Positions 1 through 64,000 of a stretch of 64,000 bases of DNA are shown here, in pieces. How positions within the stretch are numbered: the stretch's first letter is position 1; each line of letters begins with the position of its first letter. Source of the stretch: Bdellovibrio sp. Lineage in GTDB: Bacteria > Bdellovibrionota > Bacteriovoracia > Bacteriovoracales > Bacteriovoracaceae. The stretch lies in the NCBI GenBank assembly GCA_016187935.1, contig JACPIU010000026.1, forward strand, positions 248,001 through 312,000, written 5' to 3'. Both the position numbers and the translations under genes were made by a program. The notes under the pieces are model-generated. The model was not told the DNA's origin, made no database searches, and was given only the letters and a program-made list of their open reading frames with translations.

Positions 1-2
1 AC

Positions 3-713
3 GAGTTTATGAGTTTACCTAACTATTTTGGGGCAATGATGGCAATGAAAGGGCATGTTGACGCTTTCATGAATGGTCCAAGCTTAAGTTATCCTGAGTG
101 CTTCAGTCCCTTGATGAAAGTCGTTGGCACACAAAGGGGTAGTCGATCAAATGGTATCTACATTATGGCATTTAAACAGCGCGTGTTATTCTTTGCTGAC
201 TGTACAGCGCAAATCAATCCTAAAGCAGATGATCTTTCTGAAATTGCGGCTTCAACCGCGCAAGTATTTCGTGACATCATGAAGAGGGAGCCACGAGTTG
301 CATTTTTAAGCTTCAGTAATTTTGGAAGTAACGAACATTCTGAGGCTAGAAAAGTAAAGGAAGCTGTTCGACTGACCAAGCAAAAATATCCGGATCTCAT
401 TTGTGACGGTGAAATGCAGGCAGATGTTGCGACGAATCCGCAAATTATGAAAAATTTATTCAGTTTCTGCACTCTTGATAAGCCAGCAGATATTTTAATT
501 TTTCCTGATCTTAACTCTGCCAATATCAGCTACAAACTGTTAACTCAATTAAGTGAAGCTCATGCCATTGGCCCCTTGCTGGTTCCGATGGCCAAAACTG
601 TTAACATTATCGCCCGTACAGCTTCAGCAAGCGAAATTGTTAACATGAGTATTTTGACTGCTATCATGGCACATAAGAGGATAAACAATGAAAAAAGCAA
701 TCGTACAAACTGA
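3..713 (+). CDS. maeB: NADP-dependent malic enzyme, C-terminal phosphotransacetylase-like domain (5' partial)
   Basis: The frame is open from the first bases of the window, so the gene begins upstream; the ATG at 9 is internal. The visible 236 or so residues match the C-terminal phosphate acetyl/butyryltransferase-like domain of MaeB-type malic enzymes: NYFGAMM near the start, LFFADCTAQINP, VAFLSFSNFGS, DGEMQAD, and PADILIFPDLNSANISYK. MaeB makes pyruvate from malate and NADP; the PTA-like domain is normally a regulatory acetyl-CoA sensor rather than a transferase. It overlaps ridA by 26 nt, so the two are probably co-transcribed. Free-standing phosphotransacetylase is the alternative, and the missing N-terminal half would decide it. 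Confidence 0.82.
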   Translation, partial: EFMSLPNYFGAMMAMKGHVDAFMNGPSLSYPECFSPLMKVVGTQRGSRSNGIYIMAFKQRVLFFADCTAQINPKADDLSEIAASTAQVFRDIMKREPRVAFLSFSNFGSNEHSEARKVKEAVRLTKQKYPDLICDGEMQADVATNPQIMKNLFSFCTLDKPADILIFPDLNSANISYKLLTQLSEAHAIGPLLVPMAKTVNIIARTASASEIVNMSILTAIMAHKRINNEKSNRTN

Positions 714-1068
714 CCTAGCACCAAAGGCCATAGGCCCTTATTCACAAGGTGTGCGAGTGGGAGATTTTTTCTTCTTCTCGGGCCAGATTGGAATCGATCC
801 AGCGACGGGAGAGCTTAATAAGAGTTTCGATGAGCAACTTGACCAAGTTTTGAGCAATATCGATAGCTTGTTAAAGTCGGAAAAACTAACGCATGATAAC
901 GTGATTAAAACAACTATTTTTATGACGGATTTAGGGCAATTTTCCAGGGTAAATGCTGCGTATGAAACGTTTTTTCATTCTCCTTATCCATCACGATCCA
1001 CTGTTCAAGTCGCCGCTCTTCCCAAGGGCGCACTTATTGAGATTGAGGTGATTGCGGTAAATTCATAA
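688..1068 (+). CDS. ridA: RidA/YjgF family enamine/imine deaminase
   Basis: A 126-aa protein of exactly the usual RidA length. RidA hydrolyses reactive 2-aminoacrylate and related imines released by PLP enzymes. It shows the family signatures AIGPYSQ (14-20), SGQIGIDP (31-38), the substrate-carboxylate arginine in PSRSTVQV (R103) and the acidic IEIEVIA end (E118/E120). The ATG at 688 has AAGAGG upstream and lies inside the end of maeB. The next gene starts one base after the stop, so this is an operon. Confidence 0.95.
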   Translation: MKKAIVQTDLAPKAIGPYSQGVRVGDFFFFSGQIGIDPATGELNKSFDEQLDQVLSNIDSLLKSEKLTHDNVIKTTIFMTDLGQFSRVNAAYETFFHSPYPSRSTVQVAALPKGALIEIEVIAVNS

Positions 1069-1069
1069 T

Positions 1070-1729
1070 ATGTTTGCAAAGAAATATACGTTTGAGACAA
1101 AAGAAACTCGGGCCTGGAGAAAAATAAAAAACTTTTTCTTTTTCTCCGGGCTTATTGTTTTTGCTTATTTTGTTTTTTGTACTTACTTGGTTTTACAAGG
1201 TGATGAAGAGACAAAGCGATCTGAGTCTTCTCTTTTTAACCGACCTCCTGACCTTATTGTGGTTTTTACGGGAGATAAGGGAAGAATTTCATTTGCCTTA
1301 GAAAAGGCCAGGGAATATCGGCAATCACATATTTTTGTAAGTGGTGTCTATGAAAAAAACACCGTTCATACTCTTTTTCCCACGAGCGATGATCTTCGTA
1401 ATTTGGATTCAAATCTTTTTGACCTAGATTATGCTTCTCGCAATACTTTTGAAAATGTATTAAATACTGTGCACTATATAAACAGAACAAAGGGAATCAA
1501 TAGAATTCTGGTGATTTCTCATGATTATCATATTCCTCGCATTAAATTAGTTATGGAAAAACTTATGGATTCTACCCGAGAGAATGCACCGGCCTTTTTT
1601 TATTGGGGATTAAAGTCTGATACTTCAGAATGGCGAAATGCTAAAATCATCGTGAAAGAATCTTTTAAAATCTTTCGAACAATTGCCATTCTTCTATTTT
1701 GGGAAGGCGCAAGTGACGTTCGCCTTTAA
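1070..1729 (+). CDS. DUF218 (YdcF/SanA-like) membrane-anchored protein
   Basis: A 219-aa protein with one N-terminal membrane span (about residues 22-43) followed by a DUF218-type Rossmann domain: LIVVFTGDKGRISFALEKA, SRNTFENV, then VISHDYHIPRI. The family includes SanA/YdcF/ElyC, linked to envelope integrity; the biochemical activity is not settled. It starts 1 nt after ridA and ends converging on rel with a 4-nt overlap. A role at the periplasmic face is inferred from the anchor only. Confidence 0.8.
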   Translation: MFAKKYTFETKETRAWRKIKNFFFFSGLIVFAYFVFCTYLVLQGDEETKRSESSLFNRPPDLIVVFTGDKGRISFALEKAREYRQSHIFVSGVYEKNTVHTLFPTSDDLRNLDSNLFDLDYASRNTFENVLNTVHYINRTKGINRILVISHDYHIPRIKLVMEKLMDSTRENAPAFFYWGLKSDTSEWRNAKIIVKESFKIFRTIAILLFWEGASDVRL

Positions 1730-3924
1730 ACTCTTCCAACAGAGATGACTTCTTCTAATTGCTCAATGCATCCGATGGCCTTTAAAAGCTCGGCATAATC
1801 TTTTACTTCAATTTCGAAGATAAAACTTCCCTTGCGATCGGGAAGGGATTTAGCAAGAGCACTCCTAATATTTAGGCCAATATTCGAGATGCTTTTAGAA
1901 ATGGTTGATAAGATACCGGGACGATCGTGAGTGATTACACGAATATTAACTGGATGTTTAAAACTGAAATCTGGATTCCATTCGACCTTGATGCTACGAG
2001 CAGGATCAGAATCGACACGCGAACAACCCATGGTATGCACCGTAATTCCACGGCCTCGAGTTACGTGTCCAAGAATTGGGTCTCCAGGAATTGGATTACA
2101 GCATCGTGCCATACGTACCATTAAGTCGTCCATACCATCAACAATAACGGCATTATCCTTGCTCACACGCCGCTTAGCTTCGCCAGAAACTTGTTTGGAG
2201 TAGTCATCTACTTCTTTGATTTTATCATTCAGATTTTCAGTTATCTCCATGGTCTCAACGATCTTTTTTAGAGATGGGATACCATCGACTACTTGATGTG
2301 GGCGAAATTTTCCAATTCCGACTTGGATGAAGAGTTCATCCTCGTTTATTACATTTAACAAGCGTATAACTTGTTCAAGCTCACCCGATTTTTTTAAATT
2401 TTTAAGTGTGACGTTAAAAACTTTAAAGGCCTTTTCAAGGATTTCCATGCCGAGAATACGCTGATTGTCTCTCTCCACTTTCAGAAGCCACTGCTTAATT
2501 TTTGATTTGGCCCGACTGGTTCGAACAATCGTTATCCAGTCTTTACTTGGGGACTGTGTTTTACTGGTTAGGATTTCAACCGTGTCTCCTGATTTAAGAG
2601 AATAACGAAGAGGTACAATTTTTCCATTTACTTTAGCTCCGACACAGTGGTGACCAACTTCAGTGTGCACGGCATAGGCGAAATCAAGCGGAGTAGCATC
2701 ATACTTTAGCTCTCGAACATCACCTTGAGGTGTAAAAACAAAAATTCCTCCAAGATCCAGGTCATTTTTGACAACTTCCATAATTTCGTTGTCGCCTAAG
2801 TTTTGGTTGTACTCTAGAAGTTCCTGAATCCAATCCAATTTTGTCTTTCCTCCAGTTAGGCCCTCCTTATATTTCCAATGGGCCGCAACCCCAGTTTCGG
2901 CGACTTCATCCATCTCATGGGTACGAATTTGGATTTCAATTCTTTCTGCACGGGGGCCGATAACAGTTGTGTGGAGAGATTGGTAGTTATTTACCTTTGG
3001 TATCGCAATGTAGTCTTTAAAACGACCGGGAATTGGGGTCCAGCTTGAATGTATAATTCCAAGAACTTTGTAGCATTCAGTTATGTTATTGATCATGACA
3101 CGAAAAGCAAGAATATCTTGAATTTGCTCAAAATCGACACCACGAGAAGTCATTTTTTTGTAAATAGAATAAAAATGTTTTGGTCGACCCTTCACGTCTG
3201 CATTTACATCATATTCTTTAAATTTATCCTGCAAAATCTCAACGACGTCCCCAATATATTTTTCACGCTCTGATTTTTTCATGGCAACTTTCTCGGCCAA
3301 GCGATAATAGATTTCAGGATGAATGAAACGCAGACACAAATCTTCCAATTCCGCCTTAACAGAGTTGATACCTAACCTATTGGCCAGGGGAACATAGATA
3401 TCGAGAGTTTCTTGAGCAATCTCTTTTTGTTTGGCATCAGAGATATATTGAAGAGTTCGCATATTATGCATTCGATCTGCCAATTTAACGATAATAACTC
3501 TGATATCTTTCGCCATGGCGATGACCATTTTACGAAAATTTTCGGCCTGAGATTCTTGCTTCGTCTTAAATTTGATTTTTGAAATTTTAGTTAAACCGAC
3601 AACAATTTGTGCAATGGTATTTCCAAAATCATTTTCAATTTGCTCGGGGGTTACATTGCAATCTTCAATCACGTCGTGAAGTAGACCTGCAACTATACTA
3701 TCCATATCCATACGTAGCTTCACCAAAGTTGAAGCTACATTTAGTGGATGGATAATATAATCTTCCCCTGAACTACGTTTCTGGCCCGCATGGGCCTTCT
3801 CTGCAAGAAGAAATGCCTTCTCTAAAAGCTCAAAATCAGCATCTTGAAAGTATGCTTCAACTTTACGCTTTAATTCGGCAAAATTTAGGTCCCGTTCGTG
3901 GGAAAAATCTAATTGATGATACAA
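1726..3924 (-). CDS. rel: Bifunctional (p)ppGpp synthetase/hydrolase (Rel/SpoT type)
   Basis: A 732-aa stringent-response enzyme with all expected domains in order: HD hydrolase with intact HDVIED (83-88), synthetase with RFKDYIA (the RxKD form typical of bifunctional enzymes rather than monofunctional RelA) and EIQIRT, TGS (IFVFTPQGDVREL), a zinc-finger-like domain with CCNPIPGD and CSRV, and a C-terminal ACT domain. It makes and degrades (p)ppGpp. The start is TTG at 3924, directly after the gmk stop, with GGAG about 6 nt upstream inside gmk, so translation is probably coupled to gmk. It is the last gene of lipoprotein-accA-yicC-gmk-rel. No rpoZ lies between gmk and rel, unlike in many Proteobacteria. 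Confidence 0.96.
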   Translation of the reverse strand: MYHQLDFSHERDLNFAELKRKVEAYFQDADFELLEKAFLLAEKAHAGQKRSSGEDYIIHPLNVASTLVKLRMDMDSIVAGLLHDVIEDCNVTPEQIENDFGNTIAQIVVGLTKISKIKFKTKQESQAENFRKMVIAMAKDIRVIIVKLADRMHNMRTLQYISDAKQKEIAQETLDIYVPLANRLGINSVKAELEDLCLRFIHPEIYYRLAEKVAMKKSEREKYIGDVVEILQDKFKEYDVNADVKGRPKHFYSIYKKMTSRGVDFEQIQDILAFRVMINNITECYKVLGIIHSSWTPIPGRFKDYIAIPKVNNYQSLHTTVIGPRAERIEIQIRTHEMDEVAETGVAAHWKYKEGLTGGKTKLDWIQELLEYNQNLGDNEIMEVVKNDLDLGGIFVFTPQGDVRELKYDATPLDFAYAVHTEVGHHCVGAKVNGKIVPLRYSLKSGDTVEILTSKTQSPSKDWITIVRTSRAKSKIKQWLLKVERDNQRILGMEILEKAFKVFNVTLKNLKKSGELEQVIRLLNVINEDELFIQVGIGKFRPHQVVDGIPSLKKIVETMEITENLNDKIKEVDDYSKQVSGEAKRRVSKDNAVIVDGMDDLMVRMARCCNPIPGDPILGHVTRGRGITVHTMGCSRVDSDPARSIKVEWNPDFSFKHPVNIRVITHDRPGILSTISKSISNIGLNIRSALAKSLPDRKGSFIFEIEVKDYAELLKAIGCIEQLEEVISVGRV

Positions 3925-4518
3925 TCATCTCTCCAAGATATCTGAGATTATACGCACCAACTCATCATACGCCTTATCTATATCATCGTTAAGTATGTTG
4001 TAATCATAGTCATTCATCCGACCGAGTTCCTCTCTTGCGTTTCTTAAACGTAGTTGAATAGATTCCTCTGATTCTGTTTTGCGATTTCTCAAGCGCTTTT
4101 CCAGTTCGGTCAATGAAGGAGGAGAAATAAATATTACTTTCGCCAGTTTAGGAAATGCTTGCTTAAAAAAATCGGCCCCCTGTACATCAAGATCAAAAAT
4201 TAATGGAGTACCGAGATCAAGCTGCTCTTGGACAAACTTTTTTGAAGTGCCCTTATAGTCACCATGCACCAAGGCCCATTCTAAAAACTCACCACTATTA
4301 CGCATTTTTAAAAACTCTTTCTGATTGATAAAAAAATAGTGCTTGCCATGCTCCTCGCCTGGGCGCTTAGAGCGCGTTGTGTATGAAACGGATTCACATA
4401 ATTCTGGGAATTTGTTCTTAATCTTAGTCAGCAAAGTGGATTTGCCCGAGCCAGATGGAGCTACAATTACAATGATTTTACCCATCTTTTTTTGATGGAC
4501 CTTAACGTTTTTACTCAA
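3925..4518 (-). CDS. gmk: Guanylate kinase
   Basis: GMP + ATP to GDP + ADP. P-loop APSGSGKSTLL, followed by the GMP-binding region SYTTRSKRPGE and GEFLEWA, then IFDLDVQGA, are all diagnostic of Gmk. The start is ambiguous: TTG at 4518 has AGGGA 7 nt upstream and overlaps yicC by 8 nt, whereas ATG at 4485 gives the family-typical short N terminus before the P-loop but has a poorer SD. The longer form is given. The gene sits between yicC and rel, a conserved pairing. Confidence 0.95.
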   Translation of the reverse strand: MSKNVKVHQKKMGKIIVIVAPSGSGKSTLLTKIKNKFPELCESVSYTTRSKRPGEEHGKHYFFINQKEFLKMRNSGEFLEWALVHGDYKGTSKKFVQEQLDLGTPLIFDLDVQGADFFKQAFPKLAKVIFISPPSLTELEKRLRNRKTESEESIQLRLRNAREELGRMNDYDYNILNDDIDKAYDELVRIISDILER

Positions 4519-5389
4519 TGTTTAATCCCTGTTCTCGCATCTTTTCAAGCTGTCCCTTCATTCCGATGATGTGATCCGAAATAAGAATTTCTCCGGATTT
4601 AGAACCTATGGTATTTGTTTCGCGATTCAGCTCTTGCACCAAGAAATCAATCTGCCGACCGGCTTCATCTCCCTTATCAAGTAAAGTATACATTTTCTTT
4701 AAATGAGAATGTATCCGGTTTATCTCTTCGGAAATATCAAGCTTTTCCAAATAATAGACAACTTCCTGTAAAAAACGTGGTGTATCAATGCTAGCGAGTT
4801 CCTTTGAAAATTCTTTAAAGCGGTTGCGTAAGCGCTCTTCAATTTTCGGTTTATATGAATCGGCCTGCTGTTCAACAGTTTGAAATTCCTTTGTGAACTC
4901 TTTTAGATGGTTTTGCATGATCACTTTGAGCTTTTCACCTTCTTTATTTCTACCTTCCTCTAAAACTTGCACTGCCTTTTTAAAAGAATCGCGCAATAAA
5001 TTAGCTTCAGTTAAAAGGAGTTCGGTAGAAGTTTCTTGATAGAACTCTGAACGCAAAAAATCACTAGGACGAATTTCAAGTGATAGTTTTTGGTTTTGAG
5101 CAATCTGCTTGATCATATTAAGAAAATTGTCGATTTTTTTGTGATCGAGGGGAAATGCCGCTGTCGAATCTGCAGAAATTTTTATACTTCCCCAAATGTC
5201 AAAGCTGCCGCGTTTGAACTTGTCAAAAAGCTGTTCACGCAATTCCATTTCAATTCCACTGTGATGCCCTGGAAGACGAAAACGCGCTTCTTTGTAGCGA
5301 TGGTTTACACTTTTTATTTCAACAACGGCGATCATGCCTGGACATGTTGCTTCGCCTCTGCCAAATCCTGTCATGGATTGGATTGCCAT
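4511..5389 (-). CDS. yicC: YicC family endoribonuclease
   Basis: A 292-aa protein with the typical YicC start MAIQSMTGFGRGE, the KSVNHRYKE block and the C-terminal DUF1732 signature (EEINRIHSHLKKM, GRQIDFLVQELNRETNTIGSKS). YicC proteins are RNases or RNase-regulating factors. ATG at 5389 follows GGAAGGTAAG. It is encoded next to gmk as in many bacteria. Confidence 0.93.
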   Translation of the reverse strand: MAIQSMTGFGRGEATCPGMIAVVEIKSVNHRYKEARFRLPGHHSGIEMELREQLFDKFKRGSFDIWGSIKISADSTAAFPLDHKKIDNFLNMIKQIAQNQKLSLEIRPSDFLRSEFYQETSTELLLTEANLLRDSFKKAVQVLEEGRNKEGEKLKVIMQNHLKEFTKEFQTVEQQADSYKPKIEERLRNRFKEFSKELASIDTPRFLQEVVYYLEKLDISEEINRIHSHLKKMYTLLDKGDEAGRQIDFLVQELNRETNTIGSKSGEILISDHIIGMKGQLEKMREQGLNIE

Positions 5390-5404
5390 TCTTACCTTCC
5401 CTCT

Positions 5405-6388
5405 CTATTTTTTTATGGATACGGACAGGGTGTTGTTACCCATTGAACGAAATTTTCGATAGCGGTCGTCGATTAACTTACGAGGTTCTATATTTTGCAA
5501 ATCCTTTAAGTTTGCTCTCAATGCCATTGCCAGTAATTGTGCCGCTTCGTCAGGGCGCCGATGAGCACCTCCGAATGGTTCCGATATGATCTGATCGATC
5601 ACTCCAAGCTCGAGAGCTTTTGCCGGGGTGAGATGAAGAGCCTTGGCCGCTACATCGGCCATTTTTGGGTCGGACCATAAAATCGAAGCGCAACTTTCTG
5701 GAGAGATGACCGAGTAAATAGAATATTCCATCATCATAACTCTGTCGGCTATAGCGATGGCCAAGGCACCACCTGAGCCTCCTTCTCCAATAATAATAGA
5801 AATTATTGGCACGGGAATTCTAAACATTTTTTCCAAATTTTCTGCGATCGCGGTGGCCTGTCCACGCTCCTCCGCTTCCACTCCAGGAAAGGCCCCTGGA
5901 GTGTCAACAAGAGTGAGAATAGGAATGCCAAAACGTCCAGCCAGCTCCATCACTCGGATGGCCTTTCGATATCCCTCAGGTCGAGGCATTCCAAAATTAT
6001 GATGAATTTTTTCTTTGGTTTTCTGGCCTTTTTCAATGCCAATGATCGCAATTTTTTCTCCCTGAAAATATCCAAGACCTGCGACAATACTAGGATCATC
6101 CGCAAAATGTCTGTCGCCAGATAATGGGTGAAATTCAGTAATTAATTGTTGAATGTAATCAATAGTATGCGGTCTGTTGAAATGACGGGAAAGGAGTACG
6201 CGTTCCCATGTTCCCAATTTTCCATACACCTCTTTGAGAACTTCAGAGACTTTGGCCTCAAGAGATCTGATTTCATTTTCCAAATTGCTGCCGGGACGAG
6301 AAGAAGCTTTGCGCATTTCGCGAATCTGATTTTCAAGCTCAACAATAGGTTTCTCAAATTCAAGCGTACTTAAAAGTTCTGCTACCAT
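5405..6388 (-). CDS. accA: Acetyl-CoA carboxylase carboxyltransferase subunit alpha
   Basis: With AccD, AccA transfers carboxyl from carboxybiotin to acetyl-CoA for fatty-acid synthesis. The sequence has the AccA N-terminal helix (LEFEKPIVELE), the crotonase core GRPEGYRKAIRVMELA, TLVDTPGAFPG and IGEGGSGGALAI. The ATG at 6388 has GGAG just upstream and gives 327 aa, close to E. coli AccA; a TTG at 6415 would add nine unsupported residues. It is 15 nt upstream of yicC in a minus-strand operon. Confidence 0.96.
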   Translation of the reverse strand: MVAELLSTLEFEKPIVELENQIREMRKASSRPGSNLENEIRSLEAKVSEVLKEVYGKLGTWERVLLSRHFNRPHTIDYIQQLITEFHPLSGDRHFADDPSIVAGLGYFQGEKIAIIGIEKGQKTKEKIHHNFGMPRPEGYRKAIRVMELAGRFGIPILTLVDTPGAFPGVEAEERGQATAIAENLEKMFRIPVPIISIIIGEGGSGGALAIAIADRVMMMEYSIYSVISPESCASILWSDPKMADVAAKALHLTPAKALELGVIDQIISEPFGGAHRRPDEAAQLLAMALRANLKDLQNIEPRKLIDDRYRKFRSMGNNTLSVSIKK

Positions 6389-6565
6389 AACTCCGCCCAA
6401 GATAGGGAAATTCAATAAGTGAAAACCCGTAAGTCAAAATAACTATCGCATCAAGATCGTTTTCTAATAATTATGATTTATAATGCCACAAAAAGATGCT
6501 GATAAGGGCCAATATCTACTCCAAAATCTTGCTTTTGGAATGGCGCGGCGCGGTTTTTAAGAAGC

Positions 6566-7222
6566 CTATTGCCCCCAACCCTGAACACGACCACCTTCAA
6601 AAAAGACATGCTTACTTCTGCCATTATCGTAAAAAGTCCATCGCTCATTACCTTCACGAGGATGGCCAGCAATTTCGACTTGATCAGGACGCCCCCAACG
6701 ATCTACAACTTGATCCCTATCCATTCCCAGATAAATCTCACGTGAAGTGCGCTGGTAAGAACGAATGTATGTTAATGCACTATAAGAGGGTCGATCAGGA
6801 GTGGCGTTAACTGATTGAATTCCCAGTGTTTGAAGATAGTGATGGCGCTCTGAAGGAGATAATCGAAGAAAATATATCCGCTCTGAATCCCCAACAAATT
6901 GCCCTTTTAATCTCTCGTAACGCTCGAATTCCTCAGGGGAAAGATTGCTCTCCATTTCGGCCAGTTCTTCCCGAAGTGATTGGTGTTCAACACGTTCAGC
7001 TTGCTCATAACGGCCAGCAGGTGTTCGCGATCTTAATTCGTCCCTTGATAAATATTGCTTTCCTGTATCACCACTTGCTACGGGAAAGTCTTTACCCGGT
7101 GTTAAAAAATTATCATCGGATTGCTCCATTTGCTCAGAATAGGTGCGTGACTGTAAGAGGGCAGCGCAGCCTCCAAAAAGACTCAACATGGATAAAATTC
7201 CGACAAAATTAATCACCTTCAT
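6566..7222 (-). CDS. Putative lipoprotein with BamE/SmpA-like C-terminal domain
   Basis: About 218 aa from ATG 7222, which has GGAGG 5 nt upstream; a longer frame starts at 7243 without support. The N terminus is a signal peptide ending in a lipobox-like LFGGC, so it is probably lipidated. The middle is charged and helical (LREELAEMESNLSPEEF). The C terminus (LGMDRDQVVDRWGRPDQVE, then WTFYDNGRSKHVFF) resembles the small BamE/SmpA fold seen in outer-membrane lipoproteins. It lies at the head of the accA operon. The specific role is unknown; the resemblance is by eye. Confidence 0.65.
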   Translation of the reverse strand: MKVINFVGILSMLSLFGGCAALLQSRTYSEQMEQSDDNFLTPGKDFPVASGDTGKQYLSRDELRSRTPAGRYEQAERVEHQSLREELAEMESNLSPEEFERYERLKGQFVGDSERIYFLRLSPSERHHYLQTLGIQSVNATPDRPSYSALTYIRSYQRTSREIYLGMDRDQVVDRWGRPDQVEIAGHPREGNERWTFYDNGRSKHVFFEGGRVQGWGQ

Positions 7223-7360
7223 GACATCCTCCATCTGTCCCAATCGTACATAGAACGTTTCGTCAGAGGAGATATGAATTCAAAAAACTTTTGCTCTGAA
7301 GAGTGCGTGGGCAAATGTTGCCTATACTCAAGTTAGTTTGTCGGATAGGTGCTGCTTAAT

Positions 7361-7388
7361 TAAGGTGGGCCAAAAATCATCCCGATAA
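7361..7388 (+). promoter_or_regulatory. Possible FliA (sigma-28) promoter of the FliL-domain gene
   Basis: CCCGATAA at 7381-7388 matches the FliA -10 GCCGATAA at seven of eight positions. TAAGGTGG at 7361-7368 is a weaker -35 (five of eight), with a 12-nt spacer instead of 11. It sits 36 nt before the GTG start of a gene whose product has a flagellar domain, which supports the reading. Confidence 0.4.
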
Positions 7389-7424
7389 GCAAGTTGGTGC
7401 GGATTAAAGCATCCCAACAACAAA

Positions 7425-8324
7425 GTGGTGAATTCGTTGAGGTTGATAAGTAGGCTTGAAGAATGGATTAACAAATACCTATTGAAGTTAGGTCAGATAC
7501 CATTTCGCCTGTATGATAAATTTGTTCCTGCGAAAATTAAGAATAAAATTTCGGATACAATTTACGGTATTCGGACGCGACCAAAAGATTACGTCAGAAA
7601 TATTTTTTCAACGCTAAAGAATCTCCCGTCAATCATCAAACAAAATCAAGGAGCCTTAATTCATATTTGCCATGTTTGCATTGACATGGCAAAGCAAGCC
7701 GTGAATTCCCTTCAACGCTTTGATATTGATCAGATTAAGAATGGAAAGTGGCGGACCCATGTAAGTGAATTTTGCAATAAAATTTTCATAAAAATCCAAC
7801 AAACTTATAATAACACCAGTCCCAAGACTTTGTTCCTCTTAGCTTTTGTGATTACAACAGGTTCTCTTGCCATTTTCCAAATTTTTAGAACATCGGTTCT
7901 TGTCTATAAGAGAAATTTTGAGAGTGCAAGTATAAAACAAGAATCAGCGATGCTAATTTCCCGCAGACCGGCTTATCATGATCGAATCAAGAAATCTTTT
8001 TACGTAACAAATATTTCAATTCCATTTAGTTTTGAAGGACCAGTCGTTGACAAGGAAGCAGAAGGTATACGAAGTTTGATTATTGATATCGAAGTGGAGA
8101 CATCAAACCGGTATCTGAGTATCTATCTATCGACACAAGAACATCTTATAAAAGATTACCTCAATAAAAAACTCGAACCTGTTCTACCAACGTTTCCGCT
8201 AACACCAGAGGGAAAACGTGTTATACGCACCAAAATAATTGAAGAACTTAACCGATTAATACTTGAAACCGGTGCCAAAGGAACGGTGAAAAACGTTTTT
8301 ATTATCAATATCACAGTTAGCTAA
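7425..8324 (+). CDS. FliL-domain membrane protein with long cytoplasmic N terminus
   Basis: A 299-aa protein from GTG at 7425 (a second GTG follows; there is no clear SD). One membrane span at about 135-154 separates a basic helical N-terminal region from a C-terminal domain that resembles FliL: RYLSIYLSTQ, then LTPEGKRVIRTKIIEELN and the ending VKNVFIINITVS. FliL surrounds the flagellar stator and supports torque. Ordinary FliL is about 160 aa with the span near residue 20, so this is an extended paralogue, not in a flagellar operon. It ends convergently over the next gene by 8 nt. Confidence 0.6.
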   Translation: MVNSLRLISRLEEWINKYLLKLGQIPFRLYDKFVPAKIKNKISDTIYGIRTRPKDYVRNIFSTLKNLPSIIKQNQGALIHICHVCIDMAKQAVNSLQRFDIDQIKNGKWRTHVSEFCNKIFIKIQQTYNNTSPKTLFLLAFVITTGSLAIFQIFRTSVLVYKRNFESASIKQESAMLISRRPAYHDRIKKSFYVTNISIPFSFEGPVVDKEAEGIRSLIIDIEVETSNRYLSIYLSTQEHLIKDYLNKKLEPVLPTFPLTPEGKRVIRTKIIEELNRLILETGAKGTVKNVFIINITVS

Positions 8325-9630
8325 CGTTTTTTTCCTCCTTCTCGGAGCCGATCATGGCCCTGAGTGTGCGCGACGATATTTGTAAAGTGGTGGCCGTCAT
8401 TTCCAAATTTTTATTGAAGAAATTGTATGTTCGCAACGCATAAGCTTGTTTAAACTCTTTCAGCGTTGGCCAGCCATCCGCACTTTGAACCATCATCTGA
8501 TATGAATGAAGACCTAAATCCTCGTGATCAAGGGTTAAATATTTATTCTCACGGCTTAGACATTTTTTTTCCAAGTGGCCCTTTAGTTGCCGGAAATTCC
8601 CGGGCCAGGCATAATTCTTGTAAAATTCAAGAAGAGAGGGATCGATGGAGATTCCTTTTTGTTGCAAATAAGTCAAAATGAAAGAAGCCAGATATTCAGG
8701 TTTTTCGCGTAAAGCCTTTAAGGCAATCTGCACAGAACTGCCTATGCGAAAATAGAAATCCTTGCGCATCAATCCCTGCTCCGTCAACTGCAATAAATTT
8801 TTTCCGGATGCGAATATCAATCGCGTGGACACTTTTCGTATTGAGTTTCCACCGACAGGTCGAATTTCAAATGAGTCAAAAAAGAGCAATAGTTTTGTTT
8901 GCAGAGAAAGGGGGATGGAATCGATTTCGTCCAAAAAGAGTGTTCCGTTATGGGATTCTAGTATGGCCCCGGATTTGTCATTGATAGCACCAGTGAAGGC
9001 CCCCCGAACGTGTCCGAACAATTCTGATTCCAGTATTCCTTCAGAAAAGGATGAGAGATTGAGATGGGTGAAGCGACCTGTGCGCCCGCTTGCATCATGG
9101 ATTTTACGGGCAAGTGAGCTTTTACCTGTCCCCGTTTCGCCAGTTATCAGGATAGTGATGTCCGATTTTAAGAGTGCATGATTGTGCAGAATAGGATCAA
9201 CAAAATTACTTAAAGAGGAATGTGAGAGATTTGCTGGCTGCGCTTTCAATATGTTTGGACCAAGGTGAATGACATCAAAACGTTCGACTAATGTCTTAAA
9301 TGTATAGATTCCATTATGCTTAAAGGGAATTCCACCCAATGCTTCGCAAATAAAATGACCTTCCATAGATCGTTGAGGATTAGAATATAGGGGAATCCAT
9401 TTTAATTGGAATTGTCCTTCAGGTGTTCCTAATGCAGGAAGAATGGTATGGGTAAAATCTTCCAAAACAATCTTATCACCAGCAACGGTGAAATGATAAA
9501 GTGTGCGCCTTAGATCAATAACCTTTTTTTTACCAGAAGCAGGCCATATTTCGAATTTGTCTTCCATGCGAAGACCGCGCTCTTTTAAACGGTGGCCAGA
9601 ACTATTAATAAATGCGCTTAAATTGGTCAT
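8317..9630 (-). CDS. Sigma-54-dependent transcriptional activator
   Basis: A 437-aa enhancer-binding protein. The AAA+ module has Walker A GETGTGKS (164-171), the sigma-54 contact loop GAFTGA (210-215), Walker B GTLFLDE (229-235) and the arginine-finger region FYFRIG. The C terminus (AYALRTYNFFNKNLEMTATT, then ISSRTLRAM) is a Fis-type helix-turn-helix. The N-terminal 140 residues are not a recognisable response-regulator receiver; a degenerate FHA or other sensory domain is possible. ATG at 9630 has GGAGG 9 nt upstream. It is divergent from engB; targets cannot be told from the sequence. Confidence 0.9.
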   Translation of the reverse strand: MTNLSAFINSSGHRLKERGLRMEDKFEIWPASGKKKVIDLRRTLYHFTVAGDKIVLEDFTHTILPALGTPEGQFQLKWIPLYSNPQRSMEGHFICEALGGIPFKHNGIYTFKTLVERFDVIHLGPNILKAQPANLSHSSLSNFVDPILHNHALLKSDITILITGETGTGKSSLARKIHDASGRTGRFTHLNLSSFSEGILESELFGHVRGAFTGAINDKSGAILESHNGTLFLDEIDSIPLSLQTKLLLFFDSFEIRPVGGNSIRKVSTRLIFASGKNLLQLTEQGLMRKDFYFRIGSSVQIALKALREKPEYLASFILTYLQQKGISIDPSLLEFYKNYAWPGNFRQLKGHLEKKCLSRENKYLTLDHEDLGLHSYQMMVQSADGWPTLKEFKQAYALRTYNFFNKNLEMTATTLQISSRTLRAMIGSEKEEKNVS

Positions 9631-9754
9631 TTTGAATATCCTCCAATATCTTGTATTACATACCTCCTCATAGCTCAGAGGAAGGAATATGCAAGTTTTC
9701 TGGAAGCAAGATGAAATCTATTGCCAAAATGAAACACATCGGTGAAAACGAATT

Positions 9755-10441
9755 ATGCAAATTGATCCAAATTCAGTGAAATTTCTCCGCGCCATAGTTC
9801 AACCTGCCGATTTACGAGGATTATTTGTTATCTCTTCTCCCCCGGTAGGTATCTTGATGGCCGGGAGATCAAATGTTGGAAAATCATCGCTTATCAATGC
9901 TATTTTAGGTCGAGACATTGCTCGTGTTAGTAAAACTCCCGGACGCACGCGAGACATAAATCTCTTTGAATTTGAATTACGTGTAGAAAAAACAGCATTA
10001 AATCAGAAAAGTATTCCTGCCCCTTTCAAATATCTTTTAGTGGATCTTCCCGGTTATGGCCATGCAAAAGTCTCCAAAGCGGAAGGCGCTCGATGGAGTG
10101 AACTGCTAACTCAACTTTTTGATGTTCTTCCCCCTACGATACTTGTGCTCAATATTCAGGACTCCCGCCATCCTATGCAGGATAGTGACCGAGTTTTTTT
10201 AAAATTCTTCAAGCATCGCCCTTTGATGACATCGTTGATTTTTAATAAGTACGACAAGTTGAAAACCCAAAGTGAACGAACTCGACTCAATAATTTTCTT
10301 CCCAAAATTCTAAATGAAACAAAAATTTTCAAGCAGATGTACTTGGTTTCAGCTGAGTCGGGATTCGGTATGCATGAACTCCATGAGGGGGTAATAAATT
10401 TTCTTCTCGATCGCACTGTTTCTGAAAGCAAAGAATCCTGA
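9755..10441 (+). CDS. engB: Ribosome-biogenesis GTPase EngB/YsxC
   Basis: A 228-aa GTPase acting in 50S subunit maturation. G1 is GRSNVGKSS (38-46), G2 lies in SKTPGRTRDINLFE, G3 is DLPGYGHAKVS and G4 is FNKYDKL. The family is usually about 200 aa; a slightly extended loop (EKTALNQKSIPAPFKY) accounts for part of the excess. The start ATG lacks a strong SD. It ends 1 nt before the convergent M16 gene. Confidence 0.95.
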   Translation: MQIDPNSVKFLRAIVQPADLRGLFVISSPPVGILMAGRSNVGKSSLINAILGRDIARVSKTPGRTRDINLFEFELRVEKTALNQKSIPAPFKYLLVDLPGYGHAKVSKAEGARWSELLTQLFDVLPPTILVLNIQDSRHPMQDSDRVFLKFFKHRPLMTSLIFNKYDKLKTQSERTRLNNFLPKILNETKIFKQMYLVSAESGFGMHELHEGVINFLLDRTVSESKES

Positions 10442-12445
10442 TTATATTGCAATTTTTAATTTTGCTTCATCTTTAACGAGATATTGCTTGAATTCATCGA
10501 TCGCCGTAGCAGCATCCTTTACACTGAAAAAACCAGAGCTACCATCTTTAAAACGCAGATAAAGGCCAGGTCTTAAAAAGAGCGGATCATAATATGAAAA
10601 ACGCTGGCCAAAACCCAGTCCGCTTAGACGATGCATGGAAAATACGACTTCCCAGAGGTGTAGTAATTCAATCGATTTAATCTCGGTTAATGGGATTCGC
10701 TTGGCAAAATAAGTAATGCTTTTGATGTACAGATAATCGCCGCAGATAATGAGTTTTCGGACAGTCAGTTTGAGAACAATAATGCAACTTACAATTATAA
10801 AAGCCATTTCGATCAGGATGTATAAGTAATCCGAGAGCAAGACCGAAGATTGAATAAAATTGCTTTTAAAGAAACCCCAGCGTATTCCAAAAGATAAATA
10901 TTGCGCTAACACAGAACCTAAAGAAAGTGAGATAATCTCAATCAAATGAAGAGGTGGGCAAGCCAGCTTGCGCACTAAACGAACCTTACTATGCTCGAAA
11001 GGAACTGTAAGTTTCATTTTAGCAAAAAAGAGCATTGTAATTGTGAAGATTACAATAATAATTGCCAATTCATAACGCCATACTAGTGGAGGTCTGAGTA
11101 GCACTGAATATCTTTGGTTCGAGTTAAAAAGTTTTGTAAGTCGCGCTGTGAAATCTTGAAATGTCAGAGACTTAAAGATTAGAAACTCCGATCCGCTTCT
11201 TCCAAATACCTTATTATTTCGTTCTGCATTCTCAGCTAAGCGCAGAGCGGTTGAACTATCACGGTCTGTAAGATTGTAATGAGTGGAATAAAGCTTCATT
11301 GCTTCTGCAAATTGCTCTTCAGTTAAATTACCGGTTTCTGCCTCTTCATGAATGACGTTTCTAATATAACGAAGATTATTAGAATATTGTGCAGCGGGTG
11401 TCTCAAGAGTGACGACAGCTTGACCAAAATTCTTTACATTATTGACAATCCCTCGTGCGGTATATGTTTCGCCTTTTCTGTTTCGAAATTCTTTCATAAG
11501 TCTATGTGCCAAATATTCAACATAGATATCAATAACGATTAGATCCTCAAGTGTTGCGTCCCAAAATTTTGTTCCTACGGCAATTCTTGGTGTCCCGCTA
11601 GTGCTTGTCGTCCTAAGAAAGGGTGACTTCCTGATGGTTGTCGCTCTTTGTTCGACAGTTTTTCCTTTGCGAGCTGGCGTGGAAGCAAACCATTTTTGGG
11701 CGATGGACTTCATGGTTTCGCTGTTGAATTTTCCAGCAAAATAAACCGTGATATTGCTTGGATGGTAATATTCGTCATAAAAAGTTTTTAAATCATGGGC
11801 ACTGATGCTGAGTGTATTACTCTGCTCTGCTGCCAGACTGGTTGATTTTATAGGCTCAAGACCAAATTCGGATTGCCAGAAATCAGGCAGCTTTAAAAAA
11901 TCTGGATAAACGATTTTTAAGAAACCGGTACGCCATAAATAGGCCATCAAACCAGGCTCCCCGATTTCGAGCAGCACTGGTTTTCTTGTTTGATCAACCC
12001 GGTCTTGCTCAAAGGTTCGATTAAATAACATTTTCCCGAACATTTTCGCAATCAATTCTGCCTTGCCTGAAGGAACTTTTGCATAATAAACAGTCTCAAG
12101 AGATGATGTGGCGCCATTACCCGTTCCACCAAGTTCTTTTATGAGATCAAGATAGCTTGAATTATTTTTAAGACGGGAGTCTGTAAACAGATAATGCTCT
12201 AAAAAGTGAGCAACACCGGCGTTCTTCTCAGTTTCGGCAAGTGTACCTGCTCTTACTCTTATTTTTATGGAAAATGTTTTTGCACTAGGTGCTGGTGCAT
12301 AAACGAAATTAATTCCATTTGGGGCGGTAGTTTGTTCGATATCAACATAAGGATCTTCAATGTCAGCAATATCTGCAAATCCATCAGGTATAGAGAAAAA
12401 TAAACAAATTAATACCAAAACCAATAGGTTCATCCAATGTTCCAT
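10442..12445 (-). CDS. M16 family zinc metallopeptidase fused to membrane segments and a PH-like domain
   Basis: A 667-aa protein with a signal peptide (residues 1-24). The M16 domain carries the inverted zinc motif HFLEH (80-84) with the third ligand glutamate E160 in the expected position, so the catalytic site looks complete. The second half-domain is present (SPFLRTTSTSGTPRIAVG onward). Near residue 465 a membrane span begins, followed by two more hydrophobic stretches, then a soluble C-terminal region (LIICGDYLYIKS, LTEIKSIELL, LYLRFKDGSSGFF) that looks like a bacterial PH domain. Ordinary single M16 chains end at about 430-450 aa, so this is an unusual fusion. The substrate is unknown; it is likely on the periplasmic face. 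Confidence 0.8.
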   Translation of the reverse strand: MEHWMNLLVLVLICLFFSIPDGFADIADIEDPYVDIEQTTAPNGINFVYAPAPSAKTFSIKIRVRAGTLAETEKNAGVAHFLEHYLFTDSRLKNNSSYLDLIKELGGTGNGATSSLETVYYAKVPSGKAELIAKMFGKMLFNRTFEQDRVDQTRKPVLLEIGEPGLMAYLWRTGFLKIVYPDFLKLPDFWQSEFGLEPIKSTSLAAEQSNTLSISAHDLKTFYDEYYHPSNITVYFAGKFNSETMKSIAQKWFASTPARKGKTVEQRATTIRKSPFLRTTSTSGTPRIAVGTKFWDATLEDLIVIDIYVEYLAHRLMKEFRNRKGETYTARGIVNNVKNFGQAVVTLETPAAQYSNNLRYIRNVIHEEAETGNLTEEQFAEAMKLYSTHYNLTDRDSSTALRLAENAERNNKVFGRSGSEFLIFKSLTFQDFTARLTKLFNSNQRYSVLLRPPLVWRYELAIIIVIFTITMLFFAKMKLTVPFEHSKVRLVRKLACPPLHLIEIISLSLGSVLAQYLSFGIRWGFFKSNFIQSSVLLSDYLYILIEMAFIIVSCIIVLKLTVRKLIICGDYLYIKSITYFAKRIPLTEIKSIELLHLWEVVFSMHRLSGLGFGQRFSYYDPLFLRPGLYLRFKDGSSGFFSVKDAATAIDEFKQYLVKDEAKLKIAI

Positions 12446-12467
12446 TGAACCCTCAATTACTACTTAC

Positions 12468-12495
12468 TTATCGGCAAGAACTGATTAGAAGTTGA
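12468..12495 (-). promoter_or_regulatory. Possible FliA (sigma-28) promoter of the M16 peptidase gene
   Basis: The minus strand reads GCCGATAA (12475-12468), an exact FliA -10 box, 23 nt before the M16 gene start. A weak -35 (TCAACTTC, five of eight) lies 12 nt further upstream. The -10 is convincing; the -35 is not. Confidence 0.35.
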
Positions 12496-12517
12496 GCCAT
12501 TTGCATGGCCATTAGTA

Positions 12518-12856
12518 TTACTGGCCCTTATTGTCTGGAGGGTTTTTAATTCCTGCCACTTCTGGGCCAGCAGCAAACTTAATGCGTTGAACTTCTTGCT
12601 CAATACTATCCAGGTCTTCCTGACAACTTCGGATGGTTTTTATTAAATCCTGAGATTTCGAGTTTTGCCACTCAATCTCTCCATTCTCAATCGCCTTATA
12701 AAATAACTTTCCAAGCTCCTCATAGGCCTCATGTAAGCAAGTATTAGTCTTCGAAGCTGTTAACATCTTTTTGCCAATGGCAGTCGTTTTCCGAATTTCC
12801 TCATGGCATACGTTTAGCAGTTCTTGCACCCTAGTTTTCCATTCGCCACGTTCCAT
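12518..12856 (-). CDS. Hypothetical helical protein
   Basis: A 112-aa highly charged protein with heptad-like helices (LQ/EE pattern; SCQEDLDSIEQEVQRIKF) and a flexible tail. No family recognised. The start is set at ATG 12856 because GAGG sits 6 nt upstream; the in-frame ATG at 12868 overlaps that SD and has none of its own. It lies 72 nt upstream of the M16 gene on the same strand, so it may be co-transcribed. Cytoplasmic by composition. Confidence 0.6.
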   Translation of the reverse strand: MERGEWKTRVQELLNVCHEEIRKTTAIGKKMLTASKTNTCLHEAYEELGKLFYKAIENGEIEWQNSKSQDLIKTIRSCQEDLDSIEQEVQRIKFAAGPEVAGIKNPPDNKGQ

Positions 12857-12934
12857 AAAATTCCTCATAATTAGAATGCGGTCTTATATATAATATACCT
12901 ATTTGTCACTCTTGTTAGGCCTGTACAATTGGGT

Positions 12935-13885
12935 ATGATGGAGTATTCTGATTCCACAAACTTAAGGCATTATATGGAGCTTAGAAAACTGTCCAAACTG
13001 ATCAACATTCGTCTACCAAAAACCCTTGATGGAGATGAGTTGAATCGCATTTTTGCAGTTTTAGAGCGTCGTCATCCAACCGGTGAAGACCCATGGGGTC
13101 TCAATTTAAAAAAGTCTCGAGAATCAGTAAAAATTGGTTACCCAATCTATAAGCATTACTTTAAAACCAGAGTCATTGGGGCACATAAGGTACAGGATCG
13201 CCCATATATGGTCGTGAGCAATCATTCTGGCCAAATTGCTATTGATGGAATGCTCATTACTGCTGCCTTTATTCTTGATATCTGGCCTCCACGCATTTTA
13301 CGTTCCATGGTGGAGAGATTTGTCATGACCTTACCTTTTTTTGGTTCTTTTGTTGCAGCAAATGGTGCTGTTCTCGGTGATCGTTCAAACTGTGAACACT
13401 TGCTTAACAGGGAAGAATCAATTTTGGTTTTCCCAGAGGGTGTGCGTGGTGTTTCAAAAAGCACTAATGAATTTTATAAATTGCAAAATTTTACTCAAGG
13501 TTTTTTTCGTCTTTGTTTGAAAACCAAAACGGATATTCTTCCTATTGCAACGGTGGGAGCTGAAGAATTTTATCCTTTCGTTTATCAAGCACGTGGCTTG
13601 GCCCGCAAGTTAGGATTACCTGCCTTACCGTTAACACCATTTTTCCCAACTCTTGGTGTATTGGGGATTGTACCTTTACCCTCTCCTGTTGATATTATTA
13701 TTGGCGATCCTTACCCGATCCCGCAGGATTTATCGCCTGATGCACCTGATAAATTAATTAATGAACATGTCTATCGAATTGAGTCGATTATCCGAGACCT
13801 TATTACGCAAGGTCGGGCCCATCGTAGAAAATTTTGGGGAACGTATCTCTTGCCATCAGTAAAAGGACCCTATGGCCCTCACTAA
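12935..13885 (+). CDS. Lysophospholipid acyltransferase-like protein (PlsC superfamily)
   Basis: About 316 aa. It carries the acyltransferase motif I variant SNHSGQIAIDG, as in the MGAT/DGAT-like LPLAT branch, and motif III FPEGVRG; the region ending in PLPSPVDIIIGDPYPIP is the usual tail. It probably moves an acyl chain from acyl-ACP or acyl-CoA to a lysolipid or alcohol at the inner membrane. ATG 12935 or 12938 is likely the start; a TTG at 12929 is the longest option. The downstream SDR gene overlaps by 14 nt, so the two probably act in one pathway. Confidence 0.8.
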   Translation: MMEYSDSTNLRHYMELRKLSKLINIRLPKTLDGDELNRIFAVLERRHPTGEDPWGLNLKKSRESVKIGYPIYKHYFKTRVIGAHKVQDRPYMVVSNHSGQIAIDGMLITAAFILDIWPPRILRSMVERFVMTLPFFGSFVAANGAVLGDRSNCEHLLNREESILVFPEGVRGVSKSTNEFYKLQNFTQGFFRLCLKTKTDILPIATVGAEEFYPFVYQARGLARKLGLPALPLTPFFPTLGVLGIVPLPSPVDIIIGDPYPIPQDLSPDAPDKLINEHVYRIESIIRDLITQGRAHRRKFWGTYLLPSVKGPYGPH

Positions 13886-14837
13886 TGTGAATTCTATTCT
13901 TATTATTGGCATGGCCGGTGGCTTGGCAAAAATCACCGCAGGCCTGCTTCTTAAGACATATCCTGAAGCTACTATTGTAGGTATTGATTCGCGTGAGAGC
14001 GATCAGTTTTTAAAAGATGGTCGCATCAAGTATCAACGCATGAAGTATACTCGAAGCAATTTTGAGAAACTTTTTCGAAATAATAAGTTTGATGCTGTTT
14101 TACATTTGGGGCGTATAAGTCACACGCAGGCCAACCCACGCGCTCATTTGGCTGAACGATTGGACCTTAATGTGATGGGCACAAATCGTATTTTGGAGCT
14201 TTCGCTTCATTTTGAGGTGAAGAAAGTTATTATCCTCAGCACTTATCACGTTTATGGTGCTTATGCAGATAATCCCATATTTTTGAAAGAGGACTCTATT
14301 CTTCGTGCCTCGCTCAATCATCCAGAGTTACGAGATGTTGTGGAGATGGATCAGTTAGCAAGTAACTGGATGTGGAAGTATCAGCACCAAATTGAAACGT
14401 TAATACTGCGTCCTTGTAGTATTGTGGGACCACAAATTCGCAATGCTATGGCCCAATATCTCGTTACTAAATATGTCCCTGTTCCCATGGACTATAACCC
14501 AATGCTGCAATTAATACATGAATATGATATGGCCAGTGTACTCGTGCATGCTCTTAAGTATATCCCAACAGGGATTTACAATGTTGCTACAGATGAATCG
14601 ATGTCTGTGCACGAAATAAAAAATTATATGAATATTCCTTATATACCAGTGCCAGTTTTTCTACTCGAACAGCTTGCTAAAGTCATTAACAGAACGTTCT
14701 GGTCAGTGCCCGATTATCTCATCGACTACCTGAAATATCCTTGTATTTTGAGTAATACCGAGTTGAAAAAGCATCTTCCCCCCAACTTTTTTAAGTTCAG
14801 CACTCGTGAGATTTTAAATCTTATCAAGCAAGACTAA
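13872..14837 (+). CDS. NAD(P)-dependent epimerase/dehydratase (extended SDR)
   Basis: A 321-aa extended short-chain dehydrogenase. The N-terminal nucleotide-binding glycine motif is IGMAGGLAK, followed by VGIDSRE and an acidic switch; the catalytic Ser/Tyr region is STYHVYGAYAD (Y-x3-K not clear), and RPCSIVGPQ follows. The ATG lies inside the acyltransferase gene with AAGGA upstream. Substrate unknown; pairing with a lipid acyltransferase hints at lipid or envelope-sugar modification. Confidence 0.78.
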   Translation: MALTNVNSILIIGMAGGLAKITAGLLLKTYPEATIVGIDSRESDQFLKDGRIKYQRMKYTRSNFEKLFRNNKFDAVLHLGRISHTQANPRAHLAERLDLNVMGTNRILELSLHFEVKKVIILSTYHVYGAYADNPIFLKEDSILRASLNHPELRDVVEMDQLASNWMWKYQHQIETLILRPCSIVGPQIRNAMAQYLVTKYVPVPMDYNPMLQLIHEYDMASVLVHALKYIPTGIYNVATDESMSVHEIKNYMNIPYIPVPVFLLEQLAKVINRTFWSVPDYLIDYLKYPCILSNTELKKHLPPNFFKFSTREILNLIKQD

Positions 14838-14859
14838 ATCAATTGCAGCGCGTAAACAT

Positions 14860-14888
14860 TTGACGGAAAGAGTCTTGGCCCGTAATAT
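14860..14888 (+). promoter_or_regulatory. Sigma-70 promoter of tRNA-Leu
   Basis: TTGACG (14860-14865), exactly 17 nt of spacer, and TAATAT (14883-14888). The tRNA begins 13 nt after the -10 box, so both sequence and position fit a strong housekeeping promoter. Confidence 0.85.
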
Positions 14889-14901
14889 CTGCAGACTTTG
14901 T

Positions 14902-14987
14902 GCCTCGGTGGCGGAATGGTAGACGCAGTGGATTCAAAATCCACCGATAGCAATATCGTGGGAGTTCAAGTCTCTTCCGAGGCACCA
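14902..14987 (+). tRNA. tRNA-Leu(CAA)
   Basis: The acceptor stem GCCTCGG pairs with CCGAGGC, followed by discriminator A and an encoded CCA. The anticodon stem-loop GTGGA-TTCAAAA-TCCAC gives anticodon CAA (14935-14937), reading UUG. A long variable arm (CGATAGCAATATCG) marks it as a class II tRNA. The T-arm contains GTTCAAGTC. Confidence 0.97.
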
Positions 14988-15024
14988 ATCATCCTAAATG
15001 AAGCGGGCCAAGTGTTCCATACCA

Positions 15025-15639
15025 CTAAATCGAAAGTTTATTTTTAGGACGCTTATAACCTAACCCAATGACATAATATTCTTTGCTGACAGCTCTTGTT
15101 CCCTGTGGGCGCAAAAAGTGAAATTGATCGAAGAGCGGTTTTTGTTTGCGTAAAAAATCCTGGGCCATTTGACTCTCAAACAACTTAATGACAAGCTTGC
15201 CTTGTGGTTTCAAAAAAGTTGGCAATAACTCAAAAATACCTTCAACCAAATTCAAACTTCTAACTTGATCAACGGATTTAACTCCGGTTGTATTTGGGGC
15301 CATATCAGACAAGAGAACATCAACTCTTCGATCGAGACCGATTGCATTCAATTCCTTAAGTTCGAAGAAATCGGCCTTAAAAAGGGTCACATTTCTCAAA
15401 TTGGATAATTTAGCATTGATGTCCTGTAGATCGATGCCAATGATACGGCCCTCATCACCAATCTGCGCGCTGGTATACTGAATCCAAGAACCTGGGTAGT
15501 AGCCAAGATCCAGAACCAGTGCACCTTTTTTTAGGATTTTATATCTGGCATCGATCTCCTCTAATTTATAGATTGAACGAGCAAGATAATTTTCTTTCTT
15601 CGCTTTCTTGTAATAATAATCTTTTACTTTGAAAGTCAT
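15025..15639 (-). CDS. rlmE: 23S rRNA 2'-O-ribose U2552 methyltransferase RlmE (FtsJ/RrmJ)
   Basis: A 204-aa methyltransferase with the full K-D-K-E catalytic tetrad: K25 in SIYKL, D112 in SDMAPNTTG, K152 in LVIKLFES and E187 in SKEYYV. The SAM-binding motif is LDLGYYPGSW. RlmE methylates U2552 of 23S rRNA late in 50S assembly. It starts with an ATGA overlap on the upstream phosphatase gene, implying coupling. Confidence 0.94.
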   Translation of the reverse strand: MTFKVKDYYYKKAKKENYLARSIYKLEEIDARYKILKKGALVLDLGYYPGSWIQYTSAQIGDEGRIIGIDLQDINAKLSNLRNVTLFKADFFELKELNAIGLDRRVDVLLSDMAPNTTGVKSVDQVRSLNLVEGIFELLPTFLKPQGKLVIKLFESQMAQDFLRKQKPLFDQFHFLRPQGTRAVSKEYYVIGLGYKRPKNKLSI

Positions 15640-16343
15640 AGTTTAAAAAAATCCGTGAGTGTGGAGAAGAACTCTGCACGACACCATGTCAAGGGAGCGG
15701 TATGTCGAATTGTATTAAATGATTCCATCTCTTCTGTCTTGTTAAATAATTTGATATTTTGCTGTTGACACTCAATTGTCCCTCCAGCGATATCCCAAAG
15801 ATTTTTACCCTTTAAGGTGATTACAAAATCGCAATAATTGTTTGCTAAGAGAAATAACTTAAAAGCAATGCTGCCAACGGGATAGAGTAAAATATCATTG
15901 CTTTTGAACTCAATATAGAGCCCAGCATCCCACTCGCTTCTTGAAACAAACCCAAGTAATTTTCCAGGCCTGCGCGACGGCATTTTGAATTTGTTGAAAA
16001 CAGGATTAAATATCCATCCCCAATTTGTTGGAGAATTCAATAGGGGGGATTGCATGAATGCCAATGAAAGTGCGTACTCGGGGATACCGCGTACAAATTC
16101 TTTGGTTCCATCAATCGGGTCTAAAATGAACATAGGGAATTGAAGCTGCTTGTCTTCCTCTTCCTCGCTCAACAAATGAATGTGATGAGTCTCCGAAAAT
16201 TTTTTAATTTCTTTAGAAAGAATTAAATCTAGATCGGTGACCAGTTCTTGCCCGGTTTTCTCATGCACCTTAGGATTTGTATGCAAGGCAAATAAACTCT
16301 CAACATCTTTGAGTAATGGTGCAAAAGCTGGAGGTAATGTCAT
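15636..16343 (-). CDS. CysQ-like inositol monophosphatase family phosphatase
   Basis: A 235-aa IMPase-fold protein with metal-binding LLSEEEED, DPIDGTKEF (75 onward) and LWDIAGGTIE. The DPIDGTKEF form is characteristic of CysQ, the 3'(2'),5'-bisphosphate nucleotidase that clears PAP. At 235 aa it is slightly shorter than E. coli CysQ. Assignment to CysQ rather than another IMPase is likely but not certain. It overlaps both neighbours by 4 nt (ATGA). Confidence 0.8.
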   Translation of the reverse strand: MTLPPAFAPLLKDVESLFALHTNPKVHEKTGQELVTDLDLILSKEIKKFSETHHIHLLSEEEEDKQLQFPMFILDPIDGTKEFVRGIPEYALSLAFMQSPLLNSPTNWGWIFNPVFNKFKMPSRRPGKLLGFVSRSEWDAGLYIEFKSNDILLYPVGSIAFKLFLLANNYCDFVITLKGKNLWDIAGGTIECQQQNIKLFNKTEEMESFNTIRHTAPLTWCRAEFFSTLTDFFKL

Positions 16344-16579
16344 TCATTACCCATGGCATGATATTCTAAGGGACCATCATTACTGACGGAAAGGACTCCG
16401 GTTTTCTGATTTTCCTTAAGACCATAATAATTAGAAATGTATCTCAGCGATGAGTTGTCAGTATCTACTAGTACGAAAAAATCAATTTCATTATCATCTA
16501 GATAGAAAAATTTGTTCATAGAAAAATTGCGCAAGGATCTTTCTGTTAGCGTAGATTTAAATTGAGATTTTCTACTCAC
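16340..16579 (-). CDS. Small hypothetical protein
   Basis: 79 aa from GTG 16579, or about 59 aa from ATG 16519. No domain recognised; the sequence is a beta-rich stretch (FFVLVDTDNSSLRYIS, TGVLSVSNDG). Evidence for it being real is the ATGA overlap with the cysQ-like start, which implies translational coupling. Function unknown. Confidence 0.5.
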   Translation of the reverse strand: MSRKSQFKSTLTERSLRNFSMNKFFYLDDNEIDFFVLVDTDNSSLRYISNYYGLKENQKTGVLSVSNDGPLEYHAMGNE

Positions 16580-16603
16580 TATTATATTTAACGCTATATT
16601 TGC

Positions 16604-18103
16604 CTAACTATCAATAAATTTAATGAAAATCTTTAGTCTTCCTTCAAAGTGAGAATCAAGGAGGCAAATTAATATATACAAAAGATAGATAATATTTCGT
16701 TGCGAGCGTACTTTGGCCATTGTTTGAAAAACCAATTCAAGTGGAATTAACGAAAAAACAGTTACGGCTGCCATAAGGGCCAAGGTTCCGCCAATAGATG
16801 GCCCAAGAAACTTAGTTGCAGCAATTAAAATGAGAATACACAATAAAAATTGAACAATTTTTTCACGCGGAATGTGAAAGGATTTAAAAATTATCTTTTG
16901 GTCAGCGAGTATTTTTGCAATCGCCAGAGGTAAACCAATCCAACTTAGAGTAAAAAAAGCTTTGCGTTGCAAAATACTTAGAACCTCTGAGAAAAAGTCA
17001 AAATTTTTATATGTTGCCACATTTGCGAAATCTTTGAACACAAGAACTAGTATGATCAAAACAACGCCGAATAAATTATATTTTAAAAACTGTTTTCTAA
17101 ACCAAAATGTTTTCTCATTTAAAAATTGCATAATTAAAATGCCCAAACCGATGCCATAGACGGAAAGATTTTTTGCGTCAAAGATAGTTAACAGAAAACC
17201 GATCATTCCGAAAAAAAGCCCTGAACGGTAAGAGGCACTTTTAATTGCCCACATCATTGACCAAATAAAGAAAATGCCGATACTGGCTTGAATACAAGCA
17301 GGGTAATTGTTAAAAAGAAATTTTGAAAACGACCAAGATGACAATAGGGCGAAGACTCCCAACAGACCGAGTCTTCTACATAAGAAATATCTCAACAGCC
17401 CATAAAACGTTAATAAAAACAGCCCGAATACCACGAAATAAAAATGCATTCCCATCGCTACTCTAAAGAGTTCAGGATATTTTTTAAATGGTAAGTAGTT
17501 CATGCTTAGAAAAGACCAAAAGAAATTAGAAATTCTTTCATCCGGATCGAAATACAGTTTCAGAGCATCATAGTTGTCGAGTTTAGGGATTCCAGGAAAC
17601 GAGATGATAAAAATTAAGATGACTAAAAATAGGACGGTTTTTTCAAATGAATCGAGGTGCTTGTATTCGGAAAAATTTGTAGAGACAGTTTCCTGAATGA
17701 TTTTTCCTCTGCTCGGCCAGGAGTAAAAAAGCCCAAGGACGGCCCAAGTACACCAAAATGAGTTATAGCTCCACTTGTATGGCAGCAATGCCAGCAGGTT
17801 GAAGTAAAAAATAGCAAAAGACATTCCTAAAATGAGTCTGTAAATGATTCTGTCGATGGAAGAATTGACCCGGAAATAAATTTTGAGACGATGGTCGATT
17901 TCTTTCCCTAGCAAAAACCATTGCGCTCCCATAAAAGCGATATAAAAAAGCATAAGAAGCATTAAATATATTTTATTTAAGTCTGTTGTCTTTTGAATCC
18001 AAATAGGAAATAAAAGAAAAGAAAAGTACGTAACTAGCCGATATAAAAAGAATTTTGATTTTAAATACAAAATACCCGATTTATTTTCTAAAGTTTCTTC
18101 CAT
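16604..18103 (-). CDS. Polytopic membrane protein of unknown function
   Basis: A 499-aa protein with a dozen or so hydrophobic spans and an aromatic-rich composition. The arrangement (a charged first loop with DPDERISNFFW) is reminiscent of GT-C glycosyltransferases or O-antigen-type membrane enzymes, but no signature motif is seen, so no function is assigned. ATG 18103. It is divergent from fliD across 281 nt of intergenic DNA. Confidence 0.7.
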   Translation of the reverse strand: MEETLENKSGILYLKSKFFLYRLVTYFSFLLFPIWIQKTTDLNKIYLMLLMLFYIAFMGAQWFLLGKEIDHRLKIYFRVNSSIDRIIYRLILGMSFAIFYFNLLALLPYKWSYNSFWCTWAVLGLFYSWPSRGKIIQETVSTNFSEYKHLDSFEKTVLFLVILIFIISFPGIPKLDNYDALKLYFDPDERISNFFWSFLSMNYLPFKKYPELFRVAMGMHFYFVVFGLFLLTFYGLLRYFLCRRLGLLGVFALLSSWSFSKFLFNNYPACIQASIGIFFIWSMMWAIKSASYRSGLFFGMIGFLLTIFDAKNLSVYGIGLGILIMQFLNEKTFWFRKQFLKYNLFGVVLIILVLVFKDFANVATYKNFDFFSEVLSILQRKAFFTLSWIGLPLAIAKILADQKIIFKSFHIPREKIVQFLLCILILIAATKFLGPSIGGTLALMAAVTVFSLIPLELVFQTMAKVRSQRNIIYLLYILICLLDSHFEGRLKIFIKFIDS

Positions 18104-18154
18104 GGATACCCGACAATATTAGTACCAAACCAAGAAGTGCAATCCTAATCTCGA

Positions 18155-18190
18155 GGGCCGGTCAAGTATCTTGACCGGCCCCTTTATTTT
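18155..18190 (+). terminator. Strong intrinsic terminator-like hairpin
   Basis: A perfect 12-bp stem: GGGCCGGTCAAG, loop TAT, CTTGACCGGCCC, then CTTTATTTT. The T-rich tail lies on the plus side only. No plus-strand gene precedes it, since the upstream gene is divergent, so it terminates either readthrough or an unseen short transcript. Confidence 0.75.
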
Positions 18191-18338
18191 AAAGCATTTA
18201 TTATCAATTATGCCCGAGTTTTTAATAATTTTTACAAATTTTAATGCCTATCATGAGAGTTTTTCACTTGGACTTAAGGAAGTGCTTTTTGCCTAGAACA
18301 AGAATAAATTAGCGCTTTGTGCTACTTTATAGCTAATG

Positions 18339-18357
18339 AGATCACAGGATGTGATCT
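18339..18357. promoter_or_regulatory. Inverted repeat in fliD leader
   Basis: AGATCACA-GGA-TGTGATCT, an 8-bp-arm perfect palindrome 28 nt before the fliD start. It may be an operator or an mRNA hairpin close to the ribosome-binding site. Confidence 0.45.
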
Positions 18358-18384
18358 TTTACATGAACAAGGAAGTTCTGACCT

Positions 18385-19776
18385 TTGGCCATATCATTTG
18401 GTTCCATTAACACAGGTCTTCCGAAAGACATTGTAAATCAGCTGATTGAAGCTGAGCGAATTCCTATTCAGCAAATGGAAGTGAGAAAAGGCAAGATTGT
18501 TGATAAGCGGAAAATCTTGGGAGATTTAATTGGTTTAGTTCAGAAAGTTAGAGACGAAGTTCAGAAAACCCAAGGTGCAAAAAATCTTAGAGAACTCAAA
18601 GTTGAAACTAACAATACTTACATCGGAATTGACCTGGATAAAAATATTGCCAAACCGGGGAGCAATCAAATTGAAGTAATAGAATTGGCGCAGAAATCTA
18701 CCGCTCTTAGCTCAGGATTTCCGGATAGAAATGAGTCCTATGTTGGCGTTGGCTATATTGAATATGAAACACCAAGTGGCGAAAGTCGTGAGGTCTATAT
18801 TGACCCAGAAAATTCTACACTTGATGGTATCGCCCGAGTTATTAATAGCGATGAATCCAGTGGGCTATCCGCTACAGTCATCAATGATGGTTCCGGCTCA
18901 GACAAACCGTTTCGATTGGCATTGAGTGTCAATGGCACTGGTGCTGGGAATAAAGCAAAATTTCCATATTTCTATTTTATTGATGGTGATTATGATCTCT
19001 ATCTTGAACACGAACGTCCGGCGGCGAATGCGAAAATTAAATTCAACGGTTTCGAAATTGAATACCCCACCAATAAGATTGACGATCTTATTCCGGGAGT
19101 CGTGATTGATCTCAAGAAGGCCAAACCAGGTGAGGAATTTGGGATTAATATCACTGAAGATGTTCAAGCTGTTGCCTTAAAAATTAGTAATTTTATCGAG
19201 AGTCTCAATGCCGTTTTAAGTTTCATTAAACAACAAAATGCATTGGACCAAACATCGGATACATCGCGAACACTTGGTGGAGACAGTGTTTTGCAATCTC
19301 TTGAGAGTAGAATTCGATCATTATTGTTTGAGGATGTCGTTACCTCGCAAGGATATCGCCGAGTGGGCGATTTGGGAGTTACCTTTCAGCGCACCGGTCT
19401 GCTCAAGGTGGATAATAAAAAATTCGAAAATTTTCTAGCAAAAGATTATGCCCTTGTTACAGAAATTTTGGTTGGTTACTTTGATGCTGAGACAAAAACC
19501 AAAAATCCTGGTTTTATAGATAATGCCCAGAAAGTAGTGGACTCAGTTTTACGCACCCCTGATGGGCTACTTCAATCTCGCAGTAAAACGTTCCAAAGCA
19601 ATATTGATCAGATTGACCGGCGTATTGCGCAGAAAAATCGATTTATTGAACAGAAAGAAAAAAATCTCAAAGAAAAATTTTCCAGATTGGAAACAACAAT
19701 TTCTAAAATAAAAAATCAAGGAGCTGGATTGGCGGCGATGAATAATCAAATCAACCCAGTAACACAGCTCGGATAA
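18385..19776 (+). CDS. fliD: Flagellar filament cap protein FliD (hook-associated protein 2)
   Basis: A 463-aa filament cap. The N terminus (ISFGSINTGLPKDIVNQL, IPIQQME) and the coiled-coil C terminus (QSNIDQIDRRIAQKN, FSRLE) are typical of FliD_N and FliD_C; the central variable region is exposed. It caps the filament and folds incoming flagellin. The start is TTG at 18385 with AAGGAA about 10 nt upstream; the ATG at 18363 is out of frame. First gene of fliD-fliS-fliT-like. Confidence 0.92.
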   Translation: MAISFGSINTGLPKDIVNQLIEAERIPIQQMEVRKGKIVDKRKILGDLIGLVQKVRDEVQKTQGAKNLRELKVETNNTYIGIDLDKNIAKPGSNQIEVIELAQKSTALSSGFPDRNESYVGVGYIEYETPSGESREVYIDPENSTLDGIARVINSDESSGLSATVINDGSGSDKPFRLALSVNGTGAGNKAKFPYFYFIDGDYDLYLEHERPAANAKIKFNGFEIEYPTNKIDDLIPGVVIDLKKAKPGEEFGINITEDVQAVALKISNFIESLNAVLSFIKQQNALDQTSDTSRTLGGDSVLQSLESRIRSLLFEDVVTSQGYRRVGDLGVTFQRTGLLKVDNKKFENFLAKDYALVTEILVGYFDAETKTKNPGFIDNAQKVVDSVLRTPDGLLQSRSKTFQSNIDQIDRRIAQKNRFIEQKEKNLKEKFSRLETTISKIKNQGAGLAAMNNQINPVTQLG

Positions 19777-19791
19777 AATTAGGAGGTCACA

Positions 19792-20208
19792 ATGTCATAT
19801 GGTTTTAATGCTTACAAAAAAACAAGTGTGCATACCGCGAGTAAAGAGCAAGTTTTGCTAATGCTCTATCAAGCAGCGATTAAGAATTGTAAGAAGGCAA
19901 TGGAAGCGATTGAAAGTAAGGATCTGGCCAAGAAAGGCGAATATATTGGTAAACTGCAAGATATCGTTATCGAGTTAAATAATAGTTTGGATTTTGAGGT
20001 CGGAGGCAAAGTTGCCCAAGAACTTGCTGCACTCTATGATTATCTTTTATATGCCAGCACCCAGGCCAATATCAAAATCGAACTTGCTCCACTGACTGGA
20101 TGCTTAAATGTCTTGAATACCTTATATGACGGATGGGTTGAGGCCATAAAATCGCTAAAGACAGCGCCAGCAGCGACGAAGGTCCCATCCCCTGAAGCAA
20201 AAGAGTGA
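19792..20208 (+). CDS. fliS: Flagellar export chaperone FliS
   Basis: A 138-aa FliS: MSYGFNAYKKTSV start, VLLMLYQAAI, the IGKLQDIVIELNNSLDFE helix and YLLYASTQAN. It binds the flagellin C terminus in the cytosol and stops premature polymerisation. AGGAGGTCACA precedes the ATG. It sits 15 nt downstream of fliD, the usual order. Confidence 0.95.
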   Translation: MSYGFNAYKKTSVHTASKEQVLLMLYQAAIKNCKKAMEAIESKDLAKKGEYIGKLQDIVIELNNSLDFEVGGKVAQELAALYDYLLYASTQANIKIELAPLTGCLNVLNTLYDGWVEAIKSLKTAPAATKVPSPEAKE

Positions 20209-20209
20209 T

Positions 20210-20530
20210 ATGTCGTTGGAATTGGGAGTTCTGATCAATAAGGCAATCAGCAAAGCTGAAAAGATCCTGTCTGTGACCGAGGAAACAGCAAATTTAGATG
20301 ATTCCCTTTGTGAACTCGATAATTTCATTCGGCTAGTTAACGTAATTGCAAAACAGGCCAGCTTGAATCACGTGAACCTGGAGCTATTTCGGATGCATTA
20401 TAATGAAATTTATGCATTATATGACAAAATTACTCTATATCTGTTAGAGCAGCGACAGCAGCTTAGCAAGGAGCTGAAAGTACATCACAAGAAACAGGAG
20501 GCCATAAAAAGTTACATGGGGGAAATATAG
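20210..20530 (+). CDS. Small helical protein in FliT position
   Basis: 106 aa, nearly all helix, encoded 1 nt after fliS. Position and size match FliT, the FliD chaperone, but sequence similarity to FliT is too weak to assert. A chaperone role for the cap is inferred from the operon. Confidence 0.65.
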   Translation: MSLELGVLINKAISKAEKILSVTEETANLDDSLCELDNFIRLVNVIAKQASLNHVNLELFRMHYNEIYALYDKITLYLLEQRQQLSKELKVHHKKQEAIKSYMGEI

Positions 20531-20622
20531 ATTCTGGTGGTCTTATTTGACTGTACCAGTTTCTCTAGTAGAATTTATGTGTGGTCAATGAATGGCCATT
20601 TTTCGCCATGGAAGGGTGTGTG

Positions 20623-21282
20623 ATGTATCAGCAGTTTCAAAATCAAAATAGTTCTCTTCAAATAGCATATTCAAGAAGCAATCTTCCGGTACCAATCTGG
20701 CGAGGAGTTCAACTGCATTCCATCTATGATCCAATTAAAGAGGCGGAAAATTTTATTACATCCGCTTTTGCGCCTTTAAGAGAAAAAAAGAATTTACTCA
20801 TATTTGGACTTGGTTTTGGTTATCACATCGCTTCTCTTCTGAAAAAGCTCAATGAAGAGGGATTGCAAACCACTGTGATGGTGATTGAGCCTGAAGAGGA
20901 AATATATCGAAAATTCTTGGAAATAATTGGACCTGGGAGTTTCAAGATAATTGCTGGCAAGTCTGTCAGAGACTTGTATAGAGATCAAAATTTTATTGAT
21001 TTTTTATGCAAGAAACCCGGAATTATTAGACATCCAGCTTCATTTAACTTGCATGTTGAATATTTTAAAGAGCTACTTTCTTATCGCGCCACTAATACAG
21101 TGGCTGAGCTGAGAGAAATATGCGAGTTGCCGAAAAATAGTGAATTGGATTGCTTATTGGGAAATTTTGCTCCTGATACACATCTCTTCGAAATCGCAAA
21201 ATATGAAGTCATGGAGCAGGACTTCTTCCTTATGGAAATGTTAAATGCAATTAGTGCAACAGTTAAAGAGGGCCGAGCATGA
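20623..21282 (+). CDS. Motility-accessory-factor (Maf)-like N-terminal domain protein
   Basis: 219 aa from ATG 20623, chosen because GGAAGGG lies 6 nt upstream (the GTG at 20581 is the longest option). LLIFGLGFGYHIASLLKK followed by VMVIEPEEEIYRKFLEI matches the glycine-rich N-terminal region of Maf/DUF115 (MptE-like) proteins, which take part in flagellin glycosylation with nonulosonic acids. It lacks the DUF115 catalytic core of full-length Maf (about 600 aa). ATGA overlap with the next gene. Confidence 0.65.
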   Translation: MYQQFQNQNSSLQIAYSRSNLPVPIWRGVQLHSIYDPIKEAENFITSAFAPLREKKNLLIFGLGFGYHIASLLKKLNEEGLQTTVMVIEPEEEIYRKFLEIIGPGSFKIIAGKSVRDLYRDQNFIDFLCKKPGIIRHPASFNLHVEYFKELLSYRATNTVAELREICELPKNSELDCLLGNFAPDTHLFEIAKYEVMEQDFFLMEMLNAISATVKEGRA

Positions 21283-22856
21283 AACGAATATTGATTATCA
21301 ATCTTCGACGTTTTGGTGACATATTTTATAGTGCCCAAATGATAGGAGGATTGTTAGATAAATACCCCACCGCAGAGATTTATTACCTGACATATCAAGA
21401 GTCAGTACGTGCAGCTCACGTATTTTCTCAGCTTCAAGGACTATACACAATAGATCGTGAAAAACTGGGAATCTTACTTAAGGGTGGGCCTTTTTCGATG
21501 GCACACGCATTCAAAGAGCTTAGAAATTGTTTACAAAATGTCGGATTTGAGTGGGATCTTATTGTCAATATATCGAACTGTTCTGTTTCGGCGTTTCTGA
21601 CATCATATCTATCTCATGCAAAAGAGAACTATAAGGGAATTCGTTATAGCACCAATGGAACCTTAGAATTTTCAGACGATTGGATAGCGTGGGCCAATGA
21701 AATTATGGTGGATTTGGCCATAACTCCCTTCAGTTATATGGAAATATTTCAGAAGTCTTTAGAGTTTAATTCAAATCTTCAAACACGAGTTGAGCTAGTG
21801 CACAGTAAAGAACATGATATTAGTACTCATAATGTATTTTCTAAATTACATGATTTTCGTGCCTCGGAAAAAGTTTATGTTGTAGCTTTGCAACTTTCGG
21901 CTTCGACATCTGACAAGTCCGCGTCATATGAAGAGGCAGTACAACTGATTCAGAATATTTTTGATCATCAAAACTTGTATCCATTACTTCTTGTCGGTCC
22001 GTCGGAAAATGAACGAGTGTTTGCAAGAAAACTTAATGCGGATTTGGAAAATACGCTCTTTGTGGTTGAATCAGATTTTATCGGCCTTAATAGTGTTCTC
22101 AGGACTGTAGATCTATTGCTTACAGTGGACACATCAATAAAACATCTTGCTGCTATTCAAAATACAAAATTGCTAGAACTCCAGTTTAATACCAATTTAC
22201 TATTTAAAATGCCGGCGAATTCAGGTTCTCCGGTAGTGCTGCTTAATCGGGAAAAAATTGATCATTTTCAGCCATGTGCGCAGTTCATTGCGGACTGTTG
22301 TTCTCACATTGTGCAAAATAAATCGCTCTCTTTAGAAGCACCTGCCGGAGCTTCTCTATTTGAGTATTCACTTGAGCACGGCTTCTCGTTGATAAAAACA
22401 GGATCACAGGAAATTCGTGAAATGCATGCCTATTATAGCTATCAAAGGGCCTGTGTCACATTTGCTTTGGAATTAAAACTTGAATCGATGCTATGTAATG
22501 TTTCTAAAGAACTTTTGGCAGAATATCGTGAAATTTTATCGAATATCCTCGCCGCATATCGAGAGATAAGCCAAGATGGGGAAGCATCAGCAAGCAAGAT
22601 TTTTAATGCAATTAATAAATTGGAGCCAGCGAATTATAACATGTCTCCATTTAAAACACTTCTTGCCGTTCGAAAGGGGCAGGTGCAGTCGAGATTCTCG
22701 AATGATGTCGAAAGCAATAGAAAGATATTTAAGGAATTTTTGCTCAATGCTAAAGATGAATTTGCGGATTTAAAACAATTAATAATTAATAAGCAAGGGA
22801 GCGTTTCTAGAAGAGTTCGAATCCCAACGCAAGAGCGAGAGGAATATGAAATTTGA
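21279..22856 (+). CDS. Family 9 glycosyltransferase (heptosyltransferase-like)
   Basis: A 525-aa protein. ILIINLRRFGDIFYSAQMIGGL is the GT9 start and VALQLSASTSDK with LLLVGPSEN and LLTVDTSIKHLAA are the C-terminal nucleotide-sugar region. Residues about 350-525 form a helical extension not found in LPS heptosyltransferases (about 330 aa). The ATGA overlap links it to the Maf-like gene. By context it may glycosylate flagellin rather than LPS. Confidence 0.78.
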   Translation: MKRILIINLRRFGDIFYSAQMIGGLLDKYPTAEIYYLTYQESVRAAHVFSQLQGLYTIDREKLGILLKGGPFSMAHAFKELRNCLQNVGFEWDLIVNISNCSVSAFLTSYLSHAKENYKGIRYSTNGTLEFSDDWIAWANEIMVDLAITPFSYMEIFQKSLEFNSNLQTRVELVHSKEHDISTHNVFSKLHDFRASEKVYVVALQLSASTSDKSASYEEAVQLIQNIFDHQNLYPLLLVGPSENERVFARKLNADLENTLFVVESDFIGLNSVLRTVDLLLTVDTSIKHLAAIQNTKLLELQFNTNLLFKMPANSGSPVVLLNREKIDHFQPCAQFIADCCSHIVQNKSLSLEAPAGASLFEYSLEHGFSLIKTGSQEIREMHAYYSYQRACVTFALELKLESMLCNVSKELLAEYREILSNILAAYREISQDGEASASKIFNAINKLEPANYNMSPFKTLLAVRKGQVQSRFSNDVESNRKIFKEFLLNAKDEFADLKQLIINKQGSVSRRVRIPTQEREEYEI

Positions 22857-22989
22857 TGAATTTCAAGAAACAATAACGGGAATATTGCAAAAAGTTAGAG
22901 CACAAGATGACCTCACTAGTGAAGAGATGGTGGCCTTGCTGCTGCAACAACTTTTGGAAGAGGAAAATGTCCCAAAATCACAACATTAA
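22846..22989 (+). CDS. 47-aa ORF between the two glycosyltransferases
   Basis: ATG 22846 to TAA 22987-22989, with GAGAGG 5 nt before the ATG. The peptide begins MKFDEFQETITGILQKV and continues through DLTSEEMVALLLQQLLEEE, an acidic amphipathic helix. It overlaps the preceding glycosyltransferase by 11 nt and the start of the next by 23 nt, a coupled arrangement. Function unknown; a small assembly or chaperone peptide is possible. Confidence 0.6.
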   Translation: MKFDEFQETITGILQKVRAQDDLTSEEMVALLLQQLLEEENVPKSQH

Positions 22990-24646
22990 TAATTTGCCCT
23001 CAGAAAAGAAAACAAAAGTGCTCATAATTCAACTTGCTCGGTTTGGCGATATTTTGCAAACTTGTACGGCAGTTGAAAGGGCCCAAGCGAAAAATCCAAA
23101 TAGCGAATTTTATTTTTTAGGGAGGCGTAAATTCACAAATGGACTTAAATTTCTTCTTAAGAAATTATTCACTGAAGTTTTTGAATTGCCAGATTCCAAA
23201 GAATTTATCTCACTTGAAGGTGTTGATTTGGAAAATTTCAAATCATTTTTTGATCACGTAAATTCCTTTGAATTCGATGAAGCAGTTAACCTGACCTTCT
23301 CAAGTCCGGCAAGCGTACTTACAGCGGTAATAAACGCCAAAATCAAAAGAGGAATCTATCGTGATCGAAAGGGAGTTCAAGTATTCAGTGATTCCTGGAC
23401 CTGTTATTTGCACTCTTCAGTCCTGACAGGTGCCTATAATCTTCTCAACCTGGTAGATCTTTTTGTCGGAATTATTACGGGCTCAATAGCAGCTAAATCT
23501 AGTGACGCCAGTGCTTATATTTCATCAAAAGCGAAATTAGTTTTTGTGCATCCTTTTGCTAGTCATAGCAAGAAATTCTGGTCGCCAGATCGGTGGTCTG
23601 AATTTTTTTTCAAACTATTGCGAGATGTTCCCGATGTGATAATTCATCTTCTTGGTGGTCCATCAGACAAAGATAGTTCAGTGAAAATTTTGAACCATCC
23701 TTTGCTGAAAAGTTTTTCCAATCGCATAATATCGCATGTAGGAAGTATTGAGATTTCAGAAATACCCGATTTGTGTAAGCAAGCATCATTGTTTATTGGA
23801 CACGATAGCATGCTAGGTCATCTGATTAGTCGGTCAAATATTCCATCAATAACACTTGCTCTTGGACCTGTAAGGGCTGAGGAAACAGTTCCTTATTCAC
23901 CTTATTGTTTGACCATCTATCCGCGAACAAAATGCCATCCATGCACGATTGATCATCCTTGTGACTTTTATCAATGTCATTATGATGTAATGGTTAATTC
24001 ACTTTCCGGATTGATCAGAGATTTCTTTTATGTGCCAGAGATGTTTTCGATTAAAGATGGATGGTGTTTTAGCTCTGCTTTGAGCGATTGCAATGTCAAT
24101 ATTGCAGCTTCTAATTTTAGTGGTGGCTGGGCCTTTACCTCTCTAAAAAACAAGAACCCATTATCCTTTAATGAAGTATTAAAAATATTCTATCGAATGA
24201 GTTTCTTAAAGGTCATAGACGACATCGATGTTGTGGATAAATTTCCCACTATAGTTCCAGAAGAGATACAACAATATCAAGATTATAAAGTTACATTGCA
24301 GAAGGCTTTAGAGCTTATAACATTTGGTGAATTATTTTCGAATCAAATTCTTACTGAATTATGCAGTCCTGTTCCATCGGCGAAGATATTGCAGCCCTTG
24401 GCCCAAAAGATTAATGAAATAGAGGGCCTTCTTTTAATGTTTACAAACTCTCGCCCAGGACTTATGCCACTCACTCATTACATCACTTCCTCATATTCCT
24501 CACGTCCGGATGATAATATTCTAATGCAAGCTAATACTACGATGAAGGCCTTTATAGAAGGCAAATTGCTTTGTCGCGTGCTCCTCGAATTAACAGAGGC
24601 GATTATTGATCGTCATGCAAAACCACAACCGATAATGGAGAAATAA
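22967..24646 (+). CDS. Family 9 glycosyltransferase with four-cysteine motif
   Basis: About 559 aa from ATG 22967 (SD AGAGGAAA; an upstream GTG/ATG-less extension from 22907 lacks support). VLIIQLARFGDILQTCTAV and FLGRRKF mark GT9; VHPFASHSKKFWSPDRWSE and GHDSMLGHLISR bind the sugar nucleotide. C323, C326, C332 and C337 form a CxxC-x5-C-x4-C knuckle as in several protein O-heptosyltransferases (TibC/Aah family). A C-terminal helical extension of roughly 170 residues follows. Confidence 0.8.
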   Translation: MSQNHNINNLPSEKKTKVLIIQLARFGDILQTCTAVERAQAKNPNSEFYFLGRRKFTNGLKFLLKKLFTEVFELPDSKEFISLEGVDLENFKSFFDHVNSFEFDEAVNLTFSSPASVLTAVINAKIKRGIYRDRKGVQVFSDSWTCYLHSSVLTGAYNLLNLVDLFVGIITGSIAAKSSDASAYISSKAKLVFVHPFASHSKKFWSPDRWSEFFFKLLRDVPDVIIHLLGGPSDKDSSVKILNHPLLKSFSNRIISHVGSIEISEIPDLCKQASLFIGHDSMLGHLISRSNIPSITLALGPVRAEETVPYSPYCLTIYPRTKCHPCTIDHPCDFYQCHYDVMVNSLSGLIRDFFYVPEMFSIKDGWCFSSALSDCNVNIAASNFSGGWAFTSLKNKNPLSFNEVLKIFYRMSFLKVIDDIDVVDKFPTIVPEEIQQYQDYKVTLQKALELITFGELFSNQILTELCSPVPSAKILQPLAQKINEIEGLLLMFTNSRPGLMPLTHYITSSYSSRPDDNILMQANTTMKAFIEGKLLCRVLLELTEAIIDRHAKPQPIMEK

Positions 24647-24647
24647 T

Positions 24648-25265
24648 ATGGCCAATATTCTAATTAATGATCAAATTGCACCTGAACTTTCTAAATTTAC
24701 CGATTTGGAAACCCTTATCAACCAGATTTCTCTATCTGGCCAAACGGACGACAAGTATATTGCGGAAGTAAAGGTCAATGGTGGAGCAGTGGACCTGCTT
24801 GTAGAACATATTTCTGAGCGGCTTAATGAGACGGATACGGTTTCATTTAAACTTCTAACTTCAATTGAACTTGCTTTTGAGGTCATAGAATCAACGCATA
24901 AATATATTGAGTGCATTATTAAAAAAATCGATGAAGTGGTGATAAGCTGCTCGAAGGGCGATATTAATGAACTCAATACCTGCTTTACTGAAGTCATTGA
25001 ATTGGTTGATATTTTTACTCAATTAATTACAAAAACCATTTCTACTTTTAGGCAATCGGACTTAATAGAGAGAGAAACCCAAGTTGAAATTCATGAGATT
25101 GAATCGCAATTGTTGATGATTTTAAAAGGATTGCTTAATGCTAAGGAACTAAATAATGTTTCCATGTTGTGCGACTTGTTACAATATGAACTTATTGATA
25201 ACTTAACAAGGTGGAAAATTCAAATTTTTTCAAAAATAAAGAACAAGCATGGGCAGCATATCTAG
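24648..25265 (+). CDS. Helical hypothetical protein
   Basis: 205 aa, almost all predicted helix (LLTSIELAFEVIESTHKYIE, IHEIESQLLMILKGLL). Starts 1 nt after the glycosyltransferase and overlaps the histidine kinase by 55 nt. No family recognised. Operon position ties it to the flagellar/glycosylation genes. Confidence 0.65.
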   Translation: MANILINDQIAPELSKFTDLETLINQISLSGQTDDKYIAEVKVNGGAVDLLVEHISERLNETDTVSFKLLTSIELAFEVIESTHKYIECIIKKIDEVVISCSKGDINELNTCFTEVIELVDIFTQLITKTISTFRQSDLIERETQVEIHEIESQLLMILKGLLNAKELNNVSMLCDLLQYELIDNLTRWKIQIFSKIKNKHGQHI

Positions 25266-26752
25266 TACATTCTTTCACTGAGACGACTCGTTCTACACCA
25301 ACTACTTCTCCAAAGTTTAGGCTAAATCAGGCGGCCCAAAATTTTTTTTATTCAATAAAGTCGTCTCGGAAGGAGTCGTTTACCCTTTCTGTATTACTTA
25401 ATGATTTTTTGAAAAATTCTGTCTTGACCCATCCTGGTATCGAAAGGGCCGATATCTCTCAATTTGAAAAAGTAGATCGCGTTGATCGTTTTCTGAAATT
25501 CTTCACCACTATCCAAATAATAATTCACCAAAAAGGAAGATCGCTGGCTTCCAGCCATCTCTTTTCCCATGAAAGAAGCTATATTGAAAAAATAAATGCA
25601 GAAATTTTTAACAAAATATTTCGACAGATCAAAAAGAGCAAGCAGCGAATTTTTAAATCGGAACAATTTTCTTTTGCAACAACAGAAACCATTGCAACGC
25701 TTGGTTATTTTATTGCAAAAGAATATGAATTCAAAAATTATGATGTCCTCTTCCTTGCATCGTGGGACAGTTTTCTAAGGCCCACAAATGATGATATTAA
25801 TCTTTTCAACACTATGGCTCCGGCTTTTATCATTTACTTTGCGTTCTCATATTTAAGTTCGGAAAATTATGAAATTTCAGAGTTAAATTCCGAGGCATTT
25901 AAGAAAATTCCGTTTGGGCTAGTTCTCTATAATCGTTATCTGGGAACTATAAAGAATAATTTTGAATCATCAAAAAAAAGCTTACAGGAAGCAAAATTTC
26001 CACTTTTCTCACATCCTCTCTTCCCATGCTATTTTGACGTAAATACGGATAATCAAGTCGTCGCTCAAATTTTCCATTTTCAGAGGATATCTCTCTTGGG
26101 AGAATTAATTAATACCCTGAAACATGAGTTAAGTAATCCCATTTTTGCAATGAAACTTAGCTCATCACTATATGAAAATGAAGCGACAAAAGTAGGAACG
26201 GAAAATGCTGAAGTATTTAGAGAAATTGGAAAATCAGCCGACCGATGTTTGAAAACGCTGGAGAATTTTTCAACAATCTACCTGGATACAAATACGGGTA
26301 GTGTGCTGACGGTGGCTGAACTTCTTGACGAGGTACTAGTGCTAACAAAAAGCGCCACCAGAAGCATTAAAAAAAGCGTCATAATTCCAGGCGAAATTCA
26401 AAATTTCAATATTTGTGCCAACCATTGGGCAATTTCCCAAGTGATTTTTAATCTTGTCATAAATGCATCACAGGCCCTATCTTCTATTTCAGCGATACAA
26501 CCTGAGATTAAAATATTTGTGAAGAAAGAAAAATCCAACATTTCCTTCGATATTATTGATAACGGACCAGGTATTGATAGCGAAATAGCGAAGAGAATTT
26601 TCGAGCCTTTTTTCACTACAAAAGAGGATGGTACCGGATTAGGGCTGGCCATCTGTAAGGGGTTGGCAAATAAGTTGAATGGCTCTCTGAGTTTAGTGAA
26701 TCCAGGTCATGCTGGTGCTCATTTCGCACTTGTCATACCAGTGGGGGGATAA
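25211..26752 (+). CDS. Sensor histidine kinase without recognised sensor domain
   Basis: 513 aa. The H-box LKHELSNPIFAMK places the phospho-acceptor at H305; N-box VINASQAL, G1 DNGPGID and GTGLGLAI are present. The first 280 residues are helical and soluble-looking, with no membrane span, so it is probably a cytosolic kinase. GTG 25211 overlaps the upstream gene by 55 nt. Followed 2 nt later by its probable receiver partner. Confidence 0.86.
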   Translation: MENSNFFKNKEQAWAAYLVHSFTETTRSTPTTSPKFRLNQAAQNFFYSIKSSRKESFTLSVLLNDFLKNSVLTHPGIERADISQFEKVDRVDRFLKFFTTIQIIIHQKGRSLASSHLFSHERSYIEKINAEIFNKIFRQIKKSKQRIFKSEQFSFATTETIATLGYFIAKEYEFKNYDVLFLASWDSFLRPTNDDINLFNTMAPAFIIYFAFSYLSSENYEISELNSEAFKKIPFGLVLYNRYLGTIKNNFESSKKSLQEAKFPLFSHPLFPCYFDVNTDNQVVAQIFHFQRISLLGELINTLKHELSNPIFAMKLSSSLYENEATKVGTENAEVFREIGKSADRCLKTLENFSTIYLDTNTGSVLTVAELLDEVLVLTKSATRSIKKSVIIPGEIQNFNICANHWAISQVIFNLVINASQALSSISAIQPEIKIFVKKEKSNISFDIIDNGPGIDSEIAKRIFEPFFTTKEDGTGLGLAICKGLANKLNGSLSLVNPGHAGAHFALVIPVGG

Positions 26753-26754
26753 GC

Positions 26755-27123
26755 TTGAAATTCCTTATTGTTGAAGATGAGATTTTGATTCAGAAATCTA
26801 TCAAGAAAATGCTTGAACTTCATGGGCATGAAGTTGATGCCACGGTTAGTGGCGCACAGGCGCTCGATTTGCTAAGAATGCAAAAATATGATCGCGTTAT
26901 TTGTGACTTGATGCTTAAAGATATTACTGGCTTTGAGATTCTGGAAGAGTGTAAAGCTCTATTTTCACCCGAGATTATTCGAGAAATGTTTATAATTATT
27001 ACAGCATATAGCTCAGATCAGATTTTAAATTTAGCAACACAATATGGATGCAACCTGATCAAGAAACCTTTTGTAGATTTTAAAAGCACTATTGATTTTT
27101 TTATCTATAATAGAGCTGAGTAA
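26755..27123 (+). CDS. Single-domain response regulator
   Basis: A 122-aa CheY-type receiver: acidic pocket VEDE (near residue 7), phospho-acceptor D51 in VICDLMLKD and the conserved lysine in LIKKPF. No output domain, so it likely acts by protein contact. TTG start with a G-rich SD. It is encoded 2 nt after the kinase. Confidence 0.9.
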   Translation: MKFLIVEDEILIQKSIKKMLELHGHEVDATVSGAQALDLLRMQKYDRVICDLMLKDITGFEILEECKALFSPEIIREMFIIITAYSSDQILNLATQYGCNLIKKPFVDFKSTIDFFIYNRAE

Positions 27124-27131
27124 GGAATCAT

Positions 27132-28031
27132 ATGCAAAAAAAAGCTTCCCATGTTGGGATTATACTACGCCCTAGGAATTCACATGATCTAAGCATCACA
27201 CTTCAGGCACTTTTTCCTTGGCTTCAGCGTCGTTTGGTTAAAATCTTGATTTCAGAGCAAGAGAAATTGCGAGTTGAACAACTTATCCCAGGACTAAGTG
27301 GAGTGGATTTTGTTACAGAAGATAAACTTTTCGCAGATGCTGATCTTATTATTGGGCTGGGTGGAGATGGAACATTATTAGGGATTGCAAGGCGGGCCTC
27401 CGAGACATGTGCTCCAATTTTCGGAGTGAATGTTGGGCATATGGGATTTATTGCAGAGTTCTCAAAAAACGAATTCTATGATCAATTGCAAAATACTTTG
27501 GATGGCAATTTTAGATTAATTCAATTTCCTACCTTTCAAGCAGAGCTTTCCAAAAAAGATGTTCCTTGGTTTAAGGAAACATTTTTAAATGATGCGGTAA
27601 TTAGTAAAAATGCTATTTCAAGGCCTATTGCCTTTTCAACATATTTAAAAAGCGAACACATTTTTGATATGTCGGGGGATGGATTGATTGTTAGCTCACC
27701 TCTTGGTTCAACAGCTTACTCTCTTGCCGCTGGAGGGCCAATTATTCCGCCGGATGTTGAGGCATTAGTTCTGACGCCAATTTGTCCGCATGGTTTGACT
27801 CATCGTCCTCTGGTCGTTTCGAATAAAGAGGAAATTATTGTAAAACTGTCTCAAATTAGTGAGCCTGTGACATTAACACTCGACGGCCAAAAGGCCATTA
27901 CCATGGACCGTTGGGACACAGTCACTATCAAAAAATGCAGTAATAAAACGATTTCATTTGTGAAAAATGAAAAGAAATCATACTTCAATACATTGAAAGA
28001 TAAATTTTATCACGGCATAAAGGCCAAATAA
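27132..28031 (+). CDS. nadK: NAD kinase
   Basis: 299 aa: NAD + ATP to NADP. GLGGDGTLLGIARR carries the catalytic GGDGT; FLNDAVI, SGDGLIVSSPLGSTAYSLAAGGP and LTPICPHGLTHRPLV are NAD-kinase blocks. It precedes recN, a common neighbour. Confidence 0.96.
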   Translation: MQKKASHVGIILRPRNSHDLSITLQALFPWLQRRLVKILISEQEKLRVEQLIPGLSGVDFVTEDKLFADADLIIGLGGDGTLLGIARRASETCAPIFGVNVGHMGFIAEFSKNEFYDQLQNTLDGNFRLIQFPTFQAELSKKDVPWFKETFLNDAVISKNAISRPIAFSTYLKSEHIFDMSGDGLIVSSPLGSTAYSLAAGGPIIPPDVEALVLTPICPHGLTHRPLVVSNKEEIIVKLSQISEPVTLTLDGQKAITMDRWDTVTIKKCSNKTISFVKNEKKSYFNTLKDKFYHGIKAK

Positions 28032-28042
28032 GAGGATTAAAC

Positions 28043-29680
28043 ATGATTAAAGGGTTATTTTTAAAAACATTGACTCTTAAAAATTTCGCGACCTTTGAAG
28101 ACTGCAACATTAATTTTGCAGATGGTCTTAACTGCATCATTGGTGAGACTGGTTCAGGAAAAAGTTTGATCCTTGATGCCCTCCAAATTATTTTTGGCCA
28201 CCGTGCAGATAAAAAAATTATTAGAAAAGGTACCGATGGTGCCTTGATTGAAGCAATTTTTGTTGGGAATAATAACCCACAAGTCAAAGAATTTTTTGAT
28301 CACCTGGGTTTTCCGTTTCAGGATGGTGAAGTTGTTATAAAACGATTGATCAGTATAGCTGGTCCTAACAAATGTTTCCTCAATTTCCAGGCCTGCCAAA
28401 CATCCCATCTGACAGATGTAGCAAATTTTTTCATAGATTTTGTCGGGCAATTTGAAAACCAAAAACTTCTATCGGAAGAATATCACTTACAGCTCATCGA
28501 TCATTACATAAAAGATATCAATCTTGCGGAATATCGTAAGACATTTTCGATATTACAAAATAAAAGAGAAGAGCTAAGAAATTTACAGGTCAAGGCCTCT
28601 GAGAGAATTCAGAAAAAAGATTTTCTAACCTTTCAAATAGAAGAGCTTCGTGCTTTTAATCCAAGTGCCGATGATGAGTTCCAAATTCTTGTCCTCAAAG
28701 AAAAAATTATAAATAAAGAACAAATACTAGGGGCCTGCTCGCAGATTAATGCCATTCTTGTCGATGAAGACTTATCTATCGCATCAGGCTTGATAAAGAT
28801 AATGAAAGCGATTGAAAAATCGAAGCTAGCATTGTCGGAAAATTTAGCAGGTAAACTTCATGAATTTAGAAATTTTATCGATGAGTTTACTTTTGAATTG
28901 AGTAAAATTGCGGATATTTATAGTGACGAGAATCTTGATATCAATTTTGTGTTGGAGCGTTTGGATCGCTATCAAAAATTGAAGCGTAAATATAATTGCG
29001 ATGCAAATGGGTTACAATTGATTCTTGAACGCTTTGAGCAAGAACTTGCATCCATTGAGATTGAAAGCTATCACGTAAACGAGTTAGAGATCGAAATTAA
29101 TAAATATGAGCAAAAGGCCAATAACCTTGCATGCGTGATCTCTGAAAAGCGTCGAAATGCCGCTTGCGAAATCTCGAAACATATCACCTTGGGAATTCAA
29201 CAGTTAAATATGGTTGGTGCGAAACTTAATATTTCGCTTGAATCTAATGAGCATTTAAGCATAACAGGTCGTGATCAGATCCACTTTATGGTTGAAACGA
29301 ACCCTGGTGAAGGTATGCATCGGATAAAAGAGATCGCTTCTGGAGGAGAACTCAGTCGCATTCTGCTCTCTATCCGGCGCGTTTTTTCAGTAAAAGATTC
29401 AATAAGTATTTTTCTCTTTGATGAAATCGAGAGCGGAATTGGAGGGGAAACAGCACTGAAAATTGGAGCAGCATTGAAGGATGTGGCAAAACATAGTCAA
29501 GTCATTGTCATTACCCATCTTCCACAGATTGCAGTCAATTCCGATAAAATCACAGAGATTGTGAAACAGACCCGCTCATCTCAGAAAGATGATTGTAGAA
29601 CTATTTCTATAGCAAAAGATTTTACTTATAAAAATCAAAAGGAGCTTTACGCCGTGATGGCGCCTATGCAAATGCAATAA
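28043..29680 (+). CDS. recN: DNA repair protein RecN
   Basis: 545-aa SMC-like ATPase. Walker A is IGETGSGKS, the signature is ASGGELSRILLS, Walker B is IFLFDEIESGIGGETA, and a long coiled coil lies between. RecN tethers and repairs double-strand breaks. AGAGGATTAAAC precedes the ATG. It overlaps lpxH by 17 nt. Confidence 0.95.
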   Translation: MIKGLFLKTLTLKNFATFEDCNINFADGLNCIIGETGSGKSLILDALQIIFGHRADKKIIRKGTDGALIEAIFVGNNNPQVKEFFDHLGFPFQDGEVVIKRLISIAGPNKCFLNFQACQTSHLTDVANFFIDFVGQFENQKLLSEEYHLQLIDHYIKDINLAEYRKTFSILQNKREELRNLQVKASERIQKKDFLTFQIEELRAFNPSADDEFQILVLKEKIINKEQILGACSQINAILVDEDLSIASGLIKIMKAIEKSKLALSENLAGKLHEFRNFIDEFTFELSKIADIYSDENLDINFVLERLDRYQKLKRKYNCDANGLQLILERFEQELASIEIESYHVNELEIEINKYEQKANNLACVISEKRRNAACEISKHITLGIQQLNMVGAKLNISLESNEHLSITGRDQIHFMVETNPGEGMHRIKEIASGGELSRILLSIRRVFSVKDSISIFLFDEIESGIGGETALKIGAALKDVAKHSQVIVITHLPQIAVNSDKITEIVKQTRSSQKDDCRTISIAKDFTYKNQKELYAVMAPMQMQ

Positions 29681-30407
29681 GTGCTGCTCTTTGTGCATCG
29701 ACATAAGCACAAAGCCTCGTGTTTGCTGGGTTACCGTTATTAAGTACAATTGCTCCTTGGCTTAATGCGAAGGAATCCTGCAGATGTGAATGTCCGATAA
29801 TGAGAACATCAAACTTTTTTTTCGTCCAAAATTGTTGGGTGGCATCCCGGAATTTTTGTCGAATTACATCATCATTCAGATGCTTCTGTTTCTTGTTCAT
29901 TCGGGAATGATTTGACCAGAAATGCCCAATACCGGTAACTAATCTATAAGGAGCAATTTTGGCGAGAAGACTGACAAAGCGTCCGCGCAGAATGAATCTC
30001 GAATAAATATTGTATCCCAGAGAACTGTTGCCCAGATCATCCCCATGGGAAATATAAAGTATTTTATGTCCAAATTGGATACTGGTAGCTCCCTTTGAAT
30101 ATGTAAAGTTGGGAAATTTCGTAAATCCGATTAGGCGGAAGAAACCCTCTAAATGAAAATCATGATTACCTTCAAGATAATAAATTTTTATACCTTTTCT
30201 TAATCCCTCCCTGATCAACTCGAATGCAGGCTTGAAGTCATGGTAAAATTCTAAATGCGGCCCAATCATTAAATCAAAAATATCACCAAGAAGACCAATG
30301 TGAGTAATTTCCTGCTCTAGGCAGTAATTGAGAAAAAGGTTAAACATTTCGTATGATGGGTCGTTAGCAGACTTTATGTGAAGGTCGGATATCGAAGCAA
30401 ATTTCAT
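29664..30407 (-). CDS. lpxH: UDP-2,3-diacylglucosamine diphosphatase-like metallophosphoesterase
   Basis: 247 aa. The metallophosphoesterase motifs are ISDLHIKS, GLLGDIFDLMIG, EGNHDFHLEG and IGHSHLQDSF, with HGDDLGN between, as in LpxH, which forms lipid X in lipid A synthesis. Supports a lipid A-bearing outer membrane. Another calcineurin-fold phosphatase is the alternative. Confidence 0.85.
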   Translation of the reverse strand: MKFASISDLHIKSANDPSYEMFNLFLNYCLEQEITHIGLLGDIFDLMIGPHLEFYHDFKPAFELIREGLRKGIKIYYLEGNHDFHLEGFFRLIGFTKFPNFTYSKGATSIQFGHKILYISHGDDLGNSSLGYNIYSRFILRGRFVSLLAKIAPYRLVTGIGHFWSNHSRMNKKQKHLNDDVIRQKFRDATQQFWTKKKFDVLIIGHSHLQDSFALSQGAIVLNNGNPANTRLCAYVDAQRAALIAFA

Positions 30408-30434
30408 CTGAGGTTTATATCATAAATGAAATGT

Positions 30435-30464
30435 CCCCCCAATGAGATTATTCTCACTGGGGGG
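30435..30464 (-). terminator. Hairpin downstream of flagellin gene
   Basis: Arms CCCCCCAATGAGA and TCTCACTGGGGGG pair at 12 of 13 positions with loop TTAT. It lies 52 nt past the flagellin stop. The T tail is weak (ACATTTCATTT on minus), so it may also act as a 3' stabiliser. Confidence 0.6.
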
Positions 30465-30515
30465 TGGGTTTAAGAAGCAGGTAGGCGAAACCATGTAAGT
30501 TACAGCATACCTATC

Positions 30516-31346
30516 TTAGATAAGCTTTAATGCTGAGTTAGGAATCATATTTGCCTGTGCCAAGGCGGCAATACCAGCACTCTTTACAATGGTGCTTGCG
30601 GCAAGTTGTGCGGCTGAATTCGCAACATCTGTATCTTCTATTACAGATCGTGCATGCTCCTGGTTCACGCTCTGAACATCAAGAGTTGAAGCTGAATGCT
30701 GTAGTCTGTTTTGAATGGCACCTAAACTTGCTCTCTGTCCACTCACGGCACTAATGGCTTGGTCTATTGAAGCGACTGAAGTTAATGCTTCACCTTTCGA
30801 GGACACAGACGTGCCACTAATCCCAATTGAGCTGGAGGATGCGTTTGTCTGCCCGGAATCGTATTTTATAATATTTTGATCGCCACCTTTTGACCCGACG
30901 TGAAAGTCCAGTACACCCTTTCCTTCACCGTCAAGCAGGTGGACGCCGTTAAATTCTGTTGAAGCCGAGATTCGATCAACCTCTTTGGATAGTTCTTGAT
31001 ATTCTAGGTTGAGCATGGCCCTTTCAGATTCCCCAACGGTATCTGAAGCTGATTGGATTGATAGCTCACGCAATCGCACCAAAATGTTTGAGATTTCGTT
31101 CAAACTTCCTTCTGCCGTTTGAACCATGGAAACCCCATCATTGGCATTTCTACTGGCCTGATTTAAGCTGCGAGTTTGCGCCTCTAAGTTCTTGGCGATC
31201 GCCAAACCAGCGGCATCATCCCCGGCCTTGGTAATTCTCTTTCCTGAGGAAAGTCTTTCGAGTTCCCTGTCCGAATCTGCTGACACATCTCTGATGTGCT
31301 TCTGCACCGCTATGGATGCAATGTTGGTAGCAATTCTTAAACCCAT
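30516..31346 (-). CDS. Flagellin (short, paralogue 1)
   Basis: 276-aa flagellin with N-terminal D0/D1 (MGLRIATNIASIAVQKHIR, LSSGKRITKAGDDAAGLAIA) and C-terminal D1/D0 ending ALAQANMIPNSALKLI; the variable D2/D3 domains are largely absent. Exported by the flagellar secretion system and chaperoned by FliS. SD CAGGAGA. Preceded by a FliA promoter at 31392-31418. Confidence 0.94.
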   Translation of the reverse strand: MGLRIATNIASIAVQKHIRDVSADSDRELERLSSGKRITKAGDDAAGLAIAKNLEAQTRSLNQASRNANDGVSMVQTAEGSLNEISNILVRLRELSIQSASDTVGESERAMLNLEYQELSKEVDRISASTEFNGVHLLDGEGKGVLDFHVGSKGGDQNIIKYDSGQTNASSSSIGISGTSVSSKGEALTSVASIDQAISAVSGQRASLGAIQNRLQHSASTLDVQSVNQEHARSVIEDTDVANSAAQLAASTIVKSAGIAALAQANMIPNSALKLI

Positions 31347-31391
31347 TTTCAGTCTCCTGTTATGTCCGACCCTTTCTATCGGACAAATACC

Positions 31392-31418
31392 CTATCGGAG
31401 TTCCCAAAAATTACTTTA
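31392..31418 (-). promoter_or_regulatory. FliA (sigma-28) promoter of flagellin paralogue 1
   Basis: Minus strand: TAAAGTAA (31418-31411), 11-nt spacer, TCCGATAG (31399-31392). Each box matches the FliA consensus TAAAGTTT-N11-GCCGATAA at six of eight positions with the exact spacing. It lies 46 nt before the ATG. The leader then forms a hairpin with arms TGTCCGA/TCGGACA (31357-31379 region). Confidence 0.75.
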
Positions 31419-31460
31419 GTATTTTTATCGGTTACCAAAAAAATGTCTCGTTGGAGTAAT

Positions 31461-31490
31461 AAAAAAGGGGGAGATTTGCTCCTCTCCCCC
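31461..31490 (-). terminator. Intrinsic terminator of flagellin paralogue 2
   Basis: Minus strand GGGGGAGA, 8-nt loop, TCTCCCCC and then TTTTTTATT. An 8-bp GC-rich stem with a six-T run, 41 nt after the flagellin stop. Confidence 0.85.
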
Positions 31491-31530
31491 CTGGTTGGTA
31501 TTGTGTACAAATCACTGCACATTCAGTAAC

Positions 31531-32364
31531 TTAGCCGATCAATTTGAGGGCTCCTTGGCCTACTTGATTGGCTTGAGCTAAAACTGAAGTACTGGCAGCG
31601 CTGAGAATGTTTGCACGAGCAAATTGGGCACTCTCATTGGCCACATCGGCATCACGAATTCGCGAATTCGCAGCAGATAAGTTCTCTGTCTTTACATCAA
31701 GGTTGCTGATGGTCGACTGCAGTCTATTTTGGAGAGCACCGAGATTTGCTCGATTGCCGTTTACAGCATCGAGGGCCATATCGATAGCGCTCAAATTAGT
31801 TTGCGCCTTCCCTTTTTCATCTACAGCTGTGCCTTTCAACCCCAATGCATCAGAGGTGACGTTAGCTGCTCCAGAATCGTAAGCGATTCGATCGTTTATT
31901 TCGTGGTTTTCGGTTCCCACTTGAAATTCAAGTTTATCTCCTTCCCCTTTTAAGAGAGATCGACCGTTAAAAGTCGTTGAATTTGCAATACGATCGATTT
32001 CACTGCTCAGTTGTTGATATTCCAAATTGGTAAACCTGCGTTCGTTATCACCCAAGGTGTCGTTGGCGGCTTGCACAGACAGTTCGCGCAACCTAATGAG
32101 GATGCTCGAGACTTCTTCCAATCCACCTTCAGCAACTTGAATCATACTAATACCATCCTGAGCGTTTCTCGATGCCTGTTGCGTGCCTCTAATTGTGGCC
32201 TTCATTTTTTCACTGATGGCCAAACCAGCAGCATCATCACTGGCACGATTTATGCGCATACCGGAAGATAGTTTTTCTAAACTTCCGTCCTGCTCATGCT
32301 TAATTTTCGATAAACTCCTCTGTGCACCAATTGACTGTACGTTTGTTGCAATTCTCAAACCCAT
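31531..32364 (-). CDS. Flagellin (short, paralogue 2)
   Basis: 277-aa flagellin very similar to paralogue 1: MGLRIATNVQSIGAQRSL, LSSGMRINRASDDAAGLAIS, C-terminal SVLAQANQVGQGALKLIG. SD GAGGAG 9 nt before ATG. Its leader contains a hairpin and a five-codon upstream ORF (separate entries). Having two or more adjacent flagellins is usual in Bdellovibrionota. Confidence 0.95.
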   Translation of the reverse strand: MGLRIATNVQSIGAQRSLSKIKHEQDGSLEKLSSGMRINRASDDAAGLAISEKMKATIRGTQQASRNAQDGISMIQVAEGGLEEVSSILIRLRELSVQAANDTLGDNERRFTNLEYQQLSSEIDRIANSTTFNGRSLLKGEGDKLEFQVGTENHEINDRIAYDSGAANVTSDALGLKGTAVDEKGKAQTNLSAIDMALDAVNGNRANLGALQNRLQSTISNLDVKTENLSAANSRIRDADVANESAQFARANILSAASTSVLAQANQVGQGALKLIG

Positions 32365-32367
32365 AAC

Positions 32368-32385
32368 CTAATCTCCTCTAAACAT
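32368..32385 (-). CDS. Five-codon upstream ORF in flagellin leader
   Basis: Minus strand ATG TTT AGA GGA GAT TAG with SD AAGGAGG 5 nt upstream. The stop lies 3 nt before the flagellin ATG, and the flagellin SD (GAGGAG) lies within this ORF. Whether it is translated is unknown. Confidence 0.35.
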   Translation of the reverse strand: MFRGD

Positions 32386-32407
32386 AAAAACCTCCTTGTG
32401 CATTAAA

Positions 32408-32430
32408 AAATTAGACTCCTTGTCTAATTT
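32408..32430 (-). promoter_or_regulatory. Leader hairpin upstream of flagellin paralogue 2
   Basis: AAATTAGAC-AAGGA-GTCTAATTT on the minus strand: 9-bp stem whose loop and closing base spell the SD core AAGGAG, followed by a T run (TTTTTT). It could be an mRNA stabiliser, an attenuator or an SD decoy. Confidence 0.45.
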
Positions 32431-32448
32431 CATGTTTCAAACCAAACC

Positions 32449-32466
32449 AAGCATTGCAAAATGCTT
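32449..32466. repeat. Inverted repeat upstream of flagellin paralogue 2
   Basis: AAGCATT-GCAA-AATGCTT, 7-bp perfect arms. Just beyond it (32475 area) lies a partial FliA -10 (TTCCGATT on minus) with a poor -35. Confidence 0.35.
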
Positions 32467-32562
32467 ACGAAACCAATCGGAAAATTCTGCCACATGGTTG
32501 AGTTAAAAATGTCAATGTAAGTCGGAAAATGAGAGGCAATAGTTTATAAAAATGATCAGATG

Positions 32563-32931
32563 TTATTGAAGATTTAAGGAATTGCAGATTTCCGATATAA
32601 ATGATCCAGTATCTAAAGCAAAAAGATCACATTTATTTTTATAACGAGTGGGGATAAAAATGAATTCCTTTTGTATAGAAATCCTTTGGGAAGGATTGAA
32701 GTCAAGAGTAGAAGATATATTTCTCGTAAGAAACAATCCATCACAAACACCAAGCGAACTACATAAGCATTTGTCAAACTCGGCCTTCGATTTGAGGTTC
32801 AGCGTGCAAAAATGTGAATAATCGTTTTCATCGTTTGGAGTATAGACCTGATTTGTGACTAAGAACCAATGGTAACTTTTATTAACATTGTATTTATAGT
32901 GTTTTGGCAATGAGAAAAAAAGATAGAGCAT
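32563..32931 (-). CDS. Hypothetical protein downstream of hldE
   Basis: 122 aa starting 3 nt after hldE. No recognised domain; cysteine-containing central part (KCLCSSLGVCDGLF) and beta-type C terminus. Kept because it fills the space tightly and has ATG plus GAGAG, but it could be spurious. Confidence 0.45.
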   Translation of the reverse strand: MLYLFFSLPKHYKYNVNKSYHWFLVTNQVYTPNDENDYSHFCTLNLKSKAEFDKCLCSSLGVCDGLFLTRNISSTLDFNPSQRISIQKEFIFIPTRYKNKCDLFALDTGSFISEICNSLNLQ

Positions 32932-32934
32932 CTC

Positions 32935-33387
32935 TCAATCTACTTTAATACGACTGATAATGTTTGTTGTGGAAAAGCCATTTACGAACTTAAGTGATTT
33001 AACGTCACCACCGCTCGCAAGGACAAAATCTGAACCAACAATTTTATCAACACTCCAGTCGCCTCCCTTCACGAGCACATTAGGACGAATATATTTGATC
33101 AGTTCCAGGGGCGTGTCTTCATGGAAAATCTGAACAAAATCAACTGAACGGAGATTTTCCAAAACAATTTTTCTATCTTGCTCGGAGTTTATTGGTCGCT
33201 CCGGGCCCTTGAGTTTTTTAACACTGGCATCACTGTTAAGGCCGACAACGAGAATTGTACCGAGTGATTTTGCATCCTTCAAATATTCCACATGACCACG
33301 ATGGAGGATATCAAAACATCCATTGGTAAAAACAATTTTTGTATGTCTGTTTTTAGCAAGAAATTTATCTAAATCTGATCCAAACAT
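32935..33387 (-). CDS. hldE: Heptose-1-phosphate adenylyltransferase (HldE C-domain/RfaE2)
   Basis: 150-aa nucleotidyltransferase: VFTNGCFDILHRGHVEYL with HxGH, GLNSDASVKKLKGPERP, and VLVKGGDW. It makes ADP-heptose from heptose-1-phosphate, as a stand-alone domain (HldE of E. coli fuses it to the kinase; no kinase partner in this window). ADP-heptose is the donor for family 9 heptosyltransferases like those at 21279-24646. Confidence 0.9.
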   Translation of the reverse strand: MFGSDLDKFLAKNRHTKIVFTNGCFDILHRGHVEYLKDAKSLGTILVVGLNSDASVKKLKGPERPINSEQDRKIVLENLRSVDFVQIFHEDTPLELIKYIRPNVLVKGGDWSVDKIVGSDFVLASGGDVKSLKFVNGFSTTNIISRIKVD

Positions 33388-34100
33388 TATTTTTTCAATG
33401 CTGTTTTAGAAAGTTTACCTTGAAAATCCAGGGCAGCAGGGATACCAAATCCCATTAACGAGATTAAGGTAATCAGTGCTCTAATAAAAGTATCCTTCAT
33501 CTCAATTTGATCTTTGTCTGTAGAAATTACTTTTATAGACATTAAAGATTTTCCAATTGAGGAATTTAAATCAAGCAAAGTGAAATAAAATAAATAGAAT
33601 AAACAAAACAATGTCGTAAATAAGAAGTAAAAATCTTTGGATACGGATGAATAAAATGGACCGGTAAAATTACCAAAAGTGATAAAACTAGAACACAAAA
33701 TAATAAACATTGTTCCAAGTCCAATAATTAGTAGATCGATCATCCATGCCAAAAATTGTGGAAGTAAAGCAACATCACTTAAATTAGGTTTTGCATTTGC
33801 GGGGTTAAGAGTGCCGGCCCGTCCTGTGTTCGAAGAAGCTGCTGCAAGGGTAGATCCGTAGATTTTATGTAGAGCAGGCGCGTCGTGCATTTCCTTCGCT
33901 GGTTCCAATTTCGTCTGCACTGATGCAGGAGGATTTATTCGGCTTTTCTGCAGATTTGAAGTCTGTTGAATTTTCGGTTTTGGAAGATTTTGCTTCTCAT
34001 GATGAAATCCTAGACCTTGAGTCAGTGGGCGAAAATTAAATTCATGCAATTGCGAATTATCGTTATTGCTTTCTGGGGTAGTTGAATCACTTGGTGTCAT
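33387..34100 (-). CDS. RDD family membrane protein
   Basis: 237 aa. The N-terminal 115 residues are disordered and polar; RDD follows with LLPQFLAWMIDLLIIGLGT, then two or three spans and SIGKSLMSIKVIST. Function of RDD proteins is undefined. SD GAGG; the stop overlaps the hldE start by 1 nt. Confidence 0.8.
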   Translation of the reverse strand: MTPSDSTTPESNNDNSQLHEFNFRPLTQGLGFHHEKQNLPKPKIQQTSNLQKSRINPPASVQTKLEPAKEMHDAPALHKIYGSTLAAASSNTGRAGTLNPANAKPNLSDVALLPQFLAWMIDLLIIGLGTMFIILCSSFITFGNFTGPFYSSVSKDFYFLFTTLFCLFYLFYFTLLDLNSSIGKSLMSIKVISTDKDQIEMKDTFIRALITLISLMGFGIPAALDFQGKLSKTALKK

Positions 34101-34143
34101 ACAAACCTCACTACTTAACGCGTGTTTCTTTTATTTTAATCAA

Positions 34144-34899
34144 TCACTCACTGGTTTTAAAAGGAGAATATAGCCCGATTACATGTCCTAGGGCAACAGA
34201 CATGGCATGCGGCGCACGTAAAATAGGCATGGACAATCGAAAACATAGTGAATTCGGAAGTGCCAATACCCTTTCTTCCTCTTCTAGCGACAACCCACCT
34301 TCTGGCCCAATGAGTGTAATGATATTGCTAAAATTCGAACCAGCATTCGGCAGAATTTTATTCATTGAGCGATTGTCTCGTAAGCTATAATAAAAAAGGG
34401 CGCAATTTGGATCGAGCGTCTTCAAATAAAGATCAAAATCAAGTGGCCCTTCAATAGTTGGAAAAAAGAGGTTGTTACTTTGTAAGAGGGCACCTTCCAT
34501 TATTCTAAAATAACGATCACTGAAGGCAGAAAAAGAAAGTCCTCTTTGCGAGTATTTGGTATTAAGAAAAGTAATTTTTTCTATGCCCATTTCAACTGCC
34601 AATTTCAATACCTCTTCCATACCATCTTTCTTAAGTACACCGATGGCGATTTTAGGGCCTTCAATCCAAGGATGGACGGTACATTTCTTGATGATTAGAG
34701 GAAGGGATTTTCTGTTTTGAGTCTCAGGCCTGTATTGCAAAACTAATTCAAGACCTTTGCCATTGAGACCCAAAATATTTTCACCTTCCTCAATCCGCAC
34801 TACATTTTTCAAATGATGAAATTGCTGGTCAGTAAGATCCAAGATATCGCCGACGATAATGCTTTCTGGCTTAATATCTCTAAGAAAAACAGCACGCAT
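34144..34899 (-). CDS. rsmE: 16S rRNA m3U1498 methyltransferase
   Basis: 251-aa SPOUT methyltransferase. LIGPEGGLSLEEEERV and LRAPHAMSVALGHVIGL form the C-terminal knot; the start (MRAVFLRDI, HHLKNVVR) is typical PUA-like RsmE. It follows prmA directly (stop and start adjacent), a conserved pair. Confidence 0.94.
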   Translation of the reverse strand: MRAVFLRDIKPESIIVGDILDLTDQQFHHLKNVVRIEEGENILGLNGKGLELVLQYRPETQNRKSLPLIIKKCTVHPWIEGPKIAIGVLKKDGMEEVLKLAVEMGIEKITFLNTKYSQRGLSFSAFSDRYFRIMEGALLQSNNLFFPTIEGPLDFDLYLKTLDPNCALFYYSLRDNRSMNKILPNAGSNFSNIITLIGPEGGLSLEEEERVLALPNSLCFRLSMPILRAPHAMSVALGHVIGLYSPFKTSE

Positions 34900-35826
34900 T
34901 CACAACCGCCTTAAAACTAATGTGATCCATTTTTCGCGTCCTAACCGCATTTCTTCTTTAAATGAAAATAGCTTTTGATAATGCTCAAGTAACTCCTCAA
35001 CCTGATCATCAAGAATACCACTCAAAAATAATAACCCTCCAATTGTGAGGCATGATTGAATAGTAGCACTTTCTTCTAATAATACATTCAGAAGAATATT
35101 AGCGAAGATAATATTATACGGTCTTGGTGCAAAGTTTTGCCTTTTTGTTAAGGAGTAATTTAGGGGATCGAGATTGTTTAGCTTGATATTTTCGAGGCAA
35201 TTGTCTAACGCGTTTTGATCAATATCGCAAAAATCCACATTACCATTCATCAATTTTAAAAAGGAAATTCCAAGGATGCCTGAACCGCAGCCGAAATCTA
35301 GAACGCTATTTGATTGAGATCGTAGTAATTCCTGATAATGGAGTAATGCTTCAAGACATCCGCAGGTCGTAGGATGAGAGCCTGTACCAAAGCCTTGCCC
35401 AGGGTTAATCATGATATGATGATTTCCTTCTGGTGCCTTTTGCCAAGAAGGCACAATCCAAAAATTCTGCCCTAATAAAATTGGTTGGTAATGTTTTTTC
35501 CATTCTTGGTTCCAGTCTCTATACTCTTCTTCATCGATTGTGCATTTGAGAAGAAAGGTTTCTCTTGCCCAATTTGAAAATTTAACGGCATCAGATTGAC
35601 TTTCAAAATAATAGATAGGGTTTGAAATTGATAAACTTTCTAATTTTTTTAACACATGGTCTGGGACATCTCCTCCGCAGTATGACTCTTCCGCCAAAAT
35701 ATTATCTACCTCCACTTCCTCTAATTGGTTCTCTAGAATGCCATGGCAATGAAACTTGGAAACGGCCACATTATTTAGTCTTTCAAGTAAAGTGTTCTCA
35801 GGATTGAATATTAAGACGTTGAACAT
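34900..35826 (-). CDS. prmA: Ribosomal protein L11 methyltransferase
   Basis: 308 aa. QGFGTGSHPTTCGCLEAL, VLDFGCGSGILGISFLKL (SAM motif I) and NIIFANILLNVLL are PrmA hallmarks. It trimethylates L11. It is the first gene of prmA-rsmE and divergent from udk. Confidence 0.93.
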   Translation of the reverse strand: MFNVLIFNPENTLLERLNNVAVSKFHCHGILENQLEEVEVDNILAEESYCGGDVPDHVLKKLESLSISNPIYYFESQSDAVKFSNWARETFLLKCTIDEEEYRDWNQEWKKHYQPILLGQNFWIVPSWQKAPEGNHHIMINPGQGFGTGSHPTTCGCLEALLHYQELLRSQSNSVLDFGCGSGILGISFLKLMNGNVDFCDIDQNALDNCLENIKLNNLDPLNYSLTKRQNFAPRPYNIIFANILLNVLLEESATIQSCLTIGGLLFLSGILDDQVEELLEHYQKLFSFKEEMRLGREKWITLVLRRL

Positions 35827-35852
35827 AAGTCCTATCTAGTTGAAATTACGTT

Positions 35853-35895
35853 TGGCTCAAAGCCAGTAAATTATTATTTGTGGCCTGTGCCACAA
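35853..35895. repeat. Two inverted repeats between prmA and udk
   Basis: TGGCT-CAA-AGCCA (35853-35865) and TTGTGGC-CTGT-GCCACAA (35878-35895), both perfect. The second precedes GGCCTTTTA on plus. Operators for one or both divergent genes or leader hairpins are possible. Confidence 0.4.
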
Positions 35896-35938
35896 GGCCT
35901 TTTATGCTAAAACCCAAACCAAGTCCAGGTATAATTTT

Positions 35939-36601
35939 ATGGCATATTTAATTGGTGTTGCAGGTGGTTCTGGCTCGGGCAAAACGACTTTTGCCAAAAA
36001 AGTGCTTAAGGAGTTTGGTCCCGAAGTTTCCATTTTACATATGGATTCATATTATCTTCCTCGACCATCAGCAGAACTCAAAACACTTGCAGGTAGACCA
36101 AATTTTGATCATCCCAACGCATTTGATTGGCCATTGATTCGAGAGCATCTAGAGCTTTTGAAGCAAGGACAGGAAGTCAATGTACCGGTTTATGATTTTA
36201 AAACGAGTTCGCGCACTTCCCAATTTCACCCCATTGGCCCGTCAGAAGTGATCATTTGTGAGGGGATTTTTACTCTTTTCGATCAAGAAATACGTGATCT
36301 TTTTGATATAAGGTGTTTTCTCTATGTAGATTCAGATATCAGATTTATTCGACGTTTGCATCGAGATGTTCAAGAACGTGGACGCTCGCTCGAATCTGTA
36401 ATTGGTCAATACTATGATTCCGTAAGGCCCATGTATCAAAAATATCTTGATCCTCAACGGCAATATGCTGACTTTATTGTTGGGGAAGAAACAGATACTG
36501 CGGCATCCATTTTAACTGCAAAAGTTAAGGAATTTTTGCAAAGCTCACAGCAATCAAAAGCATGGCAGAACACTGAAATTAAAGCGCACGAACATGTTTA
36601 G
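35939..36601 (+). CDS. udk: Uridine kinase
   Basis: 220 aa: uridine + ATP to UMP. P-loop GGSGSGKTTFAKK, FDHPNAFDWPLI and PVYDFKTSSR are diagnostic. It overlaps the RNase J gene by 8 nt. Confidence 0.93.
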   Translation: MAYLIGVAGGSGSGKTTFAKKVLKEFGPEVSILHMDSYYLPRPSAELKTLAGRPNFDHPNAFDWPLIREHLELLKQGQEVNVPVYDFKTSSRTSQFHPIGPSEVIICEGIFTLFDQEIRDLFDIRCFLYVDSDIRFIRRLHRDVQERGRSLESVIGQYYDSVRPMYQKYLDPQRQYADFIVGEETDTAASILTAKVKEFLQSSQQSKAWQNTEIKAHEHV

Positions 36602-38168
36602 TGTCCATCCTTATGGCGGGGTTGGGCAAATCGGCGCAAATTCCACCCTCTTCACTCTTGCCAATAAAAAAATCCTGATCGATGCTGGCGCTTTATTTCC
36701 GCTTGAAGAAGGATTGGGTGTAAACATCTTAGTTCCCAAATATGAGGATCTGAAGCAATTAGACGGTATTGTCATTACACATGGACACGAAGATCACATT
36801 GGTGGTTTAGAAGTATTACTTCGTAAATTCCCTGCTGTATCTATTTACACCTCAAATTTTACGGCAAAGATGCTGCGAAAAAAAAACATTGAGAAACACA
36901 ATATTACTGTCGTTAATGAGAGTTCGATTGTTTCATTCGGTCACTGGAAGTTTTCACCCTTTTATGTTGATCATTCGATTCCCGAAACATTTGCTGCAGT
37001 GTTAAGTAATGAGCATGAAAATTGCTGTATCTTCTTTGTTCCCGATTTTAAAATTAATGTAGCGAAAGGAAGTAACAGCGCTTTTTCATTTGAGAGAATA
37101 AGAATACTTGCTGCCAAATTTAAAAACAAAATTCTTTTTGCAGATTCAACAAATATTTTATCATTGCAACTTAAGACGCCAAGTGAATACGAGTTAATTG
37201 CGCCTCTAAGAAAGCTTTTTTCTCAAAGTGAGGGAAGAATTATTGCTACATTTTTCCCATCGAACGTAGAGCGTTTGAAAACATTTTTAGATTTGGCAAT
37301 TGAAAACAAACTTCCAGTTTCTTTGCTGGGACGCTCAATGAAATTTTTCGCAGATTTGGCCCTTGAGACAGGTCATATCAGGAATATTCCAAAAATAGCA
37401 GATATCATCTTGCCACATCAGCGCAGCTTGATTCTCGCATCGGGATGTCAGGGAGATTTTAAAGGGACATTGCGCGGAATAATCTTAGATGACAGCACAA
37501 AATTAAAGCTCGATTCAAAAGATATTTTCATATACAGCGCCAAAGTGATACCTGGAAACGATAAAAAGGTTGGATTAATCTTTAACAAAATAATTCATTC
37601 TCAAGCATCTCTTTATCATTCTGATAATTATACAACTCATGTGAGTGGTCATGCAGGCCGAGAGGATCTTAATCTGTTGATCAGTAATTTCTGTCCACAA
37701 AAGATCATACCAATTCATACTGAGTCGCATTTTTTACCCGCCTTTCGAGAATGGCAAAAAAAGGAATTCCCCCAAGTACAGCATATTGAGTTCTCAAATG
37801 GAGACACTTTGGTCATTGACGGAGATAAATATGAATTGAAAGATTCTCATGAAAATTGGCAGTTTAATATCATCCATGATAATGGAAATTTGATGGATAA
37901 GCATGAGTTGAGAGAGAGACGGAAATTAGCGGAAAACGGCGTTGTATCCTTGGCCTTTCTTCAAAAAAAAGGAAAACCAACATATCAATTTACTTTTTTA
38001 GGCTTGCCTTTTGCGATTGAAGATCGCGCTGACTTCGATGCCTACATTTATTCTGTTCTTTCAAACACAAAATCGCCAAAAGACCAGAAGTTTATTGAAA
38101 AAAAGGTGAAGGAATATTTTATGGAAAAATATTCCTTCAGGCCCAATGTTGCTGTGATGATTCTTTAG
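36594..38168 (+). CDS. rnj: RNase J-type metallo-beta-lactamase/beta-CASP ribonuclease
   Basis: 524 aa. Zinc motif [22 protein letters not shown], then the beta-CASP region ending [15 protein letters not shown] and PIHTESHFL, as in RNase J. RNase J has 5'-exo and endonuclease activity in mRNA decay. Slightly shorter than B. subtilis RNase J1 (555 aa). It ends convergently over ftsZ by 4 nt. Confidence 0.88.
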
Positions 38169-39550
38169 TGTTCGATCGGTTTTGCACTTTCGTTCTTAGA
38201 AACGTCATCCTTTCTTAGAAAACTTGGACGATCCAGTTCTTCTTCATCAAAATTAATAAAGCCCAATTTTTCTGCAATTGTTTTGGCCCTACTCAAACCA
38301 TGTAAATCTCGTTTCTCATTGGCCATGGTAGTTCTTGGTCTTGGCTCCTCAACATTAGTCAGATTTTTTGCTGTTTCATAGCGAGAAGCAGCCTCTTTAA
38401 TATTTTGGACAAGTTTTGAAGGTGTTACTTCCGTTAACGTTGCAGTGGTAACTGAAGCAGCAATCGGTGTGGAGGGGGCTTGAATAGCTTCCTCTGTCGC
38501 AACTTCTGCTTTTGCCTCAGTGCCAACAGTTTTTTCTCGATCAGGCATATCTGTGTTCTGCGGTTTCAAAATGAGTTTATCAGCACCTTGGAGGCCAGTG
38601 GCAATAACGGTAACCTTAACTTCGTCTTGCATATTCGGATCAATGACAGTGCCAAAAATAATCTCAGCCTCTTCATCAGCAGCTTCCATGACTAGAGTGA
38701 CCGCCTCGTTAGTCTCATGCATGGTAAGTGAGTCATTACCGGTAATATTGATAATAATACCAGTAGCACCATCAATGGTGATATCTTCCAAGAGCGGGGA
38801 ACTAATAGCTTCAGTTGCGGCCTTGATGGCCCTGCCTGCACCAGTAGCGATGCCGGTGCCCATCAGGGCGAGGCCCTTATTAGACATAACAGTACAAACA
38901 TCTGCAAAATCAGCGTTGATATGACCGGTATTATTGATGAGATCCGAAATGCCGCGAACAGCGTTTAGTAAAACTTCATCGGCCTTTTTGAACGTATCAA
39001 TCAATGATAGGTTTTCCCCTGCCAGATAGAGCAACCGTTGATTAGGAATTGTGATAAGTGAATCAACCATCTCTGCCAAAGCTTGGATACCGGTTTCAGC
39101 TTGACGGAATCGTTTCTTTCCCTCAAAGAGAAAGGGTTTTGTAATAACACCAACTGTAAGTGCACCAAGTTCTTTTGCAAGTTTGGCAATTACGGGAGCA
39201 GCACCAGTACCAGTTCCTCCTCCCATGCCAGCTGTTATAAACACCATGTCTGCACCACTCAGCACTTCACTCAGTTTTTCATATTCTTCCAATGCTGCTC
39301 TTCTTCCCACCTCAGGGTTGGCACCGGCACCAAGACCCTTGGTTATCGTTGCGCCAAGTTGAACTTTCGTCGGCGCTAGATTGGCATTCAAGGCCTGCGC
39401 ATCCGTATTAGCGACAATATATTCAACACCCGACAGACCGGCCTTGATCATTGTATTAATGGCGTTGCAGCCACCGCCACCAATACCAACAACCTTGATC
39501 TTGGCCCCGCCTTCGATTTTGCCTTCTTTTGTCGAGTTAAATTCAAACAT
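38165..39550 (-). CDS. ftsZ: Cell division GTPase FtsZ
   Basis: 461-aa tubulin homologue. [24 protein letters not shown] and NADFADV are standard; the C-terminal linker is about 120 residues and ends in a conserved peptide DRPSFLRK, which binds FtsA, plus a 15-residue tail. SD AGGAG. It is the last gene of the dcw cluster. Confidence 0.98.
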
Positions 39551-39564
39551 AGAAAAACTCCTGA

Positions 39565-40803
39565 TTAAAAAATCTCTTTAAATACGGATTTTAAAGACTC
39601 ACTTAACTTGCTAATAATATCTATGCCTTCTAATTTTTTTGCATTTGGAACGTTTTCATCTTTGCGCTTCTTGAAGCTTTCCATCAAAAGCCCTAAAACT
39701 GTGCTGTACTTCGGATGCTGCATTATATTGGTCATGCCGCCAAAAGCATGGGGATAACCAATTTTTGTAGGTCGTTGGGTAATGTATTCTGATAATTCAG
39801 CCATTCCCTTGATAAGTGCACCACCACCAGTGAGAACGATCGGGCCATTGACCTGATATTCGACTAACTTTTCATCGAGGATAGCTTTGATGATTTCATA
39901 GAGTTCTGTTGCCCTTGCGTTTAATACTTCTGCCACAAAGCTGAGTGCAATTTCTCCTGGGCGCGCGTTATTTACTCCCTGAACAGTTATATGGGCGGAT
40001 TGATTTATTTTTTCGATTAAGACACTACTATGATGTATTTTTATTCTTTCGGCTTCCGTATTTGAAATTTTAAGCGCTACCGCCAAATCATTTGTGAAAT
40101 GATTTCCACCAACAGGAATAATTTGTGAGTGAATCAACGCGCCATCTTTCCAAATAGCAAGATCAGTTGTACCGCCTCCGATATCAATCAGAATGACACC
40201 CATTTCCTTTTCTTCGTTAGTAAGTACAGCTTCGGAACTTGCTATTGGCTGAAGTGTGATTTGTTCTACTTGAAGACCCGTTTGCTCAACACATTTTACT
40301 AAATTTTGAATCAAGCTTACGGCACCTGTAACAATATGCACATGGGCCTCAAGTCTAATTCCGCACATGCCAACAGGGTCTTTAATACCACTCGTGTTGT
40401 CGACACGAAACTCCTGTGGAATGACATGAAGAATTTCTCTATCAGATGGAATAACGACGGCTTTTGCAGCATCTAATACCCGTCCCACATCATCTTCAGT
40501 GATGACCTTCCCCTTTATTGGGACAGCGCCGATACTATTAAAGCTATATATATGATTGCCAGCAATTCCGATTGTCGCACTTTTGATATCAACACCTGAC
40601 ATAAGCTTGGCTTCTTCAAGAGAAGCTTGAATGGAACGGACTGTCTTCTCAATATTGACTACAGAGCCTTTTTTTAAACCAAAACTTGGGTGTGTACCAA
40701 TTCCAACGATTTCAAGTTCACCGTTTAAATTATGAACTCCTACAATGGTACAAACTTTGGTGGTCCCTACATCAAGGCCGACAAGAATATTCCGATTGCT
40801 CAT
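39565..40803 (-). CDS. ftsA: Cell division protein FtsA
   Basis: 412-aa actin-like protein. [28 protein letters not shown] and [12 protein letters not shown] are the ATP-binding motifs; the short C-terminal amphipathic helix (LKSVFKEIF) is the membrane anchor. It tethers FtsZ. AAAGGA SD. Confidence 0.97.
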
Positions 40804-40887
40804 GAGAGTCCTTTCTCATTAATTAGGTATTGCGGAATCATTCCGCACCTCCGGCAGATTTTACCGGCACATACTTTAATGCTAAGT

Positions 40888-41682
40888 TTACTCGGAGAAC
40901 TTTACAACTACTTTTTTAGCGTTAGTCATATTTACGATAGAGGGAATACGCTGTTGATTTTGCGTATAAGTAACTAAACGGCTGAGCTTTTGAATCTTGT
41001 CATCCCATTCGCTCTTTCCAAAAAAAACACTTACAGGATGGGAATTTACAGAAAGAATCATCGTCAGACTTCCATCCTTATTCACGATCATTTCAGTAAG
41101 ATTTTTTTCAAGCTCCAGAGTATAGATACTTGTGGATATGCGCTTTAATCCGTCCCATAGTTCACGTCCATAGCGACTTTCAGGCATAGCTAATACTGGT
41201 AGTTTTTTTGTCAACTTTCCCTCTTCCGTAAGAAAGTCAGCAAAAATTTTATTATAAAAATTGCCGTCAGAAGCAAGGATTAAATCATCATAAGATTTAG
41301 GTCGTGTTCCCTTTGTCGAGTAAAAAGTCACACGGTAAATCGGACCTGGGCATTCTAATTTTATTGTAATGTGTTCACGAAGAGGGTCAAAATCAACTTT
41401 GTAATTTGAAACGAAATATCTTTCGGAGTGGTGGCCATTTTCAAGATATCTCTTTACGTCTCCCAATGATTTTTTTTCTTCAAAACGTTTGGCAATCAGC
41501 AAAGCAAATTCACTAGACGGTCTTGCTGGGCAATTTCCGATAAAACTTTTATAAGAGTAGCTATTGGCCTGCAGTAATTGTGTATAAAAGATCAAACATA
41601 AAATAGCAGCAGAAGCCCACCAATTACCAAACTTCGACTTCCATATCAAATTTGAAACCATACTTTGATTGTACTTCATCAT
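40888..41682 (-). CDS. ftsQ: FtsQ/DivIB-like division protein (divergent)
   Basis: About 264 aa with a single N-terminal span (WWASAAILCLIFYTQLLQA) and an extracytoplasmic beta-rich region ending ILSVNSHPVSVFFGKSEWDD, like the FtsQ C-terminal beta domain. Identified mainly by position between murB and ftsA; sequence similarity is low. The start is uncertain: ATG 41682, 41679 or 41661 (a TTG at 41688 gives the longest form); it overlaps murB by up to 65 nt. Confidence 0.6.
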   Translation of the reverse strand: MMKYNQSMVSNLIWKSKFGNWWASAAILCLIFYTQLLQANSYSYKSFIGNCPARPSSEFALLIAKRFEEKKSLGDVKRYLENGHHSERYFVSNYKVDFDPLREHITIKLECPGPIYRVTFYSTKGTRPKSYDDLILASDGNFYNKIFADFLTEEGKLTKKLPVLAMPESRYGRELWDGLKRISTSIYTLELEKNLTEMIVNKDGSLTMILSVNSHPVSVFFGKSEWDDKIQKLSRLVTYTQNQQRIPSIVNMTNAKKVVVKFSE

Positions 41683-42550
41683 TAACAATTTGAACTAGCG
41701 TTAAAAAATCCTCTTTTGTAGCTCTTCCTAAGTTTTCGAAAAAATTTGCGTGAACGTGACTGATTTGAAGTTGGTTTACAGATCGGCCTTTTAATCCTAC
41801 CAAATCAATCAACTGACCAGCCCTAATAATCTTTTCCTCTCCTTGTTCAACAACTTTGCGATTTTTAAATACACAGCCACAAGTAGGAATATTAAGTGGT
41901 TGAGTTTTTTTTCGCAGGGCCTGGTAATCCCTGATTTTTTTTGGGATTTCGGAGTCAATTCCAAAATGCTTAATTCTCACCGAGTGAATGATATCACCAT
42001 TGTGCAAGAAATTATTCCTACGATAACTAAATGAAGCTGGAGTCTTTGTATGAGAATACATCTCTCCATCTGACTTGAGCACCTGAATATCAATAATAAT
42101 ATTACCTATCTCGCCTAAATTAGTTCCTGCATTCATTGCAACAGCTCCACCAAGCGATGCCGGTATGCCGGTAAAAACTTCCCAACCACTTAGACCGAAT
42201 TTAAGAGCATGCTGAGTAAGCAGGCTAAGTTGAACAGAGGCGGGAAGATTATACTCAATCTGGGGTTCATTCAAAATGTTGGACGCCAATGGCAACTCCA
42301 ATTTTAAATAAACCCAATTGGAAGTTTCTGGTAACACTAAATTTGATCCTTGACCAATTACTCGATAAGAGATTCTTTCAGATTTAAAAAAATGAACTAC
42401 ATCACGCAATGCTTTAAGTGATTTGACAGAAATTAAATCGCCAGATGATTTAAGTCGAAAAGAATTATATCGTGCAAGATCTTGATCGATGGAAACCGTG
42501 ATCTCGTGATTCTGACTCAATTTTGATAATTGCAAATCTGATAATATCAT
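41624..42550 (-). CDS. murB: UDP-N-acetylenolpyruvoylglucosamine reductase
   Basis: 308 aa: reduces UDP-GlcNAc-enolpyruvate. YRVIGQGSNLVLPE and GIPASLGGAVAMNAG bind FAD; SYRRNNFL and CGCVFKNR carry catalytic residues. ATGA overlap with murC. Confidence 0.93.
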   Translation of the reverse strand: MILSDLQLSKLSQNHEITVSIDQDLARYNSFRLKSSGDLISVKSLKALRDVVHFFKSERISYRVIGQGSNLVLPETSNWVYLKLELPLASNILNEPQIEYNLPASVQLSLLTQHALKFGLSGWEVFTGIPASLGGAVAMNAGTNLGEIGNIIIDIQVLKSDGEMYSHTKTPASFSYRRNNFLHNGDIIHSVRIKHFGIDSEIPKKIRDYQALRKKTQPLNIPTCGCVFKNRKVVEQGEEKIIRAGQLIDLVGLKGRSVNQLQISHVHANFFENLGRATKEDFLTLVQIVNDEVQSKYGFKFDMEVEVW

Positions 42551-43932
42551 TGAGATAAAGCTTTGATGGCTTCACGCGCCTTTTTGCCAATGCTACCTGC
42601 ACCCATGACAACAATGATAGGTGTATCTTTTGCAGATATAGACCTGGTGAAGACCTCAGAAAAATGATCGACAAATTGACTAAATGGGCCGTGAATGCGA
42701 TTTATGTCAACGCATAATCCTTCAGCGCTAATTCCGGCGATAGGCTGTTCAGAGGCCGGGTAGATTGGTAGAAGCCAGAGTTCATCTACCCCATTAAAAC
42801 AGTGGAGATATTGATTCCAGCAATCGCGAGTACGTGTATAACGATGTGGTTCAAAAAAGAGTTTAATTTTTTTTGTTGGATACATAGCTCTCAATGCCTC
42901 GATTGAAGCATTGATTTCTGTTGGATGATGAGCATAGTCGTCAAAAATAGTGATAACATTATCGGTATAGATCGGTTCAAGCCGTCGGCCGACACCAGAG
43001 AATTTTTTGATCATTTTGATTGCTTCAAAAATTGGAATTCCGAGTTTGCAACATAATGCCAAAGCTGCCAGAGAATTCTGCACATTATGTTTACCATTTA
43101 CAGCTAAGGAAACACGATATGAAGTTTGTTGATCCACCACAAGAGTATATGAAGAACCATCTGGTCCATGCTTGATCTCGTGAGCAAAATAGTTGTATTG
43201 TGCTCGTTGTTCAGGATTCAAACCATAATAAACATATGGTTTTTTCATTTTATCCTTAAATGCTAGCAATTTCTGATCATCACCATTTAAAATACACAGC
43301 CCATAAAATGGAACCATGTTAGCAAATTTGAAAAAAGCTTCATCCAAAGCGGTCTGAGTTCCATAATATTCGAGGTGATCATTATCTATATTTGTTATAA
43401 CGGATAAGAGGGGCGAGATTTCTAAAAAAGTGCCATCAGATTCATCTGCTTCAACAACCAGGTAATCACCTTTCCCCACTTTGGCATGGCCATGAAGGTT
43501 TTTGACAATTCCACCAATAATATAACTAGGATCTAATCCGCTTTCAACAAGAATGGTGGCAATCATTGATGTAGTTGTAGTTTTCCCATGAGCACCAGCG
43601 ATGGCCAATCCCTTTTTAAGCATCATGATATCTGAAAGAATTTCGGCACGGTTTAATACTGGAATATTCATGAGGCGAGCATTCTGTAATTCAACATTAT
43701 TTTTATCAACCGCTGAACTGTGAACAACAAGATTTGCTCCTCGAATATTTTCAGCATCATGACCAATGAAAATTGTTACACCTCTATCTCTCAGCTTATC
43801 AACGTTGGAACTCGATGCAATATCACTCCCACTGACTTTGAAACCAAAATCGAGAAGAATTTCGGCTATTGCACTGATGCCAATACCACCGATACCAACA
43901 AAGTGAACGGTTAAATTTTTATTAAGAATCAT
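42547..43932 (-). CDS. murC: UDP-N-acetylmuramate-L-alanine ligase
   Basis: About 461 aa from ATG 43932 (SD GGAG 6 nt upstream), the normal MurC length. VHFVGIGGIGISAIAE, the P-loop GAHGKTTTTSM, NIDNDHLEYYGT and DDYAHHPTEI are all present. It is downstream of ftsW, which it overlaps by 11 nt; murG is missing from this place. Confidence 0.96.
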   Translation of the reverse strand: MILNKNLTVHFVGIGGIGISAIAEILLDFGFKVSGSDIASSSNVDKLRDRGVTIFIGHDAENIRGANLVVHSSAVDKNNVELQNARLMNIPVLNRAEILSDIMMLKKGLAIAGAHGKTTTTSMIATILVESGLDPSYIIGGIVKNLHGHAKVGKGDYLVVEADESDGTFLEISPLLSVITNIDNDHLEYYGTQTALDEAFFKFANMVPFYGLCILNGDDQKLLAFKDKMKKPYVYYGLNPEQRAQYNYFAHEIKHGPDGSSYTLVVDQQTSYRVSLAVNGKHNVQNSLAALALCCKLGIPIFEAIKMIKKFSGVGRRLEPIYTDNVITIFDDYAHHPTEINASIEALRAMYPTKKIKLFFEPHRYTRTRDCWNQYLHCFNGVDELWLLPIYPASEQPIAGISAEGLCVDINRIHGPFSQFVDHFSEVFTRSISAKDTPIIVVMGAGSIGKKAREAIKALSQ

Positions 43933-45055
43933 GACGGACTCCAGAGGTGGCATTACGTTCAAAAGTTGCCTTATGTGCACTCATAAAAATACCAAGGGCC
44001 CACATGTTGGAAATGAGCGATGAGCCTCCAAAGCTGAGGAATGGAAGGTTTAAGCCTTTGGTAGGTAGTAAACCAAGAACGACACTCATATTCATGACTG
44101 CTTGAATTCCGAGCATGAAAATAATTCCGGATGAAACGAGAAAGGATAAACGACTCCGGAAACACAATGCAAGCTTAAAACCACAATATGTCAATGTGGC
44201 AAAAGCCAGGACAATAGCGATAACTCCAACAAGACCAAGTTCCTCTCCAATAACGCTAAAAATAAAATCATTATGTGCTTCAGGAAGATAAAATAATTTT
44301 TGGTTGCCATTACCTAAACCCTGACCAAGAAAACTTCCATTTGCAAAGGCCAGAAATGACTGAATCACTTGAAATCCGGAAGCTCGGGAGTTTTTCCAAG
44401 GATCAAGAAATGAGATTAGCCGCTTTATTCGATAAGGTTCCAAAAGCAAAATAAAAAGGGAGAGGGCGCTACTACATAATAATGTGAAATAGAATTTTTT
44501 ACGTGAAAGATGTGAGAGAAAGGCGATAAAGATAATTCCCATAGTGCAGATAGAAAATGCTCCAAAGTCTGGCTGTCGAGTAAGTATTAAAAGTGGGATA
44601 CAAATAACTGCCACATGAATAATTTTATTTTTAAGATCAAAATGAGAAAAATTTTCGAAAAAATTTGGAACAAATAAAATGAGAGAAAATTTAAGGAATT
44701 CAGCAGGTTGAATTCGTATACCCGCCAATCCCACCCATCGTGAAGCGCCTTTTACAGCGATTCCAAGACCGGGGATAAGAGTTAAAATTAAAAAACCAAT
44801 GATCGCCAAATTAATATAGAGAGCATTTTTAATAAGAAATTCAAAGCGCAAACGACTGGTTATGAAAAAAACACAAGCACCCGCTGCTAAATATAAGAGT
44901 TGTCGCTTGAGAAAAAAATTAGAGTCTGCAAAATGTTCTCGCGCCAAGATGTAGCTGGATGAATAGATCATGAGTACGCCAAACAAAGACAGCGCAATTA
45001 CCAGAAGTATTATCAACCGCTTGTACAAATCAATCTTGTCTCTGGTCATTTCCAT
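43922..45055 (-). CDS. ftsW: Peptidoglycan glycosyltransferase FtsW
   Basis: 377-aa SEDS polymerase with about ten membrane spans. Signature KGASRWVGLAGIRIQPAEFLK, ending LPFLSFGGSSLISNM. Works with FtsI to build septal glycan. ATG 45055 or 45049. Confidence 0.95.
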   Translation of the reverse strand: MEMTRDKIDLYKRLIILLVIALSLFGVLMIYSSSYILAREHFADSNFFLKRQLLYLAAGACVFFITSRLRFEFLIKNALYINLAIIGFLILTLIPGLGIAVKGASRWVGLAGIRIQPAEFLKFSLILFVPNFFENFSHFDLKNKIIHVAVICIPLLILTRQPDFGAFSICTMGIIFIAFLSHLSRKKFYFTLLCSSALSLFILLLEPYRIKRLISFLDPWKNSRASGFQVIQSFLAFANGSFLGQGLGNGNQKLFYLPEAHNDFIFSVIGEELGLVGVIAIVLAFATLTYCGFKLALCFRSRLSFLVSSGIIFMLGIQAVMNMSVVLGLLPTKGLNLPFLSFGGSSLISNMWALGIFMSAHKATFERNATSGVRHDS

Positions 45056-45090
45056 CTATGGTAATTTCCATCAAGTGAGTATAGCGCGTA

Positions 45091-46473
45091 CTACAATTGA
45101 TAAATTAATTTTTTAAAATAATTTCCTCTTTCTTCAAAGTCTCTAAAAAAATCAGTCGCTGAGTTCCCTGGACTTAACAAAATGATATCACCTGTTCGCG
45201 ATTTTTGATAAGCAAACAAGACAGACTCTTCAAAAGAACCGACAATATAAGCTTGTGAATGATCACCAAGAGAACGGTTAAGTCGCTCTTTAGATTCACC
45301 CACTAAAACAATTACTCGCGTAAGGGCGATCAGATCTTTAGTATATTTTTCGAAATCGACATCCTCGTTATCTTTTCCACCTGCAATTAAAATGACTGGC
45401 TGTTTAAAAGCGGTAAGACTTTTTATCATTTCATCCATTGTTTCGGATTTTGAATCATTATAAAAAGAAACCCCATTTTTCTCCATGAGGAACTCTAATC
45501 TATGAGGAATTCCAGGGAAAAGTTCGATAGTTTTTTGAATAGCTTGATCAGACACCTCTAGTGCTTTGCAGGCAGTGATTGCAGCCAGGAGATTTTCTCT
45601 GTTTTCCTGACCTACAATTCGCATTTTAGTAACCACAAATTCAGAGTGGTAATGAATGTTGGAATGTATTCTGCGATCATGGAAATGACTTCCCTGAATT
45701 TCATTCATAACGCCAAGAGTGACAAAAGATTTTCGTGAATACCAGTATGTCTGGCATTTGGCATTTCTGAAGAAGGTGTTATTAGCGAGAGAATCGAAGT
45801 TAACGATCAGGACATCATCTGGTGAAAGTGACTTAACGATTCTTAACTTGGTCTCAAGATAATCACCCATGGATCTAAATGAAACAGTGGGATAAGTATC
45901 GCTCAGATTTGTAAACACAATCATCTTGGGATGAAAGTTGTCCAAACTGCGCATTTGCACAGCAGATACTTCTACGATGACGTAATCAATTTCATCCTTG
46001 TTAGGAAGCATTGAAAATTGGATAAAGGGAGCATCACTGGTACCACCGACAAAAACATTTTTGCCATCCAGCTTTAAAGCATACCCAATCATATGCGCTA
46101 CAGTTGTACGGCCAAAACTCCCACACACTGCAATGATGGGCCGACGGCAGAGTTTGTTGGCGAGGGCAAATTCACTATATACTTCTTTGCCAGATTTTCG
46201 CGCTAATTCTAATTGAGGCAGTTCTGGATTTACAGCAGAAGAATACACGATAACGTCAGCTTCTAAAAAATCATCGTCTTTATGTTCACCAAAGGTCATG
46301 GCCGGCGCAGGCTCAATACGCTTCAATTTTTTGACGGCCTTATTGAGGTCAAAAATTGGCTTAATATCGGTGACTCTAATTTCACATCCGAGTGAATTAA
46401 AAAAATTAATTAAAGCGAAGCCAGTTCTACCAATTCCAACAACTAATATTTTTCTTCCACGAAATCGTTCCAT
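45091..46473 (-). CDS. murD: UDP-N-acetylmuramoyl-L-alanine-D-glutamate ligase MurD, atypical active site
   Basis: 460-aa Mur ligase, identified by operon place and the MurD folds: ILVVGIGRTG start, VYSSAV, FYNDSKSETMDEM and AGGKDNEDVDF near the end. The P-loop is GSFGRTT (118-124) with arginine at 122 where Mur ligases have lysine, and the DHxDRH segment is replaced by LSDTYPTVSF; the carbamylated lysine (ETKLRI, K209) and NDSK are kept. It could be slow, use another cofactor mode, or be partly degenerate. GAGGGAG precedes the ATG. Confidence 0.85.
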   Translation of the reverse strand: MERFRGRKILVVGIGRTGFALINFFNSLGCEIRVTDIKPIFDLNKAVKKLKRIEPAPAMTFGEHKDDDFLEADVIVYSSAVNPELPQLELARKSGKEVYSEFALANKLCRRPIIAVCGSFGRTTVAHMIGYALKLDGKNVFVGGTSDAPFIQFSMLPNKDEIDYVIVEVSAVQMRSLDNFHPKMIVFTNLSDTYPTVSFRSMGDYLETKLRIVKSLSPDDVLIVNFDSLANNTFFRNAKCQTYWYSRKSFVTLGVMNEIQGSHFHDRRIHSNIHYHSEFVVTKMRIVGQENRENLLAAITACKALEVSDQAIQKTIELFPGIPHRLEFLMEKNGVSFYNDSKSETMDEMIKSLTAFKQPVILIAGGKDNEDVDFEKYTKDLIALTRVIVLVGESKERLNRSLGDHSQAYIVGSFEESVLFAYQKSRTGDIILLSPGNSATDFFRDFEERGNYFKKLIYQL

Positions 46474-46509
46474 ATTTCTCCCTCAAGCCAGTTCAAATAT
46501 TGTCAGTGG

Positions 46510-47586
46510 TCATCTCAGTTTCAAGGTTGCAATCGCCAAAATGGCCAAGCAGATACTTGAAATCCAAAACCTTACTATGACCTTTGGCTCTGGCCACCCC
46601 AAAAGCTCAAAATGATGATGGATCGGGGCCATCTTAAATATACGTTTTTTCCTAATCTTGTAAGACCCAACCTGCAAAATTACAGAAACTGCTTCTATCA
46701 CAAAAACACCACCGATCAGTGCAAATAAAAACTCATTTTTAGTAAAAACAGCTGTGGCACCTAAGACGCCACCCAGCGAAAGACTACCTGCGTCTCCCAT
46801 AAAAATTTGTGCAGGGTATGTGTTGTACCAAAGAAAACCAACACCTGCCCCTATAATCGCAGCGCACAAAACAGTCAATTCCCCAGCGCCCTCGACATAA
46901 GGAATATAGAGGTATCCTGCAATTTCCTTGTGACCTGCAACATATGCCAAAAGTCCCAAGCTTGAAGCAGATGTTATAATTGGTCCAATGGCAAGCCCAT
47001 CTAATCCGTCTGTAAGATTAACTGCATTGCTCGATCCAACAATGACAAAAGCACCAAAGGGAATGAAGAAAATGCCTAAATCCATAACCGAACCTTTGAC
47101 GAAAGGAACATAAAGTTCTGTCGAAACGATCTTAGTTGAATAGGCAAAATAACAAACAAGTAGAGCAGTACCAAATTGCCAAGCTAATTTGGCCCGCGGC
47201 ACGACACCTGTTGGGTCTTTGCGTAGAACCTTTAAATAATCATCTATACCGCCAAGGATAAAATATGAGACGCCTGTAAAAAGCACTGCCCAAAGTGGCT
47301 TTGAAAAATAATTGCCCACAAAAATTAAAGTCAAGAGTACTGAGCCAAAGATAAAGATCCCGCCCATAGTCGGCGTTCCTGCCTTTTTCAAATGCGATTG
47401 AGGCCCATCTGATCTCACAATTTGGCCAAACTGTTTTTGCTTCATAAACTGAATAAAGAAATGGCCCCATACCATGGCGATCAATGTTGATAGAAGAAAA
47501 CCGATAAATGATCTAAAGGTGATGTAGCGAAAAACATTGAAAACTGAGAGTTCTTGAACAAATTGATAAACAAAATGATAAAGCAT
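46510..47586 (-). CDS. mraY: Phospho-N-acetylmuramoyl-pentapeptide transferase MraY
   Basis: 358 aa, ten spans. GTPTMGGIFI, SNAVNLTDGLDGLA, GDAGSLSLGG and APIHHHFELLGWPE are all diagnostic. Attaches MurNAc-pentapeptide to undecaprenyl phosphate (lipid I). Confidence 0.98.
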   Translation of the reverse strand: MLYHFVYQFVQELSVFNVFRYITFRSFIGFLLSTLIAMVWGHFFIQFMKQKQFGQIVRSDGPQSHLKKAGTPTMGGIFIFGSVLLTLIFVGNYFSKPLWAVLFTGVSYFILGGIDDYLKVLRKDPTGVVPRAKLAWQFGTALLVCYFAYSTKIVSTELYVPFVKGSVMDLGIFFIPFGAFVIVGSSNAVNLTDGLDGLAIGPIITSASSLGLLAYVAGHKEIAGYLYIPYVEGAGELTVLCAAIIGAGVGFLWYNTYPAQIFMGDAGSLSLGGVLGATAVFTKNEFLFALIGGVFVIEAVSVILQVGSYKIRKKRIFKMAPIHHHFELLGWPEPKVIVRFWISSICLAILAIATLKLR

Positions 47587-47649
47587 AAATATAACTAGGT
47601 TGTTGCGTTGGGCAATATTATGTCAAGAATGAGATCATTAGTAAAACAA

Positions 47650-50451
47650 TTACTTTGAATTTGAAAATAACGTTTCAAGTTTGATAGAACGACTTCCCTT
47701 AACAAAAATGCAGGCCTTATTCTGCAAGAACGCTGCCATTTTATTTTTGCAATCATCAGCATTTCGGAACTGCCCAAGGCATTTTCCTCCAAGGCCTTTG
47801 AGGTAATAATCAGAATATTTTCCAATAAAAATGATATTAGCAATCCCATGCGACCTCAACAGCCTTCCAATTCGTTCATGACCTTCCCGTGCGTGTTCTC
47901 CCAATTCATTCATATCACCAATGATAAAAAGACAATCGCTTAGCTGATGCCCCTTCATCATGACGTATTCGACAAAGCTATTTAGAGACGTTTCCATGGA
48001 ACTAGGATTGGCATTGTAAGCATCAAGAAAAATAAAATGACCATCTTCAATCCGTACCTCTGAACGGTTGTTATGTGGTCTGAAGGTCTTAATCGAATTA
48101 ACCAGCAAGGTTTTTTTGTCAGGCCATAGTTTCAGTGCCAAGGTAAACGCCATTGCCAGATTGACGAAATTATGAATCCCAATAAGGTAATCATTTTCGA
48201 GGATATACTGCTCTCCCGAGTCGTTCAGCATAAGTTGATTGTAGAACGTGTGATTAATTTTGATATTGCCGTTGTTGATACCAACAAAATATGTAGACTT
48301 CGACAGCGGTAGCGTTGAGAGAAGTGAATCGTCACCATTTGTCACAAATAACGCCTGAGATGACTTCATAACGTATTCATGCAATAGACGTTTTTCCTTA
48401 AAAACACCTGCGCGATCGCCAAAAAATTCAAGATGAGAATCCCCGACGGAAGTAAGAATGCCAGCATCTGGCATGGCAATATTACATAGATAATCAATTT
48501 CTCCAGGGTGATTAGTTCCCATCTCAAGAATGACTATCTCATGATCTGGTCGACTGGATAGAATTGTAAGTGGCAGGCCAATATGGTTATTCAAATTACC
48601 TTGGGTTTTATGTACCTTTCCAGGCAAAGCAGCATTTAAAAGGTGGTAGAGCATATCTTTAGTGGTAGTTTTTCCATTTGAGCCAGTAATACCAATCACA
48701 ACTATCTTCCGTGTTTTACGCAATCTTTGGAGATATTGTCTGGCAAGCTCACCTAAAAAAATATTTGTGTCAGTTACAAAAATAAATTGCAGATTGGCAT
48801 CCTTGGCAAAAAGATTTTTTGCCAAGGATTCATTGCGTTTATTTCCATTTAAGACGAAGCTTCGAACTCCCCGGGCAAAACAGGCCTCAAGGTAATCTGC
48901 TCCATCAAATTTATCTCCCACCAAGGCCACGAAAACCTGGTGAGGTGAAATTAATCGAGAATCGGTTGAAATATCTGAGTTCAAACGGAAAAGTGTTGGA
49001 CCAAAACTATGCAGAAAGGATGGAAGTTGCTTAATGATCTTCATCCCAGCGATAGATTCTAATAATTCACTATCATTAAAATGGTATCTTACGCCCTTAA
49101 TTTCCTGATAACTCTCGTGACCCTTTCCTGCAATCACGATGATATCTGATAATTTCATGGAATCAACAATATCGCAGATTGCACGCTGTCTATCTAATAT
49201 GATTGCAGGCTTGCAATTTTTGATTCCACTTACAATATCATTTGCAATAGAAATAGGTTCTTCAAAGCGCGGATTATCATTAGTAACAATAATTTCATCA
49301 CAATAGGTATCAGCAATTTGCCCCATCAGAGGTCGTTTGGTTTTATCGCGATTTCCACCGCAACCAAAAATTATAGTGAGTTTTTTATTAGGATAAATTT
49401 TACGAGTTTCCGATAGAATTTTTTCCAATCCGTCAGGAGTATGGGCGTAATCAACGATGACATCACCAGCTCCCTCCATATGGTGGACCGAAAATCTTCC
49501 TGGTGGAGGTCGGAGATTATCAAGTTGCTCACTTTCAATATGAATCCCAAGTGTATCTAAGACAGAAATGGCGAGGGATAAATTGTGATAATTAAATTCT
49601 ACTCTTAAAAAAGACGGAAGTTGTCGCTTCACGTTCAATACTTTGGCAAGTAAAACTCTATCTGCATCGGAGGGTACAGCATTTAATATTTGCTGGTATA
49701 ATGAAGATGAGTCTGGACTGATAACTAACCTGCCATAGGCGGAAATACTTCTTAATATTTTTAATTTAGCGTTAAAATAGTTCGAAAAATTACCATGATA
49801 ATCCAAATGATCATGGGTTAAATTGGTCCAACCTGCACTTTGAAATGTTAAATCTAGGAATCGCCCTTGTTCTAGAGCATGACTACTGGCCTCAAGAAAT
49901 AAATATTCAATTCCTTGAACAGCAAGTCCATGCAAGGTTTCACGAAGTTCAAAATAATCAGGTGTTGTTAGAAGCGAGTCCCTTATTTTTGCCGTTCCAA
50001 TATAAAGACCGATAGTTCCAAGCGATGCAGACTTTATACCGCTTAAATTTGCCAATTGGTTTAAAAAAAATACAGTCGAAGATTTTCCATTGGTTCCAGT
50101 GATCGCGACAATTTTAGGAATTCCTTCAGATCGTTTCCCAAAGATGAGATCACAAATTTCTTGATAATGTTTGCCCTCAAAAAAACTCTTTGAAACAATT
50201 TTATTTACCGGGCGAGGAAAATTGAAATCACAAGGCAAAATAAAATTATTGCATCGAGATTTCAAGAATCTTTCCAGAAATATGCTGCGGGCCTTTTCGT
50301 CATTCTCCTTAAGATTATAAACCACTAAATCCTGTGAACTGGCATTCTCAAGAGTGGAAGTTATCCGCGTGATCTCATCATTGCTAATAATGGTTGGCGT
50401 ATCATTCAAGTCTAATTTAGGCACGATATCTGAAATATGTACTTTTCCCAT
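47650..50451 (-). CDS. murE-murF: Fused MurE-MurF ligase
   Basis: 933 aa in one frame. MurE half (1-469): P-loop GTNGKS (119-124), EASSHALEQGR, THDHLDYHG, and DNPR (392-395), the motif for meso-diaminopimelate addition. MurF half (about 470-933): STDSR entry region, P-loop GSNGKT (590-595), GNLNNHIGLPL and LDAYNANPSSME. They add meso-DAP and D-Ala-D-Ala to UDP-MurNAc-dipeptide. An internal ATG at 49044 could be the old murF start but has no separate SD. No internal stop. Confidence 0.95.
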   Translation of the reverse strand: MGKVHISDIVPKLDLNDTPTIISNDEITRITSTLENASSQDLVVYNLKENDEKARSIFLERFLKSRCNNFILPCDFNFPRPVNKIVSKSFFEGKHYQEICDLIFGKRSEGIPKIVAITGTNGKSSTVFFLNQLANLSGIKSASLGTIGLYIGTAKIRDSLLTTPDYFELRETLHGLAVQGIEYLFLEASSHALEQGRFLDLTFQSAGWTNLTHDHLDYHGNFSNYFNAKLKILRSISAYGRLVISPDSSSLYQQILNAVPSDADRVLLAKVLNVKRQLPSFLRVEFNYHNLSLAISVLDTLGIHIESEQLDNLRPPPGRFSVHHMEGAGDVIVDYAHTPDGLEKILSETRKIYPNKKLTIIFGCGGNRDKTKRPLMGQIADTYCDEIIVTNDNPRFEEPISIANDIVSGIKNCKPAIILDRQRAICDIVDSMKLSDIIVIAGKGHESYQEIKGVRYHFNDSELLESIAGMKIIKQLPSFLHSFGPTLFRLNSDISTDSRLISPHQVFVALVGDKFDGADYLEACFARGVRSFVLNGNKRNESLAKNLFAKDANLQFIFVTDTNIFLGELARQYLQRLRKTRKIVVIGITGSNGKTTTKDMLYHLLNAALPGKVHKTQGNLNNHIGLPLTILSSRPDHEIVILEMGTNHPGEIDYLCNIAMPDAGILTSVGDSHLEFFGDRAGVFKEKRLLHEYVMKSSQALFVTNGDDSLLSTLPLSKSTYFVGINNGNIKINHTFYNQLMLNDSGEQYILENDYLIGIHNFVNLAMAFTLALKLWPDKKTLLVNSIKTFRPHNNRSEVRIEDGHFIFLDAYNANPSSMETSLNSFVEYVMMKGHQLSDCLFIIGDMNELGEHAREGHERIGRLLRSHGIANIIFIGKYSDYYLKGLGGKCLGQFRNADDCKNKMAAFLQNKACIFVKGSRSIKLETLFSNSK

Positions 50452-50454
50452 AAT

Positions 50455-51906
50455 CTATTCGATAGTTGGCGGTTCGTAATACAAATCAACTTCAGTGACA
50501 CTATCCGTGAATAAAGTGCCGGCAGGTGGTCCTTGTTTTATAACTAATCCAACGCCATGGTGCCTGATCTTTAAAGGAAGTTTTGTGATCAATGTTTCTA
50601 CGCTCTGCTTATCGAGACCGGTGAAATTTGGAAGTACACGTCCTGTATCGGATAGCGCGCTTTGATTCCTAACAACGAGATCTTGTGTCACACTTTTAGA
50701 ATTTGATTTGGCATCTGCAACATTGATAAACATCTTATCTCGTATGAGAATATGTTCCATAACTTTCTTAAAAACAGGTGCAGCAACATCATTGCCATAG
50801 TATTTCTTACCTGTGGGATTATCGATATATACGTAAACGACATATTTTTTTGCTGTCTGTACAGGGAATCCAATAAAACCAGGAATATATCCATGATAAC
50901 CGCCATTTTCGGATGGACGTTGGGTTGTACTTGTTTTTCCAGCAATCTTGAAAAGTGGGATTTTGGCATTTGCTCCAGTTCCTTTCTCGACGGCATCGGC
51001 TAGCATACGTGTTATCGATGTCACGGTTTCTTTGCTAAGAACGCGCATTCCGGGCGCTTGTGCATTCGCTTTTAATATGGTTGGGCGTACATAAGTTCCC
51101 CCATTGGCAATAATGGCATAGGCCGACAATATTTGAATTGGGGTGACTGCCATACCTTGGCCGAAGGAAATATTGCTCAAGCGTAAAGGTGTTACTTCGT
51201 TTATGGCAGGCATAATACCACGCGATTCGCCTGCATATTCGATTCCAGATTTCTTTCCCAGGCCAAATTTATCAAAGAAATACAAAAGTCGTGGAGAACC
51301 AAGCTCAAAGGCAATTTTTGTAGTTCCGATATTGGAGCTATGTTCTAATATTTCTGTGACAGTGAGCCATTCAAATTTTTTCTTACTTTCGGCTTCATTG
51401 ATAATGTGATCACCGATTCTAAGCTGCCCACGTTCGCAAAAATATTTTTTTGTCGCTGTTGTGAGTCCTGACTCCATTGCCGCTGCGATGGTAAATGTCT
51501 TGGCAATTGAACCTGGTTCGATTGGATCTGTAATAAAGGCCAATCGCTGAAATTTTCGATTCAATTCATTTGGCCTATTTGGATCATAGGATGGATAGTT
51601 TGCCATGGCCAAAATCTCGCCTGTTTCAGCATCCATAACACCAATGCCTCCCATCTTTGCGCCATGTTCAATAACCGCCTCGCGAAGTTGCTTTTCGGAA
51701 TTTGCTTGAACTTCAAGATCGAAGGATAATTGAAGGCCGGTTCCAGGATCGCCAGGGTCGATAGAAGTCGTTTTTAGGGGACGCCCTTTTGCATCTTTCA
51801 CAAACCGAATAACATGAGGTTTTCCTTTTAGTTTAGTGTCAAAAAAATATTCTGAACCTGAAAGACCTTTGTTATCTTGTCCCACAAAACCTAGAATTTG
51901 TGACAA
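50455..51906 (-). CDS. ftsI: FtsI (PBP3), C-terminal part: transpeptidase and PASTA domains
   Basis: 483 aa from TTG 51906, but the frame is open further up to the A10 tract near 52033, and the missing stretch (WIARHYRLSEIQ, VRLYPNNEILSQ) is normal FtsI sequence. Catalytic motifs: EPGSIAKTFT (SxxK), HSSN (SxN) and GKTSTTQ (KTG changed to KTS). A PASTA domain ends the protein. A septal transpeptidase. The N-terminal part is 51977-52378; see the frameshift entry. Confidence 0.88.
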   Translation of the reverse strand: MSQILGFVGQDNKGLSGSEYFFDTKLKGKPHVIRFVKDAKGRPLKTTSIDPGDPGTGLQLSFDLEVQANSEKQLREAVIEHGAKMGGIGVMDAETGEILAMANYPSYDPNRPNELNRKFQRLAFITDPIEPGSIAKTFTIAAAMESGLTTATKKYFCERGQLRIGDHIINEAESKKKFEWLTVTEILEHSSNIGTTKIAFELGSPRLLYFFDKFGLGKKSGIEYAGESRGIMPAINEVTPLRLSNISFGQGMAVTPIQILSAYAIIANGGTYVRPTILKANAQAPGMRVLSKETVTSITRMLADAVEKGTGANAKIPLFKIAGKTSTTQRPSENGGYHGYIPGFIGFPVQTAKKYVVYVYIDNPTGKKYYGNDVAAPVFKKVMEHILIRDKMFINVADAKSNSKSVTQDLVVRNQSALSDTGRVLPNFTGLDKQSVETLITKLPLKIRHHGVGLVIKQGPPAGTLFTDSVTEVDLYYEPPTIE

Positions 51907-51976
51907 GATTTCATTGTTGGGATATAAGCGGACAGAATTTTCCTCGATGAAAACGCCCTTGAGTTTTCGTATTTCC

Positions 51977-52378
51977 TCAGCTTGAATTTCCGAAAGGCGA
52001 TAGTGTCGGGCAATCCATGTATATTTTTTTTTTCTTTGCCAATTTTTTTGCTAAATGTTTTGCTTTGAAGTCTGGCACAATTCTTTCCAAGTCAGAATAT
52101 ACCTTTTTGTCTAAAACGAGTTTGGGGATAACAAACAAATTGTAAGCCTTCAAATTAATTGCAAGTGGAGATCCATTTCGATCTAAAATATTGCCTCTAT
52201 CGGGATAAAAGGTCACCTCGCGAATGATTTGACTATTTGAGTATAGCAAGAGCTTTTCGCGATTTATTACTTGAAGATAAGTGGCCTTAATAACAACTAA
52301 AGTAAAAAGTAATATTACAAATGAAAATGCTATTGTAATTCTAAACTTGCGCTGGCCAATTTCATCGGCTGGATTCAT
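51977..52378 (-). CDS. ftsI: FtsI (PBP3), N-terminal part: membrane anchor and dimerisation region
   Basis: 133 aa. One membrane span (ITIAFSFVILLFTLVVIKAT), then RGNILDRNGSPLAINL, the usual FtsI/PBP N-terminal motif. It ends in the wrong frame after KKLAKKKK, adding 14 alien residues to a stop. ATGA overlap with ftsL. Confidence 0.85.
   Translation of the reverse strand: MNPADEIGQRKFRITIAFSFVILLFTLVVIKATYLQVINREKLLLYSNSQIIREVTFYPDRGNILDRNGSPLAINLKAYNLFVIPKLVLDKKVYSDLERIVPDFKAKHLAKKLAKKKKIYMDCPTLSPFGNSS
52024..52033 (-). other. A10 homopolymer frameshift site in ftsI
   Basis: Ten A on the coding strand. Dropping one A (or adding two) joins the N- and C-terminal frames of ftsI: KKKK then YTWIARHYRL. 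It may be transcriptional slippage, a real mutation or a homopolymer sequencing error. Confidence 0.85.
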
Positions 52379-52677
52379 GGCACCACTATTATTTTTTCTG
52401 CTTTAGGCTCTACGAATCCTAATTTCCAAGCTAACTTTTTTAGGTTTTCGCTTGAAAGCAAACGTGCCCTTCTTGCATGCAGGTCTCGGTTTTCTGTCTT
52501 AATTAAATCAATCTGCTTTGTTATTGCTGCTATTTCGTAATCCAATTCAACGTTCTTAAGTCGGAACATTAAAAATAACGAAGCCAAACCGATGGCAGCC
52601 ATGAAGATGAGCAATATTTTACTACTGAAAATTTTTGAATCTTTAAAGAGTTTCTTTTTCTTTATGTTTTTGAACAT
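52375..52677 (-). CDS. ftsL: FtsL-like division protein
   Basis: 100 aa: basic cytoplasmic tail, one span (KILLIFMAAIGLASLFLMF), then a coiled coil (LDYEIAAITKQIDLIKTEN). Fits FtsL by topology and place between rsmH and ftsI. Overlaps rsmH by 35 nt. Confidence 0.8.
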   Translation of the reverse strand: MFKNIKKKKLFKDSKIFSSKILLIFMAAIGLASLFLMFRLKNVELDYEIAAITKQIDLIKTENRDLHARRARLLSSENLKKLAWKLGFVEPKAEKIIVVP

Positions 52678-53614
52678 ATGCTTCTATGGTTGCCAACTCC
52701 AGTATTCTAAGTTTAGCACTTCTTGAGCGTGAGTTGCTTTTTATTTCTTCTTCCGTTGGAACAATGGGATTTTTTGTAATTACCCGATATTTTTTGTCAC
52801 CTTTGCTGAGATCACGAAAAAAATGCTTAACCATTCTATCCTCGAGACTATGAAAAGTGATGATGCCGAGTCGGCATGTTTCTAACTCAATTTGCTTGAA
52901 TCCCTGCAATAATGAAAAGAGAGAATCGAGTTCGGCATTCACGGCAATTCTTAGTGCTTGAAAGGTTTTTGTGGCCGGATGTAATCTGCCATGTCTTAAT
53001 TTTTTCGGATAAGCGTGAAAGATAAGGCTTTCGAGTTCACTTGTCCTTCGAATAAGACCAACCTCCTTTCTATGATCAACGATTCTTTTTGCAAGACGAC
53101 GAGCGAAAGTCTCCTCACCGAATTTATATAAAAGATCCGCTAATTTCTCCTCTGAAAAATTATTGATGATATCAGCTGCGCTCAATTCGAGAGCGGTGTT
53201 CATCCTCATATCGAGCGGCCCATCATGGCGAAAGCTGAATCCTCTTTCAGCCTTATCAAACTGGTGGGATGAGACTCCAAGATCTGCCAAAATAACTTTC
53301 ATTTTGCTTGCCTTCCACCAAGGATGAGCGTCAAGGATTTGGGTGAACTGTGCAAAATTTTTTTGCTCAAGAGAGATTCGAGTATTAAGACCTAATGATT
53401 GTGAATACTCAAGTGCATGGTCTATAGCATCTTTATCCTGATCAAACCCAATGACATGTAAATGTTTAAATTTCTCTAAAGCTGCAAAACTATGTCCACC
53501 GCCACCAAAAGTCAGATCGGCCAGGACGCAATCATCATTCTCACTAATGTTTGCAAAGAGATTTTGAATGACTTCATTTAGAAGTACGGGAATATGATAA
53601 TCTGAATCAAACAT
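52643..53614 (-). CDS. rsmH: 16S rRNA m4C1402 methyltransferase
   Basis: 323 aa. HIPVLLNEVI, LTFGGGGHS, LADLGVSSHQFDKAERGFSFRHDGPLDMRM and IITFHSLEDRMVKHFF are all RsmH. First gene of the dcw cluster here; mraZ is absent. Confidence 0.97.
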   Translation of the reverse strand: MFDSDYHIPVLLNEVIQNLFANISENDDCVLADLTFGGGGHSFAALEKFKHLHVIGFDQDKDAIDHALEYSQSLGLNTRISLEQKNFAQFTQILDAHPWWKASKMKVILADLGVSSHQFDKAERGFSFRHDGPLDMRMNTALELSAADIINNFSEEKLADLLYKFGEETFARRLAKRIVDHRKEVGLIRRTSELESLIFHAYPKKLRHGRLHPATKTFQALRIAVNAELDSLFSLLQGFKQIELETCRLGIITFHSLEDRMVKHFFRDLSKGDKKYRVITKNPIVPTEEEIKSNSRSRSAKLRILELATIEAYVQKHKEKETL

Positions 53615-53615
53615 C

Positions 53616-54470
53616 TTAGTTGAGAAGGGTATGAATGATTTCTTTCTGGGAGCTGTCCAATGAATCTATTGGTGTAAATATGCCAATCTCATTTTCAGAG
53701 ACATATTGAATGGGATTTTTTGATAATCTTGGAATAGCTAATTTGATTAATGCCTGGGCCATAATATTATTGGTCTTCATGACTTTCATAATTTCATCCA
53801 TTGTACAATGAACTTCTTTCCAACAATCGTAATCAGTTATCATGGCAATTGTGGCATAGGCCATTCCGGCTTCCTTCGCAAGATAAGATTCTGGAACGTT
53901 AGTCATTCCGATCACAGTAGCACCAAAGGATCGATAAATATTTGATTCCGCTTTGCTTGAAAATTGCGGGCCTTCAATACAAATATAAGCGCCATCCTTA
54001 CGTACGGGAATTTTTAGTTCAAGACAGCTTTGGTGAAGAAATTTCTGCAGCTCTAATTCGATTGGTGCAGCAACAGATACATGGCCCACAACGCCATTAC
54101 CAAAAAAAGTTCGCTCACGTTTTCCCTTGGTCCAATCAATAAATTGATCAGGTAAGACAAAAGAACCGGGGGGGCATTCTTCTTTCAGTGATCCAACAGC
54201 AGAGATGCTTATTAAATACTTAACACCCAAAGATTTTAGTGCATAAATATTGGCCCTATAATTCACTTCACTTGGCAAGAATGAGTGTCTCTTTCCATGG
54301 CGTGGTAAAAAATAAAAAGCATATCCGTCAATTTCTGCTTCAATAATTTTGTCAGAAGGCCTTCCGAACGGAGTTGAAAGGTCGTGTTCTTTGATCAGTT
54401 TTATCGATTCAAGATCATAGACACCACTACCGCCGATAACACCGATTTTGCCTTTAAAAATTTTTGCCAT
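53616..54470 (-). CDS. mtnP: S-methyl-5'-thioadenosine phosphorylase
   Basis: 284 aa from ATG 54470; the TTG at 54527 adds 19 unsupported residues. GVIGGSGVYDLE, STPFGRPSD, FLPRHGKRHSFLPSEVNYRANIYAL, YICIEGPQFSSKAESNIYR and GMTNVPE are MTAP family. Recycles MTA in methionine salvage. It is encoded 1 nt upstream of rsmH, an unusual neighbour. Confidence 0.93.
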   Translation of the reverse strand: MAKIFKGKIGVIGGSGVYDLESIKLIKEHDLSTPFGRPSDKIIEAEIDGYAFYFLPRHGKRHSFLPSEVNYRANIYALKSLGVKYLISISAVGSLKEECPPGSFVLPDQFIDWTKGKRERTFFGNGVVGHVSVAAPIELELQKFLHQSCLELKIPVRKDGAYICIEGPQFSSKAESNIYRSFGATVIGMTNVPESYLAKEAGMAYATIAMITDYDCWKEVHCTMDEIMKVMKTNNIMAQALIKLAIPRLSKNPIQYVSENEIGIFTPIDSLDSSQKEIIHTLLN

Positions 54471-54553
54471 AATATTTCCCGGCCTTGACTTAGAAGTTTT
54501 TTGATTAATATAATCGATTGTGAGCAAACTTGTAAGAAAAACTCCTCTTTATC

Positions 54554-55729
54554 ATGCCAAATAATTTGATTAATTATCTATCTCGGGCCAAGAGAAGTTC
54601 AGATTTTGTAAAACATTCTGTTAAAACCTCTTTTACCGACATTTATTTCGACTCAAAGCAACTAATTATGTCTCCAGGTCCAACGCAGCTTTTTCAATTA
54701 GCTAAGGACGCGATTGGTTCAACGGGATGGATGGCCAATTCAGTGCTTAAGCATTTATTAACACTTTCTTGTCTTCGCAAGGCACCCGATGGAATAAAAG
54801 GCGATCTTGAGGCCCAATTTATTATAAAGAAAGTATCAAAAAATATTCCTTTGGATTCTAAGCGATATCCGCCTGCTAAAATTTTTTCTGCGCTTTATAG
54901 GGAATTGGAATTTTCCTATGTGCACCCCAATCATAAATCTCGCTTGCAATGTCCGAAAATTTTTCCAACCATTGTGTTGGTATCGGGAGTATTGAATGAA
55001 ATTTACAAAACGGCATCTTTTGAGCGTGGAGTGCAAAATGTCGGGAAAAAAAATAATCTAAAGTACATTGTTGCCACAGTCTCGGGAGTCAAAGGGGCCG
55101 ATTTTAATTCCGGCCAGTTAGCAGAGCAATTATTCGAATACCATAAATATAATCCAGATGAGAAATTTTGGTTTTTAACCTACTCTAAGGGAGGGATCGA
55201 TGCCCTTTATTTTCTGCGTGATCACTCTGAATGGTCGCGTAAAAATGTGGTAGGAATTTCAACTTTGGCGACTCCGATATTGGGCTCAAGACATTTAAAC
55301 AGAAGATATATCAAGCTAGCATCAAAATTTAAAAAAAGGGTATCAGAGTTTGGACGTAATTATTTTGGACATGAATTAGATTTTTTTTCTGAGTCCTTTC
55401 AACGCTCGATTTCAACTCATCAGCGAAGTTGGTTTTTCAGGAATTATCACAAACTTCCTAGAAATATATTTTATTCAGCCATGGCACTTAGTTGTAATTG
55501 GTATGAAGGACATATTTATATGATGCTGGCAAAACTTATGTTCCCTAGTGATAGTATTAATGACGGTGTCGTGGATGCTGATTGTGCATTCTTCCCAAAA
55601 TATTTTAATGCAATAAATTTAGGCATTCACAAAGGGCATCATCTCATTGCTGCAAGGTCGAGTTCTTTTTCGCAAGAGGCGTTAATTGAGGCCCATCTCA
55701 TTCTTCTCAAATATTTGTATTTAATTTAG
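54554..55729 (+). CDS. Alpha/beta-hydrolase-like protein
   Basis: 391 aa. FLTYSKGGIDALYFL carries nucleophile S211 in TYSKG, a variant of GxSxG with Thr for the first Gly; STLATPILGSRH follows as in lipases. Late DGVVDADCAFFP and HKGHHL may supply Asp and His. A lipase/esterase function is possible. ATG 54554, divergent from mtnP. It meets mglA convergently (4-nt overlap). Confidence 0.65.
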   Translation: MPNNLINYLSRAKRSSDFVKHSVKTSFTDIYFDSKQLIMSPGPTQLFQLAKDAIGSTGWMANSVLKHLLTLSCLRKAPDGIKGDLEAQFIIKKVSKNIPLDSKRYPPAKIFSALYRELEFSYVHPNHKSRLQCPKIFPTIVLVSGVLNEIYKTASFERGVQNVGKKNNLKYIVATVSGVKGADFNSGQLAEQLFEYHKYNPDEKFWFLTYSKGGIDALYFLRDHSEWSRKNVVGISTLATPILGSRHLNRRYIKLASKFKKRVSEFGRNYFGHELDFFSESFQRSISTHQRSWFFRNYHKLPRNIFYSAMALSCNWYEGHIYMMLAKLMFPSDSINDGVVDADCAFFPKYFNAINLGIHKGHHLIAARSSSFSQEALIEAHLILLKYLYLI

Positions 55730-56313
55730 ACGTTTGAACGCAGATTCATCAGGACAGCTTTAGAAATTGCCTTAAGTGTTTCAAACACTCCGATTCCATC
55801 CTTTGCTACGGCTTCAAAACTTGGAAACTTCAGTTTGTTTAATTGCCTTTCCAATTCTTGCACAGGCATAACATTCGGCAAATCTCGCTTATTCCATTGG
55901 AAAACGAGTGGAATTTTTTTGATATCATATCCTTGTTCATCCAGATTCTTATATAACCCATTGAGACTTTCTTGATTTGCTTCAAGTTTCTCTACTTGTG
56001 AGTCGGCAACAAAGATCAGACCGTCGACGCCACGTAAAACCAGTTTTCGTGAAGCTTCGTAAAAAACCTGTCCAGGTACTGTATAGAGATGAAAGCGTGT
56101 TTTAAATCCACGAATCTCTCCAAGGTCCAGAGGTAAAAAATCAAAAAAAAGTGTTCTTTCATTTTCTGTGTTAAGAGAAATCATTTTGCTTTTATTTTCA
56201 CCTGAGCTTTTTTGATAAATATATTGAATATTGGTTGTTTTTCCGCCAAGGCCTGGCCCATAGTAAACAATTTTGCAGTTTATTTCTTTAGATTGAAAAT
56301 TAACAAACGACAT
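55726..56313 (-). CDS. mglA: MglA-like Ras-type GTPase
   Basis: 195 aa. P-loop GPGLGGKTT (19-27), the PM3 box TVPGQVFYEASRKLVLRG and NKRD (base recognition) match MglA, which controls cell polarity and motility in Myxococcus and Bdellovibrio. It is encoded downstream of a roadblock protein, its likely GAP/partner. Confidence 0.93.
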   Translation of the reverse strand: MSFVNFQSKEINCKIVYYGPGLGGKTTNIQYIYQKSSGENKSKMISLNTENERTLFFDFLPLDLGEIRGFKTRFHLYTVPGQVFYEASRKLVLRGVDGLIFVADSQVEKLEANQESLNGLYKNLDEQGYDIKKIPLVFQWNKRDLPNVMPVQELERQLNKLKFPSFEAVAKDGIGVFETLKAISKAVLMNLRSNV

Positions 56314-56315
56314 AT

Positions 56316-56798
56316 TTAAATTCCTATATTTGAAAAAAGTTTGTTTACTTCATCGTCGCTGATATTTTCAAAGAGAACTGATGAAGTCTTTTTTACAGCA
56401 TTAATGTCGGTAAAATAATCCGAGCCGGCAATTTTATCTCTGAGAATTCGCGCTTGGTTCTTAACTAGACCGGGATTTAAAACCTTACTGTAAACGATCG
56501 CCATAAAATACAAACGAGCTTTTGTTTTAAGTGGTAAGATATGAATACCCGAATCAGAAGAATCAAAGGATAAACGGCTCGTCAGTGAGTCATGTAAATT
56601 GATTTGTTTGGCAAGTTCATTCGAGGCAAGCCAAACACCACTGACGAGTGCCCCGACTGCTAATGCCATCGGATGAGGTTTTTTGGGAAAAAACAAAGTT
56701 CCATCCTCATAAACGATGTAAAGGGTACAAGTATTTTCCAAACCCTGAAAGATGAGTTTGAATTCATTTGCTATAATATGGTTATCATTTTTCATCAT
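56316..56798 (-). CDS. Roadblock/LC7-like protein (possible MglB-type partner)
   Basis: 160 aa. SDSGIHILPLKTKARLYFMAIV, then NPGLVKNQ, resembles the roadblock/LC7 fold of MglB, a GAP for MglA. The pairing with mglA 2 nt downstream supports it. Similarity is modest; it is a candidate only. Confidence 0.6.
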   Translation of the reverse strand: MMKNDNHIIANEFKLIFQGLENTCTLYIVYEDGTLFFPKKPHPMALAVGALVSGVWLASNELAKQINLHDSLTSRLSFDSSDSGIHILPLKTKARLYFMAIVYSKVLNPGLVKNQARILRDKIAGSDYFTDINAVKKTSSVLFENISDDEVNKLFSNIGI

Positions 56799-56803
56799 TA
56801 ATT

Positions 56804-57397
56804 TTAAAATTGTTTGCGGTTTTCCATCGCCTTGGTAATTGTTAAGGCATCCACATATTCAAGGCTTCCCCCCATGGGAAGTCCGAAACCAATTCTTTCA
56901 ACTTTTACCGCTTGAGGGAGTTGGTCGCGAATATAAGAACATGTAGCGTCACCTTCTACGGTACTATTGATGGCCAAGATAACTTCTGAGTAGCTCTGAT
57001 CGGAAATTCTTTTTATGAGAGCATGGATACCAAGTTCATTGGGACCAATCCCCATGAGTGGATTGAGAACGCCATGGATGATATGAAAATGACCACTATA
57101 GGTATGACTTTTTTGAATCGCCAAACAGTCGGTGATGGATTCAACAATGCAAATTTGATGGGTATATCGATGTTTTGATTCTTCACATAAGAGACACTCA
57201 TTATCAGATGCCAAAAACCCACACTTTGGGCACTTAACAACTGATGAAATATTTTGAATTGCTTCCGCGAAATTAGCAATTCTAGATTTCTCCCAATTTA
57301 AAAGGGAAAGGGCAAAACGTGTGGCGGTCTTCTCGCCAATACCTTGGAATGAAGAAAAATGCTTAATGATCTCCTCAAGTTGTTCGGGCATTTTCAT
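56804..57397 (-). CDS. recR: Recombination protein RecR
   Basis: 197 aa. HhH (FQGIGEKTATRFAL), zinc finger CPKCGFLASDNECLLC, Toprim VVESITDCLAI and GLPMGGSLEYVD. RecFOR pathway. Second of dnaX-ybaB-recR. Confidence 0.96.
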   Translation of the reverse strand: MKMPEQLEEIIKHFSSFQGIGEKTATRFALSLLNWEKSRIANFAEAIQNISSVVKCPKCGFLASDNECLLCEESKHRYTHQICIVESITDCLAIQKSHTYSGHFHIIHGVLNPLMGIGPNELGIHALIKRISDQSYSEVILAINSTVEGDATCSYIRDQLPQAVKVERIGFGLPMGGSLEYVDALTITKAMENRKQF

Positions 57398-57409
57398 AGT
57401 GCGAACTAC

Positions 57410-57724
57410 CTAAAATAATCCAGGAATTGACATGCCACCAGTCACTTTTGACATGGCCTGACTGACCATATCTTGCGAATCCTTAATGGCCTGATTTATG
57501 GATGTTTTTAGAAGGTCCTCAAGGGCATCCATATCATTTAAGTCAACACATTCTTTGTTTATTTTGAGACCTAAAATTTGCTGCTTGCCGTTGATTTTTA
57601 TTTTAATCATTCCGCCACCAGAACTCACCTCAATTTCTCGGGTCTCAAGTTCCTTCTGCAAGATTGTCATTTTCTGCTGCATTTGCTGGGCCTGTTTCAA
57701 TAGTTGGTTTAAATTTTTTGTCAT
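57410..57724 (-). CDS. ybaB: YbaB/EbfC nucleoid-associated protein
   Basis: 104 aa with MTKNLNQLLKQAQQMQQKM and VSSGGGMIKIKINGKQQI; DNA-binding dimer family. ATGA overlap with dnaX. Confidence 0.94.
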   Translation of the reverse strand: MTKNLNQLLKQAQQMQQKMTILQKELETREIEVSSGGGMIKIKINGKQQILGLKINKECVDLNDMDALEDLLKTSINQAIKDSQDMVSQAMSKVTGGMSIPGLF

Positions 57725-59310
57725 TTCTTATCTCCATCAATTATCTGTACCTTTTCAATTTTTTTATTAAAGAGTTTCTCAAATTCCTTGACCATAGGAT
57801 TTTGTAAAAACTCCTGCTTTTTGCTATTTTTCTCCGCTTGGGCCACGCTTTCCTTTTCCTGTGCAATTGATCGAAATTCGATATCATCACCGACCATAAC
57901 GGCGCTTAGAGTAATGTTTTCTTTACTGATATTAAAAAATTCTGAAATTAAATCTTTAAATTTGGTCAATGTTTCAGGAGTGCTGAAATGCTCAAAAAAG
58001 ACTTTTGATTCTTTTGCGAAACCATAACGAATATCGATACCATTTTCAGAAAGTATCATTGGCTTTGTGAGGTTTCCTTCCATTAGATTGGTGGCCAAAG
58101 TTCCCATTTTTGATTGAGCATATGATAAAAACTGCTCCCATGTTGGCTTGGGAGCCACTGATTGGGATATCGTCACATCAGGACCGGATTTTTGAGAAGT
58201 GGTAATAACTTGATCCTTGTTGAACAGGATTTCTCTTCTGCGCGTGACTTTTCTGAGAATGATTTCAATAGATTTTTCTGGCCCCGAAGACCGAATGGCC
58301 CAATCTGTATCTTTAACAATGACTTCGTATATCCAAGCTAATTCGGCAAAAGATAAATCATGAAGGTCAAAATGTTTCAGTTTTTCATTGGGAAAAAAGG
58401 ATTGAAAGTCGTCCATTTTTTCGATAGCTGAGAAAATCAATGAAGAGAGCGAAGCCATGAAATTTTTAGGGTTAAAGTTTTCTAAAATAATTTTCCTGTA
58501 AAGTGCAACGACTTCAGTTGTTTTGCCGCTGAAAAGGTAAAGTAGCAATTCCTTCAAAATCGATCCGCGTGCAACACCTAAAGCATTTACTAAAATGTCT
58601 TCGGTAATCTGCCTATTGCCAGAAAGAGTGATAAGTTGCTCGAGGATTGAAAGAGTATCGCGATAACTTCCACGCCCTTGTTCTGCTAATTGCTCAATTA
58701 CAAAATCATTTTCATAAGCAATGCTTTCTTGTTTTCCGACATTGACAAGAAACGTAATCAGTTCAGTTTTAGAAGCCGGTCTGAAATCAAATCGCTGACA
58801 TCGAGACACTACGGTGCCAAGTAATTTATCAGGCTCAGTAGTAGCAAAAATAAACTTTACATGCTGAGGTGGCTCTTCCAGTGTTTTTAAAAGCGCATTA
58901 AAAGCGCTGGCGCTTAACATATGTACTTCATCAATGATGATGATTTTATACTCACCAAAGGTAGGTAAATAGTGAACATTGGTTACTAATTCCCGAATAT
59001 TATCTACGCTATTGTTACTGGCACCATCAATTTCAGATACATCAATTGAAGAGCCGCTTTCAAAATCAAGGCAACCCTGACAAGCATGGCAAGGGTTTCC
59101 ATCCTTCGTTAAGTTCGAGCAGCGTAAGGCCTTGGCCAATAATCGTGCCATAGTCGTCTTGCCTATGCCTCGCGTGCCGGTAAAAAGATAAGCATGTCCC
59201 ACGACTTTGTTGATGAGAGAATTTTTAATGGCGTGAACAATCGGCGCATGGCCATAAATTTCTGCGAATGTTGTAGGCCGCAAGCGGCGCGCTAAAACTT
59301 GATAGCTCAT
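57721..59310 (-). CDS. dnaX: DNA polymerase III subunit gamma/tau
   Basis: About 529 aa from ATG 59310 (the TTG at 59322 gives 533). YQVLARRLRPTTFAEIYG start, P-loop GTRGIGKTT, zinc knuckle CHACQGC, DEVHMLSASAFNALLKTLEEPP and TVVSRCQRFDF. The clamp-loader ATPase. The C-terminal tau region is short. Confidence 0.96.
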   Translation of the reverse strand: MSYQVLARRLRPTTFAEIYGHAPIVHAIKNSLINKVVGHAYLFTGTRGIGKTTMARLLAKALRCSNLTKDGNPCHACQGCLDFESGSSIDVSEIDGASNNSVDNIRELVTNVHYLPTFGEYKIIIIDEVHMLSASAFNALLKTLEEPPQHVKFIFATTEPDKLLGTVVSRCQRFDFRPASKTELITFLVNVGKQESIAYENDFVIEQLAEQGRGSYRDTLSILEQLITLSGNRQITEDILVNALGVARGSILKELLLYLFSGKTTEVVALYRKIILENFNPKNFMASLSSLIFSAIEKMDDFQSFFPNEKLKHFDLHDLSFAELAWIYEVIVKDTDWAIRSSGPEKSIEIILRKVTRRREILFNKDQVITTSQKSGPDVTISQSVAPKPTWEQFLSYAQSKMGTLATNLMEGNLTKPMILSENGIDIRYGFAKESKVFFEHFSTPETLTKFKDLISEFFNISKENITLSAVMVGDDIEFRSIAQEKESVAQAEKNSKKQEFLQNPMVKEFEKLFNKKIEKVQIIDGDKK

Positions 59311-59373
59311 TGTGCAATCCAAACATTAAGAAAGTGAAACTGTAACAAATAAAAGCATGAGATAAAAGAAGAA

Positions 59374-59472
59374 AGGCGGTAGCTGGTGCGAACACAAACA
59401 GGAATCAGATACCGTTGCTTCGTTCCCGACCTGGCGGAGTTCACCTATCCTCTCTTGTCCGACCAACTACCT
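59374..59472 (-). ncRNA. ffs: Signal recognition particle RNA (4.5S-like)
   Basis: On the minus strand GGTAGTTGGT at the 5' end pairs with ACCAGCTACC near the 3' end. Between them lies the SRP domain IV hairpin, CCAGGTCGGGAACGAAGCAACGG, in which GGTC-GGAA-GAAGCA matches the Ffh-binding consensus. Tail CCTTTCTTC. About 97 nt, adjacent to dnaX as often seen. Exact ends approximate. Confidence 0.85.
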
Positions 59473-59477
59473 AGTCG

Positions 59478-59507
59478 TAACTTGGCCGAAAAAAGGTCTA
59501 ATGTCAA
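59478..59507 (-). promoter_or_regulatory. Possible promoter of the SRP RNA
   Basis: Consensus TTGACA on minus (59507-59502) lies 35 nt before the RNA 5' end, with a weak -10 AAGTTA at 18 nt spacing. Confidence 0.4.
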
Positions 59508-59554
59508 AACAGGCTTTTAAAATGCAAAGCATTAATAGAGATGATTAGTAGATT

Positions 59555-59572
59555 AATGGCGGAGAACAAGGG
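59555..59572 (-). repeat. 18-bp direct repeat, tRNA-Ser 3'-end remnant (copy 1)
   Basis: AATGGCGGAGAACAAGGG. Its reverse complement CCCTTGTTCTCCGCCA reads as the 3' end of a tRNA-Ser (T-stem end, acceptor strand GTTCTCC, discriminator G, CCA). Neither flank folds into the rest of a tRNA, so it is a remnant, like an att site. Second copy at 60468-60485. Confidence 0.75.
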
Positions 59573-59685
59573 ATTTTAGTCTGGTATTGCAAACGTCTTT
59601 ATTAAATTGCATGTTAGGAATAGAATCAGCAGTTTGTGCTTTTTTTCCTTTCATCTTCTCTCATGGCTTTTCATTAAGAATCATG

Positions 59686-59696
59686 GAGTGACCAGA
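59686..59696 (+). repeat. 11-bp inner direct repeat flanking the toxin-antitoxin cassette (left)
   Basis: GAGTGACCAGA, repeated exactly at 60416-60426. The pair brackets the toxin-antitoxin genes. Confidence 0.45.
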
Positions 59697-59779
59697 CCAA
59701 AACCAGCATGAGAACCGTATTACCTATTAATATTGATATTACCTACTTACCTTTTTCCAACCGATGTCGAGTTTTAGGG

Positions 59780-60094
59780 TTATGCGGCCAACGCTCGGAT
59801 CACGGCCGAAACCGTCGAGAGTTCAGGATTAAATTCCTTCTTTGGATCAATCAAATCGTAAAGCGTCCGACGCCCAATGCCTGCCTTTTTGGCCACGGCG
59901 ACTTTGTTGACGGTCATAAGGTGGGACATGAGTACTTCGCGAAAAGCATCGAGGTCTCCGGTTCGAATGCACTCCAAGAGGGTTTCTGCGACAAGATGAG
60001 AGTCTTTCAGCTCCCTACTAGCGAACGGCTCGTGAGCCCTCAAGGATTTTGTCGCGAATTTTTTTTGCTTTCCTGATGTCGCGGTCTTGCGCAT
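59780..60094 (-). CDS. HigA-type antitoxin (addiction module antidote family)
   Basis: 104 aa. Family pattern LLECIRTGDLDAF, then VNKVAVAKKAGIGRRTLYDLI (HTH) and NPELSTVSAVIRALA. ATG 60094 has GGAGG 8 nt upstream. Toxin gene precedes and overlaps, the HigBA order. It binds toxin and represses the operon. Confidence 0.88.
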   Translation of the reverse strand: MRKTATSGKQKKFATKSLRAHEPFASRELKDSHLVAETLLECIRTGDLDAFREVLMSHLMTVNKVAVAKKAGIGRRTLYDLIDPKKEFNPELSTVSAVIRALAA

Positions 60095-60323
60095 GTTTAT
60101 TTCCTCCGTATAAGGCGACTACGATTGCGGAGCCCCATAGAAACGAATAGACACGGGTTCCATTGAGCCATCGTAGTTCGATTAGGCCCTCAAAACGCTT
60201 GTGGTTGCCGAAGTGGCCGATCGAAAGCAGGTCAAGTCGAGCCAAGATCTGGGTGCGAATCTTCGGTTGCTGATCATCTAGCCATTCCTCGAATTCGCTA
60301 GTTTTGAGGACTACATATTTCAT
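60018..60323 (-). CDS. HigB/RelE-type toxin (addiction module killer protein)
   Basis: 101 aa from ATG 60323 (an earlier GTG-type frame start at 60368 adds 15 residues). FEEWLDDQQPKIRTQILARLD, GHFGNHKRFEG, ELRWLNGTRVYSF and ALYGGNKHAQDRDIRKAKKI fit the Gp49-like RelE/HigB family, ribosome-dependent mRNases. It overlaps the antitoxin by 77 nt. Confidence 0.88.
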   Translation of the reverse strand: MKYVVLKTSEFEEWLDDQQPKIRTQILARLDLLSIGHFGNHKRFEGLIELRWLNGTRVYSFLWGSAIVVALYGGNKHAQDRDIRKAKKIRDKILEGSRAVR

Positions 60324-60415
60324 CGCTTGTGCCCTGTGCCTCTTGATCAAGTGTACGGCATACCGCACACATTGTCAATGGTTGCGACTTAGGTAACTCG
60401 GTGAGAACGGACCCT

Positions 60416-60426
60416 GAGTGACCAGA
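60416..60426 (+). repeat. 11-bp inner direct repeat flanking the toxin-antitoxin cassette (right)
   Basis: GAGTGACCAGA, exact copy of 59686-59696. Confidence 0.45.
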
Positions 60427-60467
60427 TTCAAAATCGAAAATTAATAGATTCAGATAGATAAGAAGTA

Positions 60468-60485
60468 AATGGCGGAGAACAAGGG
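60468..60485 (-). repeat. 18-bp direct repeat, tRNA-Ser 3'-end remnant (copy 2)
   Basis: AATGGCGGAGAACAAGGG, identical to 59555-59572. The two copies enclose the toxin-antitoxin cassette (913-bp spacing). The downstream side does not continue as a tRNA. Confidence 0.75.
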
Positions 60486-60825
60486 TAACCTAACTCCGCA
60501 AATAATAATGAAACAATTTTAGGATGTTATAGGGAAATTAGCAACTTGCTCCCTTTTTAATCTTCACGGGGTTTCATCGTTTTTAATTCATTCTCATGTT
60601 TGTGTGCGAGCAAATTGCGAGCAATGTGTATTTAGAACAATAAAAAAATACACAGCATCTGACTTAATGAGTATGAAGCGAATTATTTCAGCACTCACGA
60701 AAAGCTATTGTTGTGGAAACTATGTGTTATTCTTATTCAGATAAGGATTTATTCAGTGATTAGCTATGCGGCGTATTGCTGCTGTATAATCACTCGAAAT
60801 GAATTGTTTTTTTGAGGAAAAAATT
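60486..60825. other. Non-coding region before the HEPN-like gene
   Basis: AT-rich. Contains TGCGAGCAA twice at an 11-bp step (60605-60613 and 60616-60624) and TATAAT at 60785-60790, which may be the -10 for the following gene. By eye the first 90 nt resemble the sequence after copy 1 of the 18-bp repeat. Confidence 0.5.
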
Positions 60826-61869
60826 ATGCCCAATCCTAAAGAGGCACCAACTGCGCAAAATTTAGAATCGCTTCGGCTTGGTGTGAACCAAAAGCAGGAC
60901 ACTCTTGCGTGTAAGCAAGAAGCAGCTAATCAGTGCTGTCCGTCTTCCTTTGATTGGACAGGAACTATCGATTCCTTTTCTCATTTTGCATGGCCAATCG
61001 TTGTTTTAATTTTATTTGCCGCCTTACGAGGCAAGCTAGCAAAACTTATTGATCGAATACGATCGGTTAGTGCAGGTAAAGATGGAGTCCAGATTGGTCT
61101 CGTCGAGTTGGCGGCAGCGGTATCTGTTTTGCCACCTGAAGAGCCCATTGTTCGATCAGAAGACTCACCACCCAAAGAGAGTAAATTAGAAAAGAGGGCT
61201 GAGTTTCTACGCACTCTGAAGAAGGAGTCGGTTCGGGATGTAAATACTGCAATAGCAAATGTCATTGAAGCCGCAAAAGGCTCGCCAAAGCTTGGCTTAA
61301 TAACGTTAGCAATTGAGCTTGAACAAGAATTGAAAATCTTGATCGCATCCATGGGATTATTGTCTCAAGTTGGAGGTTTATCACTGAAAGTCATGCTGGA
61401 AAAGCTTGCTGAACGAGGTGCTCTCGCACCAAGTATCACGACATCTATCAAATATTTAGTGGATGCGAGGAATACAGCTGTGCATGGGGGTGAAATCGAG
61501 CCCGCTCAAATTAATTCGATCATCGACATGGGAATTACCATACTCAGGGCTGTGTATTCTATCCCATGTGAAAAGCACGAAGTATTTGAAACTAATATTG
61601 ATCTCTTTTCGGACAAGGACCTCAAGAGTCCGGTTTCGCTTGGGAAAGGACTTATCCTAAAATCAACCACGGCAAGCGGTGTTGGCTTTCGGATCGCAAT
61701 TTATCCAACCACACGAACTCATTTTGTAAAAGGAAGACAGGTGGCTTGGGAATGGAGTTTTGGAAACAAATGGGCGAAGACATGGTATTACGATAAGGAG
61801 TTAAAGGGCCCCAAAGTTGCTTGGGATAGCTCCGCAGAATTTATCGGTCGTCATATACAAGATTTATAA
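60826..61869 (+). CDS. Membrane-anchored HEPN-like protein
   Basis: 347 aa from ATG 60826 (SD GAGG; a non-SD ATG lies at 60799). One span (FAWPIVVLILFAALRG) after about 55 residues, then a soluble helical domain where RNTAVHG gives an Rx4H HEPN motif (R215, H220) in LVDARNTAVHGGEI. HEPN proteins are often RNases in toxin-antitoxin or phage defence. The C-terminal 130 residues are beta-rich and unknown. Function is inference only. Confidence 0.6.
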   Translation: MPNPKEAPTAQNLESLRLGVNQKQDTLACKQEAANQCCPSSFDWTGTIDSFSHFAWPIVVLILFAALRGKLAKLIDRIRSVSAGKDGVQIGLVELAAAVSVLPPEEPIVRSEDSPPKESKLEKRAEFLRTLKKESVRDVNTAIANVIEAAKGSPKLGLITLAIELEQELKILIASMGLLSQVGGLSLKVMLEKLAERGALAPSITTSIKYLVDARNTAVHGGEIEPAQINSIIDMGITILRAVYSIPCEKHEVFETNIDLFSDKDLKSPVSLGKGLILKSTTASGVGFRIAIYPTTRTHFVKGRQVAWEWSFGNKWAKTWYYDKELKGPKVAWDSSAEFIGRHIQDL

Positions 61870-61901
61870 TTTTAGGCTACTGCACCTGACTGATTCCAAA
61901 C

Positions 61902-62981
61902 TCAGATAACATCATCAGTTTTTAATTTAAAACTGTAATTTGCTTTGATTTCAGTGGTGAATCTAACATCAATGCATTTTGCCATCTTATGATTGAACAA
62001 GGTGTAATTTAATCCACTGCCGCTAGAACTCTTGAATACGATGCCATCGTACCCCTTCTGTTTAATGTATTCTGATACAAACTGCGTTGGCAGATAGTCT
62101 AGGTATGAACTTTTTGGGTTGATAGGTTTTGAGATATCTTTACCGAATTCATTTAAAAAATTCTTATATCTATATATCATGGGAAAGCTTTTACCCCATT
62201 TAAATGGCGACCCAATATATTCAGATGTCAACTCGACAAACCTGCATTCGCGGACGATTTTAAATGTGCCTATGCTCACCTCACTCGTGGTGTCTGGTCT
62301 AATTTCAGAAACACATGTTTCAGGATTATCTGATAGATACAAATAAGCAATTCCCTGAGGATTTAGTCTGCCAAATACTGCATCTTTTGGTGGAGGTGGG
62401 CCCATTTTGTTAGTCGTGTAAGGTTTATTTTCTTGTTGAGTCCTCGCCCTGTATAATATCGTGCCGACTTCGACTGCAATCTGGTTGGCTTCGATTATTT
62501 TGTCTATTATTTCATTGGCAAAGGTTTTCGGGGCAAATCTGTTGACGTGCCTGATTTCATAACAAAAATCACTCCACAAATTTGCCTTCGTCGAAAATTC
62601 TTCATACCAATCATCTTCTATGTCAACTGCGTCATTCATGAAATCGTAGAAAGTTCCATCTCTGGGGTCGTCTTCATAGATAGAGGATAAAATGCTCTCT
62701 CCTACACTGGGATCATCAAAAATGCCCCAATCGTGGGTAAGCTTATCCCAGATCATGTTCTCGCTATTGTCTTGCTCCTTTAATATTTCCATCGGATAAA
62801 AATTTGTAATGGCAGTGTAGAGATTTATGACTGGTGTCACTAAGGATTTAAATTCCGTTAGCTCTATGGCCATAACATCTTCTGCGCCACAGAAAGAGCA
62901 TTCATCAATTTGCTCACCCTTCGTTTTAATATGGTCTATCATCCATTCATCTTGAAAACAGTTTATACAACAGTGATTCAT
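61902..62981 (-). CDS. RES-domain protein with zinc-ribbon-like HEPN/RES N-terminal region
   Basis: 359 aa. N-terminal cysteine pairs CCINC and CSFC suggest a zinc ribbon, then a helical HEPN/RES N-terminal region. The C-terminal RES domain has LYRARTQQ, AYLYLSDNPETCVSEIRP and YDGIVFKSSSGSGLNY. RES proteins deplete NAD as toxins in RES-Xre systems. Partner HTH gene lies 70 nt upstream. Confidence 0.8.
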   Translation of the reverse strand: MNHCCINCFQDEWMIDHIKTKGEQIDECSFCGAEDVMAIELTEFKSLVTPVINLYTAITNFYPMEILKEQDNSENMIWDKLTHDWGIFDDPSVGESILSSIYEDDPRDGTFYDFMNDAVDIEDDWYEEFSTKANLWSDFCYEIRHVNRFAPKTFANEIIDKIIEANQIAVEVGTILYRARTQQENKPYTTNKMGPPPPKDAVFGRLNPQGIAYLYLSDNPETCVSEIRPDTTSEVSIGTFKIVRECRFVELTSEYIGSPFKWGKSFPMIYRYKNFLNEFGKDISKPINPKSSYLDYLPTQFVSEYIKQKGYDGIVFKSSSGSGLNYTLFNHKMAKCIDVRFTTEIKANYSFKLKTDDVI

Positions 62982-63051
62982 AATTATGCCTACGAATAAC
63001 TCACAGAGATTGAGTTCGATATAATTAGAAAGGTCAATCCGAGTGACAAAT

Positions 63052-63447
63052 TCACGCAGCTTGAGATTTGCTCGGAAAACTCTTGCTGCGGAAGTATTCT
63101 TTTATCATTGGTTCGAGATATTCCAAAATTTTTCTTCTTCTATCAAGACCAAATTCTTTTTTCCCGCTCTCGAAATTTGAAAGATCGCCCTGGTCTATTC
63201 GCGTGTGTTCGTATAGCTCACCCTGCGTGATGTCTAACTTGTCCCTACATGTTGCCAGCCAGCTTTTGAAGAGTGGGCTGCCAATTTCTGGAGGGATTAA
63301 CGCTGAATCCTCAAGAAATTGCTCGATAATTGCTGGACTCAGGTAGGTCGCAAAGTATCTAAATATGGCTTTATCAACCATAATTGCATTTCTGGTCTTG
63401 CTTTCTAGTATGGTGGTTAACATATTGAATACGTTGTGCTCGTCCAT
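63052..63447 (-). CDS. Xre-type HTH protein, possible antitoxin of the RES protein
   Basis: 131 aa. Residues about 60-112 are an HTH: LDITQGELYEHTRIDQGDLSNFE then KKEFGLDRRRKILEYLEP. The N-terminal part is helical. It precedes the RES gene on the same strand. Lacks an obvious DUF2384 region of classical Xre antitoxins, so the pairing is inferred. Confidence 0.7.
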   Translation of the reverse strand: MDEHNVFNMLTTILESKTRNAIMVDKAIFRYFATYLSPAIIEQFLEDSALIPPEIGSPLFKSWLATCRDKLDITQGELYEHTRIDQGDLSNFESGKKEFGLDRRRKILEYLEPMIKEYFRSKSFPSKSQAA

Positions 63448-63529
63448 TGGATTGCTCTTTTACGTTGTTTCTGGTTTCTTGCTTATCGGTAGAAAATATG
63501 GTCTATTTAGCCATGCTGGTGAGATTTAT

Positions 63530-63541
63530 CCCCTATTGGGG
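63530..63541. promoter_or_regulatory. Short inverted repeat upstream of the HTH gene
   Basis: CCCC-TATT-GGGG in the space between the divergent HTH gene and the 63643 gene; a candidate operator, too short to be sure. Confidence 0.25.
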
Positions 63542-63642
63542 CATCCCAGTTTGATATAAAATAGAATTGCTGGTACAAGACGCACATGAATACAGTGTCA
63601 TATTCTTGTTCTGGCCAGCATAGACAGACTACCGGGAGGGGT

Positions 63643-63918
63643 ATGACTACTCAAACTGGAATAGGACGGAAAAAATTAAATGAACTCCCCAGTGAAGTAG
63701 CGAGGCTTGTAAACAGCGGAGTGTATTCGCTTTATGGTTTAAAAGACCATGCTGAGGCGAGTTTTGTTTTGATAACTGATATGGGGAAAATATATCTTGT
63801 CAGTGCAACTGGATGCATATTTTCAGAAATTAAATCTCTTACTGGCCTTGAAATTACAACCCCGGTTTTCGTTGAAGAGCAGAAGGTTTCATCTATGTTA
63901 AAAGTTAACTATGCTTGA
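63643..63918 (+). CDS. Small hypothetical protein at window end
   Basis: 91 aa from ATG 63643 (GGGAGGGG immediately upstream; ATG 63586 is longer without SD). Contains LPSEVARLVNSGVYSLYGL and EASFVLITDMGKIYLVS; no family recognised. Divergent from the HTH-RES pair. 63919-64000 shows nothing further. Confidence 0.5.
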   Translation: MTTQTGIGRKKLNELPSEVARLVNSGVYSLYGLKDHAEASFVLITDMGKIYLVSATGCIFSEIKSLTGLEITTPVFVEEQKVSSMLKVNYA

Positions 63919-64000
63919 CTGATACAGTCGTCTTGTTCATTCTAGCTTCATGCCACCAATTTATCCAACTTGCCAAGTAACTCCTGTAAACACCTGTTGG

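Follow-up and report, generated by a model that had tools for sequence, protein, structure and literature searches.

Does this bacterium live with an ftsI gene whose reading frame is broken at a run of ten A, or does its genome lack the tenth A? The window, which is the whole 64,000-nucleotide stretch of a Bdellovibrio sp. assembly analysed here, holds the gene as follows:

51977..52378, minus strand: ftsI N-terminal part, as in the deposited sequence; 133 aa, made up of about 119 FtsI residues and 14 foreign ones; first half of the PBP_dimer domain
52024..52033, minus strand: A10 tract, the point at which the frame is lost; T10 on the plus strand; the congeners read AACAAACAAAAGTAT and AATAAGCAGAAATAT there
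50455..52023, minus strand: ftsI remainder, in the next frame; 522 aa; second half of the dimer domain, transpeptidase domain (SIAK, SSN and KTS motifs) and PASTA domain

The N-terminal frame begins with an ATG at 52378 on the minus strand, reaches ...LAKKLAKKKK as it is encoded into the A10 (52033-52024), then runs through the 14 foreign residues (IYMDCPTLSPFGNSS, the first of them borderline) to its end at 51977. The next frame reads YTWIARHYRLSEIQ...VRLYPNNEILSQ... from 52023, stays open down to a TAG at 50457-50455, and is open upstream as far as about 52050. The initial annotation had described both halves correctly: the 14 alien residues after ten A are there in the translation of the 52378-51977 reading frame, and the stop-free continuation of FtsI to 50455 is seen in the frame from 52023 and its Pfam domains. 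Its span of 51907-52378 covers the start of the second part, and the gene itself extends to 50455. When only the length of the run is altered, the frames are joined by A9 in the message, as had been claimed for one fewer A, and likewise by A12; A8, A10, A11 and A13 all lead to an early stop. Two marks of slippage rescue are therefore present at the locus, an A/T run of at least nine at the frame junction (the A10 at 52033-52024) and an indel within the run, to A9 or A12, that yields a full-length frame.

A single PBP_dimer domain straddles the break (profile positions 3-54 before it, 91-179 after it), and its second half is followed by Transpeptidase and then PASTA (Pfam). Identity to the congener's FtsI is 87% over residues 1-119 of the N-terminal part and 82% across all 522 aa of the C-terminal part. 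The gene is recognizable as ftsI by its dimer and transpeptidase domains and by its dcw position between ftsL and murE; in NCBIfam the C-terminal part matches SpoVD/FtsI-type models best, not MrdA, all of these hits being below curated cut-offs.

A translated search of contig 19 (430 kb) against a congener's 420-kb contig, covering about 10% of the genome, gives four frame-change candidates, among which ftsI is the only gene with a break. The other three were dismissed: two look like antisense open reading frames, and the third corresponds to the 5' leader of a lon-like gene that is itself intact. The ftsI A10 is also the sole A/T run of at least ten on the contig. As the only frame change in a real gene over 430 kb, falling on the only run of that length, the ftsI frame break at A10 in the deposited sequence is confirmed and is not chance.

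FtsI is essential in other bacteria. This genome (4.4 Mb in 48 contigs, 99% complete, G+C 39%) encodes four transpeptidase-domain proteins: MrdA/PBP2, FtsI, a class D beta-lactamase-like protein and PBP1A. A second FtsI, whose presence the initial annotation had counted among the grounds against its reading, was sought among all of these and none was found; the idea of another ftsI elsewhere was rejected on the identities of the other three, which leaves ftsI with one copy. Besides FtsI, MrdA is the sole class B PBP, and it is encoded beside a putative rodA. (The class D beta-lactamase-like protein of the same genome, at L003:1360-2202, has a best model that scores below its cut-off.) The dcw neighbours of ftsI are these:

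52643..53614, minus strand: rsmH (mraW), intact; named by sequence and position; congener ortholog intact
52375..52677, minus strand: ftsL-like gene directly upstream of ftsI; DivIC/FtsL family, below the curated cut-off
47650..50451, minus strand: murE-murF fusion, intact; two Mur ligase modules in 933 aa
46510..47586, minus strand: mraY, intact; named by sequence and position; ortholog comparison with the congener
45091..46473, minus strand: murD, intact; named by sequence and position; ortholog comparison with the congener
43922..45055, minus strand: ftsW, intact; named by sequence and position; ortholog comparison with the congener

Their open frames and congener orthologs uphold the earlier statement that the flanking dcw genes are intact.

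The comparison of tract length with related genomes, suggested in the initial annotation, has been run, and neither of the two congeners (the MAGs Bdellovibrionales bacterium GWA2_49_15 and nzgw164) has an A-run at the site. Their protein reads A-N-K-Q-K-Y-T-W, with codons AAC AAA CAA AAG TAT in one and AAT AAG CAG AAA TAT in the other, where the window has AAG AAA AAA AAA A TAT; across the wider family, the residues before YTW form a basic stretch of variable sequence. An FtsI match was found in 58 of 58 relatives searched and is stop-interrupted in none; in most of them the gene is open over about 630-720 aa, although in a few incomplete genomes the match is only weak or is cut by the contig. 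Searches for the same species gave no relative in a scan of viral contigs and only the two congeners plus two more distant relatives in the genome collection. Since the sequence in both congeners is interrupted and in frame, the run arose newly in this lineage and does not represent a conserved slippage site; such a site in the family was rejected, the congeners lacking the tract and the wider family varying there. Conservation of the tract is typical of programmed slippage cases, and adventitious rescue does not require it. Here neither tract nor frameshift is shared between species (two congeners interrupted and in frame, 0/58 relatives with internal stops), so nothing suggests a programmed site.

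The same comparison bears on programmed ribosomal frameshifting, by which a +1 (or -2) shift at AAG AAA AAA AAA would provide regulated production of FtsI. Re-pairing of the lysine tRNA is possible at any point of the run, and ribosome sliding on A-runs has been reported (as cited in PMC5009743). Classic A-rich slippery sites, however, shift -1 and not +1, and this site is conserved in no relative. A stable RNA structure was sought downstream of the A10 and none was found (fold z-score +0.28), which gives no support to a programmed shift with a downstream structure. We hold this explanation to be very improbable.

Measured against the congener, ftsI has a dN of 0.072 before the break and 0.108 after it, where the genome reference from 346 orthologs has a median of 0.074 and quartiles of 0.043 and 0.127; synonymous changes are saturated. 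Bringing in the second congener as a third sequence assigns 18 FtsI residue changes to this genome only and 8 to GWA2_49_15 only, and the same count over three neighbouring genes (50 here, 35 in GWA2_49_15) goes in the same direction. The catalytic motifs are intact. ftsI shows no sign of decay. The purifying selection beyond the break that marks slippage rescue is found (dN near the median), but a genome with A9 would predict the same; the absence of decay is compatible with a genomic A9, with a frameshift of very recent origin and with a rescue that works, and cannot separate the three. It does bear on whether ftsI could be a recent true pseudogene, or an on/off phase-variable gene, in a cell that divides without full FtsI. 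Replication slippage makes an A10 hypermutable, and homopolymer tracts of this sort serve in contingency genes (PMC2831843). Yet there is no second FtsI, the other dcw genes are intact, dN is normal, the catalytic motifs are kept, and switching off an essential septal transpeptidase should kill the cell; we find this highly improbable. A fixed, unrescued break in a single-copy essential gene is very unlikely, which narrows the choice to two: either the A10 is not fixed, or it is fixed and the gene is rescued.

That choice depends in part on how the assembly treats A-runs. All 15 A/T9 runs in the 346 reciprocal-best orthologous genes are in frame, and other frame breaks, sought in the same genes, were not seen. 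A further 68 A/T9-11 tracts were sampled elsewhere. Of these, 31 sit well within an open frame, 20 close to an end of one, and 16 seem to be intergenic; the last, a junction candidate (L164:2349), has what appears to be a gene end with a ribosome-binding sequence after it and resembles an ordinary gene boundary. All checked A/T9-11 runs well inside genes, other than the ftsI tract, keep frame. Four other runs of 10-11 fall within open frames: an A11 in an lgt-like gene (L038:1501-1511), an A10 in a pepT-like M20 peptidase gene (L042:1501-1510), an A11 in a hypothetical gene (L044:1501-1511) and a T10 in an S28-type peptidase gene. The pepT-like A10 is in frame with respect to the orthologs of both congeners. 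An error-ridden assembly was rejected as a general explanation, there being no other homopolymer-linked frame break in 430 kb or at the 68 tracts. Further breaks would be expected of an error-prone assembly and are not required for a single error; a single isolated assembly error at the A10 is possible.

Genome-wide, A/T runs of at least ten number 10 tracts in 4.4 Mb, against about 360 expected (extrapolated from a dinucleotide expectation of about 25 runs of at least ten per 312 kb), a depletion of about 36-fold. This is in line with the underrepresentation of long runs described by Baranov et al. (PMC1088944). Avoidance this strong argues that runs of at least ten are harmful in the organism. 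The host had been called AT-rich, which holds mildly (G+C 39%), but its long A-runs are strongly avoided, unlike those of Buchnera.

Our first choice, with a probability of about 0.6, is that the genome really has A9 and that A10 is an assembly miscount or a minor slipped allele; weights on explanations here are judgement and not a computed posterior. The lineage would have changed N-K-Q-K to K-K-K-K, by which the relatives' interrupted sequence became one uninterrupted A9 within an ordinary working ftsI. The A10 in the record would then be a one-base miscount of the contig's longest A-run, or a minor slipped-strand allele taken into the consensus, and we infer that the living population is not fixed for the extra A. 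This explanation draws on ftsI encoding the only division-type class B PBP of the genome, of a kind essential in other bacteria; on the uninterrupted match in all 58 relatives and the two congeners without the run; on coding sequence that evolves like the rest of the genome on both sides of the break; on the break's position at the one A/T run of 10 that the 430 kb contain, where length errors are likeliest; and on the strong genome-wide avoidance of runs of at least ten. Against it stand the otherwise accurate assembly of A-runs (346 orthologs, 15 A/T9 runs, 68 further tracts) and the in-frame A10 and A11 runs inside other genes.

The accuracy of the assembly in A-runs speaks instead for an A10 that is real and fixed, with RNA polymerase slippage restoring FtsI through a mixed mRNA pool (A9, A10, A11, A12...). 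The A9 and A12 messages would give full-length FtsI, enough for division, and the A10 message a 133-aa stub; ribosomes sliding on AAA AAA AAA may contribute in addition. A10 is within the proven slippery range: runs of A9 and longer are slippery in bacteria (PMC1088944), slippage at A10 is documented for spa13 of Shigella and for a mur gene of Buchnera (both cited in PMC6260861, the former in PMC5009743 as well), and frameshifted endosymbiont genes are cited as having about 30% full-length/in-frame transcripts (in PMC3017870). Either A9 or A12 restores the frame exactly, ftsI is undecayed, and its break is the only one in 430 kb. The change needed, however, is -1 (or +2). Single-base insertions usually outnumber deletions on A-runs (PMC5574713, PMC6260861), and the first of these, a transcriptome study, found no transcription error restoring a reading frame. 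One reporter study (PMC6260861) detected no deletion on short A-runs with E. coli RNA polymerase, and it cites RNA polymerase slippage in both directions on A9-A11 runs. The tract is absent from the congeners, so nothing shows selection keeping it, and the genome shows strong avoidance of long A-runs. We entertain slippage tentatively, as the second choice, and think it unlikely that a free-living, moderately AT-rich Bacteriovoracaceae-type bacterium, with a fixed A10 in its single essential ftsI, lives on FtsI from slipped transcripts. A homopolymer length error, which the initial annotation named as the plain alternative, is at least as likely as slippage.

The closest known parallels are Buchnera and Blochmannia, in which poly(A) frameshifts are rescued by transcriptional slippage (Tamas et al. 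2008, as cited in PMC2831843); the rescued frameshifts of Blochmannia vafer are in dnaX, dnaG and pth (PMC3017870). As there, an essential gene here has a single indel in a run of about 10 A, with undecayed flanks. Each of those genomes, however, is extremely AT-rich, with more than 100 genic long A-runs and several frameshifts of this type, some conserved between species or shown in RNA, whereas this is one unconserved case in a 4.4-Mb genome of 39% G+C that avoids long runs. The locus also resembles "pseudo-pseudogenes" (Baranov et al. 2005, PMC1088944), where a frameshift creates or sits in a slippage-prone run of one genome and homologs are intact; it differs in that ftsI is essential and rescue would need -1 or +2. 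It shares with homopolymer errors or minor alleles in draft assemblies a one-base difference, at the longest run, in a gene expected to be intact, but no other such error appears in the 10% of the genome compared or at the further sampled tracts.

If A10 is a miscount, the locus is a reminder that one base can make an essential gene look like a pseudogene. If A10 is fixed, a free-living bacterium in which long A-runs are few would make an essential septal enzyme only through slips of polymerase or ribosome, which would offer a clean test of the amount of FtsI a cell needs. Slippage rescue, if true, would add a case to a mechanism already described in insect endosymbionts (Buchnera, Blochmannia), and rescue of an essential division gene would not be limited to decaying endosymbiont genomes.

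The 933-aa murE-murF fusion has an equivalent open frame of 932 aa in the congener GWA2_49_15, from which the fusion can be taken as real. FtsI itself (50455-52023, minus strand) carries a PASTA domain at its C-terminus and has a SpoVD-type model as its top score. The dimer-transpeptidase-PASTA layout with a SpoVD-type match is better known from Gram-positives.
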